Assembly: GCA_014904845.1 (NCBI GenBank) | Contig: MU119341.1 | Span: forward strand, 62,001-126,000 | From: Acephala macrosclerotiorum | Taxonomy: Eukaryota; Ascomycota; Leotiomycetes; Helotiales; Mollisiaceae | Direction: 5' to 3' | Length of the DNA stretch: 64,000 bases | In this document: piece after piece, positions 1 to 64,000 of the stretch | How the letters are laid out: every line of letters starts with the position of its first letter | Position numbering within the stretch: the first letter of the stretch is position 1 | Notes under the pieces: model-generated | Databases searched by the model: none | Seen by the model: only the letters and a program-made list of their open reading frames with translations | What the model was told of the DNA's origin: nothing | Position numbers and translations under genes: made by a program

Positions 1-3000
1 CCTCGGCGCTACCTCTGAATCGATACAAACTAGTTTTGGACTTAGCTTCAGCTCGATCGGTTTCGAGCCTCTTTTTCCACTGGTTGTAGCATTCGTGGAA
101 AGTCTTCAGTAGAGTTTGGCGTGAGTTGGGACTGAATGAAGAGAGGTTTTCGATGGTAGCGGTGGTTGCGATGAATGTCAGAAGGTCTAATGATCGATGG
201 GGGGCGATGCCGTCTTTGATTAGCGATGGGCTGCCGCCTAGGAAAGGTGTCATCCTTCTCAATGCCAGAACACTTTCGGTCTCGGTGCTATGGTCCGGTT
301 GAGGAACAAGAGTAGCCATAAACAAACCGACTTGCAAGCATCGAAGCATACTCACGACGGGAGCCGTGAGGTCATTGTAAGCACGGAACCGTTCAGACAG
401 GCGTCGAATAATCTGCGCGACGTTGTGTTGAAGAAGTCGGATCTGCTGGAGAAGGTTGCCCTTTCCAGAAGTGAAAAATTCCGTGAGGATGCTAGAAATG
501 GACGTCGATCCCAGAAGTACCTTGAGCAGATTACTGAACTCGCCTTGCAGCTGATCAATCTCCGAGACCTCCGGCCGATAGATCTCCTGCAAGAGCTTTG
601 GAGGTTCTCCCAGCTCGACGAATTCATCTTCTAGTAATTGACAACGAAGGTTTGAGTCTTGCCCAGAGAAGAGCTGCTCGAATTTTCGTAGACCATTGAG
701 CTTCTTCTGGATGTCTTGGCGGTGTCCCTCATGTTGCTCGCGTTCTAGTCGCTGTCTCTTATGCGGATCAAAGGCCCGATCAGGAACATACAATGTAATT
801 GCGCCAAGAGCGAACTTGACCCACGCTAGAGCTGAGTCTTGGAGTGTGTTGGTTGGTAGTATACAGATTTGGCTAAGCACTTCTCGTTCATGCGGCGCCA
901 GGAGGTCGAGGAACGACGGTTCGGAGTTTCCCACAACGGCTAGGACATTAGCATTGCTACCGGCCCTCCATCTCCACCAGGCATCTCCCATTTCTGCCAC
1001 ATCATTGCCATGTTCACCACCCACTATACGAACAAGCTGGTGAGTGAAGTTGAACAAAAACCGACTGAGATCGGAAATCTGATCACGTGACAAGGCGTTG
1101 CTTGAATGTACCAACTGCTCTCCGAGCATTGGAAGTTCTGATTCTAGGAGCCCCAGGGATTGGAGATTGACTTCACCGATAGATTTGATTCTATCCAGGA
1201 GATCCAGGGCGAAATCTCCTACGATTGGCTGGACATTCGAAGCTTCACCCCACAGATGGTCGACTATCTGTAAGCATCCAGAAGCTGAAAACAGCCGCAT
1301 CTCCAACGGCGTCGGAACATTGGCTAACACCAGGGTCTGAGTATCTCCAGACAGCCCAGTTCCAGTATCCTTCTCATCGCCGGACATTCTCGCAATGATC
1401 TGGAATTGTCGCAGCGCTTTGAATTGGTTAACGAAAAACGGCGTAATAGCATCCTCATCCATCCCAACACTCTTCTCCAAATTCTTAAGTTCAGTATCCA
1501 GCATGGTCACAAGTCCCACATCATCCACTTCACTGGTAAGCACAAGTTGATATGCCTTAACAAAGCTCGTCATAATATTCCACAAATCAGAAACCGAGAT
1601 TGAACTCCTCCATCGTAGGTTATCAAATCTTTGACCAAGATTTTCAAGCTGAGAGAGAGTCACGATAGTCGCGAGATTTCGAATGACTGGGGGACGGAGA
1701 GACTTCCAAAGCACCTCCATGCTGAGGCCGGTAGTGAGTTTAAATCCCGACGAGAACTCGCTTTGCATACTTTGCTGGAAGATCGTCACAATCTCCTTCG
1801 TGGGACCAGATAATGAGAGACGTGCTAAGGCATCGGTACTAATGGCTAGATGAGCCTGAAAAGTAGCTTCCTCGAATCTCGAACAGGTGACTAGCTTGTA
1901 TGTATTCCACCAAAATCGTAGGAGCGTCGTAATGGCCCGCTTCTCGACTTTCCAATGTTCCACACCTCCAGGGATATCCTGGAGACAGGTTCGGAGAGCA
2001 GTAATCATGCCAGCCAGGAAATTAGATACATTTACCGTACTGTCCTTGAACATTGCAGACACCCTATCCTTGATCAGCGATCTCTGGAGGCGGTTCATTT
2101 TACTTGGCTTCAGTACTTCTAGTCTAGCATTTTGGTCGTTCTGGGCTTGAACAGCTTCAAAAATTTGCAAGAGGGATTCGAAGACGGCGCCGAGCCAGAA
2201 AATGTGCTCGGAGTTCTGGGACTTTGAGATGAGTGGTACCAGGGGTGAGTTCTGGAGAGGGTTGATGATTTGATTCTTAGGGTCGAGTAGGATGCTAGCG
2301 AAGGTCTCTTTGATGGCGTCTCGGAGGGCACCGTTTTCGGATCCTTGGTAGAGGTCTAGGTAGGCTTGTGATAGCTGGGTGATAAGGTGATTGTCTTGGG
2401 TGATCAGGGACATCTGGTCTAGGCTTGCAACGAATCGTTGAAGGAGAGGTATGTCGGACCATGAAAGATTGTCCATCGCGATGGGTACCATCTGTTTCGC
2501 TCCCTCGAAGTCGGTCTGCAGGAGGTCAAACGTCTCAACCAAGAGCTGGTATCTCTCTATCGCTGCTTCAGTCTTGGGAAGTGCTTCCTTGCTCTCGGCT
2601 TCGGTGGTTAAAGGCTCGACAAAGATCTCAATAGCTCGATTCCTCATCGCCCTCGAAAGCTCTCCAAATCTCGCATCCATCGTCAAGAAAATTCTGAACT
2701 CCGGATGTGGTCTGATAACCTTAGGTTCGCCATCAGGACCACAATGCTCGTTAATGCTAAGGAAACCATTGGGCTCGAGAAGGGAGTTCAGTCTGTCGAG
2801 GACAGAAGCACTGCATAGATTGGCGTTGTCGAGAACGAGCCACTGGCCTTGTTCGAGGGCTTTGACAAGTACACCGTCAACCCATTCGAAACGTGCGTTC
2901 TCGAGTGTCATGGGTGTTTGGGAGAATCGGTGACAAGTATCGGCCAAAGTCCCAAACTCAGTAAGCGAGGTGTTCGCTTCCAAGGAGCGGAGGTGGGTAG

Positions 3001-6000
3001 TAACGGTAGAGAAGAAGGGGCTCGATGATACGCTGTCAACTTCAAGCAACTGAAGGATGGCGAGAGCTTCCTGAGGAACTTCTGCCGGTAGTGATGCCAG
3101 GACTCTGGTAGAGATGAAAGATTCGAGCTCCTTGAGGAAATTGCTAGCAGCACGCAGAGGATCAACCTGTTCGAAGCCACCGACCAGATCCATCGTATCG
3201 ATGTCAGCGTTGAGAGGGAACACCACAAGTGACTTCCCACTCATGGCCGCGATATGCTCAATGATAGTTGTCTTTCCGCATCCAGAAGGTCCAACAAGGA
3301 TACATGGCAAATTCTGTTGTATACAGATCATCACCGACTCAATCTCGGGCAAGCGATTCGTGATATCTGATTTAGGGAATGGAAGGCGTTGGGCCAGCTG
3401 GTCTCGTGCCATGCACGCCAACCCGACCTGGTGTGAGGATGCACTCGTGTTGTGGAAGAAATGGCGAAATGGAATCTCAGTGCCAAATACTTGTGAGAAG
3501 AGTTTGCCAACCTCATGACGATCCTTTGGTGTTCTGAATCGCTGTCGAAAGATGAGATTCAGGAAGTCTGAGGGGGTTGCAGCGGCAAAGAAGGGGGCGG
3601 TGGATGATAGAAGCTGCAACCATCGAAGGATATCACGAAGATTGAACTCCCAAGGACCGCCTTGTGAGCCAAATCGACGACGGTACACAATTTCTTGCTC
3701 GAGTTGGGAGACGAAGGTAATGATCGAATCGAGGGTAGTGGCGGGGACATTGGCAAAGTTGTGCCTGCAAATCAGCTGTAGATCATCATTTCTAAAGACA
3801 TCAGCATAGACAACAGTAAATCGATTAACAAAGGAGGCTGGTAATCCCTTCCTGCCACCTCCTTGATGATGAGGATTCTGGGCAGCAAATACGCAGAACT
3901 CAGGATGGCGCTTAAAAGTCTGGTCAAGCTCTGAGATGTAGACTTCTCCACGATGATCAAGACAGGCGTTCAGACCCTCCAGGACGGACTGCGATGCCAG
4001 ATTCATCTCATCAAGGAGTACCCACTCTCCCTTCTGCATGGCTTGTAAGAAGGGAGCATCTCGCCATGCGAAGTGACCTGCCTCAGCACCTTCGACAGGA
4101 ATATCTGAGCCGAAAAGATCCATGAGGTCCGTCTGCTCTGAGAGATTGATTCGAGTCAGAGGTCGATTGCAAGCACGAGCCAGAGCAGCGACCAGCGTGG
4201 TCTTACCAACACCCGGACTTCCCTCGATGAGTATTGGCTTCTGGACTTGGAGAGCTCTCAGCACTCTCATAGCATTCAACTTCGTGGTGGGAGCTTCGAA
4301 GGCAAATGTTGAGTCGGTGTCCACACCGATTTGCTTGAGTATCGAGAAGCTGCCGATGCCGAGAGATTGCTCCTGATTCAGAAGTGCCACAGGTGCGAAG
4401 TAGATGGATGTAACATCGTGCTCTAGCAAGGTACCGAGCTGTTGCAAACACTTTGCTCTCTCTTCCTGGATCGTGTCTGGGTTGATGGCAAGCAGGGCGG
4501 CTGGATTTGCACCGAGTGTATCGATGTATACCATCGAGGCTCCATGCAGAATTGGGAAGTAGTGATTGGCGGCATCCGAGCTGTTGATGAACTTTACCCA
4601 AGCAAGGACATCTCGCACAGAAATCGACGTCGAACCCGATGATCGATATGTCTCTCCAAACCATTCTGCGAAGTGTACCATAGGCTTTGCAAAGGGCTTG
4701 AACTGGTCCTGGAGCTTGGCTTCGACGATCTGGAAGACGTCTTCATGCTCGGAGAGAGATGGTACCCAGATCTCGGTGAAACGATTGCGGAGTGCCGGTG
4801 ATAATTCGCGTTTGCCGTAGTCACCACCGGGGTTCATGGTTGCGAAGAACTGGAAGCCATCTGCTGCTTCGACGAAGGAGTTCTCGGCGCCTTTCTCGGC
4901 AAGCAGGATTGTTCTTTGTGTTTCTAGGACAGAGTTCAGTCTTTCGAGAACAGAATCATCGGCTAGAGAGATTTCATCAAGGAGAAAGAACGAGCCGTCT
5001 CTCATCGCTTGCACGAGACTGCCATCTGACCATTCAAAGAGCGCCTTGGCCTTGATCTGATAGATCGAGATCCGACCGAGCAGTTCTTGCGGAGCTGTAG
5101 TTAGCTCTGATGGAGTAAGTGCCTGAAATCTTGCCTGCAGCAAGTCGATATCGTCTTCTGAACTTGCGTGGCCGAGGCCATTCAGTAGAAGGACCAAATC
5201 TTGCTTTAATCGCTCAATAATCGCGGCCCGATTCCTCACAGGTCTCTGAGCACCAATAAGATCTCCAGTTTCGGTATTCTGATGAGCGTTGACAATATGC
5301 AGTTCTTTTCCAATGGCATCTGCAATCATTTGACAAACTGTAGTCTTTCCACAACCCGTCTCACCAACCAGTAGCACAGGCTCGTTATTCCGCAGAGCGT
5401 GCGCAACCAGAACATACAGACGCCGCATGGCTCCTGTCCACACCACTCCTTGTGAGTTTGAAGTAGCATTAAAGGCCTTGATCTCGGGTGAGAGATCTTC
5501 GCTGTAGAGGAGCGCAGGATCAATCTTGGCTTTCATCACTCGCTCAATAATTTCCTTAACAACCGCTTTCTCTGCAGGATTTCGTACTCGCTCGGCAAGC
5601 AGCATGTATCCATTCGCGGCAAGTTGCTCTCTGTTGTCCGCGTCGCGGAGCGCCCATCTGAAGAGATCTCTCAACGTAGCAAAGCTGTCCTTTTGCTCAA
5701 ACAGGCGATTTGTCTGTCGGAGGGTAGACAGTTCCTTGTATACATCCACGATCCTCTTGCAATCTGACGGAGCGACTTTTTTGCTTCGATACTCAAGAAT
5801 TTGCTGCAGCTCATCCTGGGGTATATCGTCAAAATGAAGTTCGAGGAATCGATTCCTGAAGGCCCGGGACAAGGTCTTTCTACCACCATAAAGCCCAGGC
5901 GGGTTTTGGGTGGCAAATAACATGAAGTTCTCGTGCGGTCGAACAACTTCTTGAGTTTCGGGAATCAACAGTTCACGGTTGTCGTCGAGTAGTCTGTTGA

Positions 6001-9000
6001 GAGCTTCAAGAACATCTGTGGGTGCCAAATTCAATTCGTCTAGCACGATCCAGTGGCCTTTCCGAAGGGCTTGAACGAGAAGGCCTTCTTGGAATCGTAG
6101 CTGGCCGTCAAGACCGGAGACATATGTACCCAAGTATTCTTGCAGATCTGTATGCTCGTGATTGTTGATTCGCACGAACTTGTTACCGCTGTACTTAGCC
6201 AAATACTCGATCATGCTAGTCTTTCCTGAGGACGTGGGACCTTGAACCAAGACTGGGAATCGTCTCGTCGAGGTCGCTCGGACGAGATTCAGAATGTTGC
6301 GGTCGACTGATGGCGTACGGACGTAATGGGATTGCTCTTCACGAGGCTCAGCGCCTTGCAGCATCCAGTACTGCCGATTCTTCTGCTCATTGGTGAAAGC
6401 CACATAGCTTCTCTCATCTTGGGGATGCTTGGGAGTTTGAGATAGAAGAGCACGAGAGTTGCCATGGCTGCTCAACAAGTGATGATCGATGAGAGGTACG
6501 AGAAGCTTCTCAGATTCTCGGTCGAGGAGAGTTAGGAAGCCCATCGCAAATCCTTCGTACAAAGCTCGTCGCAGACCATAGAGGGAAGTGATTTCGTTAA
6601 CATAGCTGAGAACACGAGTGAGTGTTCTCAGACTGAAATGAGGGACCTGATTTGCTCCATCAACTAGTCTCTTCTCGTCGGCGTATTTCTTGGTGTTGAG
6701 ATACAGCTTGGCCACGTCGTGGGCAGCTCGTTCGTCGTTGCTACTGTTGCTTTTGAGGTATGCTTTAATAACGCCAAGCAGGTCATCAAGATTCCTATCG
6801 GGACTCTCAACATAGATTTCTGTGAACCGTGACCTCAAGCCCATGGGGAGGTCTCGTTTTCCAACATCAGTAGCGGGGTTCATGGCACCAAAGATGCGGA
6901 AATCGGGATGAGCTTGAACTCTCTCAATTTCGCCAGTCTCGGAGAGTAGGATTGAAGGTGAGGTGACAGAACCGTCGTGAAGCAAGTCGGCAATACTCTC
7001 GAGCGTGTCGGGTGATGCCAAGTTGATTTCATCGAGGAGGACCCAATCGCCGTTTCGTGCAGCTTTGACGATGTTTCCTTCGACAAAGGTGAATGCGAAG
7101 CCTTTGGAACCGCCCGACAATTGAACATCGAATTGGTCAAGACTCTGAGAGAATTTCTCCCATCTTGGTTTTAGTCGCATGAGTGCAGGTAATCTAGACT
7201 CGGTTTTCCTCCGCTTCGTGGGTTGCTCATCCAATCGTCCATTCGCCGCTTCTTTCTTCCGCAGCTCTGAGATGATCTTGTCGAACATCTTCGGTGCTTC
7301 ACGCCACAACCTGGAAGCCTTGCTCCATTGGCCTTTCGCAACACATTTTCCTAGCGAATCGAGGTATTTCTGATTCTTCGTAGCAGAGATTCCAGTAGAT
7401 GAAAAGAGATCATCAAACTCATCTTTGAGAGGGACGGCAAGAGTTCTGACATTGACGGGCTTGAATCCACCCAAAAGATCACCCACCTCACTTTGTTGGG
7501 ACAAATTGACTGCCGTAAGCTTGTAACCCAGGGAATCAGCAAGCTGCTGAACAACTGTTGTTTTTCCAATACCCGTCTCTCCTACAAGGAGTACAGGCTC
7601 GGTCATTTGAACAGCCACTCCAACTTGTTGCAACAATCGCTTCGCGTGGGTCGTGTTGGCGAAAGGTCTCTGCTTCTTAACCGATTTAGTGACTCGATTG
7701 GGTCTCTTTGGCAGTCGTACTCTTCCAATAACCAACTCCTTGTCGGTCTCCTCATATTTTGGGACGTGAGCTCCAAAATAATGCTCAGCCCGCTGAGGGT
7801 CGATACGCATCGTCTCAGCAATCTTCTCCCTGACCGTCTTCCGAGCCTCTTCTGTCTGCAGGGATCCCGCAAAGCAATCGCAAGCCTCCATGAACATCTG
7901 ATCGGTGATCGTGTCGTCCAGGAGCTCATTCCCAGTAACAAATCTAGCTGCCGCGAGGACTTTCTCGAGTCTTCTGCACCATTTCAAGAGATCACGAGAG
8001 CTGATAGGTCGACCAAGAGATGTCCGACTCCTCGAAGCAAATGTTGGCTTCTGTGATATCTCGCATAGTCTTTCATATACTTCCATAATTCCAGGAAGAA
8101 ATCTGACAAGTAGTGGATAACATCCCTTGACTATCTCTTCAAATTCCTTCAAAGTTGGCATCTGCACAGGTACACGCTTCCATAACCGAGCTCCGAGCAT
8201 ATGCAATGCTGGAGCATTCTCATGCCCAGTCACACTAAGTGATGTTCTGATGGTTGCCAAAAGCTTGAATCCACTTCCAGTCTTGATCGTCTCGCCTCGA
8301 CTTGGGATGATGAGCTCGCCGCGCTCGATCAGAGGTAAAATCACACTGATAACTTCGTTTGGTGCTCGATCCAAATCCTCAATGAAGACCCATCTTCCTT
8401 CTCGAACTGCGGTGGTGAGGACACCTGCTCGCCATGTGAATGAGCCTGGAGTTGAGCCGCTGGTGTACATTCCGATGAGCATCTTTGCATCGGTCTGCTC
8501 GTTCAGGTGAAGAGTGACCATGGTAGATTCCACACCGAGCTCGCGGGCAAAGTCGTTGACAAGAGAGGTCTTACCAGAGCCAGCAAGGCCTTGTAATAGG
8601 ATCGGCGAGGAAGAAAGAAGTGCTTCCGCGAAGCGTTCCCGGTTGAGAGAGGTAGTAATGGTATCGATGAGATCTGACTTTTGAGACGGAGGTCCTTGAG
8701 GTCGGGGAAGTAGCACGTTGCTATCCTGACTCTTATAATGTACCACTAGAGGTGAGACATTCTGGAGTTGGGCTATAGGCAGACTCTCGGCAGGTCTCGA
8801 CTTTCTAACCTCCTTAAACCTCCTCTGTTCCAGCAGGCTCAAAAATCCATAATCTGCTTGCACCCCATCATAATCTCCCAGAACAACTTCGGACATTCCA
8901 ACATGCTCCTCTATCATAGCCTCCAACTTGAAGTCCGCCGCGAAGCATAGTTGACAAAACACCCTTACAGCCAAATATCGTACCCCTCTGTCTGAATGTC

Positions 9001-9502
9001 CCAGATAACTTTGTATTTTCGCGCTCGGTACACTTTGTCCAAAAGTGCGCCGATCGAAACTGAGAAGTCGAAAAGTCGCAAGGAGAATTCTCTGTAACTG
9101 AATCACTTCCAATCCCTTTCCTCCATTTTGTAGACAATCAATCCTCAGCCTATGTCTGTCATGCCCAAATCTCTTAGACACCTGCAAGTATTTCTCCAAG
9201 AAACTCTCCAAATGCGGCGCAAAGGGTATAATTCGTGCAAAAGCTTCAATAACTTGATTGTTCTGTTCCTCTCCATTTATCATGCTAATCCATCTCGCAC
9301 ATGTATCTGCGAAAATTCGTTCGTATCGTGTGAAAAGCTTGAGGGTCAACTCGGGTTTGAGTGCTGCTATCGCGAGGGAATCGAGGAAGTGCGGGGAGGT
9401 TTGGAGTTGTATGATTTCGAGGATTTCTTGTGGCAAGTCTTGAAAGAGGCTGTTACCATTCAGGATGGGCTCCGACCCGTTCATATCTTCGTCGATGTCC
9501 AT
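1..9502 (-). CDS. MDN1: Midasin, giant AAA+ ATPase (3' end outside the window)
   Basis: Dynein-like hexameric AAA+ ATPase that pulls assembly factors off pre-60S ribosomal particles in nucleolus and nucleoplasm. One uninterrupted frame runs from the ATG at 9502 to the left edge (3167 codons), with an in-frame TAA upstream inside the poly(T) tract at 9569-9580, which fixes the start. All six AAA Walker A motifs lie in this frame: GLAGSGKT (~res 305), GETGIGKT (~641), GPTSSGKT (~1088), GETGCGKT (~1380), GSPGVGKT (~1761), GPSGCGKT (~2071). Their order and spacing fit the family, where full length is roughly 4900 residues. The C-terminal linker, the acidic region and the MIDAS domain that binds Rsa4/Ytm1 must lie beyond position 1. 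No intron is needed. It is divergent from the mitochondrial L7/L12 gene. Identity is very secure; only the unseen C-terminus is open. Confidence 0.97.
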   Translation of the reverse strand, partial: MDIDEDMNGSEPILNGNSLFQDLPQEILEIIQLQTSPHFLDSLAIAALKPELTLKLFTRYERIFADTCARWISMINGEEQNNQVIEAFARIIPFAPHLESFLEKYLQVSKRFGHDRHRLRIDCLQNGGKGLEVIQLQRILLATFRLLSFDRRTFGQSVPSAKIQSYLGHSDRGVRYLAVRVFCQLCFAADFKLEAMIEEHVGMSEVVLGDYDGVQADYGFLSLLEQRRFKEVRKSRPAESLPIAQLQNVSPLVVHYKSQDSNVLLPRPQGPPSQKSDLIDTITTSLNRERFAEALLSSSPILLQGLAGSGKTSLVNDFARELGVESTMVTLHLNEQTDAKMLIGMYTSGSTPGSFTWRAGVLTTAVREGRWVFIEDLDRAPNEVISVILPLIERGELIIPSRGETIKTGSGFKLLATIRTSLSVTGHENAPALHMLGARLWKRVPVQMPTLKEFEEIVKGCYPLLVRFLPGIMEVYERLCEISQKPTFASRSRTSLGRPISSRDLLKWCRRLEKVLAAARFVTGNELLDDTITDQMFMEACDCFAGSLQTEEARKTVREKIAETMRIDPQRAEHYFGAHVPKYEETDKELVIGRVRLPKRPNRVTKSVKKQRPFANTTHAKRLLQQVGVAVQMTEPVLLVGETGIGKTTVVQQLADSLGYKLTAVNLSQQSEVGDLLGGFKPVNVRTLAVPLKDEFDDLFSSTGISATKNQKYLDSLGKCVAKGQWSKASRLWREAPKMFDKIISELRKKEAANGRLDEQPTKRRKTESRLPALMRLKPRWEKFSQSLDQFDVQLSGGSKGFAFTFVEGNIVKAARNGDWVLLDEINLASPDTLESIADLLHDGSVTSPSILLSETGEIERVQAHPDFRIFGAMNPATDVGKRDLPMGLRSRFTEIYVESPDRNLDDLLGVIKAYLKSNSSNDERAAHDVAKLYLNTKKYADEKRLVDGANQVPHFSLRTLTRVLSYVNEITSLYGLRRALYEGFAMGFLTLLDRESEKLLVPLIDHHLLSSHGNSRALLSQTPKHPQDERSYVAFTNEQKNRQYWMLQGAEPREEQSHYVRTPSVDRNILNLVRATSTRRFPVLVQGPTSSGKTSMIEYLAKYSGNKFVRINNHEHTDLQEYLGTYVSGLDGQLRFQEGLLVQALRKGHWIVLDELNLAPTDVLEALNRLLDDNRELLIPETQEVVRPHENFMLFATQNPPGLYGGRKTLSRAFRNRFLELHFDDIPQDELQQILEYRSKKVAPSDCKRIVDVYKELSTLRQTNRLFEQKDSFATLRDLFRWALRDADNREQLAANGYMLLAERVRNPAEKAVVKEIIERVMKAKIDPALLYSEDLSPEIKAFNATSNSQGVVWTGAMRRLYVLVAHALRNNEPVLLVGETGCGKTTVCQMIADAIGKELHIVNAHQNTETGDLIGAQRPVRNRAAIIERLKQDLVLLLNGLGHASSEDDIDLLQARFQALTPSELTTAPQELLGRISIYQIKAKALFEWSDGSLVQAMRDGSFFLLDEISLADDSVLERLNSVLETQRTILLAEKGAENSFVEAADGFQFFATMNPGGDYGKRELSPALRNRFTEIWVPSLSEHEDVFQIVEAKLQDQFKPFAKPMVHFAEWFGETYRSSGSTSISVRDVLAWVKFINSSDAANHYFPILHGASMVYIDTLGANPAALLAINPDTIQEERAKCLQQLGTLLEHDVTSIYFAPVALLNQEQSLGIGSFSILKQIGVDTDSTFAFEAPTTKLNAMRVLRALQVQKPILIEGSPGVGKTTLVAALARACNRPLTRINLSEQTDLMDLFGSDIPVEGAEAGHFAWRDAPFLQAMQKGEWVLLDEMNLASQSVLEGLNACLDHRGEVYISELDQTFKRHPEFCVFAAQNPHHQGGGRKGLPASFVNRFTVVYADVFRNDDLQLICRHNFANVPATTLDSIITFVSQLEQEIVYRRRFGSQGGPWEFNLRDILRWLQLLSSTAPFFAAATPSDFLNLIFRQRFRTPKDRHEVGKLFSQVFGTEIPFRHFFHNTSASSHQVGLACMARDQLAQRLPFPKSDITNRLPEIESVMICIQQNLPCILVGPSGCGKTTIIEHIAAMSGKSLVVFPLNADIDTMDLVGGFEQVDPLRAASNFLKELESFISTRVLASLPAEVPQEALAILQLLEVDSVSSSPFFSTVTTHLRSLEANTSLTEFGTLADTCHRFSQTPMTLENARFEWVDGVLVKALEQGQWLVLDNANLCSASVLDRLNSLLEPNGFLSINEHCGPDGEPKVIRPHPEFRIFLTMDARFGELSRAMRNRAIEIFVEPLTTEAESKEALPKTEAAIERYQLLVETFDLLQTDFEGAKQMVPIAMDNLSWSDIPLLQRFVASLDQMSLITQDNHLITQLSQAYLDLYQGSENGALRDAIKETFASILLDPKNQIINPLQNSPLVPLISKSQNSEHIFWLGAVFESLLQIFEAVQAQNDQNARLEVLKPSKMNRLQRSLIKDRVSAMFKDSTVNVSNFLAGMITALRTCLQDIPGGVEHWKVEKRAITTLLRFWWNTYKLVTCSRFEEATFQAHLAISTDALARLSLSGPTKEIVTIFQQSMQSEFSSGFKLTTGLSMEVLWKSLRPPVIRNLATIVTLSQLENLGQRFDNLRWRSSISVSDLWNIMTSFVKAYQLVLTSEVDDVGLVTMLDTELKNLEKSVGMDEDAITPFFVNQFKALRQFQIIARMSGDEKDTGTGLSGDTQTLVLANVPTPLEMRLFSASGCLQIVDHLWGEASNVQPIVGDFALDLLDRIKSIGEVNLQSLGLLESELPMLGEQLVHSSNALSRDQISDLSRFLFNFTHQLVRIVGGEHGNDVAEMGDAWWRWRAGSNANVLAVVGNSEPSFLDLLAPHEREVLSQICILPTNTLQDSALAWVKFALGAITLYVPDRAFDPHKRQRLEREQHEGHRQDIQKKLNGLRKFEQLFSGQDSNLRCQLLEDEFVELGEPPKLLQEIYRPEVSEIDQLQGEFSNLLKVLLGSTSISSILTEFFTSGKGNLLQQIRLLQHNVAQIIRRLSERFRAYNDLTAPVVSMLRCLQVGLFMATLVPQPDHSTETESVLALRRMTPFLGGSPSLIKDGIAPHRSLDLLTFIATTATIENLSSFSPNSRQTLLKTFHECYNQWKKRLETDRAEAKSKTSLYRFRGSAE

Positions 9503-9945
9503 TTCATCGTTGTTCGTGGGGTTTTCGTGAACTGCATGAGTTCCATGATACTTCGAGGTTATCGAGATTTTTTTTTTTTATCGGAACAGTCGAATTTCTG
9601 CCGTGCACGGACCGATTATTCACAGGCGGTGTAAAAAAGCTACGAGGCAGCCAAGAAAGCTCAACGACTGTGAAGTGAACCTCTCTGTGATTATGAACTT
9701 CAAAGCAATTTCATTCTGAAGAAGGAAGACCTGAGCTTTCATCCCATAACTTATCGAAGTTAAAATCCAGGATATTTCCAAAGTCAAAGTTAAGACGATC
9801 GCCTGTCGCCCCCATCCCTGATTGGCCACACCTCACCTTGTCTCCACTAAACTTTTGCTCGTACTAGCGCGCATTCCCAAAAGTCTACAACACCTTCACA
9901 CAAGCATCAACAATCCTCTCAATCCCACCCACCACATCGCTCACC
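9503..9945. promoter_or_regulatory. Divergent promoter region between midasin and mitochondrial L7/L12
   Basis: A 443-bp stretch between two divergent start codons. It contains a run of 12 T at 9569-9580 and no supported reading frame. It presumably holds both promoters; no TATA box stands out. Confidence 0.5.
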
Positions 9946-10563
9946 ATGTCATTAACCTGCCAATCCGCAGCCCGAAGCTGCGTGCGCTCCCTACGATCCT
10001 CAAACACCCTACGAATTTCTTGCTCGGCGGTAGCACAGAGACGGACAGCGGCGAAGAGATGGAACAGCACGGAGGCAGCTGCGAGCAATCCCAAGATCTC
10101 GGGGATCGTGGATCAGATCAGTCAATTGACATTATTGGAGACTGCAGATTTGGTTACTAGTCTGAAGGTTTGTTCTCTACATTTCCACGTCTGGCAGACA
10201 CGATTTGAGGGTCATGGACTAATCATTCGATTCCTCCAGTCACGACTAAACATCCCCGACATGCCCATAGGAGGTTTCTCAGCCGGCCCAGCAGCACCGG
10301 CCGCTGCCCCAGTCGAAGAAGAAGAAGCCGCACCAGCACAGCAAGAAAAGACTCTTTTCAATTTGAAATTGATGAGCTTCGAGGCAGGCGCAAAGCCGAA
10401 GATTATTAAGGAGATTAAGAGTATGTTGGGGTTGAGTTTAGTCGATAGTAAGAAGTTTGTGGAGAGTGCGCCGAAGATGATGAAGGAGGGGGTGCCGAAA
10501 GAGGAGGCGGAGAAGATTATGGAGACTTTGAAGGGGTTGGGTGGTGTTGTGACGATGGAGTAG
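9946..10563 (+). CDS. Mitochondrial ribosomal protein bL12m (L7/L12)
   Basis: Stalk protein of the large mitochondrial ribosomal subunit, which recruits translation factors. Exons 9946-10167 and 10240-10563 give 181 aa. The intron 10168-10239 (72 nt, donor AAG|GTTTGT, branch GGACTAATC, acceptor TCCAG) is a multiple of three without a stop, so unspliced reading also stays open and a naive call would be 24 residues too long. Order: a basic, acid-free N-terminus rich in Arg/Ser (mitochondrial presequence), the dimerisation helix (IVDQISQLTLLETADLV), an Ala/Pro/Glu hinge, then the C-terminal L7/L12 domain with KPKIIKEIK, GLSLVDSKKFVE and KEEAEKIMETL. The start is in good context (CACCATGT). It is convergent with the P5CR gene, 262 bp downstream. 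Confidence 0.95.
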   Translation: MSLTCQSAARSCVRSLRSSNTLRISCSAVAQRRTAAKRWNSTEAAASNPKISGIVDQISQLTLLETADLVTSLKVCSLHFHVWQTRFEGHGLIIRFLQSRLNIPDMPIGGFSAGPAAPAAAPVEEEEAAPAQQEKTLFNLKLMSFEAGAKPKIIKEIKSMLGLSLVDSKKFVESAPKMMKEGVPKEEAEKIMETLKGLGGVVTME

Positions 10564-10825
10564 GGGAACTGAAGGAGGGGGAGGAAGGACCTACCAGGAG
10601 TGTATGATTGCATGGATGGATGGAGGGACATATTGTATCAATACTAGAGGTGTACAAAATTTACTTCTCGCCCATCAGTAGGAGACACTTGGTTTGTCTT
10701 GTGAGTGAGGAAGAACACGAAGTATGGTCACTCGAAGGTTCCTGTATTGAGACTGGAAATTTGATGCTGGCTTGGCCAGAAGTTTCGCCCAGAAGTAAGC
10801 ACTTTTGTCTATCCAATAATTTTGT

Positions 10826-11850
10826 CTAAAACCTAGTTCCGTTGACGCCCTGAACTCCCTTCCCGAGTTGACTTGCAACAACAGTAGCCTCTCTCACAGC
10901 TCTTGCAACAGTCCCTCTCACTCTTCCCTCCTCCAACACCAAGAGCCCACCAATCGTGCAACCACCAGGAGTGCTGACCTTGTCTCTTAGCAAAGCAGGA
11001 TGCTCTCCAGCAAGAACCAACCCAGCAGCACCCTTCATCGTCTGTGCCGCCATTCTCTGAGCCTCAGCTCTCGGCAATCCCATAGCCACCGCCCCATCAA
11101 TAGCAGCCTCCAACATCAGCGCAAAGAACGCAGGTCCAGAACCACACAACGCAGTGCTAGCATCCATCGTGCTTGCCGGCAGGTGAACCACATCTCCTAT
11201 CCGTCTGAAGATCCAAGTCACCAAACTCGACGTATCAGCTGGTAGAGGAGGAACAGAGGTAGCAATGACAGTCATGCTTTCTCGAATAGCAGAAGCTGTA
11301 TTGGGCATCGCTCGTACTAATGTACATCCCTCCGAGACAGCTGGTACTACCTCTCCATATAATGCTCCCTGCATTTGTTCGACTGGTACTCCGGCGCAGA
11401 TGCTAATCAAAAGCTTGCCCTTCAAAGCCTCTTTCATCCCATCAACTGCTAGAATATCGTTCACCATGTATGGTTTGCAGCCCAGTAATATAACATCTGC
11501 CTCTCTGCATGCAGATACATTATCGTTCTCGACGATCTTGACGACTTTCAGGTGGGGAGCGAGAGCTTGCTTGATCTTCTTCGCGGATTCGTGACGGCGG
11601 ACGCAGGCGATGAAGCGAGAGGGAAGACGTGTGGGAATTTCTTCTGCGGGTGTAGATGTGCCGGAGATGGATTCGATGAAGGCGGGTTTTGGTGCTTGGA
11701 TTTCGTAAAGTGAATTGAGAATGCCGGAGAGGATTGCAATTCCCATCGTCCCTGCGAAGGTCAGTCTCTCTTCCACAACTCACTTTTGCGCCGTCAACGC
11801 CAGAGTTGGAGTGAATTGCTCTTACCACAACCGAGGACTGTCAAAGTCAT
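10826..11850 (-). CDS. PRO3: Pyrroline-5-carboxylate reductase
   Basis: Last step of proline synthesis: NAD(P)H-dependent reduction of pyrroline-5-carboxylate. Exon 1 is 11826-11850 (25 nt, MTLTVLGC plus one base) and exon 2 is 10826-11751, giving 316 aa. The intron has donor TGTG|GTAAGA and acceptor TTCGCAG. Splicing restores the Rossmann start VLGCGTMGIAILSG. Without it the frame would start artefactually with MEERLTFAG. Further family marks are CKPYMVNDIL, SICAGVPVEQMQ, the substrate loop MPNTASAIRESMT, CGSGPAFFALMLEA and the C-terminal signature VSTPGGCTIGGL. An upstream in-frame ATG at 11880 would add ten residues; the downstream one fits the family better. The gene is divergent from CTK3, with only 187 bp between start codons. 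Confidence 0.95.
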
Positions 11851-12037
11851 CTCTGACTCTTCTTTCCAATTTGCGACCATCTTGCCTTCCAATTCTTCAA
11901 CAAAAATTCTTCTGCGCAACAACTCTTCGAGATCTTCACCACTCTTGTTATTTTCGCGAGGCTGAACTCCCCTCCAAGCAAAAATCCAAGCCCGAATATC
12001 ACCCGACACCAATCCCAACACCGTTAGACCCACCAAG

Positions 12038-13072
12038 ATGTCAACCAACCTGCGAGGCCAGCTTCCGCAAGGCTCATCGCCGCCTTCAGTAGGAAAAGAT
12101 GCCTCTTCCTCCGACTCCTACTCTCCCTTGAAAGCCAAACCAATCCTTAAGCAACGCCCACGCGGCTACGCCGTCAGGGCAAACCACAACATGGACCCGT
12201 TCGAAGTTCGAGTTCGCTTTACTCAGTTTCTGGGGAATCTGAATGCCAGCGTTACGAGTGCGCAGAAGACGGCTCAATATGCGATTAAGTATAGGGATAT
12301 GGATGAGGATTTGCATAATTGCATTATTGAGCAGTTGGAGCGCGTAAGTTTTCTGTTCAGAGGGGAGATTGGAAAAGGCTGATGAGAGGATAGCAAGCCA
12401 ATTCGATGAACAATCGTGCGAATATCATGTACTTCCTCGAGGCGCTTTGCGATATGGCTGAGAGAGAGAAACACCACGACTACATCCGTATGATCCAACG
12501 AGATATCATGCGTATCGTCGACGCTGTGGCACCAGATGATGGTTCTGGAGCTGCGAATGTCAAGGTCGTACGAAAGGTACATCATTCAGTCCGTTCCGTT
12601 GTTGAGTAGAAGCTAATGAGTTGATCAGGTCCTCCAATCCCTCCAATCCAAATCCTTCCTCCTCGCCCAAACCGTTGCCGAAATTGACGAAGTCCTCAAA
12701 GAACGCGACACAAACGCCGCCCCCTCCTCCCCCCTTTCCCCCTCCCACACTTCCCCATCCACCACCAACCCAACTCGCTCCTTCCCACCCCCCATGAAAC
12801 TCGACAAAAAACAAATCGAACAAAGAATAGAAGAAGATAGAGAGAGACACAAGCGAGCTAGAGAAAATGTCTGGGCGGTACCGAAACCGGGGACGGTGGG
12901 ATTGGATGGGAAGAGTTTCGAGGATGAGTTTGAGAAATTGTGGGAGGAGACTAGTGATGTGGGGGAGGATGATTTTGAATTGTATAGGGAGGAGATGGAG
13001 GAGAGGGGAAGGTGTAGGGGAGTTTGGAGGGAGGAGTTTAGGAAGATGCATAGTGGTGTTGCCCATGAGTGA
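12038..13072 (+). CDS. CTK3: CTD kinase I subunit gamma
   Basis: Regulatory subunit of the CTDK-I complex, which phosphorylates Ser2 of the RNA polymerase II C-terminal repeats. Three exons: 12038-12343, 12394-12576 and 12629-13072, 310 aa. Both introns are phase 0 (CGC|GTAAGT...GATAG and AAG|GTACAT...GATCAG, ~50 nt). The conserved core starts at about residue 52 (MDPFEVRVRFTQFLGNLNAS), followed by QYAIKYRDMDEDLHNCIIEQLER, the CID-like middle (NNRANIMYFLE, YIRMIQRDIMRIVDAVAP, VVRKVLQSLQ) and a C-terminal domain (EQRIEEDRERHKRARE, FEDEFEKLWEE). The first 51 residues are Ser/Pro-rich and poorly conserved in character; translation from the inner Met is a possible alternative. Confidence 0.92.
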
Positions 13073-14570
13073 GGCGTGAAGGAGAATGAGGTGAAGGGGG
13101 TGTGGTGAGGGGGAAACATATGAGCATATGGTGAGACGTGGTTACCGGCATGGAGTCAGGAGATGCTTTTCTTAACAGGCATGGAAGGCGTTAGTTGGGG
13201 AAATGGGATGCAAACCTCGGCGTTCGAATAGATTACTGCATCCGCATCTGCAGCTGTGGCTGGCAGGTGCTTGTATTGCGCAGATCTACCCAGATTTGAA
13301 TATGATACCAGATCTCTTATCCCCTCCTCTTTTAGAGTTCTCCGCGATTTGACTTCAAGAAGGGGCGATGTTTGCGCCAAGTGGCAGACATGCCTCGCCG
13401 ACCATACTTATTTCGTTAGTACTTCATCTCATTTTTTCGTTGCTTTGATTTGAATCGCACTACCATCCCCTCTTTTTACACGTAATTTAGCGTTCGCTTT
13501 CTTCTCGTCGCAGTGCATCCAAGAAGTTTCAGTGCCCTTTCGAAGTCAGGAAATTCTCTCATTCGACGATGTTCCACCTCAATTTGACATTCTCCAAAGT
13601 TCAATTTCCATGTCAAGCAGAGACATTGGCAAGAGCTGTGACTGCTAGGTTATCCAGCTCAAGTGCGAACATGGCTTCCCTTCAGAACCAGATCAATGCT
13701 GCAAAAATTTAGGCTCATCTCTGTGGTTAGGTGGCTGGGGCAAGGCAATTTGCAACTCTCGCTTCAGCGAAATGGACAGTTTTCAATGCCGCGCGCCTTC
13801 GTACTTCCTTCCCATGCTTGACCAGTGCAACTGGTGCCCGCATCTGACAAACCGTACTCGGCCAGCGCCTTTTATCGAATCACCACCGACGCGGCTACCC
13901 TCTGCTTGGAGATTGATTGCTTTGCAACCTTGCAGCTCCATTTTTGGTGCACTCGTTATCCACTTGAGCAGGAAAGACTCTCTCATGGGCGTGAACATGG
14001 GATGCCGGGGATGGGAGGAATGGCATCAACAGGGACGAGAATAGCGCCCGTCCTGCTCCGTATTTCACTCATTCATTGCAGTTGACATGAAGGGATTTTT
14101 CGGATTCAACAGCATCAGTTTCAATTGGATCAATGAAGGAGCAACCCAGTGACGCCGCAAAGCAAACATCGATCTATGAGACTATGATAATCCATCTCTC
14201 TGTCCGCAGTCTCTGTGCTCCGCCCGGGCGTAGCGTCTACTATGTAAATGCACGCACATGCGTTCCCCCTGCAGCTCGTATTGCTGCCATTCGCTGCGCT
14301 GGACTGCTCCTTGCCGCTCGCTCCAGGACTCACGCGCAAGGGCGGCGGATTTCGTCCGAAGCACCGTGTCACGAGCGCTAGAAACGCTGCCTGGAAGGCA
14401 TGGTAGAACCAGGCTCAATTACAACAATTCTAAACTACAGAAGAGGCTCTGGGGAGCTGTTCATCAAGAACAGACCAAACGAATTTATCGCCATGAAAGA
14501 GAGGTCCTGTTGTTCTCCCAAGCGCCAGTGTCATAAACAGGTCCAAGAACGATTGGTAGTAACTAGATCC
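13073..14570. other. Intergenic stretch, no gene supported
   Basis: About 1.5 kb between the CTK3 stop and the 3' end of the APH-like gene. Several reading frames of 65-90 codons exist on both strands (for example 13772-14044 and 14130-14418), but none shows a recognisable domain, a signal peptide or intron-supported extension. A CATATGAGCATATG near-palindrome lies at about 13118-13131, downstream of CTK3. Confidence 0.5.
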
Positions 14571-15332
14571 CTATGGATCAATAGTGGCGACCAGTTCGCG
14601 AGCAAGATCCTCATCCTTAAAATGTGCGAAATGTCCCACTTGTGTAGCACCCCATTTCTGAAATCCTGGGGGGAAGTAACCGCTGTACTCCCAGTCAATG
14701 ATAGAGAGCACCTCCAATGTTTTCAGATTCATCATGATGTTGTGGGGTCCGATATCGCCATGGGTCATAACATATTCTTCCTTGTCGGACGTTTTGGGCT
14801 CCCAACTTGCTCGGTCGACGGAGCCTAGGATCCACGTGGGTGGGATCACCAACCCATTGAGTCCCGTCGTAGATGATTTAAGACTCCTCAGCTCAGGTAG
14901 AAGCTTTTCTTCGACGAATTGATTGAAATTCTTCTGAGCTAAGTCGGCGCATTGGTCGCACTTGCCACTCTTCTCTCCAATGAGGGAATGGAGGTTCGGC
15001 ATTCGGCAGTTATCTCCAGCGATTACGAGTTGGACCCCTCCCCTAACAAGATCCGTCTCAAGAAACATCAATCCTTCGCTGTCCTCTCCCCATGATCTTA
15101 ACTTAGGCACTGGAATCTTCGTTCGACTTCTGAGCAGTTGTAGTGCAGCGACTTCGTTTTGAAAGCGTTCTTTGAACCATGGATTTTCGATAGGTTTCCC
15201 CGTCAACCTACTAACGTGTCTCTCGGCAATAGGCTTCTCGCGTTTCATGAAGGTGGAGGTAGTGTAATTGAAGTAATAGACTTTATCGTCTGAACAACCA
15301 ACGACTTGCGCATCTTTATGAAGGAGAGCCAT
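14571..15332 (-). CDS. Aminoglycoside-phosphotransferase-like kinase (APH family)
   Basis: Small-molecule kinase fold of the fungal APH/choline-kinase group; the substrate is unknown. From the ATG at 15332 the product is 253 aa. The frame stays open to another ATG at 15506, but a TATATA box at 15478-15483 lies between the two, so the downstream start is preferred. Visible: N-lobe with VPKLRSWGEDSEGLMFLETDLV (hinge-like), the Brenner-type catalytic loop HGDIGPHN with catalytic Asp and metal-binding Asn, and the DFG-equivalent IIDWEYSGYFP. A four-cysteine patch sits in mid-protein, including CDQC. Such single-exon APH genes are common in accessory regions of filamentous fungi. Family assignment is good; the role is unknown. 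Confidence 0.85.
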   Translation of the reverse strand: MALLHKDAQVVGCSDDKVYYFNYTTSTFMKREKPIAERHVSRLTGKPIENPWFKERFQNEVAALQLLRSRTKIPVPKLRSWGEDSEGLMFLETDLVRGGVQLVIAGDNCRMPNLHSLIGEKSGKCDQCADLAQKNFNQFVEEKLLPELRSLKSSTTGLNGLVIPPTWILGSVDRASWEPKTSDKEEYVMTHGDIGPHNIMMNLKTLEVLSIIDWEYSGYFPPGFQKWGATQVGHFAHFKDEDLARELVATIDP

Positions 15333-15477
15333 AGCGCGAAAGAGTTTATAAGAGTGCAAGGCTGTAAAGAAGTCTAAGAATTGTGATATTGTTAAGTCCG
15401 AATAATACAACAGTTTTCCTTGAAGAGCGCAGATCGGAGTTCCTTGATGATAGTTGACGAAGCGTAGAGAGCGGGAA

Positions 15478-15483
15478 TATATA
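15478..15483 (-). promoter_or_regulatory. Probable TATA box of the APH-like gene
   Basis: TATATA about 146 nt upstream of the preferred start codon at 15332 on the minus strand. Its position argues against use of the farther ATG at 15506. Confidence 0.5.
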
Positions 15484-15506
15484 GATGAGCAAAGGAGCCA
15501 AGCCAA

Positions 15507-18500
15507 GCTAGGTTGTCACGTGGCTTACCCATCCAATGATGCAACCTAAAACTACTCGTGTTTCATATCTGTGCTTACAAGCTACTTGGAAGTTTCGGAA
15601 GGCTTCAGATATCAACTGAAGCTTGGTTATGCCAAAAGGAAGATGCACTACCGAGGCGAGGCTTTTCGTATCTCACCAAAAAGGCCCCATTCATTCCTCC
15701 ATTTATTCATTGCCTGGGGTTTGTCCGTGTGGCGTCTTCAGCTTCTTTTTTACCCCCCTCGGTGACTTACAGACTCACCTCATCATGCCTGCCGTCCAGA
15801 ATTCCCGGGGCCAACCGTTCTCTATCGCATGGCGTTAACGACCGTAATGTTGACACCTTTGCAAGCGTGCAACGTTGCAGTTTGCAAATCGAAGTGTCTA
15901 GTTGGTATCCCACTCTCCGACATTTTCCTGATTTGAAAAGTCAGTGATTGGTTCCATCACGCTTGTATACAAAGCGACGCGTTATATCAGGAAACTTGAG
16001 TTACTTGGCTTCGCTATCAGAATTCACTTGTGTTGGTACTTCCGAGATTGTGTGCTCTGCTGATTCTCTTTAAAGTCCGCCGGCATTTCTAGCGTAGCAA
16101 CCTTTACAAAAGGTATTGTTGCAGGAACTCTGAGCTTGTGTTTTCATTCACTTTGGTTCTCCCGCTTCCACCACTGTTTGGCAGAGAAAGAATGAGAGTT
16201 AATGAGTATTAAACGTTCGCTTCATACATGCTACGACTTCGATAGAAAGTTAATGATTGTGGAAATCACAATTCAGCCCATATTAATTCTTCCTTGCGAG
16301 GAGCTCCATATTGGAATTTCCGATGCACTATCCTTGGTTAGGCACTGTTACGGGAATGCATTCTCTCTTTTTCTCTTGGTTTCGGCGATCTTGTATCAGG
16401 GAGCTTTCCCCCCTTTATACCTCGCTTAAATTCTTGGCAAGAACCCTCACAGCACGACTCCAATTTGAGTTCTCAGCGACCCTGTGAACCTTTCCCTTCG
16501 CCCTAGTATCATATCAAAACTATTGACTTAAAATATTCCCACTAGATATAGCTTTGGAGTCCCTGCGGGCCTTCAAACCCAGCATTTCATGCAATTTGCT
16601 TCAGATGAACTTGAAAAGTTTTTCAAATCTCCTCCAAGTGGTAGTGATTTTCTATCCTTATATGATACCAGACTTACTTAGCCTTCCACCAGCCCATCCA
16701 AAGTTAGGCTATCATCGTCTCCCTCAATTCTGGTTATACCCTTTCCACTCAGACAGATTACTTCTCGCTGTCAGCCTCATAACGGTCCATCACCGTTAGG
16801 AGTAAAACTCAACTTCGAGGTGAGCATCGAGTGCACTCGAGTGAGACGCAAGGACGAAGGGGTGCAGAGATTCAAAGTCGGAAAACGTATGCAAGTCCGA
16901 CTGATCGCGAGCTCGCATGAACCTGCCCTGAGCATGTAGAACTTCACCGACGGCCTTTGATGGAGCTCTATTTCCGATTACTGAGTAGCTGCGGCCTGCA
17001 TTTACCTTCTATAATTTCTCTAATTTCAGTTTCAAAGCAAGGTCTCAAGCAGGGGGTAGGCTGCGGATAGACACGAGGGTGGTATAAGCACTCATTCTTC
17101 TTCAACAAATGATAGGAACTAGCTTACGGTCGAAAGCATGAACATCAAGGGACGGTGTCCGCAGAAACTATTGTGCTTGATTCTAGCCCTATATCCTCTC
17201 CCTAGTTCCTCATCCCCAGAAGCCCCTTCTCAAGCCCGTGTTATACCGCCCCGCCAGAAGATTAAGTTCAATCTAGTGCAAGTATAAAAGCACTCTCGCT
17301 CTTTTCTGAGAACGATATTAGTCAGAACAATGATGAACAAATTCGTGCAATGCCCACTTGCTACCTATTCATCCCAGATGAGAACCGTAACCGCATTCCA
17401 ACTACTCCTCCTCTGTTCAAATCTTACTATTCTACCCGGGGTAGACTTGTCATCTCCTGCCTCCTGGTTCTACGAGCCCGACGAGAAAATTCTTGCTGTC
17501 AGGATCCCTATTACTATCGAACCAAGAGAGGCGAGGTTCAGAACTTACAAAATAATTCCTTTGAGATCATAGATCGGGCGGGGAAGAAATCAAAGGAAGT
17601 ATATGGTGGAGAAGAATTATGTTGGGAGTTGATCCATCTCGTAAGCCACTTGCTACCCGATTTAACAGACTGACAGGGAGTTTTATCGCGTGCATGATGA
17701 ACTTTTCGAGGGGTGGGGAAGGGGTGATTCTATATCCCTCCCTCATCTCATCTCTGAAAATAAGCGTAGTTGAGCAATTCTACAAAACAGCAATCGCCAT
17801 TTAACCCATCTTTTGCCGCAAAACAAATGCTTAAGCAATTGAAAAGCGGGTAGAATTGCTATAAAATACCACGTCTTTCTCGTCGCAACGACAGAGAACC
17901 AAAGCCAGTGTGGGGAAAACTCCAGAAGCAAAAACGACGGACTAGATTCCGACTAGGTCCAAACTAGTAATTCGAAAGCTCGAGAGCCTCGAGACATCTA
18001 CTGTGAATTGCATCTAAAGCCTTCCGATACTCACCTTCGCTGTAGATCATCCCTCAGGACATTATTGCTGTCAAACCTATCGATCATCATCAATATCGCC
18101 AGAAGCAAAGTACAAGACTTGCAAGCTCAACACATCCTAATTTCGAGGAGGAGCCAAGACCTGGCCAAGTAAACGAACTCGTCAAAGGCAGGCCGCATTA
18201 AATGAATGCTGGTCATCACTTTTGTACGTGTCAACAGTGTCACAGCAAATGCCCAATGAAGCTTGAACGCGATGTTCACCCGACTATGAATGCAGAGCAA
18301 GGAGTATTTTATAAACCTTCCTTCCTCCCAACTCAGGAGAGGAAAATAGCACGTGTTAATCGCCCGTTTCCGGCTGCAACTTGATTTGCGACTAGCCAAC
18401 GAGCGAGTTGGCGAAGAGGTGTATAAACCCATTGGATACTCACCATAACAAAACGATAACGAACGAAAGAAGTGCGTCTACGGACGCGAGAGGTGCATCG

Positions 18501-18954
18501 AGTAAATAGAGATGCCCGTGCCGGGACTACCGTCCAGTCCAATGCTTCAACTTCTGCTTCTGAATTTGAGAAACTCAAGCTTTCTTTTCTGCTTTATCTC
18601 ATCTCAGCATTTGTCTCTCCACCTTGTTGTGCCCCTTGCCCTCTTAGCATTCTCGTTGTTGACCTTCTCAATTGCTATCCAAGGTCATAAGCTGAAGGTC
18701 AAAGCTCCCAGAGGATGTGCTCCAGCTTTCGAGATGGATAATCAAGAGAAGACCGGAAAGGAAACAGGAAGGGTTGGGAATTAAGTGTAGATGGTTGGTA
18801 ACTCGAGCAAAACCCTGTCTATCGTCTTGTATACTTCTGTCTTGAGTGTTCTGCTGTGATTTGGGCCAATGGGCGCTTGCTTCGAACAAGTTGAAAGGGG
18901 ACAAAGGGTGGCTTGATAGACCCCACCTCGAATTTCAAAGGATGGCCTTGGCAA
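15507..18954. other. Gene-poor accessory stretch
   Basis: About 3.4 kb with only short, unconvincing frames. The best is 17330-17572 (+), an 80-codon frame beginning 47 nt after a TATAAA (17283), with a hydrophobic segment FQLLLLCSNLTILPGV; it is part of module A described separately. A second TATAAA lies at about 18310. I see no RNA gene. Confidence 0.45.
17283..17500. other. TATA / ATTCTTGCTGTC module A
   Basis: TATAAAAGCACTC at 17283 is followed after 206 bp by ATTCTTGCTGTC (17489-17500). This two-block arrangement recurs at four other places between 21.3 and 31.3 kb. On the plus strand it could be a promoter plus short transcript. On the minus strand the second block would encode TARI near the start of a small protein. 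Confidence 0.35.
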
Positions 18955-19400
18955 GGAAAAAAAGGCTATTATATTTATAATAATTTTAATATATAATACA
19001 AAGGTAAAAAAATGGAAAAAATAAACAATAAATAAATAATAAATAAATATTGAATAAATATTAAATAAATATTAAAATATATTAAGTTTTGCTAGTTTAT
19101 TCGCCCTTGTAAAACGTGTATTTGATAGCGACTTTCGTAGCTATAGAAATGTTTTAAACTCGTATTTGCAAAGCAAAATGAAAAATGAAAAAGTATTAAT
19201 ATATTCTTCTCCTTTTTCAATTTCCGAAAAAAGAGAAGTCTAATAACAAAACACGAGAATGGCACTTGCTATTTACCGTATTCCTTCGTAGTAATCCGAT
19301 CGTTTTTTAATTATTAAATAATAAGCAAACTTATAAAAAAAAATATAAAATTACTCTTTTTTTATATTAGATCGAATAAGGTAAATATTACAACTAAATG
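18955..19400. other. AT-rich island
   Basis: Strikingly A/T-rich, TpA-rich sequence, densest at 18960-19085 (runs of AATAAATA and TAAATATT) and again at 19300-19400. No coding frame. It is compatible with a transposon remnant ground down by RIP, but no ends or ORF remnants can be recognised. Confidence 0.5.
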
Positions 19401-19786
19401 TAAAATTCAAATGCGATGGCCGCCGAATTCAGTGGTCTTGGTCGCTGTTTTATGCGACGATTGTCCAGGCTGGTTTGTCGATGTTACGTGCTATGCTTTG
19501 ACCTACCTAATACTGTATATATATCCCCATTTCGTCCTCTTTTAGCTCGTCAAACCTTACAATACATATGAATTTCCCTGAAAGTCGACCACTGAAGATC
19601 TCCTGCTTAAAACCCAGCCTCAAGACGTTCACAGCCAAGCAAAACAGCGATCAATCATCCGTTTGCATGGCTCATTTCCAAGTCCAACTTCTGTATACAG
19701 CCACCACAGCGGCAGAAGCAACTTTGTAAATCATGGGCGTATTGCCCCGCATACTTGCGCTCGTTGAATTAGCAAAAACGCCACCT

Positions 19787-20372
19787 TTAGGCGTGTATCC
19801 ACCATGGTACCGTGATTGGAACTGTGAAGCAGGAGAATCTAATAACGTCAATCCTGTAGAGTACATACAAATCAAAGGGGTCCAGGAACTTACTGCGGCG
19901 AACGCCAGCTCTATCAAAACCCCCAAAGTAGTATAGAACGACAATAGTTGCAGTGAATGGGATCCACCAGGCAGTGGCCAGTGTGAGAATCTTTTTCACT
20001 GCAGAAAATAAATATTACCAAAAAAAGACCATCATGAGGAGACCTACGATAAACAGGAAGCTGTGCCACAGCCTTGTACCAGTTCTTTCTGAACACGCTG
20101 AGCGAGTCTGCAACTGGTTGGCTAGATCCGAATTCTTTTGCGGTGACCGAAAGTGAGGCTACGATATTTTGGCCATGTTTATTAAGTGAATGTAACGCAG
20201 CTAACGGGTCTTGTCTGGCATCTTTGAAAGTATCTGAGACAGACGAAGCGAGGGTACGACCATGGGAACTGAGTGAATCAAGGGCAGCGGATGGATCAGC
20301 CCTCACCTCTCCAATGATATTCGCAATCGATTCCAGAGTTCCTATATTGAGGGACGAGGTCACGTTGCCCAT
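19787..20372 (-). CDS. Hypothetical protein with N-myristoylation-type start and one membrane segment
   Basis: Not a family I recognise. Exon 1 is 20048-20372 and exon 2 19787-19998 (intron 49 nt, TATC|GTAGGT...CTGCAG), giving 178 aa in a clean phase-1 join. It begins MGNVTSS, which fits the N-myristoylation pattern (Gly2, Ser6). Residues ~25-85 contain a two-fold internal repeat, DPSAALDSLSSHG then DPLAALHSLNKHG, each followed by a Ser/Val-rich helix. After the intron comes a hydrophobic stretch (WWIPFTATIVVLYYFGGF). Downstream the reading is uncertain: another frame at 19672-19944 also looks protein-like, so the 3' exon may be different. Surroundings are gene-poor. Confidence 0.5.
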
Positions 20373-20730
20373 TTTGTCTCAAGGAGGGATGATCAGCGAT
20401 TGATTGGATTCCGTAAGTGCGATTGGTTCGATAGTAGCAGGAATCGATGGGCGATGCGGCCGGTTTGTCAAGAGTTTAGGTCTGATGATTGTTTCTTAGG
20501 TTAACATTTGCCTTTGACGATAGTTAAAGGTATTCCGCTGGAGAAAAAAAGACCACGTAGAGTTTACGTAATAACACGTGAAATCAAAGTCACGTTTTTG
20601 CGCCAAGATTTTGCCAAGAAACGCCAAGATGTGTCGCTTTTGGCACTTAGCGCTCTTGTAGTTTAAAGCTCTCTATAAAGCTCTTCGTAAAGCTCAAGCT
20701 TTAGCTCTACGTGGGGAGAGTTGTAGGGGA

Positions 20731-20865
20731 GGAACGCCCCTACTCGCGCCGGCGAAGCCGGTGCGAATGCGAATAAAAACTCATTTATAAATTCAAATCG
20801 TTTATATCATTTCAAAGTTCAAATCGTCAAAGGCAGGGCACGGCGCGAGGTACGAGGGACGTCCC
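20731..20865. repeat. Possible small fold-back element
   Basis: Arms GGAACGCCCCTACTCGCGCC (20731-20750) and, inverted, GGCGCGAGG...GAGGGACGTCCC (20842-20865) pair imperfectly around a ~90-bp AT-rich core that contains TTCAAATCGT twice. It resembles a non-autonomous fold-back element. There is no clear target duplication, so the call is weak. Confidence 0.3.
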
Positions 20866-21314
20866 ACTATTAAAATTATGTGGCTGCCGTGTAACCATAA
20901 GGCCAGCTATGCTTTACCCGACGTACACGTGATCGCCGACCCCTCACCTCATATTCATCCATAACCATCAGCGTACGCTCACTAGCATCTCCTTTTTTAC
21001 TCGCTAAACTAGCAAGGACAAAGCTATCCAACCCCATGCTACTGCCGAGAATTTCAAATTCCAGTAATTGGGATTTAGAGGAGCTAGAACAGGTTCTTGG
21101 AATTGGAATAGGTCTCTAACTTGGATTCTGGTCCTGGTCACGTGAGCATTGGAACGTGATCCTGCATACCGTGTTTAAGCTCTGAGCCTCCGGCTTCCTA
21201 GCTCTTCATTGGATATTATTACTTTGTCAACCACCTTAGGATATTTTCCTTCCAAAAGAGTTAAGACATTGTGAAAAAGCCGTGGTTCAGGTAAGCGAGG
21301 CGCCATACCCGAAG

Positions 21315-21498
21315 TATAAACGCTGAACTCAAAAAGGCAGCACAACTGAACATACAAAATCTTTGCGTTTAATCGTTTGAAACTCGAAATAATCTCGATT
21401 CCAAATAATGACTCTTGCTTGGAGAGTTGAAGAGTTCGCAACTGCTGTTTACCTTCACTTTTTGGTTGTGTCTCTCCCATTGGATTATTCTGGCTGCC
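21315..21498. other. TATA / ATTCTGGCTGCC module E
   Basis: TATAAA at 21315 and ATTCTGGCTGCC at 21487-21498, 172 bp apart. On the minus strand the second block starts a frame MAARIIQWERHNQ. Same two-block layout as modules A-D, the shortest spacing of the five. Confidence 0.3.
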
Positions 21499-21911
21499 AT
21501 CCCCTTAATCGTCGTCAAGAACCATCAAATCTAAAGTTTTGCGCTCAACCCCCCCAATAATTGAAGCAAGTGAGCTCCTTGTCTCAGCGATACCCAACCC
21601 ACAGTCCGAACTTCCAGATTCGATGTCTTACTTCGGATTCTAGCTTCCGAGTAGGGTATGTCAGTGAGACCTGTTGGAAACGGGAATGCTTGAAATCAAA
21701 TCCAAGGTTTAAAGCAGCAGGTATTTATATGATTCTAGAGAGGCAGAATGAAGGGGAGATGCACTTGCCAGCCCCCTTTCCCACATAACAGTGGTATATT
21801 CACAAACTCAAAAGTCTTGCTACGCCGCAGGAGTGAATGTTCACCGAGGAAAGACCGCTCTTGATGATTAGACATTTATTCTCCTTTCTTTGCCTCTTTG
21901 GTGGGATGGAG

Positions 21912-22138
21912 TATAAAACTACCTTCCCTCGCATATTGGACTTCTCATGATCAAAGGCTCGAAAATCTAAACGCAATGTCGCCAGCCACGCTTCGCAGAT
22001 TCCCCATAGCTTACAACATCACCTTTCATAGGATGTTTGCGTGAAGAGATACGAGTTTCGAGACCCTTTTGGCGTCTTTCTTTGTACTTTCTGCCATTGC
22101 TGGGGTTATCCCCCATCGATTCGAACATTCTCGCTGTC
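21912..22138. other. TATA / ATTCTCGCTGTC module B
   Basis: TATAAAACTACCTTCCCTC at 21912 and ATTCTCGCTGTC at 22127-22138, 215 bp apart. On the minus strand the block opens a frame starting MTARMFESMGDNPSNG that ends at 21967 (57 codons). The TATA-side sequence closely matches module C (ACCACCTTCCCAC). Confidence 0.35.
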
Positions 22139-22299
22139 ATCCCCACGAGAGCCATCATTATTCATCATAATGCGAATGTCAAAAACAAAACTTTAGACTT
22201 CCAAACTTGAACACACTGAATTAGGCGCGCGCACTCCTCAACCTCAAGAAACCCAGATAATTGCATGCCTCGTTCCTACTCCTCGAAGTCTTCGCTATT

Positions 22300-23555
22300 T
22301 CAGGGGGAAAACAGAGAAATGAAGAAAGCAATAAAGACCACAATAAAAAAGGTGGACAGGATCATGCCCCCCGCCCTCACGGCAAATTGTGTAGGAGATT
22401 CGTTCGCCTCACTTTCTCCCTTTGTATCGGCCCACGTCTCATTATCGAGGTCCTCAAGAATGGCATCCAGCTCCTTCAAGATGTCGTTATCAGGCATTAT
22501 TTCAAGAGTCGTCTCGCCATGAAGAATTCCCTTGAAAATTTTAATGAGGTCCTCCAAACCGGTTGTGTCTCTCGCGGTACTTTCATGATATTTCGCAGCA
22601 AGTATCAAGGCGATGCGACGAAGTGCCGCTTGAGTTTTTTGGACTCCAGAAGCATCTATATCTTGGCATGTTTTGACAGCACACGTGCCTCCCCCGACTT
22701 TGACGATGACCGGAAATCGTGTTAGCGCTCGATATCTTGCAGCGATAGAGTATGTCCCGATGCTGGCCCTGAGATATATTTTCTGAAGCCATGATTTGAT
22801 TGGATCAACTCGTCTTGGAAAACGTTCCGTGAGTTTCTTGTACTGATCTTTGTAGTTGTTAAACCTTTTCGAGCCCTCTAGATCGATGAGTTCCAAGTAG
22901 TAATTGAGCAGAGCGAGTCTATATTGTTGGCTGATCTCTTTTGGACAGCCTAAAATATCAATTGCTGGGCGAAGGATTATAGAAGAAGCACGAGCCATCA
23001 TGCTACAGTACTGATGAGCCACCCAGTGCTTCTTGATATCAAGTTCTCCAGGCAGAATGCAGGACAGGACAGCGATAATCAATTTCTGGCAGTTGTTGAG
23101 AGTCAGTGAATAGAAAACATTCCAGCACTTGACATAATGCAAGCCTTCAGAATACAATTAGTAATTGTAGATGGTAAGTCATCGGAAAGCTCACCAATGC
23201 CCAATATCTCGTCATCTTCTAGATAGGTAGTCCCTCCGATCAAGCTCGACGTAGACAGCCGAATCCTCTCAGCACTCCATTTTTGCTTCGTGAATGTAAA
23301 CTTTCCGTCATTCCGAGTACGATCGAGTTCGAAGTATGTATCGCCGATTTTCAATGCCCAGTGCAAGGCCCAGCGAAACAACCCATTGGTGTTGACCCAT
23401 GTTGTGCCTGCTGCTATCGTCACAAGATAAACTCTTCGGTGCCTTTTCCCCCATCTTCTTTTGGCAAGTCGTAGGACCTCCTCGATCTCCCCGTGTTTGA
23501 GTAGTTCTAAAGGGACCCCACGACGCTTGGACGCCGAACATTGAATATTTGCCAT
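22300..23555 (-). CDS. Hypothetical protein, possible NlpC/P60-LRAT-type papain fold with a C-terminal membrane helix
   Basis: Two exons, 23195-23555 and 22300-23144 (50-nt intron, GCATTG|GTGAGC, branch TTACTAATT, acceptor CTGAAG), 401 aa. The spliced join reads DDEILGIGLHYVKCWNVFYSLTLNNCQ in good frame. A His in ALHWALKIGDTYFEL (His65) and a Cys in the NNCQ motif (Cys139) recall the H...NC arrangement of LRAT/PPPDE-like permuted NlpC/P60 enzymes. This is a motif-level guess. The remaining ~240 residues are helical, and the C-terminus is a single hydrophobic helix (GGMILSTFFIVVFIAFFISL), suggesting a tail-anchored protein. An upstream in-frame ATG at 23702 would add 49 residues; MANIQCSASKRRG at 23555 looks the more natural start. 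Confidence 0.7.
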
Positions 23556-24334
23556 TGTCTTGGTATAGAGAGGCGAGCAGCACGGTGTAGGGATTATTGG
23601 GAATGCAGCTGGAGTATCGCGTGGTTGTATATGGTATATGAAGGCTGGACTGTAAAAAATCTCAAATAAGTGACAATGTAAATGGTGGATCGTGACTGCC
23701 ATCCGGCGAGGAAAGTGCTAGAGAAGGCGAAACTAACACTTGTACTCATAACAAGTCATGATCTAACACCGCACAGTCATCTCCAGCGGCCTCAGCCTGT
23801 ATCTGATGAGACCGCGGAGCTGTACCTAAGACCCGTGCTTTTAGTGTCATGTAGGGCTTAGCATCAGTGACACCAAAATAGGCATTGGAGTCTCTCGCTT
23901 AGCTCTTGGGCCATTGAAGATAAAAATATGGAAGAAAAAAGCAAGACAATGCGCCACCGAATTGAGAGTCGAGCGCTTAGCCACACCGCAGTAATACATC
24001 AATGCGTGGATGACGGGTTGTGCGGCATAGCCAACAGTCTGGCGCTGACTGTAACAGTATAAAAGAAGCATTTCAAGCTAGTAGTTGCGTTCCTTTTATC
24101 GTGGCTGCTAATGCGCTGAATTAATTCATTCCTTTTTCTGGAACTGTCTCAGCCTGTCTCACAAGTGACACCAACAAGCTATTCAACTCTGATTCTTCCT
24201 CTGGCATCTTCGCATAGCTCCGCGAGGCTCAGTCATATGGTCCTCATAGCATTCCCCTATTCAAAAGTTATCACTCCTCCCTGCAAATATCCTCGTGCGC
24301 CAGATCATTCAGCTATCAGAACAGACAGACCAAA
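23556..24334. other. Intergenic stretch with probable promoter of the four-helix membrane protein
   Basis: About 780 bp without a supported gene. TATAAAAG at 24059 lies 276 bp before the start at 24335 and is a plausible core promoter. Confidence 0.45.
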
Positions 24335-25099
24335 ATGCTAAACGTGTGGAACGATCACATCGTTCCAGGTTTCTGGAAGGGTGTTCACATTGTCTTTGGA
24401 GGTTGGGGCACAACTTCCGAATTACTTGAGGACGTCCTCAACGACTCGCCACCTGACTTCACCATGGTTCTGAAATGGAAGGAACAGAAAAATCAAGAAC
24501 TCAATTTCGTTGGATTAACAGTACGAGATATATCCATTCTTGATATAAGAAAGCTAACAATAGCAAGGCTGCTCTCATCGCAGGTGTCACCGCTGCCGCG
24601 CTTACATGGCCCTCGATTGAAAACGCACCAGCAGCAACACCAGCACTTTGGTATAGCTCTTTGATCTTCAGCGTGGTCTCGATCCTCTCTGCTATGCAAC
24701 AAGGCAACTTGCTCTACAAGTTGACGAGTCGCAGTAACGGCCTTGCCCGACTCCAAAGCTTGTTGCGTTCAGACCGCCGCATTGGTGAGAAATGGCAAGA
24801 AAGCAGAGGACAACATTTTGTTTGGCAGACTCCTCTCATGCTTCTGAACTTTAGTTTCTGGCTATTTCTGATTGGCTTGATGATCGTGGTCTTCAACGCC
24901 GCTGTGGTGAGCAAGGAAGGATTAGATGGGAGAGAAGTCAAGGTATTCGGCCGCATTTGAAGACTTTAACCCAAGTGCTAACTTGATGAAGATAGCTTTC
25001 GTGTTTGGATTTGCTGCAACCTTCAGTATTGGTAGTTTCTTATTCTCCATGGTCAATCTATATAAGGAAGCAGATGGTATGCAGATGGCGAGGTTGTAA
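24335..25099 (+). CDS. Hypothetical four-helix membrane protein
   Basis: Function unknown. Three exons: 24335-24520, 24568-24942 and 24992-25099, 222 aa. The introns are 47 and 49 nt, phase 0, each with a textbook branch point (AAGCTAACA, GTGCTAACT) and AAG acceptor, which strongly supports the model. The N-terminal 60 residues are soluble (GGWGTTSELLEDVL, MVLKWKEQ). Four hydrophobic segments follow: AALIAGVTAAALTW, LIFSVVSILSAMQ, LLNFSFWLFLIGLMIVV and FVFGFAATFSIGSFLF. Between helices 2 and 3 lies a basic stretch (LQSLLRSDRRIGEKW). This layout is seen in small lineage-restricted fungal proteins often found in accessory regions. No catalytic motif is visible. Confidence 0.75.
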
Positions 25100-25768
25100 A
25101 GAGCTTGAAGCAAAAGTACGTATTCTTTGTTGGTAGAATTCGAGCTTATACTTGCACATTTATACAGCACTTGAGCTTCTCTGCCTGCACGACAGAGCAT
25201 CAATTTCTTCAGTGCATCGGCTATTTGGGCTGCAACACAACGTTAGTAGGAAGGACGTTTATATACCCTTACACCTAGAATAGTAAAGAAGGAAAAGACA
25301 AAATCAAGCGCAGGCTGGGAGTGAAACTTGCGAGGACGTTCAGCATCCTTTGAAATTGCATGCAGCTAGGCATTCTCAAGCAAGAAGCAAGTGGGCGCAG
25401 GCTAGGAGAAGAGTATAATAATATAAAAACCACCTTCCCACCCCTTATAATAGAACAAACAAGAAACCATAATAGCATCCGTGGCCATGTGGAGAAATGC
25501 GAGACTCGACTCCATTTCCAGATCAGCACTTGCTCCAAAGCTGTGCAGCTCAACTCTCTTATTATCCTATCTCACTTGCCCTTAAATACTTGATATCGTT
25601 CACATCGTATTCAGCCCACCAGAAAATTCTCGCTGCCATTTCTCTCGTTCTTATCATCAACATCCCAAAAAACCAAATCCAAGCCCGGGAAGGAACACCC
25701 TCACAACACAAAAAAGCACACCGGAACCCCCAAACAGAGAAATCAAGAATATCACTAATCAACATGGG
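25100..25768. other. Intergenic stretch left of the TIR element
   Basis: No supported gene. It holds module C (25422-25637). The frame at 25497-25826 crosses the TIR boundary and is therefore unlikely to be real. Confidence 0.45.
25422..25637. other. TATA / ATTCTCGCTGCC module C
   Basis: TATAAAAACCACCTTCCCAC at 25422 and ATTCTCGCTGCC at 25626-25637, 204 bp apart. On the minus strand the block opens MAARIFWWAEYDVND. It lies immediately left of the TIR element. Confidence 0.35.
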
Positions 25769-25770
25769 TA

Positions 25771-25818
25771 ACGTCCATCCCTGCGTGCCGAAAAACCCTA
25801 TGTGCCGAAAAAATTTCA
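25771..25818 (+). repeat. Left terminal inverted repeat
   Basis: Starts ACGTCCATCCCTGCGTGCC directly after a TA. It contains two tandem GTGCCGAAAA words (25785-25794 and 25802-25811). Confidence 0.7.
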
Positions 25819-26918
25819 TGGTTTAAGGGTCTTAAATCTCCACCATGTAAATATATAAAGTAATAATCAGTTTGCTATTGTTCTTTAGCTATTTCTCTAC
25901 AAGGACCCGGATTGTAGTAAGAAATACCACGGTTGTAGTAATTCTGTCAATCGTCCCGTCGACGGCGTTGAAAGCCGCTTTAGCTACTCTCCCCTGCTCT
26001 ATCATGACTACCGGCCCGTTTCCGAGCTTCGGGACCACGGTACAAAAGTTCTATTAAGAAATAATATAACTCCAAGCTTTGAAGACTTTAAGCACAAGGA
26101 AACCTGTATGCCGAGTTTATCCGGAACAAAGGGGGAGGTACACAAAATGCTAAGCGAATTTATTACATAATGCCGTATCAACAGTCACGCTCGTCGTATT
26201 ATTTTGTACATTATACCGAATTTATATAAGTGTGGCGTTCTTCTAGAAACTTCCATGAGCAGCCAACCCGCCTACTTTCGCCCTGCCTTGAGCGACCGCG
26301 TCGTGAAGCCCTTGCAGAGGCGTTTCTGTTGGGAGTACTACGTACAGGCCCTTTTAATTGTTAAAACGTCGCCACCCAGATTACCCAATTACAGACCAAA
26401 AAAAGAAGATCTAGACAGGTGATTGGGCAGACCATCGGAATCTCGACTGGATTTGGACGTATTTTCTCTCGCTTAGCAATTAAAAGGCCCTATAGGTAGT
26501 ATAGCGACTATCGAGTATCGGCACACACGTTTCCTAGGCATCATACCACCGAATCAGATAAATATAGCCATATTTAGCCTCCTTGATATATCACCCACTT
26601 TTGCATTTGTGCAGCCGCGTATCTACATACTAATGTACGTTCTTCCTCACCACAAGATGCGCCTCAATGATAGAAAGATATGCATGGCTCTCTCGAAATA
26701 GTCCAGACAGCCGCCATGATCTTCTGCAGTGGCTAGCCGCGATCGGCTGGTCTGGCGCTCGTAGTGATAATGCGCAACCACGCCATGCCACGAGGCTGTC
26801 GTCCAGCTGAGCCGTACGAGCACAACCTCGACCCAGCCTGTACTCCTACACAAATGTCGACCCTGCGAGAACTATTCACCGACATTCTTTCGTTCAGCTC
26901 TCAGATCCCGTCTGAATC

Positions 26919-29900
26919 ATGCGCCTACTACAATACGACAACGATGGCGAGTTTAGCCTGACCAAAGACTTTGTTGGCGGCGAGATTCTCGAATATGCTA
27001 TCCTTTCGTACACATGGGGGGCGGATACAGAGGAGGTCACATATAGAGACCTAATAGATGGCATTGGGAAGAACAAGGTTGGATACGAGAAGATTCGGTT
27101 CTGCGGAGAACAAGCCAAACGTGATGGCTTGTACAACTTCTGGATTGATACGTGTTGCATCGACAAATCCAACAATAACGAGCTCGCAGAAGCTATTAAC
27201 TCTATGTTTCGATGGTACCATAATGCGACAAAATGTTACGTCTATCTGCCAGATGTTTCGTCGCCTGGCATCGATATCGGCGACAAGTCTGATCAGCTAC
27301 CATGGGAAATAGCATTCCGAACAAGCAGATGGTTTACGCGAGGCTGGACCCTTCAGGAGCTCATTGCTCCGACATCAGTGGAGTTCTTCTCTAAGAATCG
27401 AAAGCTTCTAGGTGACAAAAGATCCCTAGAGCGACATATCTGCGAGATAACAAGAATTCCCAGCATAGCTCTTCGAGGAGGTTCTTTAGCTGAGCTCAGC
27501 GTAACCGAACGAATGTCATGGGCAAAAACTCGTCAAACTACTCGCGAAGAAGACATGGCGTACTCGTTACTGGGCATTTTTGACGTATACATGCCGCTTA
27601 TCTATGGCGAAGGGAGAGCGAATGCAGTAGGGCGGCTCCAAGAGGCGATTGATAGGAAGGGGAAAGGTATGCTGTTCTCATTATCAAGATCGAGATTACG
27701 CTATACGAAGGTTATTGACTTGGATAGGGATCAAACACGAGAATTTTTCGATCTCGTTTAGTCTCTCTGCGGTCTCTGACATCGAACATTTCGTGGTAAG
27801 AGAGGATGAGCTCGAAAAGATACATAAGGCACTGAGCGGCGACGGCTCTCGGCGTACCGTGGTTCTTTATGGTCTGGGCGGAATTGGCAAGACACAGTTG
27901 GCTGTTGCGTACGCGAAGCGGCATAAGGACAATTTCTCGGCGATATTCTGGCTCAATATCAAGGATGAAGACTCTTTGAAGCAAAGCTTTACCAAGGTGG
28001 CAAGGCAGATATTACGAGAATACCCTTCGGCCCGCTGACTCAGTAACGTTAACATGAAAAACCCCGACGAAGTTGTTGATACTGTCAAGGCGTGGCAAGG
28101 CTTGCCATATAACACGCGATGATTGATGATATACGATAATTACGACAATCCAAGGCTAGTAAGCAATAAAGATCCCGCAGCAGTGGATATGACGAAATTT
28201 CTTCCCGAAGCATATCAGGGCTCCGTGCTTGTAACTACACGGTCGTCGGAAGTTGACATTGGCCATCTTATACAAATTACAAAGCTAGAGGATGCACGTG
28301 ACAGTCTCGAGATTTTGTCAAATACGTCGCGCAAGAAGGGACTCATAGATGGTGAGCACTATTATACGCAATAATAGTAGTATTAATATTTGCACTAAAT
28401 GCGGATACCGCAAAACTTGCCAAAAAATTAAACGAGCACTTTCTTGCTCTAGCAACAGTTGGAGCATATCTCAAACAAGCGGCAATAGGTTTCTCAGATT
28501 ATCTTTGCTTATACGAGAAATCATGGGCCAAACTTCAGAAGACGAGTCCTATATTAAACTCGTACGAAGACTGAACGCTTTATTCTACATGGCAGATCTC
28601 ATTTGAGCATATTGAACGACGAAATATACTCTCGGCTCAATTTCTTCGATTGTAGACATACTTCGATAATTAGAATCTTTGATTTGAGCTGTTTCAGCAT
28701 AGCGACTTCGAATACCCAGACTGGATACAAGAGCTTATTAAAGATAAATTAAGCTTTCACGGAGCAATGCGAGTACTTAGTGACCACGAGCTCGTCGAAG
28801 TAAATAAGCCATCGCTAGAACTACTCGAATCACAAGAGTATAGTATTCATGGGTGCGTTCACTCGTAGACGGTTCACGTTTTGAACTAAGAATGGAACTA
28901 CGATCTTGCTAAGGTAGCAGTGAACTCTGTCGCATTACATGTCCCAGGAGAGCAAGCTATTCGATCGTAGCTGACGCAACGACGGCTTCTCCAGCATGCA
29001 GCCAGATGTTCTTATATGATGCTAAACGGCTTGACTTTAGATGATAGCATGACATAGGCATACTACAACCTCGGGCTCCTCTACTTTGACCAAAGCAAGC
29101 TCGCCTTGACCGAGCAAATGTACGAGCGAGCGCTGCGAGAGAAAGAGAAAGCGCTCGGTGCAGAGCACACGTCGACGCTCGATTTAGTCCACAATCTAGG
29201 GATTCTCTACGCTGACCAGGGCAAGCTCGTATTGACCGAGCAAATATACGAGCGGGCGCTGCGAGGCTACGAGAAGGCGCTCGGTGCAAAGCACACGTCG
29301 ACGCTCCGCACAGTCCACAATCTAGGGATTCTCTACGCTGACCAGGGCAAGCTCGCCTTGGCCGAGCAAATGTACGAGCGGGCGCTGCGAGGAAGAGAGA
29401 AGACGCTCGGTGCAGAGCACACGTCGACGCTCCGCACAGTCCACTGCTTAGAGATCCTTTATAAGGACCAGGACAAGCTCGCCTTAGCCGAGCAAATGTA
29501 CGAGCGGGCGCTGCGAGAGAGAGAGAAGGCGCTCGGTGCAGAGCACACGTCGACGCTCCGCACAGTCCACAATCTAGGGAATCTCTACACTGACCAGGGC
29601 AAGCTCGCCTTGGCCGAGCAGATGTACGAGCGGGCGCTGCGAGGCTACGAAACGGCGCTTGGTGCAGATAATATCACAACTTATATCCCTGCGCTTAACA
29701 CACTGTGGGGTCTCGGCTCTCTCTTCAAACGTCAAACTGATTTCACAAAGGCTAGAATTATGTATTTGAAGGCACTTGCAGGATATGAGAAAGTTTTCGG
29801 ACCCGATCATCTCATGTGTCAAAGTTTACAGGAAATTCTTCAGGATTTAGATACTGTAACAGAAGGAGAGGCTGTAAAAAGCAGAAAAGAGCTAGCGAGC

Positions 29901-29993
29901 GATCCTCAAGGGAATGTATCACGTTTAGATTCTAAAGGAGCTACATCGACATCAAGACGACACAAGCTATTTAGAAAGCTTGGGTTGAGGTAG
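26919..29993 (+). pseudogene. HET-domain / NB-ARC / TPR protein (fungal NLR), decayed
   Basis: NLR-type signalling proteins of this architecture act in heterokaryon incompatibility and programmed cell death in fungi. HET domain at 26919-27665: ILSYTWGADTEEVTY, FWIDTCCIDK, INSMFRWYHNATKCYVYL, FTRGWTLQELIAP, RMSWAKTRQTTREEDMAYSLLGIFDVYMPLIYGEG, all intact. NB-ARC from ~27780: P-loop VVLYGLGGIGKTQ, then IFWLNIKDE, LMIYDNYDNP (Walker B-like) and GSVLVTTRS. A helical linker follows, then five 42-residue TPR units (29079-29708) and a basic tail. The HET-to-NB-ARC join needs an intron or carries a frame lesion. In-frame stops lie at 28036, 28120, 28573 and about six further sites up to 29055. Most replace Trp (TGG) or Gln/Arg codons by a single transition. 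The TPR part (29106-29993) is open. Confidence 0.85.
29079..29708 (+). repeat. Five 126-bp tandem repeats encoding TPR units
   Basis: Unit starts at 29079, 29205, 29331, 29457 and 29583, exactly 126 bp (42 codons) apart. The core is LAEQMYERALRGYEKALG, AEHTSTLRTVHNLG and LYADQGK (kinesin-light-chain-type TPR). The units are nearly identical at DNA level, and only the last half of unit 5 diverges. Confidence 0.9.
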
Positions 29994-30666
29994 GTAGGTA
30001 CTTGATAGTTGGCTTCGCTTTTAATATAATATTTCTTCTCTTCTCTATTTCATAGAGGGTCAAGGAGAGCATTTGCCTTTATAGTGCTCTAGTATTGCCA
30101 CTGGACTCCTAGCATCTTCTATAACAGCGTAGCGTGTATTGGGGAGGCCTTAGACGTTGGCGCTGACCTGGTGTTCGCTCGCTGTCAGGCACGGCCGCGC
30201 ATGGTGCAGTTTGGCCTCGCGTCAGCCACGTCTTAAACAGCCACAAGCTTGGCAACTGATTACATAACGTGGAATTACGTCGCACTAGTCGTAATTATTA
30301 TGGGACGTGCGGGGTCGTTTTACGCTGTACCGACACGCGTGGCAACCTTACATAAATTTGCGTGCCATAGCAGCCACAAGGGTAATCGCGATTTCTAATA
30401 CGATAGTAAGGCCTTAGAGCTCGCATACAACCATTTTATAAGTATTAGGAGTAATAGGAGCTTGATAGTGGAGCTGTGGTGAGGGAACTTTATTACGTTA
30501 TAAAAAGGCACTCTCTATAAATCAGGCGCGAGGGCGACGACGCGAACGTAAATTTCTGGTGGGAGGGGTTCAGAGTGTCTAGGGATGGCCATAGAACACG
30601 ACTTATATAAAAATATCGGAGACATCTACGTGTACACAGATTTTGAGATGCTTAACGTCAAAGTAC

Positions 30667-30714
30667 CTATCATTTTTTTCGGCGCGGTGGTTTTCGGCAC
30701 GCAGGGATAGACGT
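30667..30714 (-). repeat. Right terminal inverted repeat
   Basis: Read on the minus strand it begins ACGTCTATCCCTGCGTGCC directly inside a TA (30715-30716) and mirrors the left end at 25771, including the second CGCCGAAAAAAA word. Confidence 0.7.
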
Positions 30715-30716
30715 TA

Positions 30717-32187
30717 ATCATCCTTGAATTCCAGCAGAACGAACTGGCCCCACATGTACAAGGCTTCACCTAGCTAGTGCATTTCTGGACACAGAACAAA
30801 ACAAATCAGATAGTTTTTATACCTAAAGGCAGAGAGAGAGAGAGAGCTGAGATTCTTTGCAAAGGAGTCAAGAGGCGAGTGGAAAGATGGCACTTAGCAG
30901 ATAATTCATCTTGCTTTGAAGTTACATAACAGTAGGCTCTTTTGAGCGACGAGGAAAGTATGGGGTCGGGGGAGGGGTATAAAAGCACTCCTCTCCTCTC
31001 CCACTCGAACAAGAAAAGACCGAGCTTATACCCGAGCTTTCGTTTGAGCGTGGCGAAGTACTCGACTCAATCGACTCCTATTCAAGTCTTGGTGCTTGCT
31101 TGCTTCTAAAGCTAGACAGACAGCCGCCTGCCCCTCAAAATCATACCCCTCTCGTGCCCTCGAAGGATTGATATCTTCCTGCTTGTAATTACCATTTCCA
31201 CTGGGGGCAATTCTCGCTGTCACGTTAGACTCTTGTTGTCACTGACAACTTTAATTTCGAGGAGAACAATCAGTCTAAATCAAGGAGACTATCAATTACT
31301 CCCTAAATGCCCAAGTAGAAACGTTATAAGATCCAAAAGTGACTGATTACTTTCAAGAATCGAGGCTGAAACAGATCTCACCCGAGAACTCGGCAGTCCC
31401 TCGAACTGTTGTTGGTATGCTTGTGGTTGGTAAAGGCAGAGCTGAGCAGAGGGGAAACACCTTTCATAGGTAGAGGCAGAGAGCTGAGCTGCATTTGTGA
31501 TTGTGAAGAGAGGGATGGATGGTGGGTGGCGCTTACCACGAGCATTCAACATTCCTCCATGTCTTCAAAGCTAAGGGAAGAAAGGAAGACGATGGTAAGA
31601 CTTACACGAAGGAGAAACGAAGGGGTTGGATGTATCTTCGCATTTCTCTTCTTTACAATGGTATCCATTTAATCACCGGCTAATATTGTGCCGCCATAAT
31701 CTCCCAGGTCAATGCACTTATAATCTCATTCTCCCAGCTTCCCTCCATGCATGCAAAGGTTGGTCCAACCCATCACTCTACCAACAACCCAACCCATTCG
31801 CCTATATGCTACTCCACCCATCCATCCCATTCCCAGCCCAAGCCCATGCAATTGCAAGCCAAAGTCAAACTCAACCATATTTCCAGAGTTCATAATAGAG
31901 TCACACAACCATATCAACACCAACACCTCATCTTCCATGTTGGTGCCGAGCCATGCGGTGCCAGAAATCGCAAATAACGCCAAGGAATGCAAATGCGTGG
32001 AATATAGAAAATGCCGGTGGGTATGGGAAAGAGAACAACTTCATGACCTGACAGAGATATTGGGGAAGAGAGATACTTGTCGAAATCGAGGTAGGGAGTT
32101 CGGTTTCCCGTCGAAACCCCGTTTTGAGGAAGTGTATGTTGGTGATATGTTCGAGGATCAGATCTCTGATATGAAACACGAAATCGT
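30717..32187. other. Intergenic stretch with module D
   Basis: About 1.5 kb. Overlapping frames on both strands at 31292-32195 have repetitive His/Thr/Pro-rich composition and no domain. A short GA run lies at 30832-30845. No gene is supported. Confidence 0.45.
30978..31221. other. TATA / ATTCTCGCTGTC module D
   Basis: TATAAAAGCACTCCTCTCC at 30978 (compare TATAAAAGCACTCTCGCTC in module A) and ATTCTCGCTGTC at 31210-31221, 232 bp apart. On the minus strand the block lies in a 65-codon frame reading TARIAPSGNGNYKQED, with GTG in place of ATG. Confidence 0.35.
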
Positions 32188-34580
32188 TTAATCATCGTGA
32201 AAGAACGTAGGTCCCGTCCCTGGTAACGGCGCCGTACTCGGCTGCTGGTCCAGCATTTCTACATCCTCCAAATTCATATTCCGCTCAGTTGTGTAATCGA
32301 TCTGCGCAAGCCTCGATCCTGCATGCCCCCTCAACGGCGAGTTATCATCAATACTTAACCCACTCATCGGCTGATCCTGTGTCCCAGTACTTCGATATTC
32401 GACTGCGGAAAGGGGTCGAGGAGGTCCGCCTGCATTTAGAAGGGTTCGCTGGGCGGGAGTCGTTGGGGCGCTGGCTTCGTAAAGGACATCTTCTGGTGGG
32501 GAGAAAGACCATACCTGGGATTTTGTTAGGATGGACAGAGGCAGGAGGAGGGAAAAGGAAGACAGACCTCCATGATAGTCCTGTTACTTCGACTCGCCAT
32601 CACCACACACTTCTCTTCCTCAAACGCCACTCTCCATACCGCATCCGCAGGTGCGGTCAATTCTCTGACCAGCTGTCCCGTCTTCAGATCCCAAACCTTG
32701 ACTCTGCCATCACTTCCTCCGCTGACTACTCTCGTGTCGTCAAATTGTAGAGATGTGACACTGTTGTCGTGTGCTGCCAATCGGTGTATTGGAGCCATCT
32801 TTTCTAATGACCATACTCGTACCGAACCATCTGAACCTCCAGTCACTAAAGTATTTCCACGCATCTGCAATTGTCCAACAAGCGAAGTATGTCCTTGAAG
32901 AATAGCTTGGCAAGACCTGGGATTGTTAGTAGGATATGACTTCTCTGGCAGAAAACATACCCGTTTGTAGGATCCCAAATTCGGACGCTGGTATCCAAAC
33001 TTCCCGTAGCTATCCTCGTACCATCAAAAGCGATGGCATAAATCTGCGAGAAATGCCCAGAAAGGGTCCGCAGGCATCTGCCTTCCGAAATGCTCCACAC
33101 TCTAGCTGTTGTATCATAGCTTCCAGAAACCACAATGTCACCTTTGATTTCCAGACACCTCACACTCGCCTGATGTCCCACCAGAACATTCTTGCAAAGT
33201 CCGGTGTTAATGTCCCAAACTCGCAAAGTCGTATCCCTGGATCCTGAGATTGCTGTTACTGAATCAGACATCTTCAAGCAGCGGACGGTGGATGTATGGC
33301 CTCGAAGGGTATGAATCGATTCTCTGTCAAAATTAGCTTTGCACCCTCACTTTCCTCAACACGTACCCTGTGGCCATATTCCAGACCCGTACATCTCGAT
33401 CACAGCCTCCACTAACCAAAACATCGTCCCAAGGTACCATTGCCCAGACACCCATCACATGTCCTTGCAGTGTCTTCTGCTGGTTTCCCTCGGTGTTGAA
33501 AACGTGGATCTTGGCATTATCCAAAGCAACCACAATGTATTTTGGCGTAAGATGCAGACTCGTCACTACACCCTGATCCTGTGTAATATGCCTAGCAATA
33601 TTCCTGCCTCCAGTCTTCCACGCAGTCTCCACCAAGTACCGCTGCTTGAAATGCGACTTGTATGATCTGATCTTCGGTCTCCTCAAAGCAGTCGCACTCA
33701 TCGAGCTATCGAAACTCCTCGAGCTCCCAGAAGCAACCATCGAAGCACCCGGAAACGACTGTGTGGCCGGCTCTTCGAAAACGCTCTGGACGGGATTTGG
33801 AGGAGGTCTGAGGCAGGAAGTGGGAGGGGCGTTGATTTGTGCTTCTGACATTCGTCTGCCATAATCGTGCTTTGCGCATAACTTCATCCACGTTACATCA
33901 TCTGCCAGCAATTCTCGCCATCGTTGTGATACTTGTGATGCTCGTGCCAGGACTTTTGGGTCGTCGATGCAAGATAGAATCTACCTTCATTAGCCCTTGT
34001 CTATGTCAATTGATGGAATACGTACCCGTAAACAGATCTCGTTTGGTAGACTGGTAAATGGATCTTTTTTCAATAATGGATCGACATACTGCCGTACGAA
34101 ACTCAGTTGTTGACTTGTGCATAGATTCAGTAGATCGGCCAATATCCGCATTCGTTCTGGTGGCGAGCTCTCCTTGAAGTGATGTCTGATCTTTGCCAGA
34201 AAGAAATCCTCCTGATCTCCTGCATCGCTCCAATCTGGTTGTGGATGATCTGGTCCTGGACTCGCAGCTGGTGTAGGGGGCGGTGGAGGATCGTGACTCG
34301 AGTGTGTGGGCGAATCTGGATCTGCGGAAGGTGTAGTCATATTTGGAGTAGGAGGTCCTCGCGGTCGTGTCTGGACGATCTTGTCAACTCGTGATTGCAG
34401 ACGGGCATTGGTGTTGGTGTTGAGGGTGAGGGTTGCGCGGGTTGGGGAGAGATCGGAGTCGTCGTTGTTGAACACCATTGATGCTCGACGTTCGGTCAGA
34501 CTGAGAGGTCTGTAACTGTCCATCGTGAATAACGACTTTGTATGTTCGTTGTTGATAGGATTTGCAATAGATGCCGTCAC
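32188..34580 (-). CDS. F-box / WD40 SCF ubiquitin-ligase receptor (Cdc4/Fwd1-like)
   Basis: Substrate receptor of an SCF E3 ligase that binds phosphodegrons; Neurospora FWD-1 (clock protein FRQ turnover) and yeast Cdc4 are the likely relatives. Exons: 34026-34580, 33367-33980, 32961-33323, 32568-32916 and 32188-32515. The introns are short, with clear branch points (CTACTAAC before 32916). Order: disordered Ser/Pro-rich N-terminus, F-box (SLPNEICLR|ILSCIDDPKVLARASQVSQRW) at ~177-220, linker RRPKIRSYKSHFKQRYLVE, then WD40 repeats (VSGGCDRDVRVWN, ISGSRDTTLRVWD, VSGSYDTTARVWS, ATGSLDTSVRIWD, VTGGSDGSVRVWS, VSGGSDGRVKVWD). In exon 5 the frame that reads VWSFSPPED stops at 32348. The natural-looking tail (RPLSAVEYRS...GPTFFHDD, stop 32188) is one base out of frame (see findings). 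An alternative start is Met20 at 34523. Confidence 0.88.
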
Positions 34581-35884
34581 GAATGGAGCGGAGAGGCAAG
34601 GTAGGTGGTGGTGTTGATTGAAGTTTGGTTCCGAAGAACCTAAAAGATCGAGGCCGTCAAGGTGTTGACCATCAATGTTTGCACTCGGTAGACAGGGTGG
34701 ATGTCTCTGGACTCGAGATGAATGTAGATTATGTTCTTTGAGAGTTCAAGAGAATGCTGACGGACGATCTTGGGGGGAAAGACGCATTCGAGTTACGGGA
34801 TCGAGGTAGGTTTATGGGCGAGTTCGTCAGTCGTGGTAGGACATTGCGATGCTCGTTGGTTCGTAATAGATTGCATTCGAGGCCTATTGCACCTCTATTT
34901 GAGCTGGCCGTTGGTGGTCCTTTGTGGTGTTTTGGCGGTGTCTTGCGAGTTCTCGCCGTCGTTCTGTCTGCAACTCTGCGGTCTAGGTGACAGGGATTAA
35001 ATCGGCAAGGTTTGGGAGTGGGCGTTTAAAGCAACCACTAACACTTCCCTGCAGCGTATGGAAGTGCAGCACACGATGTAAGGCATAAAATACAGAAAAG
35101 TGGCTGAAGGTCTCTTCTCGTCGGGGTCTATGAATAGTTGCATTCATTTGGGTGGGAGACGTAGTGCTGGGAGTCACGTTGATATGATCAGTGGCAAAAG
35201 GGGGAAGTTGTGGGCATCTATTTGGGCCAAAGGGGGTTTAAGCGGGGACAGCAATATCATATCATCGGTATCAACATCCATCATCTCTTCATGTTAAACC
35301 GGTCACGACGGATGATACAGTATATCCGCAAGGTTCTTTCCTCACACGTCACGTATTCGTCTTGCAAGTCATGACCTAGCGTCCTGGGCTTTCATCTCAC
35401 GGGACCCATTCAGATCATGCTTCAGTGGCACCTCCCAGCCTGTGTTTCGCCTCAATCAGTTGACGGTGCAGGGCTGGACCTCAGTGGCTAGAGCGCACTG
35501 AACAGCTCCTGGCAAGAAAGCATCAGCTCCCATGACGTGTGACAGCCTTCTTTCTTCGTACTGTATCACCTCTTGTCAAGTCGGACTGCACTCGCGCTGC
35601 AGCAGAGAGGAAACAGTTGGACTCGTCAAATCAACCTTACCTTCAGTGTCACTCGAGAACACACCACTTCGACTCGTCGCCCTCCATTCCATTCGCAACA
35701 AGCCTTCCTTTCTCTCAACCCCTTGGACAAAGAACTTCACCAACCATCCTCGTTACCAAAGAGCCAATGCAGCTCGGCCCTCTCAACCTTTCGCTCTGCC
35801 ATCCCTTCAGGCCTAAACGGACCGTCCCCGACTCGTCTCCAATTCGCAACGACGACAGACGACAGACGACAGCTCCGTGACTCG

Positions 35885-35981
<97 letters not shown>

Positions 35982-38494
35982 ACACAATTTTTCATTTCCA
36001 CCTCTCCTTCCGCTCAATTTCTGCCGTCAAGCTCAACTCGTCTGTCCTCCGTAACACCAAACCCCCTGTCACCACCACCTCCTGAGACGCTCAACCACTG
36101 CGCGTACGCACGCTCAAGCATTTCACCTCACTGCACAGCCTCTTCTTCTTCTCTGGCACGGTGCAAGCAAGCAGAGAAATCGGATCTTCGGATTTGCGAC
36201 GAGTGATGATCGATGCACGCAAAGAATTGGAAAATCACATCATGCCCTGCCCTCCAATATCTCGCATTCCATTTGAAATGAAATTTTGCGAACTCGATAC
36301 GATTCTTGCTTCTGTCAAGTGACTCTGGCGGCGGGAGGGTGCTGAATCGCTAACCTCGTAAGCGGGTTCCTGACATGAACACCGGGAACGAGTCAATACG
36401 CGGATACAGACATGAACCCGAAGCAAGCTGCCGCTTTCCAAACATCTCGTCTCTAACTACTTTTTTTTTCTCTATCTCATTTTAAGACCCAAGCATTTTC
36501 TTTCCATTTTTGTTTGCAAGTGCTCAATACGGGATATTTTTTTTCTTTTGATGGGGTAAGAGTGAGTAAGGATGCTGTGCCACTCGTATCGGCCCGCTGT
36601 GCGTAACGACAGCCGTCTCAAATACGTGCAGATGCGGGTAGGTGTTCGGCTTCTCCCATCAAAAGACCCCTACAACCTCCCCCTCCCCTCCCCTCCCCTC
36701 CCCTCCTCATTCCAAGAACATCCCTAGTAGTCACCGCGCAAGTGAATGCGCTGCAAGCGCCGAGCAAGAAATGTAGATCCTCCGCGTTTGCATGCCTGTG
36801 CATGAGCATGGGATCTCAATATCGATATCTGTAGTGGTGTGCAGGATCGGGGACTTTATTTTTGAAGGCGAGAGTGTGAAGCGGGCGGGTGTGGATGAGG
36901 TGCTTCCAAGCGCTTGTGTTGTTGCGTGAAGCGCGGGGTTAGAAGTCTCGTGAGCAGCTAACCTCCACACCAGAGTCTTTCAGGTACAGACAGTACTAAC
37001 GATAAATTTGTTCTTACCCTGTCTACGTACGGTATAGCATTTCTAAAGTCGTGGGACAATTGAGAGTAAGCTCTTGCCGACGGCGGTTCTATCCGTCCCG
37101 GAGAGATTAAGGTTCAATGTCAAGTATTCAGCCTGAAGCCAAAGCTAAGCTTCCGAAACTCCAACCTTTGCATATTGTTGGATACTATCAATGATTTGGA
37201 AGCTTGAAAATTCTCCGGCATGAAAGTGGAGAAGTTTAGCTGAGCCCGAGTAGGGGGGGAAGTTCGAGACGAAGAGGGAGGGATATGAAAGGAGTAAATC
37301 GCGCAATGGAGACGAGAATGAACTGAAGTGGAGGTGTACTTCATGCCTTGAGCGAGGCTGTCCCCGAGTTTGACCCCGAAAATCAAGTATGGGATGTGAA
37401 TCGAGTGTAGCGTGCGTACACTTGTGGTGCCCGATGATTAAATATTTCTTGTATCAACTTCTATGAGTTGTCTCCGAAATGGAAGAGTGAAACTGAGGGT
37501 AGCTTGCGGATCAACATCCCAATCCAACGTCTGGAATATCAAATGGAGCGAATATTGAAACGCTTCTGTTCAGAGCAGATGCAATGGTAGGAGTGAAAGG
37601 AGCGAGCGACCTTCCGTGGTATGTCGTATCTGATATCCCCGGCCTCGGTATCAAGGCCAGAAACAGTAGTAACAGCGAGACTAACGAAAGCACGTGCTGT
37701 CAAAAACGGGACCTGCCGTTCTATCATCAAGTTGCCTCATCGGGTAGCGGGGAAAGCTCTCCATGCTATACGTAGATAGCTTGCGAGCTATGGCGCACAC
37801 TCATGTACTACCTCGAGTTGTGGCAGGTGGGAGAAAGTGAGCTACATCTTACCAACTTGATACACAAACAAGTAATTGTAATGGAAATGTGAAGAACCTC
37901 TCCCTGCTATGAATTGCATATTCATGCGTCGTAAGGAGATGGGGAGAGTGGAAGCGACCTGGATTGGTCTCAAGCATGGGGAGAAAAGCCATATATTCAT
38001 GCAAAAGTTTTGCGGAGGAAACATCAACGTTGAGGACGAGACATCTGTTGGAACGGACACTGTTACCCCCAACAGAACCCGAAATACGGGACAATCTCAT
38101 CGGAACAGATACTTTGGGGACCACGGACAATCAGAAGTTGAAATGTACTGAGAATAACCGACAGACATTTCGAGGGAGAAGCTCACTCTGAGAAACACAG
38201 ACAATATGGGCAGGACAAGCCTGGAAGAAACATCATGCAATGCAAAATTAGAAACTCTTTCTCATCCGATCTCCAAACGCCCAGCTAGATGCAAACGCAG
38301 GAGAATAGAATACATATCTCGTACAGTCGTCCCTTTCTCCTCTTCTATTCATCAATCCAAAACGCCATTCTCTTTCTCCTTCGAAGCTGGCTTCCGTCTA
38401 ATGCTTCCTTCTCGCGCTGAGATGTGCATGCTCTTCAGCATTCCACTCTCCCCATTCTCCTCCGAAATTCCTGGATTCGTTTCAAGGTCAGTCT
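34581..38494. other. Long non-coding stretch upstream of the F-box gene
   Basis: About 3.9 kb with no supported gene. It contains the CT microsatellite (35889-35972), a short CCCTC pentamer array (about 36677-36703) and poly-T patches near 36460 and 36540. Frames that cross the microsatellite (35573-36085 and the antisense Arg/Glu frames) are products of the repeat. Frames at 37849-38191 lack domains. It may partly be the long 5' leader and promoter of the Cdc4/Fwd1-like gene. Confidence 0.45.
35889..35972 (+). repeat. (CT)42 microsatellite
   Basis: 84 uninterrupted nucleotides of CT, followed at once by CACACACA. About 1.3 kb upstream of the start codon of the minus-strand F-box/WD40 gene. 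It should be highly variable in length. Confidence 0.97.
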
Positions 38495-39843
38495 TCAATG
38501 AGAATGCCCAATCTGCGTCAAAAGTGGAATTAACATGCCCCCAACAGCAGCAAGCGTATCTTTCATCTGAGGCTTCGGCTTCGTCCTCTGAGGACTGCTT
38601 CCATCCGCGTAGCCATTCGAACTCTGATGTGAGTGCTCATGGTTGCTATCTTCTTGCATTGCATGCATAGCAACGTATCTTGAACACGTTAGTAAATCAA
38701 TTGCCTCGAGCATGGGAAGGAGACTACTTGCAAGAACGTTCCGGCACTAAATAACAACAGCATCCCCGTCCACCACTGCCCCTTTTCCCCTTCCATATGA
38801 TTCCCACCTAAAATGTTAACAATAATCCATGTCGTCAACGCCCCGAATGGCGCTGCCAAACTGAATATTATCAGATGTCCTCTAGCGGCTCTCTTACTCA
38901 GTCCTTGCTTTAACAAGACCGAGGTGAGTCCAAACGCCGCGGGAGCTTTATGGACCATTATGGCAACGAAGATAATGAACCCTAGCTTGGTGTTGGAGCT
39001 TGATGCTGATGCTCCCATTGCTATTCCATCTGCTGCGGCGTGAATGACGAGGCCAGTGGTTGTTGCTAAGGAGCGAGACTGCTTAGGTGTTGGTGTGAGG
39101 GACTGGAGGAAGGACTCTGACTCTTCGTCTCCCGTGTTTATGGTTTGGGAATGCAGCCCCTGGGAGAGGTTGTCGAGAGAGATGTGTCGAGTTGGTGGAG
39201 GAGGAGCAATGTGTTCTGAGGCGTGACGAGGTAATTTGTCGATGAGGAACATAAGGATGAAGCCAGTGATGAGAGAGAAGCCGATATAGAATGTTGGAGG
39301 GTCTTTGTGGTGTTCTTCCGAGGAAGGAGGAGCATCACCTGGCTTGGGGGGTGTTGTTTCTGTGGTATCTGGAGCAGTAGTAGTAGGTATGTCGCCCTTG
39401 CTTTCGAGAGCGTCTGGCGAGCTGACCGCAGTCTTTATTACGAGTCCATCTGGAATAATTGGTCCTGGGTTGAAGCCTTGAACCTCTGCTGCCGCATCCC
39501 TCCCAGCGAGAAGGGAATGAACTCCGCTGTTGACCCATTGAAACTCCCTGCCTTGTAAACCCCTCCTCGTATGCATATGCCCAGCTTCTCCAGAGGTATA
39601 GATAGCTTCAATTCCTTCGGGAATAATCACAATCAATGAGGTCCCAACAAGTACACCCATTCCAATAGTAGAGATCAATCGTAGTTGCGACGAAGAAAGG
39701 GTCATGGACAATGGAAGTGCGCCGGCGAGGAATGATCTGCAATATACTGTCAGCTTCAAGTCTTCCATTGATCCCTTCTCGTCCACTTACGCCAAAGCCA
39801 TCACCACGCTCAATCCGAGTAACATAAACAGTCCGTCCAACAT
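38495..39843 (-). CDS. ZIP-family zinc transporter (Zip9/Atx2-like)
   Basis: Zn2+/Mn2+ transporter of the ZIP9/ATX2 branch, usually in Golgi membranes. Exons 39791-39843, 38732-39736 and 38495-38678, 413 aa. Intron 1 is GC|GTAAGT...TTGCAG. Intron 2 (38679-38731) works only as a GC-AG intron (TTCTT|GCAAGT, branch TTTACTAAC, acceptor TTCAAG), which gives FSAGTFLYVAMHAM in frame. Membrane segments: LFMLLGLSVVMALASFLAGALPL, TIGMGVLVGTSLIVIIPEGIEA, FYIGFSLITGFILMFLIDKL, then the metal-site helices GLVIHAAADGIAMGAS and IMVHKAPAAFGL, two more helices, and the C-terminal MLIPLLTQIGHSH. A long Pro/Thr/Ser loop lies between helices 2 and 3. A His-rich loop (SNHEHSH) sits near the end. Divergent from HAT1. 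Confidence 0.92.
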
Positions 39844-40219
39844 CGTGACCCCTTGATCCTAACGGTCGAGTACCCAAGATTGTGTTGCGCCACTACCGAT
39901 ACATATCGTCCTCTTACGGAGAATTCGAATTCGTCTTCAGCTTCGTTGTTGAAGATATTCCTAGGGATAATTGAATGCGCGCCCTTTATTAACGCTTTTT
40001 CTGGTTCGTCGATGACAGTTCGCAGATTCGAGGTTGCGGCACTGCAAGGCTGAGATCCGCCGCTGCGACATCCCTGCAAAGTGGCCCCCAAAGATTCAAG
40101 CTCCGAACGCGTCAAAAACCTAGATACGCGCTGAACCTTTCTTGCGAAAATCCACTGAAGTCTGAACAACCACATCAAAAGCAATCCAGACGGGTTCTGC
40201 AGAGCCATCATCAGACAGC
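39844..40219. promoter_or_regulatory. Divergent promoter region, zinc transporter / HAT1
   Basis: 376 bp between two divergent start codons, without a supported frame and with no obvious TATA box. Confidence 0.5.
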
Positions 40220-41868
40220 ATGGCTGATGCTAATGAAGATTGTATGTATTGATTATCCTCATTCCTTGAGCTTGATGAGATATCTTCTGCGGCGCAAAGA
40301 GACGTCTCAGCTTGTGCACATGACGAGATCGCATCGAACCTACTTCCCCTCACCTACTATAAGCCTCAAAGTTGACATGGTATTCCACAGGGTCCTCCAA
40401 CTCCAACGAAGCCGTCGAAATCTCCCTCGTCATCCCAGACGTTGGCGCTCCTAAGACTCTCTATACCTTCCACCCCAGATTTACCTACTCAATATTCGGC
40501 GATGAGGAGACCATCTTTGGCTACAAGGGCCTAAAAGCGACCATCCGATACAATGCATCTGATATGCGCCCAAGTCTACAGATTACATACGACAAGAAGT
40601 TTAGGACAGTGGGAGAGACGGAGCCGTTGGATGTGAAGGCTGTTCTTGAGCCATATCTACCAAAGACTGCTTTCGAGAAGAGTGCTGTCTTCGATGCAGC
40701 GATCAAGGATCCGATGTACACGGGCTGGAGTCCGCCTGGAGAGCTGTGGAAGACGGTTCAGTCAGGTGGCCAAACATTTGAGGTCTGGAAGGGGAGCCTG
40801 GCAGATATGGCGATTCAACAGATGATCAAACGGATACAACTACTAGTACCGTTGTTCATCGAGGGAGGAACATTTATTGAGCTGCAGGATCCGGAATGGT
40901 CACTGGAGAGATGGACGGTGTTCTTCTTGTACGAGAGGAAGAAGGATTTTGCGGAGGGAGTTTCACCATATCTCTTCATGGGATACTCAACGGTCTATCG
41001 ATATTTCTACTACCAACCGATCACGTCCCCCAAACCTCGAGTGAAGAAGCAACGAATTTCACATGAGGCGAATCTCGACTTCAAGCTTCCTCTAAATAAC
41101 ATCACATTCAGCTCTCTACCTTGTCGCTCTCGGATCTCCCAATTCGTCATTCTCCCACCATTCCAAGGCGGTGGTAATGGTTCTCGATTCTACAATGCCA
41201 TCTTCGACTTCTACCTCCAGGAACCCCAGACCATCGAAATCACAGTTGAAGATCCAAATGAAGCTTTCGATGACCTGAGAGATCTGAACGACTTAGGTCG
41301 CTTACGCAGTCTACCAGAATTCATGGCATTGAAAATCAACGACAACGTGAAGCCGAACAAGAAGGGGCCAGTACCAAACGATATCATGGATATGGACAAG
41401 CTGGAGACGATCCGAAGAAAGATTAAGATCGCGCCAAGACAGTTCTACAGAGTCGTCGAGATGCAGCTTCTCTCTCACATTCCTCTCGGTGTCAGACAAT
41501 CACTGCTAGTCGAGCACGAGCATGAGCAGAAGGGGAAGGGTCTCAAGTCCAAGGCCAAGGAACACGAATATCATCTGTGGCAATTATGGGTCAAGAAGCG
41601 ACTCTACAAGCATAACAAGGATATGATGCTACAGATTGAGAAGTCGGAAAGGATTGAGAAGTTGGAGCAGGCGGTCAGTGGAGTTGAGGCAGACTATGCT
41701 CGGTTGTTGAGGTCGTTTGATGCGAGGAAGGGGCCTGGCAGGAGGGTAAGTATTGCTTCCAATGGCGCTGGTCCATCGAATGGGCACGGGAAGAGAGCAA
41801 GTCCGGAGGATGACAATACCGAGGACAGTGGTGAGCCGGTGGCGAAGAAAGTGAGGATCTCGGTGTGA
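40220..41868 (+). CDS. HAT1: Histone acetyltransferase type B, catalytic subunit
   Basis: Acetylates newly made histone H4 (Lys5/Lys12) before chromatin assembly, with Hat2/RbAp46 as partner. Exon 1 is 40220-40241 (22 nt, MADANED plus one base) and exon 2 40391-41868, giving 499 aa. The intron is 149 nt, GATT|GTATGT...TTCCACAG, and restores Trp at the join (EDWSSNSNEAVEISLV). Without it the frame would start artefactually at 40372. Order: Hat1 N-terminal domain (TYSIFGDEETIFGYKGL), the acetyl-CoA fold with LPPFQGGGNGSRFYNAI (the QxxGxG loop near residue 266), the signature ITVEDPNEAFDDLRDLNDL, a helical C-terminal domain (IAPRQFYRVVEMQLL) and a basic, probably nuclear-targeting tail (GKRASPEDD, VAKKVRISV). 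The tail is longer than in yeast. Confidence 0.95.
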
Positions 41869-42429
41869 GATGGGAGGGTGAGAAGCACTGGGGGATTGTA
41901 TGAATTTGTATGATTTGATGATACTCGGGGAAGAAGTTGCATTTTATGAGAAGGGAGATCTGGCGGGAAATATCTCCGGTTTTCGAGGCTCCTTTCTGCA
42001 AAGCAGTTTGCAAAGCAGAGAGTCCTGAGCAGGGTTGAGCATTCTGAAGATCCCGCATTTGATGGGAGGATATATCACAGGCGTTTACTGCTGCGATTGT
42101 AGTGGGAGTTCACTTCTGAACTCGAATACGAATACGACGAATGAAAAACAATATTTCCAATAAAGACTGCATGTCAATGTCCATCCTGACTTCAATCTTT
42201 TCCACTCTGAAATTCCACGACCGCAAAGAAGAAACCCACCGAGAGCGCTGTTCAACATTTGTCGGCTGATGCACGTGATCGGACTAAAAATAAGTGGGTC
42301 TCAAAATAATCCCAACGCAACGGCCAAATCAACATTTCCACGAAAGCGAAAGGCTCCGAGATCCACCTCGAGCTTCAATTCTTCTCTTCTTCGTTCTCCC
42401 TCTCCTCTTATTCCGTCACCGCCACAACA
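41869..42429. other. Intergenic stretch, promoter of PDA1
   Basis: About 560 bp. It contains a CACGTG word near 42272 and a pyrimidine-rich leader (CTTCTCTTCTTCG...CTCTCC) just before the PDA1 start. No gene. Confidence 0.5.
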
Positions 42430-43873
42430 ATGTTCTCCAGAGCATTGAGGACCAGCCGTGCGGCTCCATTAAGGAGTTCAGCTTTCTCGAAAACTGCTCT
42501 TGTCAAGAGAACGGTCACTACGGATGCTGCGAGCGCGCATGCTGATAAAGACAAAGTGCCCCAGGTAAGACAGCTCTTGTCCACGATGGCGATGATCTGG
42601 GTGTCTGCGGATACAATTGGACTCAATACAGAGTTGGATGCTTGCTGGAGAACCATTGCTGACGGTTTTGTTTACAGGAAGATGATGCGCCTTTCCAAGT
42701 CCACCTCTCCGATGAGAGCTTCGAGACCTACGAGCTCGACCCTCCCCCATACACACTCGATACTACAAAAAAGGAGTTGAAGCAGATGTACTACGACATG
42801 GTATCTGTCCGGTAAGCAAGCATACCCCCAATTGACCTCCGGCATATTCTTACAGTATCAACAGCCGCATGGAAATGGCAGCAGACAGACTCTACAAGGA
42901 GAAGAAGATCCGCGGTTTCTGCCATCTCTCCACCGGTCAAGAAGCCGTTGCCGTCGGTATCGAGCACTCTCTCACCAAGGAGGACGATGTCATCACCGCC
43001 TACCGATGCCACGGTTTCGCTCTGATGCGTGGTGCTACCGTCAAGTCCATCATCGGCGAGTTGTTGGGTCGCCGAGAGGGTATTGCTTATGGCAAGGGTG
43101 GTTCTATGCATATGTTTGCCAAGGGTTTCTATGGTGGAAATGGTATTGTCGGTGCTCAGGTTCCGGTTGGTGCTGGTTTGGCTTTTGCTCACCAGTATCT
43201 GGGAAAGAAGAATGCTTCCGTGGTGTTGTATGGTGATGGAGCTTCCAACCAAGGTCAAGTCTTTGAGGCTTTCAACATGGCCAAGCTCTGGAATCTCCCT
43301 GTCATGTTTGGATGTGAAAGTGGGTAATCCAATGGCAGATTCTGGTTCACGAACTGACGTTTTGCAGACAACAAGTATGGTATGGGTACCGCAGCAAACC
43401 GATCCTCCGCTCTCACCGATTACTACAAGCGCGGTCAATATATTCCTGGTCTCAAGGTCAACGGAATGGACGTCCTTGCAGTCAAGGCAGCAGTCAAGTA
43501 TGCCCGCGACTACACCACCAACGGCCACGGCCCTCTCGTCCTCGAATACGTAACCTACAGATACGGTGGTCACTCTATGTCCGACCCCGGAACCACCTAC
43601 CGTACCCGTGAAGAGATCCAACGCATGCGATCTACCCAAGATCCCATTGCCGGTCTCAAGCAGAAGCTGTTGGAGTGGAACATCACCACCGAGGAGGAGC
43701 TCAAGCAGATCGACAAGGATGCTCGATCGGATGTCGATAAAGAGGTTGCGGAGGCAGAGCAGATGGCTTTCCCGGAACCCACACCGAAGATTCTTTTCGA
43801 GGATATCTATGTTAGAGGGTCGGAGCCACAGTTCATGAGAGGGCGAACGCCGGATGAGAACTACTACTACTAG
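42430..43873 (+). CDS. PDA1: Pyruvate dehydrogenase E1 component, alpha subunit
   Basis: Thiamine-diphosphate-dependent decarboxylation of pyruvate in the mitochondrial matrix; forms the E1 heterotetramer with Pdb1. Four exons: 42430-42564, 42678-42811, 42856-43319 and 43368-43873, 412 aa. All introns are GT-AG (CAG|GTAAGA, CG|GTAAGC, GAAA|GTGGGT). Order: an Arg/Ser-rich mitochondrial presequence ([20 protein letters not shown]), [36 protein letters not shown], the TPP/Mg motif [20 protein letters not shown] ending in CENNKYGMGT, and the regulatory phosphorylation loop [20 protein letters not shown]. Length and C-terminus ([16 protein letters not shown]) are normal. A clear, intact housekeeping gene. 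Confidence 0.97.
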
Positions 43874-45831
43874 AGGAGAGGATGGTAGTGGTAGTCTCTG
43901 ATGTGTATGACAGGGAGAGGAATGGAGCTGTACAATACTTTGCAGATGAACGGGTGGATATGGGGGCAAGCAAGTTTGCTGCAATGACTTTTAGAATGCG
44001 ATGCGAGCTTATACCCTGATGCTTGGCTTCTCTTGTCGCGTTGTTAACACTTCTAAAACCTTATCTTTTACTAACATGGCGGCGTTGTTGTGTGGCTGCC
44101 ATCCTTTTCCTAGCCAGTGCACGACATTGATACACTAGTCAAGTCGAGTGACACCAAATGCTTTCTATACCTTGTCTCGGATGTTAACTTTTCTTGGGTG
44201 GTATTCGGTTTCAACGACTGGTTTGATGTTTTCAGATCGGATGTCAAGTGTTGCCCGCTGATGTCAAATGAGCTCTCACATGCACGCTTCGATGTCCGTA
44301 ATCCAGTGGAAACCAAATGCGGAACTTTCTGATGGAGAGTCATTGAAATGAATATGAACATTTGAAAGCCCGAAAGAGCAAGAAGACCTCGTCAAGTTAC
44401 CTCGTGTTCTTACGCGAGGACGGCTTGAGAAACTTGACGAACTCGGATCTCGAGAACTAGGGGTAGATTTACTTGAGCTTTCTGGAAAGGTTTTGCAAAA
44501 CTACCCGGCAAGCCATCCGGGATCCTGAGGGAAACCCCTCCCCGGAAGTCGAGGAGTGTTCGAAGGCTCTCTGGAGAACAGTTCGAGATCTCGCCGTATT
44601 TCCTCCCTGGAAATTTGAGAGCTACGAAGTGCAACAAAAGTATATCAGTGTTCCAAGTTTCGAGGGACATTATTGCCCCGACCGCCTGTACGAGATCTCC
44701 TCGGGAAGGTATTCGAGATCTTAGAGACCTTGAAGAGCACTGCCCGGGATCTCGACAAGTGCTCGAGAACTCTTGGATTATGGTTCGAGAACCTTTTGCA
44801 AGTCTTGGGAAATCTTTAAAACTGCGACATGCAACAAAAGGTCGTCGATGTCCCAGCAGTCGGAGGACATTGAGCATCTAGACCTGTTCGAGATTTCCTA
44901 ACGGAAGTAGTCGAGATCTCGAGAATAATTTTCCGGGAACTTGGGAGCCATCCAAGAACTCTCAAATCGAGAGCTCCTTGTATCCCCTCCCGGAACTTGG
45001 AAAATCACGACGTACAACAAATCTGCCAATTTCTGAGGTTTTGGTGGGTATTCATGGTAAGGCGAGAATGCAATGTGTTGTGTCATCTCGCAGCTTCCTC
45101 TATAGTTCGTCGCACGCTTTCTCCCTCATATTTCCCTTGTGACTTCCTCTCATACTTTCCTCTCATACCTTCCTCAGTGTCTTCCCATAGCAACATCATG
45201 CCTTTCTTTCCTTCGTGGCGTTGGTCTTCAACTCAACAACATTCCAATAACAACTCCATCTCATTCGCATGCATCTCTAACATAAGTTCTTTGGCATCCC
45301 AACGCTTCTACCCAGAGCTCGGACGTCAAGGTATATTTTCGATCTCCATCTCTTTCTATCATCAAAAAGTTGCTGATCTCTATCCGCAGATTATCCGATA
45401 CTCGATTTCTAAACTTCTCCAGCGTCAAGCCGAAGTTGACGATACCTCTTGCCTTCGCTCGCACAACTTCAACGCATGTTCTTCAACCGTCACAGTGTAC
45501 TACCCAGCGCCTCTATCATACGCCGAAGTTCGTACACCAAGGTCATTTGGCTTCGGGAATGGGATCACTCACTGATTCCAGCCCAGAATATTTCCGGTTC
45601 CTCAGTTCATCGACCTTGAAACCAAACCGGCTATCTGCCACCCTTGCAACCAACGCGCTCCTCGGCGTCTCGGGACTTCAGCAGAGATTACTTTGAAGTC
45701 TTAGAGGTATGTGTTTACCTCTTTCTCAGACAACTGGAGGATGCTGATCTCATTTGCACTAGACAGCGATAGCTTGACAACCTGAAGCCACCTCGCTCCC
45801 CTAGAGACCTATTAGAAGATCACAACATAAG
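43874..45831. other. Lineage-specific intergenic island
   Basis: About 2 kb with diverged ~200-bp repeats (44431-45030). At 45199-45715 a spliced plus-strand reading (MPFFPSWRWSSTQQ, donor near 45332, acceptor near 45390) carries on in a protein-like frame but meets in-frame TAA and TGA codons. It may be a decayed small gene, and I do not call it. Confidence 0.4.
44431..45030 (+). repeat. Three diverged ~200-bp tandem repeat units
   Basis: The anchor word TGCAACAAAAG recurs at 44630 and 44830, exactly 200 bp apart, and as TACAACAAAT at about 45013. Shared flanking blocks include TTCGAGATCTC, CTCGAGAACTCTTGG / CCAAGAACTCTC, GGACATT and CCCGGAACTTGG. Each unit is rich in the palindrome-like words GAGATCTCG and CTCGAGAA. 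Too diverged and stop-rich to be coding. Confidence 0.6.
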
Positions 45832-46581
45832 ATGTCCATCCCAACAACATTCAAGGAATGGGTTAGCAGATTCAAGGACACGAAGTTTGGAAATGACATT
45901 GAGAAAATCCACATAGAATTCGTGATAAAGGAATCTGAACTTCGGTCTCAGAAGTTAAAAAAGATGGAACAATCTACCACCCGCCGCGGTGCACTCGTTC
46001 AAGATAGCTATGTCGCATTCGCCATGGATGGTACGCAAAGGATCCGAGATGCTGTTAAAGGAGCAATGAGGGATGTGGAATATCTTGATGTCAAGGATAC
46101 TGAGAAGACTGGGGTTGGAAGAAAGTTGCTGGTGGCCTATGAGAAATGCCTTCAGGCGGAGTTGAAGCAAGTCCGTCAAGCGCGAGAGAAGAAGGACATT
46201 GAACGTCGAGCGGCTCAGAGAAGTGATGCATCTCAAGGAGAGGCTGCAGCCCAAGGCGATGGTGTAGCTCAAGACAATGGCGCATCTCCAAGCAATAGTG
46301 CGCCGCACAGAAATGCCGCATCCCAGGCAAGAAGCGGTACACCTGAAGGAGGCAGTGATACATCTCAAGGCAATAGAACATCTCACAATGGAAGTGGTGC
46401 GCCTGAAGGGGGAAGCGGTACCACTCAAGGTAATGGTGTATCTCAAGAAGGAAGCGGTGCCCCTGAAGGAGATAATGGTATGGCTCCAGGAAGTAGTACA
46501 TCTAAAGAAAGAAGCAGTACACCTGAGGAAGACAGTGGTAAAGCTCAGGGAAGTGGTCCTGAACTCGGTGGCGATGCTTGA
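45832..46581 (+). CDS. Hypothetical protein with charged helical N-terminus and repeat tail
   Basis: Single frame of 249 codons with no family I recognise. Residues 1-130 are charged and helical (FKEWVSRFKDTKFGNDIEKIHIEFVIKE, AVKGAMRDVEYLDVK, YEKCLQAELKQVRQAREKKDIERRAAQR, coiled-coil-like). Residues 131-249 are Gly/Ser/Gln/Ala-rich and end in four 20-residue repeats of the type GSGAPEGGSGTTQGNGVSQE. There is no signal peptide or membrane segment. The opposite strand is also open over most of the repeat, so coding status rests on the plausible N-terminus. Likely a fast-evolving, lineage-restricted gene. Confidence 0.5.
   Translation: MSIPTTFKEWVSRFKDTKFGNDIEKIHIEFVIKESELRSQKLKKMEQSTTRRGALVQDSYVAFAMDGTQRIRDAVKGAMRDVEYLDVKDTEKTGVGRKLLVAYEKCLQAELKQVRQAREKKDIERRAAQRSDASQGEAAAQGDGVAQDNGASPSNSAPHRNAASQARSGTPEGGSDTSQGNRTSHNGSGAPEGGSGTTQGNGVSQEGSGAPEGDNGMAPGSSTSKERSSTPEEDSGKAQGSGPELGGDA
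46330..46557 (+). repeat. 60-bp coding minisatellite, about four units
   Basis: Unit starts at 46330, 46390, 46450 and 46510, each beginning (A/G)GAAGC(G/A)GT and encoding (R/G)S(G/S)(T/A)PE. The period is exactly 60 bp, so unit gain or loss keeps the frame. Confidence 0.85.
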
Positions 46582-46744
46582 GCGACTGAATTTCTTTCTA
46601 CTGCTCAGGGCAAGTTGGGAGCAGAGCACTTTAGGATGGTTTTTGTCCGTAGTCTTCTACCTTGAACACATCATTGTTTCATTTTCTCGCCTATTCTCCA
46701 GACGTACCTCCAAAGAATTTGGAATATAGTCTACAATCCATCAT

Positions 46745-47697
46745 TCAACACTCCTCAATCTCAAAATGTCCGTTAAACCACCGAATACACTGATCCTCCG
46801 CCGCCGTAGCCTGCTTCGCCACCTCCTCAAACCTGATATCTGCCCGCACACAGAATCCATGACTACATTCCGGATACAATACGACCTCTCCCCTCTGTTC
46901 TGTAGGTTTTGACTCTACTATGCCTTTGATCTTTTTTGCAACTTCGAGTGGGAGATGCGAATCCTGATCCCCGATAGCGAATGAGACTGGTATCTTCATC
47001 TTCTCGATATCACCTGGCACTCTCAGCAAACTTGGATGTCCTGTGAACCCGGCATCGATGAGGAGTTTTCCATTCACACGAGTTGGGTCGGCAGCAAGGA
47101 GAGCAACGTGTTTTCCGCCCCAACAGAAACCTGCTGCTCCGATCGGAAGACCGCCTCCTTCGTTTTGGCGGAGGTTGGTAAGGAAGATTTTGATTTTGGG
47201 GTAGGTGGCGGAAATGCGGTTTACTGTGAGCCAGAATATCCAGAAAATAATCAAAGGTAAGCTAAGGCTGGATGTGTTTGTGAGTTCTGGACCTCTGGTA
47301 GGGTGAGTTTTTAGTTTGGAGGCGTACATTTTAGCATACCAGCTCCCGCTTTCACTAGTTCTGACTGATTCAAGCATCCATGCTGGCGCCGACCATCCTG
47401 GGGATACTTTAGTCTTGCTTCCAAGCTCAACAAAGCGTCTTGAGGAAGGGACTACGAACCTCTCATGAAGTCGGGAAGATAGACTCGATAATCTCCCTTG
47501 TCGGCATAGTGATCTGCCAAAAGTCGATTGTTGACGAATACCCAGCCAAGAGCATCGGGAATGATGACGATGATGGCTTTGATAGCTCGTCCGTCTGCAG
47601 GTTCACTCACGTACGTGTCTAAACCATGTACCTTAGTGACTGTACCGCGAGGTTGGCCCTCATGGATAGTGCCTTGCAAGCATTCTAGGCAAGACAT
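46745..47697 (-). CDS. Dienelactone hydrolase family protein
   Basis: Alpha/beta hydrolase of the dienelactone hydrolase group; in fungi the substrate is usually unknown. Exons 47460-47697 and 46745-47397, 296 aa. The 62-nt phase-1 intron (AGAG|GTTCGT...CCCCAG) joins LPDFMRGWSAPAW. Visible: IVIIPDALGWVFVNNRLLADHYA, the nucleophile elbow GAAGFCWGGKH (Cys in place of Ser, as is typical), the acid IGDQDSHLP and the base ECSHGFCVR, so the Cys-Asp-His triad is complete. The middle has a hydrophobic insertion (LSLPLIIFWIFWLTVNRI), as in other fungal members. The CPXC-like start MSCLECLQG is also typical for fungal members. Confidence 0.9.
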
Positions 47698-48194
47698 ATT
47701 AAATCTTGGGAGTATCCCAACTTATGGAAATTTCGAAGACAAGAGGAATGACAAGAAGATAGCAGAAAAGTTTGAAAATCAGTCCTGACTTCAATTAAAG
47801 GGAACAGTGATTGCAGTTCGTATAGGCGAGGCTGACGGTTACACTGCAAGGTAGGAAGGTGAGCTGACGGACGTCCGACGAAGCGAATAAGGGGGACGCA
47901 AATACGACGTGGGGTTGGCGTGGTGGTGAAGATAGTGGTTAAGCGAGGATATACCCAACAGTCGTAAATGCAGGCCAAGCTTTTTTCCGTGCTTTCGAGG
48001 TATATTTTCTCGTTGTACATACGCATGAATCATCGAAGCTAACCACCTGTCGTATTTCCTAGATTACAATGAATTGATATCAAGTCATCAAGCTCGTGCT
48101 GCAAACTACTGATCAGATGAAATCGGTCGGCATTTAGGGAAACTTGCACAAAAATGTATTCCTTTTTCCATATAATCTGAAGTAAACACCTTTC
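47698..48194. other. Intergenic stretch, nothing recognised
   Basis: About 500 bp between the dienelactone hydrolase start and the 3' end of the MOSC-reductase gene. It presumably holds the hydrolase promoter. No motif stands out. Confidence 0.5.
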
Positions 48195-50078
48195 TTATAG
48201 ATCCAAAACAATCTTTCCAATACCTCTCGACACACAACTAAGCATGTACCCCTCCTTTTCATCGTCCAGTAATCCAGTCCCTCTGTGCTCAACTCTCCCA
48301 CTTCGGACTCCTACCCTGCACGTCCCACAATTTCCAACCTCGCATGAACTTTCAACGTCAAATCCAGCATCTCGGAGTATATCTAGGAGAGTCTCCTCCT
48401 CTTTCACCTCTAAGGTCTTCTCTGATTTCTCGAGCTCGACTGAGAATGGATCTCCGGATGTCGATGCGGTGAATGCCTCGAAATGGACGTTCGACTGAGG
48501 GAGGTTGAGGGATGTTGCGGCCGATTTAACCGCCTCGAGGAGCCGTTCTGGTCCACATACGTAGATGTGCGTCCGGGAATCTGCTTTTCCTAGGACTTCT
48601 AGCACATTCAACCTCTGTCCTTTCGATCCATTTAGGACCTTGACATTGTTTCCGAAACTCTCCAGCTGACTTGAGAATGCGACATCCTCTGAAGAGCGTA
48701 CTGCGTACAGTAACTTGTACTTGATATTGCGCTGCTTCATGGAATATGCGCTGGCAAGAAAAGCTGTGATACCAATACCTCCTGCTATCAGAATATGGTT
48801 ATCCGCATCTTCTTCCAGCGGGAAGTCCGATTTCATCTCGCTGAATGGTAGGACGTCCCCAACTTTGACTTTCTCATGCAGATATTTCGAACCTCCACGA
48901 GATTCTGGTTCTAGCGCTATACCGAGCTCGAACCGATTGCTGTTCCCTCCAACCACCGAGTACGCTCGGACAAGCTTTCCATCTCCGCCTAGCTTGACAC
49001 GAATGTGTGATCCTGGTTGAACTTTCGTACTTTGTTCACTTAAAGTGACTGCCTCGAAGACGAACGAGGATATCCTCGGCGTCTCTCTCTTCTTCTCGAC
49101 CAGTCGACAAGGATTCCATCTCAGCACATTCTCCTCTCCTCCAATCAACCTGTCGTTATCTTCCCTGAAGTACCCTCTTTGCAGCCTGCCTAGAAATATC
49201 TCTCTGGTCTCTTCTCCAAGCTCAGGCATGTAGGAAAGCTCCTTCATCACCTCCACATTCTTCCTGTCTTTATAGAGAAATTTCTGGATGCTGATGAGTG
49301 TCCATTGAGGATGCGGTCTTTCAATCAATACCATCTCATCACCAGCTTCGATGTACCCCTCTTTCAAAACTCGGTAATACCAGCCAGTCTTTCTGGCATC
49401 TTGACTACGCTTGCTCATATCTTTTACTTGGAAACGATGATTGAGTTTGAAACACGGTGCTCTGGGTTCAGAGACCTGGATCTGAACATCCTTCCCAAGC
49501 CGGTAAATATCGCCAATGCAAACATTCTCCTCGCTCATGCTCTCATTCTGTGTGACGATGTTCTCGCCGAATCCTCCTTTCACAAACAGATGCGCACTTT
49601 GAGGCAGCTCTTTTTGCCAAAAAGGATAATGCTGAGACGCATACTGCATGATTGCCTTTTCAGGACTTTGGTGGGGTATGAAAGCACGTTCATCGCCTTC
49701 GAGACCGATGGTGTTGACTTTGACGGCTTGCGAGTGTGGTGTTTTGAAAATTCCGGATTGAGTTGAAAGCCCATAAAAGGGTTTGACCTTTCCGGTGCGG
49801 ACTTGGAGGATTGTGTCAACATATCGAGGAAGGGAGAGGGGATCTTGGCTCACTGACCACGAACCCATCGCGACGATCACTTTCTTGGTCAACCAATTGT
49901 ACAGCGAGGAATAGAAGCTCTGGATTGATAGATGCTTGAAAGAGAAGTGAGATGTTTGCAGCTGGAAATTTGAAGGTTGAAGAGAAAACTTGGAGGATTG
50001 CAGCCTGGAGATATGGGACCGACTTAGATGGGGTATTACAGGCAAAAGCTGTGGTGTGGGTGTAAAGTGTGTGTTCAT
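48195..50078 (-). CDS. MOSC domain fused to a flavin/NAD and 2Fe-2S reductase
   Basis: A single-exon 627-codon frame. Order: N-terminal Ser/Arg/His-rich leader without acidic residues (1-70), a YiiM-type MOSC domain (~85-280: GLEGDERAFIPHQSPEKAIMQY, FVKGGFGENIV, SEPRAPCFKLNHRF), a 3-alpha helical segment, a ferredoxin-NADP reductase-like FAD domain (RAYSVVGG), an NAD-binding domain (LIAGGIGITAFLA, YVCGPERLL) and a C-terminal plant-type 2Fe-2S ferredoxin (CEVGNCGTC ... LSC). It is a complete electron chain feeding a molybdenum-cofactor or sulfur-binding MOSC site, likely reducing N-hydroxylated or other xenobiotic substrates (inference). A TATATATA box at 50113-50120 is only ~35 nt from the first ATG, so translation may begin at Met71 (49868), dropping the leader. 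Otherwise the leader could be a mitochondrial presequence. Confidence 0.93.
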   Translation of the reverse strand: MNTHFTPTPQLLPVIPHLSRSHISRLQSSKFSLQPSNFQLQTSHFSFKHLSIQSFYSSLYNWLTKKVIVAMGSWSVSQDPLSLPRYVDTILQVRTGKVKPFYGLSTQSGIFKTPHSQAVKVNTIGLEGDERAFIPHQSPEKAIMQYASQHYPFWQKELPQSAHLFVKGGFGENIVTQNESMSEENVCIGDIYRLGKDVQIQVSEPRAPCFKLNHRFQVKDMSKRSQDARKTGWYYRVLKEGYIEAGDEMVLIERPHPQWTLISIQKFLYKDRKNVEVMKELSYMPELGEETREIFLGRLQRGYFREDNDRLIGGEENVLRWNPCRLVEKKRETPRISSFVFEAVTLSEQSTKVQPGSHIRVKLGGDGKLVRAYSVVGGNSNRFELGIALEPESRGGSKYLHEKVKVGDVLPFSEMKSDFPLEEDADNHILIAGGIGITAFLASAYSMKQRNIKYKLLYAVRSSEDVAFSSQLESFGNNVKVLNGSKGQRLNVLEVLGKADSRTHIYVCGPERLLEAVKSAATSLNLPQSNVHFEAFTASTSGDPFSVELEKSEKTLEVKEEETLLDILRDAGFDVESSCEVGNCGTCRVGVRSGRVEHRGTGLLDDEKEGYMLSCVSRGIGKIVLDL

Positions 50079-50564
50079 GATGTCTTATTCCTGTCTAGCG
50101 GTGAGATGAGGATATATATAACATTAAACACGTGACCACCCTAATATGGGGGGCACTTCGGCGCCTTCCGACTGACACTTACGAGACCCACAACTCTACC
50201 ATCAACCATTTAGCATTTTGCCGTTGTGCGGTTATGAACTTAACCATATTATGATTCAAGTTTCCTCAACTGCTGTAACATTATGACTCGCAATGTCACT
50301 TAGCCGAAGCAAATCCACGTTGTGTCCGGAGGACGCGGCAGGCAGACAGGCCGCAGACTTCTCCAATCGCCGCGAAAGCCTTCCAATATCAACAGTATAC
50401 AGGTAGGTAAAGACCATCATAACGGAATATAAGGCAAGAAAGACGGGGGGGATGGGTGTTCTGGAGACCTGCATCACCGGAGGGACTTCGAGTTTAGTTG
50501 AAATATATCCTTTGTTAACGACTCTAATCCAATCTTATGCTCCTCTCTATCGACTTCATATGCC
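50079..50564. other. Intergenic stretch with TATA box of the MOSC-reductase gene
   Basis: TATATATA at 50113-50120 and a CACGTG word near 50129, both upstream of the minus-strand MOSC-reductase gene. The remainder is the 3' flank of the chitin-binding gene. Confidence 0.5.
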
Positions 50565-51519
50565 TCAACCAGTCGTATCCGTGGTAGCCAACACAACCGA
50601 TCTCGATGAGGAGCTTCCACTAGACGAGGCGCTCGAGGTCGAATTCGTAGCATTCGTATAATTCATCGAGCTCGAGAAGTTGTGCGCGATGCTCGTTGAT
50701 ATCGAAGAGCTCCAAGAAGTCGAGGAGCTCCGACTCGAAGAGCTCGAGCTCGGCATGAACTTTTCACACTTCCCAAACTCAGGCCTGCAGCCTTCCCGAC
50801 AATGGTCTCCATTTCCACACCAATACGAGGCCGAACAGCAGTGTCCGAATTTGCTACCGTAACAAGAGATCCCGTTGCCACAAGAGCCATCGATGGTGGG
50901 ATTGGTGCAGGAGCCGTATTCGTGTTGGCATCCTATGCCGCAGTAGAATGCGTTGTGTCCGCAATCGCCTGTTCGGAGTCAGTGAAACCCCGCGGCAAGA
51001 CGTGGGAGATGGGGGCAAAGAGCGAGACCAACCCGAAGCAGAACAGCAGTTTCCCCATGTACTATTCTCACATGTCTGTCCTGTCGTTTCCCCGCAGAGA
51101 CCATCAATCGCGAGCACAGTTGGAGCGAACCAATATGCAGTACTGATATTGGTTGATGATATCGTAGAGGACGACGACAACAGAAACGACGATTGAGAAG
51201 AAGTCGAGTGCAACGACGTGGCGGTTAAGTTTGGCATCCGACTCGAAGAGTTTAGGCTGAGTGTTGTGGACGCTGTCAGGATAGTTGAGATGCAGATCGG
51301 AACCTTCGTGATGTTGAGTCCAGTGCATGAGCTTATGGAGATGGATGTGGTGGCCGAGAAGCATGAGGAGATGATGGTGGAGGATTCGACGACTGTGGAC
51401 AGCGATGTTTCAGAGGCTTCTCTTCGATCGACTGGGATAACCAAATCCCCTAAAGCAGTGCTCAGTAGGAACAGAAATGAGTATCTTGAAGCCATTCCCA
51501 ATCGCTGCATTGTGCCCAA
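50565..51519 (-). CDS. Secreted chitin-binding protein with two hevein-like (CBM18) domains
   Basis: Exons 51033-51519 and 50565-50968 (64-nt intron, CGG|GTTGGT...GAACAG), 296 aa. Signal peptide at the start (MASRYSFLFLLSTALG after two further Met). A Ser/Thr-rich stretch follows with many N-glycosylation sequons (LNITK, LTATS, NISTA). The first CBM18 is DGLCGETTGQTCENSTWGNCCSASG, split by the intron and continuing DCGHNAFYCGIGCQHEYGSC. The second is DGSCGNGISCYGSKFGHCC, ending GCRPEFGKC. A long Ser-rich tail ends the protein; there is no GPI-type hydrophobic end. The cysteine spacing supports the splice. Such proteins bind chitin outside the cell, protecting hyphae or hiding chitin fragments. 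There is no catalytic domain, so it is a candidate effector or cell-wall protein. Confidence 0.85.
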
Positions 51520-51937
51520 TGCGCCCCAAGAAGAAAGACAGGCATCGAGGACGAAATGGTAGTGATGATGCCAATGTTAAGGTCCGATGCAGGGCGGTCG
51601 CTGGAATGAAGGTCTCGATAAAGGGCGGGATGCTTCAAGATACCCGTGGGCCTAGCAATCATCAACTCTGCCGAGGATGAAAGTACACAAAGCAATGCAG
51701 AAGATTCTGGACATCAGGAAAATATATTTCCATGAAAGCAGCCGATGCAGGTGTGCAGGATCAACAGCTAATACATACAAGCATCATATATCAGGAGAAG
51801 AATCCAGATGATCGAGGCTGGTAGGGACACTCACCAATTGAGTCTCATTTTCCAATCCCACCACCGTTGGGGCCTCAAGTCCTTTTGTACATTATCAGAC
51901 ACATAGTATACATATCCCAAACGCCAGAGATGAGTGG
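51520..51937. other. Intergenic stretch, nothing recognised
   Basis: About 420 bp between the chitin-binding gene start and the MRH4 stop. It holds the presumed promoter of the former and 3' end of the latter. No gene. Confidence 0.5.
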
Positions 51938-53791
51938 TTATATGAGCGCTTGTCCCTTAAACATGCCCTCCTTGACTTCCGCAACGACATCTCTTCTATC
52001 GTTCTTTCCAACCAAAACAATGCCTCTTCCTCGTCTACCCATGCGCCCAGTCCGACCCAGTCTATGAATGAAATCTATCGTAGAATGCGGTACGTCGTAC
52101 AAAATGACATGCCTAACAGCGAGCGTGTCGATACCTCTCGAACCCAAGTCAGTGGTGACAACAACCTTGACGTTTGGCAAGCGACGTTTGGGTGCGGGGG
52201 CGTCTTGGCCCGGGGGAACATAATTCGGCTGGTTGTCCGACAGAGATCCCGGGTGATCTTCTTTCGGTGTGGTCAGAGGAGTTGAAGTGGTAAACGTTGC
52301 CAGCATCTCTGCTTGTCGGTGACTGGAGGTGTCACGATTCAAAGCGATAGCATCAATACCCTTCGACATGAGATAGTTCGCGACTTCTTCAGTCTTCTCA
52401 CGCTCGTTGACGAAGACGAGGATTCTCTTAACGTCCATCTCTCCCTTGACAGGACCATCGTGATCAGCTGCTGCTTTCCCAATGGACCAGATAGTGTCTG
52501 CGCAAGCAAGATCTTTCTTTCCATGATACGGCAGCTTTTCAACATCCACAACACCAAGCTGGACACGTCGAGGAATGGCGTGTAGATTGGGCGTTACAAG
52601 ACGCCGGATTTCTGGAAACTTCTTTCGAAGATAGCCGTCAAGACTTCGAGGGATTGTGGCAGAGCAGAGAATGAGTTGCTTCAGCGAGGGCGTCGAGCGA
52701 TCGATGATAGCGGTTGTCAAAGGAGCGAAACCACGGTCCATGAGAGAATCAGCCTCATCGATAATGAGATGCGTGACTCGAGATAGAATGTTGGGGTCCG
52801 AGTCAGCGATTGAGGCGAGTAAATGTGGTGTCGATACCACAATGTCGATGCCTTTGGGGGAGAACAAGCGGTTCCTGATGACCGTACCACTGAAGGCAGC
52901 GGAGATCGCCCCAGAACGATATTTGACTGTGTGACCAAAAGACTTCACGAGATTTCCAACTTGTGTGACAAGCTCTGAGGTGGGGACAAGTATAATCGCC
53001 CTTGGCCGACCAGTAGTTGGATGTGGCATGTTTGACAAAGGAGGCGAGACCAATGTCAAATCATTCTGGCGCATCCTCTCCTCCTGTAGCGCCTTCTCGT
53101 GTGCCTCAACCCCAGCATCCTCGGCTTCTGCAATCTTCACCGCATTGATGGTAGGTATCAAGTATGACAGCGTTTTTCCTGAACCCGTCTCCGCAGCAAT
53201 AAGAAACTGTTCCATTCCTGCCTTCTTGCCTCTTCTCGCTCCCTTCTCTCCCAATAAAGCTGGAATAGCAATCTTCTGCACAGGTGTAGGAACTAGGTCG
53301 TCCATTCCTTGCAATGCTTGTGTAGGTATCGATGTCTTGACAGAGTCGATGAGGTCAAAGTTGTCGAACGAATCGACCCCAGATATTCGAGCCTTGATCT
53401 TCATCCGCTGGTCGTAGGAAACTGGCGCCAATGCCCGCTGCATCTTCAAAGCATGAAATCCTCGCTCTTTCTTGTCTTTCTTCCCATCTTTCCTGAGATC
53501 CGTCCTGCCAACCTCTGGGACACCGCGTATGCCTGCAACCTTCAAGTTCATACCTCCGAATGGACCATCTTGTTTCCGTCTAGCAGGCTTCGCAGCACCC
53601 GACCTTGCATTTGACGATTCGACGATTCTTGCTGGGGAAAGACTCATTCTGCTGGGTCGACTGTCCCTGGAAGGCTTGTGCTTTATTTGCAAGCTCGCCG
53701 TCTGTTGAATTGGCCATTGAAAGACTGAGGAAGTCTTCTGCGTTGCTCTGAACGAACAGAGCATGCATTTTGAGGTTGTCGGCCGGAGCAT
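51938..53791 (-). CDS. MRH4: Mitochondrial DEAD-box ATP-dependent RNA helicase
   Basis: Single exon, 617 aa. MRH4 works in late assembly of the large mitochondrial ribosomal subunit (21S rRNA). The N-terminus is basic with no acidic residue in the first ~25 (MLRPTTSKCMLCSFRATQK), as expected for mitochondrial import. Helicase motifs in order: Q-motif region (PTPVQKIAIPALL), I (AAETGSGKT), Ia (VPTSELVTQ), Ib (STPHLLASI), II (DEAD in LIIDEADSLMD), III (CSATIPRSL), IV (RILVFVNERE), V (VVTTDLGSRGID) and VI (FIHRLGRTGRMGRRG). An insertion of ~35 residues between motifs IV and V (TTPKEDHPGSLSDNQPNYVPPG) is normal for filamentous fungi. All catalytic residues are present. Confidence 0.95.
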   Translation of the reverse strand: MLRPTTSKCMLCSFRATQKTSSVFQWPIQQTASLQIKHKPSRDSRPSRMSLSPARIVESSNARSGAAKPARRKQDGPFGGMNLKVAGIRGVPEVGRTDLRKDGKKDKKERGFHALKMQRALAPVSYDQRMKIKARISGVDSFDNFDLIDSVKTSIPTQALQGMDDLVPTPVQKIAIPALLGEKGARRGKKAGMEQFLIAAETGSGKTLSYLIPTINAVKIAEAEDAGVEAHEKALQEERMRQNDLTLVSPPLSNMPHPTTGRPRAIILVPTSELVTQVGNLVKSFGHTVKYRSGAISAAFSGTVIRNRLFSPKGIDIVVSTPHLLASIADSDPNILSRVTHLIIDEADSLMDRGFAPLTTAIIDRSTPSLKQLILCSATIPRSLDGYLRKKFPEIRRLVTPNLHAIPRRVQLGVVDVEKLPYHGKKDLACADTIWSIGKAAADHDGPVKGEMDVKRILVFVNEREKTEEVANYLMSKGIDAIALNRDTSSHRQAEMLATFTTSTPLTTPKEDHPGSLSDNQPNYVPPGQDAPAPKRRLPNVKVVVTTDLGSRGIDTLAVRHVILYDVPHSTIDFIHRLGRTGRMGRRGRGIVLVGKNDRRDVVAEVKEGMFKGQALI

Positions 53792-54219
53792 TGTAGTTTG
53801 GAGAAGATTTGGCTATCGCATATCGGATCGATCATAAGATGGCGGACGTCAAACAGTGTTCTCGTTGCCGCGGTTCATTTGACTCGTCAAAGTTCTAATT
53901 AATTTTTGGACAATCACAGCAAAATAGTTTCTCCGATCCGATCCCATATCAAAAATTCACGAGCTAGAAATGGGCATTATTTCAGGAGTCCAATTTACTT
54001 TGGCTATCTCGATTGTGTGTACATGTAATTGTCTGGATTTAGGTGTCTTCGTCCTCGTTCGAATGCCCATTCTTCTTTTGGAAGAGCAGGACATAGTCCC
54101 GGTACAAGTAGTTACAAGGCGTAGACACCTCTGCCCAAAAACCCTTTTTAGATGACCCAGACCATACTCCGTGACTCCAAGCTGTGTCGAAAATGCCAGA
54201 AATACCTCTCCAAGTAGCA
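53792..54219. other. Intergenic stretch between MRH4 and NIP7
   Basis: About 430 bp. It holds the MRH4 promoter side and the NIP7 3' side. Frames here overlap the NIP7 last exon antisense or out of frame and are not supported. Confidence 0.5.
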
Positions 54220-54958
54220 TTAACTTGTGGCAAACAAAGTATCCTCGTCTCTCAGGTATTCTCCACAATCTGCCTGTCTGAAGCAGGTAATACCAGTCGG
54301 ATCTAATCGCCTCGCCTCTTGCGTGCTTCTCGCAGTAACTCCAAAGCCTAATGGGGTGTCGTTCATCGAATAGACAACAACACCTTGATGCTCCGGGCAA
54401 TCCTCTGACCATCTGCCTACGTGGGCCTTAACAACATGACCACCATACAGGAAGGGCATCTCTGCACAACGATTAGCATGAGCATCTCCTGATAATGGTA
54501 GAAAGCCATGTAACTATCCAGCCTCTCCATGGTAAACTGACCTCCATTCGCTTTAACCCAGACTTTGTACCTCGCATGCTCTGCTAGAATCGGTAGGGCC
54601 GTAATATGAAGTCTAAACTTGCCCGACTTGGTATATTTCCCTATTATTTTTTAGGGATGCGCCAATAGATTAGAGCTGGGTCCTACCTAAGCATGTTCCC
54701 AGCGACAGAAGTTTATCTCTCGATATCGAGGTGGCCAGGTTGGCAAGGGAAAGTCGCACATAGTAACATCTCGACTGGTGAAGGCGGAATACATATCGGT
54801 CATTTGGATCGTCGGACAAAGGCGCGATCCTGGCACGTCAGTAATTGTCCTTGTTCTTACTACTAGACTCTGGCTTACAAGTTCTTGAGGGATGTTCCAG
54901 TGTAACTGGCAAGCTTCGTGAAGAGAGTCTGGGTCTCTGTCTCCGTGAGGGGCCGCAT
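54220..54958 (-). CDS. NIP7: 60S ribosome subunit biogenesis factor Nip7
   Basis: PUA-domain RNA-binding protein needed for 27S pre-rRNA processing and 60S assembly. Four exons: 54879-54958, 54687-54829, 54542-54640 and 54220-54461, 187 aa, the usual family length. All introns are short GT-AG (TT|GTAAGC...GCCAG, TTAG|GTAGGA...AATAG, GGAG|GTCAGT...GTGCAG). Reading: [86 protein letters not shown], then the PUA domain ([46 protein letters not shown]). Divergent from NOC3 with 215 bp between start codons. Confidence 0.96.
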
Positions 54959-55173
54959 TTTGCTCTTTGTTCCGAGTACCCTAGATTGATGTAATTGGGA
55001 GTGATTGCACAAACTCTTGTGGTGCTGCTCGTAGTCTTGGGGATGTTGGAGTTGCGATTTGGAGCTCCACGAAACTTTGGCGGGGGTCCGAACTTTTTTT
55101 CTTCGGAGCGGCCGCGTCAAAATTCAAGCATTCCGCAGAGACTTCCTCAACCCACAGCATACCACGGCATACC
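54959..55173. promoter_or_regulatory. Bidirectional promoter region NIP7 / NOC3
   Basis: 215 bp between the start codons of two 60S biogenesis factors, short enough to act as one shared promoter. No TATA box is evident. Confidence 0.55.
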
Positions 55174-57204
55174 ATGGCCAGGATACCAGCAACCAAGCGG
55201 CGGAAGCTGACGCCTCCAAGGACCGATGGAGAAGACTCCTCGCCCTCAACCCTTGAGCGCGAACCCGAAACCAGTGCATTTTTCCAGCAAGCTTCAAGCT
55301 GGAATCTAGAACAGGACTACGAGACAAGACCTCGAAAGGGAAGAAAGAAGGAAAAGGAGAGCACACGATTACCGATTAAGACTGCAGAGGGATTGATCCA
55401 GCAGGCCGAGGCGCCAGAGGATGCCGCAGACAGTGATCTAGAATGGCTTGGGGCGGAGGGGTCTGGGGAGGAGGAAGTGAAGGAGGAAATACCGAAGGAG
55501 CCCACTATTCCAGTCAAACAGCAGATCCTGGAAGCACAAGAAGAGATGGCTCGGATAGCCTTGATGCTCACGCAAGAGGATCCGGAAGAACATGTCGGCG
55601 CTTTCAAAGTCCTTGCAAATTTCGGACAATCACATAATGCCACAATCAAGAAGTTGGCATTGAGGGTTCAGTTAGCAGTCTACAAAGATGTCATTCCAGG
55701 ATACCGAATACGACCGCTCTCCGAGGAAGATATGGAGACCAAAGTGTCAAAGGATGTGCGAAGACTACGAGCATACGAGCAGGCTTTGGTTGGAGGATAT
55801 CAAGGATACGTTCGTGCATTAGCAAAGCTGGCGCAGACTCCCAGCAGATGGTCCAAGGGTGGAGGTCCTAGTCTGGCCAATATCGCCATATCCTGCGCGT
55901 GTACTCTTCTAGTTGAAGTTCCTCACTTCAACTTCCGCAGTGATTTGTTGAAGATTCTGGTTGGGAAACTGAGCACTCGGAGAGTGGACAATGATTTTGT
56001 TAAATGTCGAGAAACGATCGAGACCTTGTTCCGGGATGACGACGACGGAACACCTTCCTTGGATGCTGTGTCGATACTCACAAAGATGATGAAGGGCAAA
56101 GGATACCGGGTTGACGAGAGCGTGTTGAATACTTTCCTACATCTACGATTACTGTCAGAGTTCTCTTGGAAAGCCTCAACGAATTACATCGAAAAGCCGA
56201 AGGATGGTGATAACTTTGGCGGGAAGAATCTCAAGGAAAAGAGGGTATTCCGGACGAAGAAGGAAAGGAAGCTGATGAAGGAGAGAAAGGTTATTGAGAA
56301 AGAGATGAAGGCAGCAGATGCCACTGTCAGTCACGAGGACCGAGACCGAATGCAGTCCGAAACGCTGAAACTCGTCTTCGTGACGTACTTCCGTATTCTG
56401 AAGATGCGCTCGCCGAATCTGATGAGTGCTGTCCTGGAAGGTCTGGCTCGATACGCACATCTCATCAACCAAGATTTCTTCGGAGACTTGCTCGAGGCGT
56501 TGAAAGACCTCATTGGCCAGGCCGAGACGGGTGATGATGTGGAAGAGGGCGAAGAGGAAGACGAACAGACTACCAGAAATTTGACTCGAGAAGCACTTCT
56601 TTGCATCATCACCGCATTTGCTTTGCTTGAAGGCCAGGATGCTGCGAGAGCTCAATCAACACTCAGTCTCGACCTGAGTTTCTTCATTACGCACTTATAC
56701 CGCACTCTCTACGCTCTGTCGCTCAATGCAGACATCGAGCTCAGTGCCAAGTCGCTTCATCTTCCGGATCCTAACGGCCCATCACCGGCGCAATCAGCCA
56801 CCACGAACAAGATCAACGTGCAAACGACCACCGTCCTCCTTCTCAAGTCTCTCACCTCAATCCTCACCCCAACCCTTGGAGCCCGCGCCGTCCCGCCGCT
56901 ACGAATTGCAGCGTTCACCAAGCAGCTCCTCACATCATCGCTTCACTTACCAGAAAAGTCATGCATAGCGATGACCGGGCTTTTGGACAAAGTAACCAAG
57001 ACTCACGAAAAGAAGATTGCTTCACTTTGGAACACCGAAGAGAGAAGAGGAGATGGAACTTTTGATGCACTTGGTCAGGAGGTTGAGGGTAGCAATCCAT
57101 TTGCTGCGACCGTGTGGGAAGGGGAGCTGCTGAGAAAGCATTTTTCTCCTGCTGTCAGAGATGGTGTCAAGACCATGGAGAAAAATGTTCTGGGTTTGAG
57201 ATAA
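55174..57204 (+). CDS. NOC3: Nucleolar complex-associated protein 3
   Basis: Pre-60S assembly factor that partners Noc2 and is also linked to replication licensing. Single exon, 676 aa. Basic N-terminus with a likely nuclear signal (ATKRRKLTPP, KGRKKEKEST). The NOC3p domain follows: RIALMLTQEDPEEHVGAFKVLANFG, LAVYKDVIPGYRIRPLSEEDMETKVSKDVRRLRAYEQALV. A HEAT-like helical region comes next (ISCACTLLVEVPHFNFRSDLLKILV), then a charged hinge (KKERKLMKERKVIEKEM), and the CBF/Mak21 domain (VFVTYFRILKM, SAVLEGLARYAHLINQDFFGDLLEAL), with an acidic loop VEEGEEEDEQ and a conserved end (NPFAATVWEGELLRKHFSP). Intact and of normal length. Confidence 0.95.
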   Translation: MARIPATKRRKLTPPRTDGEDSSPSTLEREPETSAFFQQASSWNLEQDYETRPRKGRKKEKESTRLPIKTAEGLIQQAEAPEDAADSDLEWLGAEGSGEEEVKEEIPKEPTIPVKQQILEAQEEMARIALMLTQEDPEEHVGAFKVLANFGQSHNATIKKLALRVQLAVYKDVIPGYRIRPLSEEDMETKVSKDVRRLRAYEQALVGGYQGYVRALAKLAQTPSRWSKGGGPSLANIAISCACTLLVEVPHFNFRSDLLKILVGKLSTRRVDNDFVKCRETIETLFRDDDDGTPSLDAVSILTKMMKGKGYRVDESVLNTFLHLRLLSEFSWKASTNYIEKPKDGDNFGGKNLKEKRVFRTKKERKLMKERKVIEKEMKAADATVSHEDRDRMQSETLKLVFVTYFRILKMRSPNLMSAVLEGLARYAHLINQDFFGDLLEALKDLIGQAETGDDVEEGEEEDEQTTRNLTREALLCIITAFALLEGQDAARAQSTLSLDLSFFITHLYRTLYALSLNADIELSAKSLHLPDPNGPSPAQSATTNKINVQTTTVLLLKSLTSILTPTLGARAVPPLRIAAFTKQLLTSSLHLPEKSCIAMTGLLDKVTKTHEKKIASLWNTEERRGDGTFDALGQEVEGSNPFAATVWEGELLRKHFSPAVRDGVKTMEKNVLGLR

Positions 57205-57411
57205 TCCCAAATGAAATAGAATGATACCCTGCCACTGCTCGTGGTCATGCACGCCAATTTATTCTCGTTGAAATTACCATGTGCACGCTGTTTCCCCTCT
57301 TTTGCCTGCCCCCTACCTGTTCCAAAGTCCCTCTCGCAGTTCTAGACAATTGCCAGCGCTTCCCGTAGCTACGTCTATCTTCCGTCCATCCTCCACCCCT
57401 CCTCCGTTCCG

Positions 57412-57887
57412 TCACGACGATGAGTAGTTCTTCAAGTCCTTAGCATTGATCACAACCTGACCGTCTGCATCAATCCTGGCTTGGGCAATCCTGCACAACA
57501 TCGCCGCAAAAGCCTTGTCATGAGTCGTCTGCGTCTTCCAATCTAGACTCGTCAAAGCAGACAGTGAAATTGAGAAAGCATTGATGATGATGCTTGCTAC
57601 CGTGAGCTCTAAATTATCATCAGTGCCCGCTCTCGTGTCTGCTTTGCATAAGGACGATTTACTTCTCAAGTGGTTTGTGTTCTCAGGTTTGAGACTTGCA
57701 ATCGCACCAATGACTAGGCCGGCTACGGAGAGGGCGATCGAGAGGTAGACGACGAAGCGTTTCCAGAACTTCGCGGTCATGAAAAATGGCCCCTGGATGG
57801 GTTAGAAATGCGAGCTAACTACGGGAAGGAAGCAAAGACCCATACCTCATCCTCCTCAGCTGTGCCCTGCCCGATTGACGAAGCCAT
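57412..57887 (-). CDS. Small hypothetical membrane protein
   Basis: Exon 1 is 57846-57887 (MASSIGQGTAEEDE) and exon 2 57412-57792, giving 140 aa. The intron is GAG|GTATGG...CATCCAG, phase 0. One clear membrane helix lies near the N-terminus (VVYLSIALSVAGLVIGAIA) and a second hydrophobic segment in the middle (VASIIINAFSISLSALTSL). A further in-frame 54-nt intron is possible inside exon 2 (GTAAATC...AATTTAG, branch CTGATGATAA), which would remove 18 polar residues. No family recognised. Tail-to-tail with NOC3, 207 bp away. Confidence 0.65.
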
Positions 57888-58928
57888 GGTGTCGCGTGAA
57901 GCGCGTGAGCGCGTCCTTCTCCTTTTCCTCGATCCAACTCTCTTGGGTCGAAAGCTAAAGGTTTGTTCCTTGCGCTTGATGACTCCAGAAAGTCATAGAA
58001 GTATAATTTATAAGGCTGAAGGAAGAACACGGATTTTAAGAAACGTTGTTGTCCCCATCCCTCAATTGCATTTGATTGTCTCAAAATCAGCACGCAAATC
58101 AAAGTTTGGTGGCACATGATCCTTGTTGGTGATCGTGTTCAGCCTTGGCGGTGTAATTATCTAATTTCTGCGCGACGACAGCTTGTCTGCCTTGTAACAT
58201 TGTACTCGAAATACCTCAGCCCTCGTTCAAGAGAATAGAAGAAATTCCAGTAGTCTTTGGGCAAGCTACTTACAACAGGTAGATGTGACAAATCGAAGGC
58301 CTGCAAGGGTTCGCTTAATTCAGGGACGTCCTCTGCTACTAACAACGCGTCTCACGCGGGAAAAGAAAGCTTGATCTGTTTCCTCTTGTAGAAAGAATCC
58401 GTCTTATGCAGTTCTCCCTGGTCAGCGAGTGCGAACCGAGTGTTCAATGAAGATTTGTGTCGTTTCAGAACACTGGCGATCGATCTTTTTTGGATCCTCT
58501 TACTTGCCTAATCCGGAAAGTGGGGTACGATGGCGTACGCAGAGAAACCGCGAGCCTGGTGCATGTCTAACAGCGCCTGCGAGTCACTCCGTATATATAG
58601 TTGCATTGTGCAACCACTTGTGCTCACTTTGTTCCTCCCTCTTAAAACATTTTCCTCGCTCATGATTAAGTGTCGCCGAACGAAGAAACGTCCCTGTCAG
58701 CGAACAAAAATAATTAATTTATTGATACAGAGCAATTTTCACTTATCCATAAGTGTATCAATCTAATTTACTACTTCTACGGTTTTATATACATAATGCG
58801 GCTTTATTATATATTGTGATAAGGTTAATTAGTCGCAGTCTGAATATATCCTCATCAGAGAGATCCCTGAATCCGATTCTTTCAGCACAGTTATCGCTCT
58901 CAAACCTTCTTCAATTCAGATTGCCCCT
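57888..58928. other. Gene-free stretch, increasingly AT-rich
   Basis: About 1 kb without a supported gene. A TATATATAG word lies near 58591. AT-rich patches at 58700-58860 continue around the truncated hydrolase copy that follows. Confidence 0.5.
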
Positions 58929-59380
58929 TTACATCTTCAGCGCTTTAAACTTTTCCGTAGCATCTACTAGCGCCTCCTTAATCTTGTTCTCATGTGCACT
59001 ATGCCCACAATCTGCTATAACCAAATACTCTACATTCGAATTCTCCTTCCCTCCAAGTGCCTGATACAAATCCCAACTCGTCTTTGCCGGACAAACAATA
59101 TCATATCTGCCCTGCACAATAAATATCGGTAAATGCTTAATTTTATATGCCTCTTCAATCAATTGCCCATCGCGCATCCACCCAGCGTTGAGAAAGAAGT
59201 GGCACTCAATGCGAGCGAACGCAAGCACCCATTTTGGATTCTCTGCCTGACTTCGCGAAATATTGAAAGCCGAAATCAGATAATCAGTAGATGGATCTAT
59301 CCCATTGAACGCTTTACAACTCAATAACTCTTTGGATAAATTAATTAACGACCATTCATATATAAATTAGCGTAACTGTT
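58929..59380 (-). pseudogene. Proline iminopeptidase (alpha/beta hydrolase), C-terminal fragment
   Basis: Prolyl aminopeptidases of the S33 family are ~310 aa; only the last ~140 remain here, ending in a normal stop at 58929. Retained: LAFARIECHFFLNAGWMRDGQLIEE, the segment LPIFIVQGRYDIVCPAKTSWDLYQALGG that carries the catalytic Asp, and CGHSAHE with the catalytic His. The N-terminal half, including the nucleophile Ser (GGSWGS motif), is absent. Upstream of about 59380 the sequence turns AT-rich with no related frame. It is therefore a truncated copy left in a decayed region; the MITE starts 205 bp upstream. Confidence 0.75.
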
Positions 59381-59585
59381 CTAAGTAATTTGTTACTCTA
59401 TATTCATAAAGATGCCGTTGAGATATATTTCAGCATCATAGAAAATGGACGTTAAAAAACTAGCTAAACATAGATTGGAACCATTTAATCAATTTACAGG
59501 ATGAAACGAGGCCTCTTGGCGTATATGAGATCGTAGAAGTATCCGATTAGACCAAAGCACTAGAATACAAGAAAATTGTTTTGTG

Positions 59586-59845
59586 TTACTCTCCCCCCCC
59601 CTAAATAAATGTAATTATGGGGCAACCCCTAGTAACGAAAGATCTCAGTGGCTATGCGCCCTGGTTGCCTCAAAGCACAGGTCAAAAACTGGTCGGATCT
59701 GAGCACAGGGTACCTAGAGAAGGTTCAAAAGGTCTGCTGGGCCCTTCAATATAGTGATTTTTACTGGCCCAGTGCCCCAGTATCCTACCCGCAACGTACC
59801 CGCAAAGTACCCACAATTACATTTATTTAGGGGGGGGGAGAGTAA
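59586..59845. mobile_element. 260-bp MITE with perfect terminal inverted repeats and TA flanks
   Basis: Both outer arms are exact inverted copies of about 31 bp: TTACTCTC, nine C, then TAAATAAATGTAATT at 59586, and the complement ending at 59845 (nine G, then AGAGTAA). Counting TA as target duplication, the element proper starts CTCTCC, a Tc1/mariner- or Stowaway-type MITE. The core (GCGCCCTGG...CAGTGCCCC) has no coding capacity. Perfect arms suggest recent insertion. Confidence 0.85.
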
Positions 59846-59948
59846 GGTATTAATTTTTTTTTATCGGAGTGACAAGGGTCACGCTTCGGTTTACAGGGAT
59901 TTTCGCTTTCCAGGACGTCTCTTACAAAGTAAGACAACTTGTGCAATA

Positions 59949-60784
59949 ATGGGGTCGATATCTACGAAACCCCCACCAACGAAAGTGGTGCTTATACCAT
60001 GGGATCCCGATTCCCCGGAACATGTGGAAAGAATGGTCCAGCAGCGGATTGCGTGTGGGTGGAATGCATCGCGCGTACCAGAATGGCAAATACGACAGCG
60101 CCAAGGGAGGAAGAATTTGCAATGGGTGGTATGTAGGTCTCCTTCACTTTTCACGCATTGGTTTAGAACTGATGTTACTAGGTCATTGACGAGTCTGAAC
60201 CAAACCGGCAAGAGCATCTTTCAAGGCATATCATAGCCTTTCCGAAACAAACCATCGCATTGGTGGACACTGCATCGTCCCTCGGTGGGAAACCTCGACA
60301 ACCGGATTTGGGTCCGTCGTTCATTCCCGTGGGTCACATATCACTGGACATCGAATACGAGAACCCGGAATTCAATGAACCCACTCCAGGAACCTTCTTC
60401 ATATGTGCATTCTGGATCTCGGACGCTCTGCAAGGTTCTGGCTTAGGCCGAGCTGCGATGGATATCGTGGAGGCAACAGCGATTTCAGAACCTCTGTGTG
60501 CCAAAAGACTGGCATTAAGTACTTCAAATAAGGATGATCCTAATAGAGCCGAGAGGTTCGCTGCTTTGAAGTGGCCTATACCAAAGGCACGGCGTAATCC
60601 GTTTCCTCGACAGATGAGTTGCTAACGTGGAAAGGTAACGAATCAAGAATGGTACGGGAGAAGAGGATATGAAGTTTATAGAAAGGTTGATCAGATGTGG
60701 AGTACGGACGATGAGACAGGCAAGACGTGGTGGACTCCTGGTGTGTTTATGAGGAAGGATATTGCAGTCAAAGCCACTGAATGA
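59949..60784 (+). CDS. GNAT-family N-acetyltransferase
   Basis: Acetyl-CoA-dependent transferase, substrate unknown. Exons 59949-60128, 60182-60586 and 60635-60784, 244 aa. Intron 1 is GTG|GTATGT...TTACTAG. Intron 2 (48 nt) is best read as GC-AG: CCAAAG|GCACGG...GCTAACGTGGAAAG, with a perfect branch point; it joins WPIPK to VTNQEWYGRRGYEVYRKVD. Without splicing the frame ends early at 60625. GNAT features: VGHISLDIEY (beta4), FFICAFWISDALQGSGLGRAAMDIVE (acetyl-CoA loop with GSGLGRAAM), RLALST, NQEWYGRRGYEVY. N-terminal MGSISTKPPPTKVVLIPWDPDSPEHVERM is typical of fungal members. The MITE lies about 100 bp upstream and may affect the promoter. Confidence 0.85.
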
Positions 60785-60933
60785 CTTAGGCTACTATTTG
60801 GAGGTATTCACAAATAGAAATGATGGAAATCGGAAATCGGATTAACTCATTCGTGTAGAACGATGATTGGGTTTTGGATTCGAACTACGAGGAGATGAAT
60901 TGCTGCAGGCAAGTCTATCTTGCCTGGACCCGT

Positions 60934-62642
60934 TCACATCGATCCTCGTTGGCGGTAAAGTTCATCGATCTCGCTGGCATACTCCTCTACCGTGGCTCGC
61001 CTATTGACTGTTCCTTTCCCTGCTACCCGCTTGATCGGCTTCACTCTCTTTGCGAGCATGATCATCTCCTTTTCAACACTAATCATGCTAGACATATTGC
61101 TGTTGATCGATTCAACCAAGGCCAGATCCTTTCCTTCTCAGCCTCAGCCTCATCCTCTATCTCCTCGTCCATTTCTACGATTAAGAAAGGCACTTCTCGT
61201 CCATCACCGCCCATAAGACACGCTTTCGCACTGGGATCCTTCATGAACAACCCTTCTACATGCGTAGCGTTGAATTTCGTCAAGCTGCTCAATTTAACAA
61301 AATCGTCCGTCCGTCCGTCCACAATATAGCCACAGCCCCTTCTTCCCAGGATCAGTATTCTCCCTCCACACATCTTTCGTCCGATAGACATCCAGGTTCG
61401 GGAAGACATGGAAGATGATCTGTGTGCGTGCTTCTTCTGGATCCCTGTGACACACAATCACGGATTCGAAAAGGTCGTCTTGGAATGGCCAGAACTGAAA
61501 CCCAGTGGAAGGGTCGAAGTTGTACCACATTCAATCCTCTTTTGCAGTTCCTCGGAGTCCATAAGATCCTACTTCCGTGCCCCCCATGATGGTTTGCAAT
61601 TTTACATTAGGAAATGTTGTGAGGATGTCTCCAGTTTTGTGGTGTAATAGTGCACCACCCCAACTGATGGCCCTCATGTGTCGCATGTGCTCGAGGTACG
61701 TTAGATTTTCAGCAGGTCCTTTCAAGACAAATGGGACGTAGACTCCAGCATCAGCTTGGGTTTGGACATGCAGAGCGTCCATGTATGGTGCTGTCATGGG
61801 CATAGGCGAATCGGATGGAAGAAGAATGGGTATGACGCCAGACTCGATTGGCATGTTTACATGGAAGAAGATTCCTAGGATCCAGGATGGCGGGAGTGGG
61901 ATGCCAGTTTTGAGTGAAGAGAACATTGTATGTAGAAAGCCAGTGTTGAGCAAACTCGTCGTGTAGGATGTGAACCTAACTGGTTTTGGAAGACCTTTCT
62001 CATATGAGGACTTGAGTTTCGTAGTTCGCGCCTGCTGCTGTGGACTACTCACCTGTCGCCCCGGAAGTGTGCATGATGAGTATTGGTCCATCTTTGATTT
62101 CATCCCATGTTCTAGTGTAGGGATAATGGTCCGCAGGCTCTTTAGCCGCAAAGTATTTGAACGGCGGCATTTTTAAGAATGCGAAGTCGTCGGCTTCGGG
62201 CCGAAGAGTATCCCACGTTGAGATCTCTTCTGATGCGTCTAAGATTCTGCACCTAGTATTCTCCAAAAGATTGAGTTGCGCTTGTTTGGTGTTTTGATCC
62301 AGAGGAAACAAGATCTGTTAAACCACATAAGCAATTGTTGTTTTTAAGGATCAGATGGTAGACCTGTCGTTGAGTCTTAAGGGCAGCGAAGTAGAGGAAA
62401 GCGTAACGAAGGTCGTTTCTACCAATGTAGGCCACGACGTCGAAGCTCGAAGCCTTCCCCAATTTTTGATCTGGCCACCACGACATCCTGTCCACTGCCT
62501 TTGCGAGCTGTGCGTAAGTGAAGGAGACATATCCATCGGCAAGTTTCATCGATCTTGGAGTGGTAGCATAAGGCCTATCTGGCGTGCCTCGAGCTCGTTC
62601 ATCCACCCAGATAGCATATGGTTTCCTTTCCTTGATAAACAT
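60934..62642 (-). pseudogene. Adenylate-forming (NRPS-like) enzyme, decayed
   Basis: AMP-binding enzyme of the fungal NRPS-like group; only the adenylation region is visible. Readable parts, joined by two good introns (CAG|GTCTAC...TTTAACAG and ACAG|GTGAGT...GAGAAAG): YAIWVDERARGTPDRPYATTPRS, FTYAQLAKAVDRMSWW, the P-loop MHTSGATGLPKPVRF, SLLNTGFLHTM, IMGGTEVGSYG, FVKLSSLTKFNATHVEGL and the tail KRVAGKGTVNRRATVEEYASEIDELY. Lesions: an in-frame TGA at 61531-61533 between KED and MWYNFDP; an extra GGAC unit in a (GGAC)4 run at about 61307-61322 that shifts the frame within CGRTDD; and a one-base loss before LVESINSN near 61120. The C-terminal thiolation/reductase domains expected in longer relatives are not visible. 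Confidence 0.8.
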
Positions 62643-63359
62643 CTTCCACAGTCATCAGCAGAACTGAATCGAGGTCAACAGAATCGTCCCAAGAAGTCTC
62701 TCAGCTGAGGACACGACTTTGTATGGAGGCATCAGCCCGTCGGGAGGTACCTCCAAAGCCTAAGAAGGAACTACACGAAGGCGCCAATAAGAGCGAGACG
62801 CATCTAGCCCATCTCCCGCCTGCCTTCATGACCTAGACGATTGTAGAAAATCGTTTCTCCGACTTCTCCGCATTCTCCAGATAGTGTCTGATTATTGCAA
62901 GGCTTGACAGTGTTCTACACGAAAGGAAGTTGCTGATTTGACAGATGGTCGCAAGGGTCCTGCTCTGGTGACATCGACCGGCACTAAGATCTTACTGGCA
63001 CGTTAAACCAGAGTCGTTTGGGTAAGCAGCGCGGTATCACTTCAAAAACACCTGTGAGCTGGGAATTCAGAGGCTCTCTTACCACTAGATTCCCCGGCAG
63101 CTCTCGACACGCGCATTGAACAAAGAGAAGCGAGGAACAAAATAAAAAGCATGGACTCTTCCACTTCAGCCAGGTCGAGTCAAGTCACAAGTATGTAGAA
63201 CGAGAAGATAATGGGTATTTCGATTTCTTTTGTTCTGATGTCTTCAAGGACATGTGCGTTCTGTTCTTTCTGAGGTATATCCTTCCCAATGCTATGTACC
63301 GTCCCAATGCTGATCCCCAACGCCATCGCTATGAAAACTCAAATCAATGCAAGAGGTGT
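62643..63359. other. Intergenic stretch, nothing recognised
   Basis: About 720 bp upstream of the NRPS-like pseudogene and downstream of the phosphodiesterase-like gene. Plus-strand frames from 63252 run antisense through the coding region that follows and are not supported. Confidence 0.5.
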
Positions 63360-64000
63360 CTACAGCCAAACAAAGTTGCCGATGGCAACAACGCCCATAG
63401 CTACGGCGACAATGTTACACAATCCCTTTGCATCCCTCCTCATACCAGCACTCGAGCTAGCCGACAACTCAGCAGTGCTCACAGTTGTTCGTCCAGTTGC
63501 CGTGATACCGTTGAGGTTATCCGCAGTCTCGATACTAGGGCCGACATTCCAGAAGTCCACCAACATGAATGTAGGCTTGAGACCCCACTCGCTCTCACAC
63601 TGTGCTCCTTGAGTTCCCAATGTTCCAGTGGTGTTGGTGCTCGCAGAATTTGTGGTCTGGATGTCGGTGACATCAGGGATGGAAATGCCGAACGCTTCAG
63701 CAGTGTCCGCGAAGTGGTTGATAAGACCCATGTAGCCAGAAGAGACAGCAACCGAGGCGGATGAGATTGTGCTTGGGCGGTTGAGTGTGCAGTTGAAACC
63801 CGAGAGGGAAGTGACACCATATGCGGTCTCGAACATGTATGTGAACTCGGGAAGGAGGTAGGAGTATGTGCTGTCGTAGGTGATGCTTGCAATGAAGGTC
63901 ACCAATCGGGTGTTTGCGGTGATCAGCGTCTGCAATGTTGGCCAAGTTGAGATTGGTCCACTGGTGGTTGTAGGAGTGTAGCCGTAAGTCGAGATGCCGG
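63360..64000 (-). CDS. PLC-like phosphodiesterase, probably GPI-anchored (5' part outside the window)
   Basis: C-terminal ~213 residues of a gene whose start lies beyond the right edge; the frame is open through 64000. Marks of the fungal PLC-like TIM-barrel phosphodiesterases: WPTLQTLITANTRLVTFIAS, YLLPEFTYMFETAYGVTS, FNCTLNRPS, LINHFAD, FMLVDFWNVGPSIETADNLNG. Several N-glycosylation sequons (NCT, NTT). The C-terminus is Ser/Ala-rich followed by a hydrophobic tail (CNIVAVAMGVVAIGNFVWL), fitting a GPI-anchor signal, so a cell-surface protein is likely. The active-site half (His/Asp of the X domain) is not in the window, so activity cannot be judged. Confidence 0.8.
   Translation of the reverse strand, partial: GISTYGYTPTTTSGPISTWPTLQTLITANTRLVTFIASITYDSTYSYLLPEFTYMFETAYGVTSLSGFNCTLNRPSTISSASVAVSSGYMGLINHFADTAEAFGISIPDVTDIQTTNSASTNTTGTLGTQGAQCESEWGLKPTFMLVDFWNVGPSIETADNLNGITATGRTTVSTAELSASSSAGMRRDAKGLCNIVAVAMGVVAIGNFVWL

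Follow-up and report, generated by a model that had tools for sequence, protein, structure and literature searches.

A probable non-autonomous pogo/Fot-type transposon with a decayed HET-NLR gene in Acephala macrosclerotiorum, and sister elements with other NLR cargo

We report that a 4,944-bp element at positions 25771-30714 of the window, i.e. the whole 64,000-nucleotide stretch of Acephala macrosclerotiorum DNA that was analysed (contig C140), has inverted ends with TA on each side and very probably represents a non-autonomous member of a pogo/Fot-type family, moved by the transposase of sister copies. The family would have taken up NLR genes repeatedly, and its copies decay.

The boundaries proposed from the sequence alone were exact, and the inverted ends with one mismatch in the outer 24 positions and TA flanks were confirmed. 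Read from the element edges, the left target-site duplication (TA, 25769..25770) is followed by ACGTCCATCCCTGCGTGCCGAAAA (to 25794), and the right one (30715..30716, outer edge at 30716) is followed, on the reverse complement, by ACGTCTATCCCTGCGTGCCGAAAA. The terminal inverted repeats (TIRs; outer 24 bp at 25771..25794 on the plus strand and 30691..30714 on the minus strand) gave an arm of 31 nt at 90% in the repeat search, and the two ends align with each other across ~45 bp. Just inward of the left TIR is a second copy of a 17-bp motif (25796-25812, plus strand). Conserved subterminal regions of ~390 bp continue from the ends, the left (L) region at 25771..26158 (plus strand) with 77-78% identity to the L ends of C95 and C227:44324, and the right (R) region at 30326..30714 (minus strand) with 67-78% identity to those R ends for which the alignment spans most of the region. 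The sequence-only reading named an NLR gene as the sole recognisable content and saw no transposase; both points stood, a Pfam scan of the seven ORFs finding no transposase, except that a nested MITE of ~167 bp is also present (26336..26501; inverted ends 26336-26364 and 26473-26501). This MITE has at least 34 other near-full-length matches in the genome (85-98%), a lower bound with 40 of the 91 candidates scored.

The NLR gene, a non-transposon gene between the family ends as in Pack-type elements, lies on the plus strand and combines HET, NB-ARC and TPR domains. A HET-domain exon of 249 aa (26919..27666; Pfam E=2.6e-13) is followed by a proposed 61-bp GT...AG intron (27667..27727), the phase of which suits the NB-ARC frame, and by the NB-ARC and TPR part (27728..29990). 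The latter includes the NB-ARC domain with the P-loop GLGGIGKTQ (27799..28017; 2.5e-7, overlapped by AAA_16, 5.6e-8) and a TPR array with a 126-bp unit (29065..29694; TPR_12 3e-50, TPR_10 2e-47). With the one intron assumed, this part changes frame and is interrupted by 10 in-frame stops; a second intron could explain the frame change but not the stops, and the gene is broken, a pseudogene. A cell-death-type NLR is thereby present inside the element as had been claimed, but not as an intact gene.

A 26-base end pattern, allowing ≤3 mismatches, occurs at 35 places in the 69.66-Mb genome, while the reversed pattern, used as control, occurs at none, and a chance inverted repeat was therefore rejected as an explanation of the ends. 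From the ends of family copies a distinct L or R sequence of ~390 bp continues inward, with 67-78% identity among copies aligning over most of its length, and this divergence of 22-33% marks the family as old. The further copies that the sequence-only reading had proposed to look for are present, and left and right ends occur together: L...R (or R...L) pairs are found on C140, C95, C227 (44324-47096), C115, C31 and C370. R...R pairs are found on C227 (57974-61805), C302 and C423. On C302, C423, C54 and C370, and at one side of C31, ends were recognised by subterminal similarity, without a match to the 26-base pattern; some of the C31 sequence consists of N. In addition, there are short two-ended MITEs with family ends (C141:40293-40527, C329:38748-38934), apparently solo ends, and HET-bearing loci at which a single family end was found (C48, C525, C194, C54). 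When 15 outer flanks, each 400 bp long, were compared all against all, no more than two matches emerged, both of 20-25 bases. The findings that would have spoken against one element, ends that occur elsewhere with other partners and NLR relatives without the ends, were made in part: R...R pairs and apparently solo ends exist, and for many NLR relatives in this genome (C603, C130, C161, C186 and others) no family end was found nearby.

Candidate autonomous members, with a DDE transposase between matching ends as had been anticipated, are located on C141 (C141:65977-73177), with a DDE_1 frame of 613 aa without stop, and on C48 (C48:203029-209366), with a 707-aa frame, also without stop, that is 85% identical to the former; the C48 protein was judged by this identity and the absence of stops, and both C48 ends and the C141 left end were placed by pattern match alone. 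The residues D166, D277 and D313 are invariant in 8/8 aligned proteins, with 35 residues between the last two (DD35D, read directly in one of the two enclosed transposases). Transposase loci of the family are 54-85% identical, compared with ≤32% for nearly all other DDE_1 loci, and one homologue is labelled 'transposase tan1' by its source. Shared TIRs and TA duplication, the latter demonstrated on a sister copy, likewise agree with pogo/Fot membership. Of the Tc1/mariner relation suggested previously, the TA flanks hold, but the transposase is of the pogo/Fot type rather than strictly Tc1/mariner. Tc1 (DDE_3) was also considered as mobiliser and rejected, with one Tc3/DDE_3 fragment, in the C31 element, among the ORFs scanned from family members, as against DDE_1 proteins between matching ends on C141 and C48. 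The genome-wide DDE_1 search gave no match on contig C140, a PDB sequence search with the family transposase gave none, and neither this transposase nor the end pattern was found in scans of viral contigs.

The sister copy is a 3.83-kb R...R member (C227:57974-61805) with an uninterrupted 784-aa HET-NACHT frame, which is inserted within the end of another member with the TA duplicated. Joining its flanks restores the empty site, which matches positions 1-156 of the window element at 135/156 without a gap; a single-TA empty site, which the sequence-only reading had proposed to look for in relatives, was in this way found for the sister element within this genome. The C-terminus of its HET-NACHT protein has zinc-finger-like repeats that belong to no recognised repeat family and gave no match against 360 proteins gathered for other purposes.

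HET/NLR-type cargo is present in five of the nine paired elements >1 kb with content at least partly known (judged from sequence or genome match; C115 and C423 are outside the count), namely C140, C227:57974, C370, C302 (weak HET match) and C95 (NACHT remnant). On C370, where the NLR copy is dead, weak NACHT and WD40 remnants lie downstream of the HET, and its L end and HET are collinear with those of the window element, with the similarity stopping before the flank. C302 has a 1126-aa frame, of which 600 bases were read; one frame is open in this part and Pfam gave no match for it. On C48, HET, NACHT and WD40 ORFs adjoin; HET and NACHT share a frame but are separated by a stop, and WD40 lies in another frame. 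Other cargo between family ends includes a hydrolase and a 535-aa ORF without a Pfam match, for which the donor search gave only relatives at 36-38%.

Window-like HET loci are concentrated inward of the ends: using limits of 8 and 12 kb that were chosen after some loci were known, and with loci that cluster, 5/73 lie on the inward side of one of the 35 strict ends at a distance of ≤8 kb, versus 0.29 expected (P=1.4e-5), and one on the outward side; adding 13 ends (12 from the subterminal similarity survey, one from a separate end comparison) gives 8/73 inward versus 0.40 expected; and a window-like HET is within 12 kb of 5/10 same-family transposase loci (0.25 expected) and 2/55 other DDE_1 loci (1.38 expected). 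C302 was scored as a HET locus via its weak match (29%, E=1.5e-4). For the best 150 PF06985 matches the enrichment is weak (3 inward versus 0.60 expected, P=0.02); of these 3, two are on the crowded C227 and lie outward of other ends as well. HET genes are abundant in the genome (620 first-look candidates), and no family end was found within 8 kb for the majority of the 73 HET relatives.

Our data suggest that transposase from copies such as those on C141 and C48 would bind the ends, excise the element and reinsert it at TA, carrying whatever sits between the ends. NLR genes would have been acquired more than once, probably via faulty repair or recombination between ends flanking a host gene, and copies would be inactivated after insertion through RIP-like mutation and decay. 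The window copy would then be a decayed NLR carrier, and the C227 copy one that retains an uninterrupted frame.

An alternative, which we consider unlikely, is that one ancient HET-NLR was captured and that its copies then swapped middle and C-terminal domains with the HET kept beside the transposon end. This would fit with the L-to-HET collinearity between the window element and C370, and with the distance from the end inward to the HET start, 0.8-1.15 kb at five loci (1147 bp in C140, 990 in C194, 967 in C525, 877 in C370 and 796, i.e. 58770 minus 57974, in C227), the HETs of which all appear in one similarity list. However, the HET adjoins the L end in C140 and C370 and the R end in C227, and one clade for the window, C227 and C48 HETs was rejected (AU test, p=2e-7, quick tree). 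In the HET tree the window HET groups with P0250, P0256 and P0260 (SH-aLRT 97), and the C227 HET is placed among HET-NACHT proteins. The window HET is also closer to proteins from three other fungi (85-87%; the HET of P0256 from Phialocephala subalpina is 86% identical) than to the best full-length HET of its own genome among the matches listed (69%), and the C227 HET shares 92% identity with a protein from a metagenome. Within the genome, a 63-aa HET fragment on C242 is 89% identical to the window HET, DNA relatives of the window NLR reach 70-72%, and no near-identical donor gene was found outside the element. Since the element-borne HETs do not form one clade, repeated capture is favoured over a single capture that spread, and their different lineages, present also in other fungi, point to multiple NLR acquisitions by the family. 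Of the earlier proposal of capture and possible spread, capture is supported; spread of the window NLR is not, other elements carrying other NLRs.

It is very improbable that solo ends or MITEs landed independently on either side of an ordinary host NLR. Short two-ended MITEs, apparently solo ends and many HET genes do exist, but two different ~390-bp ends in correct inward order are paired around other cargo elsewhere, the collinear order of L end and HET recurs in C370, and the nested C227 element moved as a single unit. That the NLRs themselves drive the family, through allorecognition or immune benefit or by disfavouring cells without the element, could account for the five NLR-type elements among nine and the one uninterrupted 784-aa frame; we regard it as unlikely, given the non-NLR cargo (the 535-aa ORF, the hydrolase) and the dead NLR copies of the window and C370. 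By default, the carried NLRs are taken as passenger cargo, at times retained by selection. More tentatively, the pogo/Fot family might be a recurrent vehicle that takes up HET-NLRs from various lineages again and again, disperses them in small cut-and-paste units and perhaps transfers them between fungal species; if so, NLR repertoires and incompatibility loci would turn over partly through ordinary DNA transposition.

The NLR repertoires of fungi are large and patchy and change fast, and a small TIR/TA transposon with single NLRs would offer a simpler, testable route for NLR duplication, movement and loss. In the P. subalpina genome, HET-domain sequences were reportedly excluded from the repeat library as non-TE (PMC5148876), so such elements could escape standard annotation. 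Among the matches listed in a literature search (titles and abstract openings, excluding preprints and most subscription papers) we found no NLR or HET gene in pogo/Fot or Tc1/mariner elements.

Like Fot and Fot-like elements of the pogo superfamily (Fot1, Tan1, Pot2, Flipper), the present family has DDE_1 with DD35D, and TA target duplication, as seen on the C227 sister copy, is reported in PMC7386202 for the minority FotC/FotD clades; the same paper gives a size range of 1.2-5.2 kb, whereas the transposase-holding stretches here, of which a part was read, are longer (6.3 and 7.2 kb) and may include nested insertions, and host-type genes are carried by other copies. Pack-type or transduplicating transposons, e.g. 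the hAT element that captured histone H3 in Pseudocercospora and related fungi (PMC6710886), are likewise non-autonomous TIR elements with a captured gene and RIP-like inactivation. The hAT-H3 element, however, has hAT ends, one housekeeping gene and hundreds of copies, compared with pogo/Fot ends, several NLRs and other cargo here, and the Pack-type likeness is without a near-identical donor gene in this genome. Starships, giant tyrosine-recombinase elements, are reported to share NLR/HET cargo (PMC9594970 and PMC12134995), but here TIR/TA elements of 3-7 kb go with a DDE transposase, and no tyrosine recombinase (DUF3435 captain) was found among the ORFs Pfam-scanned from them. The cargo has the same domain order as fungal HET-NLRs (HET-E/D/R-type HET-NACHT-WD40; HET-NB-ARC-TPR), with the difference that the copies here sit inside transposon ends. 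Gene-carrying non-autonomous DNA transposons are a known kind of element, to which the one in the window very probably belongs.

Our follow-up finds the sequence-only reading, an NLR gene inside a DNA transposon, right in outline: the element at window positions 25771-30714 (4,944 bp) is a pogo/Fot-type non-autonomous transposon with a dead NLR as cargo, and its family holds several other HET or NLR genes, including one complete NLR whose frame is uninterrupted. The inverted ends, TA-ACGTCCATCCCTGCGTGCCGAAAA and TA-ACGTCTATCCCTGCGTGCCGAAAA, were confirmed with one mismatch in 24 positions and TA on both sides. The HET, NB-ARC and TPR domains (Pfam) lie inside as claimed, but the gene is not intact: past the HET exon and a putative intron of 61 bp, it has 10 in-frame stops and a frame change. 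Nested within the element at 26336-26501 is a MITE of ≈167 bp with inverted ends of the TACTAC... type; given its 34 or more other near-full-length matches (85-98%), this MITE family is probably younger than its host element. RIP indices give mixed signals for the window element, with TpA/ApT at 0.99 vs 0.61-0.66 in the flanks and (CpA+TpG)/(ApC+GpT) at 1.06, lower than the 1.26-1.32 of the flanks yet not below the RIP threshold of 1.03. Stretches on contigs C370 (16% GC) and C204 (19% GC) carry a strong RIP-like signature, both indices falling within the RIP range, and RIP may have caused the decay.

In the genome (69.66 Mb, 778 contigs; the window is C140:62001-126000) a 26-base end pattern with ≤3 mismatches occurred at 35 places and at none in the control. 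A 19-base pattern with 2 mismatches gave 38 places vs 18 in its control, and its extra matches were therefore left out of the evidence. Inward of the TIR, the next ≈390 bp of each end belongs to one of two sequence types (L or R), with 67-78% identity between copies alignable across most of this length; a query of seven end pieces joined together matched 40 times. The further copies with the same outer ends that had been looked for exist, and ends face each other within 8 kb at 13 places. Nine were found with the 26-base pattern (the window element; C95; C227:44324-47096; C227:57974-61805; C115; C48:203029-209366; C141:65977-73177; and two short MITEs, one in C141 and one in C329) and four with the joined end pieces (C31, C370, C302 and C423, for each of which at least one outer edge was placed by manual extrapolation). 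Since 15 flanks of 400 bp, compared mutually, yielded just two matches (20-25 bases), the insertion sites in this comparison are judged unrelated.

The cargo tally covers, at least in part, the content of nine of the 11 pairs exceeding 1 kb, all except C115 and C423. HET genes are carried by the window element, C227:57974 and C370, the latter additionally with weak NACHT and WD40 remnants in its 16% GC stretch, and C302 has a weak HET match and a long frame. The C95 pair encloses a NACHT remnant next to an unknown 302-aa ORF, C227:44324 a 535-aa ORF (no Pfam match, membrane-like by eye), C31 a hydrolase plus a fragment of a Tc1-type transposase, and the C141 and C48 pairs transposases. One-sided HET loci are present at C48:167k (ORFs for HET, NACHT and WD40, separated from an R end by a transposase fragment of the same family), C525 (stops within HET), C194 and C54 (many stops; its end is a 98-bp subterminal match alone). 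A PF06985 HET match at C111:10029-10472, absent from the list of window-like HETs, lies 2.1 kb inward of an end with 3 mismatches (C111:7941, +).

Movement as a unit is seen at C227:57974-61805, which breaks an L end at TA. As its flanks, rejoined with a single TA, align gaplessly with window element positions 1-156 (135/156), the locus shows a TA duplication, and the inserted DNA is precisely what two family ends bound. It encloses one open frame, encoding a 784-aa protein counted from the first methionine (C227:58773-61127) with HET, NACHT (NPHP3_N) and two C-terminal, zinc-finger-like copies of a CPHxxC / CPVKGCQ-H-H (C-H) repeat. Against Pfam these repeats gave a weak zf-Nse match below cut-off and nothing else, and no match was found among 360 proteins collected for other comparisons. 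The surrounding C227:40500-70000 is a hot spot with six family ends and the nested insertion in 30 kb; two further HET genes lie there (47177-49189 and 55213-56889).

HET domains are very numerous in this genome (620 first-look candidates, of which 150 were scored). For window-like HETs (84 matches, collapsed by hand to 73 loci), 5/73 lie ≤8 kb inward of the 35 pattern-matched ends vs 0.29 expected (P=1.4e-5), and 1/73 outward; with 13 ends added, 8/73 lie inward vs 0.40 expected. In a broader HET set, the best 150 PF06985 matches, just three were inward (0.60 expected; P=0.02), and two of these are on C227, a crowded contig where they lie outward of other ends as well, so the enrichment is mainly in the window's HET subfamily. 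Five of ten same-family transposase loci (two sharing one HET) have a window-like HET within 12 kb vs 0.25 expected, and 2/55 other DDE_1 loci vs 1.38 expected. As the distance limits were picked after the data had been seen and loci cluster, the P values are guides.

Whether these genes trace to one capture was addressed with a tree of 67 HET domains, three element-borne and 32 from each of two sets of 120 listed proteins; the sample was chosen by similarity to the C227 and window HETs alone, other relatives may be missing, and the C194, C525 and C370 HETs and this genome's HETs outside elements were left out. The window HET joins three proteins from other sources, P0250, P0256 and P0260 (SH-aLRT 97; BLAST identity 85-87%), the C227 HET falls inside a HET-NACHT set (92% to the metagenome protein P0001), and the C48 HET stands apart from both with weak placement. 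A single clade of element-borne HETs was rejected (p=2e-7, quick tree), and this is most simply read as repeated NLR capture by the family; a capture with later horizontal movement could also give the same scatter. A possible, uncalibrated lead for such movement is that P0256 (Phialocephala subalpina, Leotiomycetes) and P0260 (a Geoglossum MAG, Geoglossomycetes), both HET-NB-ARC-TPR proteins, are 88.5% identical over 881 aa across different classes; MAG contamination could also produce this similarity. According to PMC5148876, HET-domain sequences were taken out of the repeat library of P. subalpina on the ground that they are not part of TEs, and HET-carrying transposons like the window element would therefore stay hidden there.

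A DDE transposase between matching ends, likewise looked for, turned up twice: among 81 DDE_1 matches in the genome, those inside the C141 and C48 pairs are stop-free frames of 613 and 707 aa. We infer from its position between the ends that the C141 protein acts on them. Its family, set by 54-85% identity to it, includes C48, C194, C247, C2, C282, C48:169k, C66 and small fragments; nearly all remaining matches are ≤32% identical to it, with a few short fragments in between. D166, D277 and D313 are invariant in 8/8 aligned proteins, and their spacing gives DD35D, the motif of almost all Fot and Fot-like elements according to PMC7386202, where TA duplications are given for 54/385 Fot elements and the length range is 1.2-5.2 kb.
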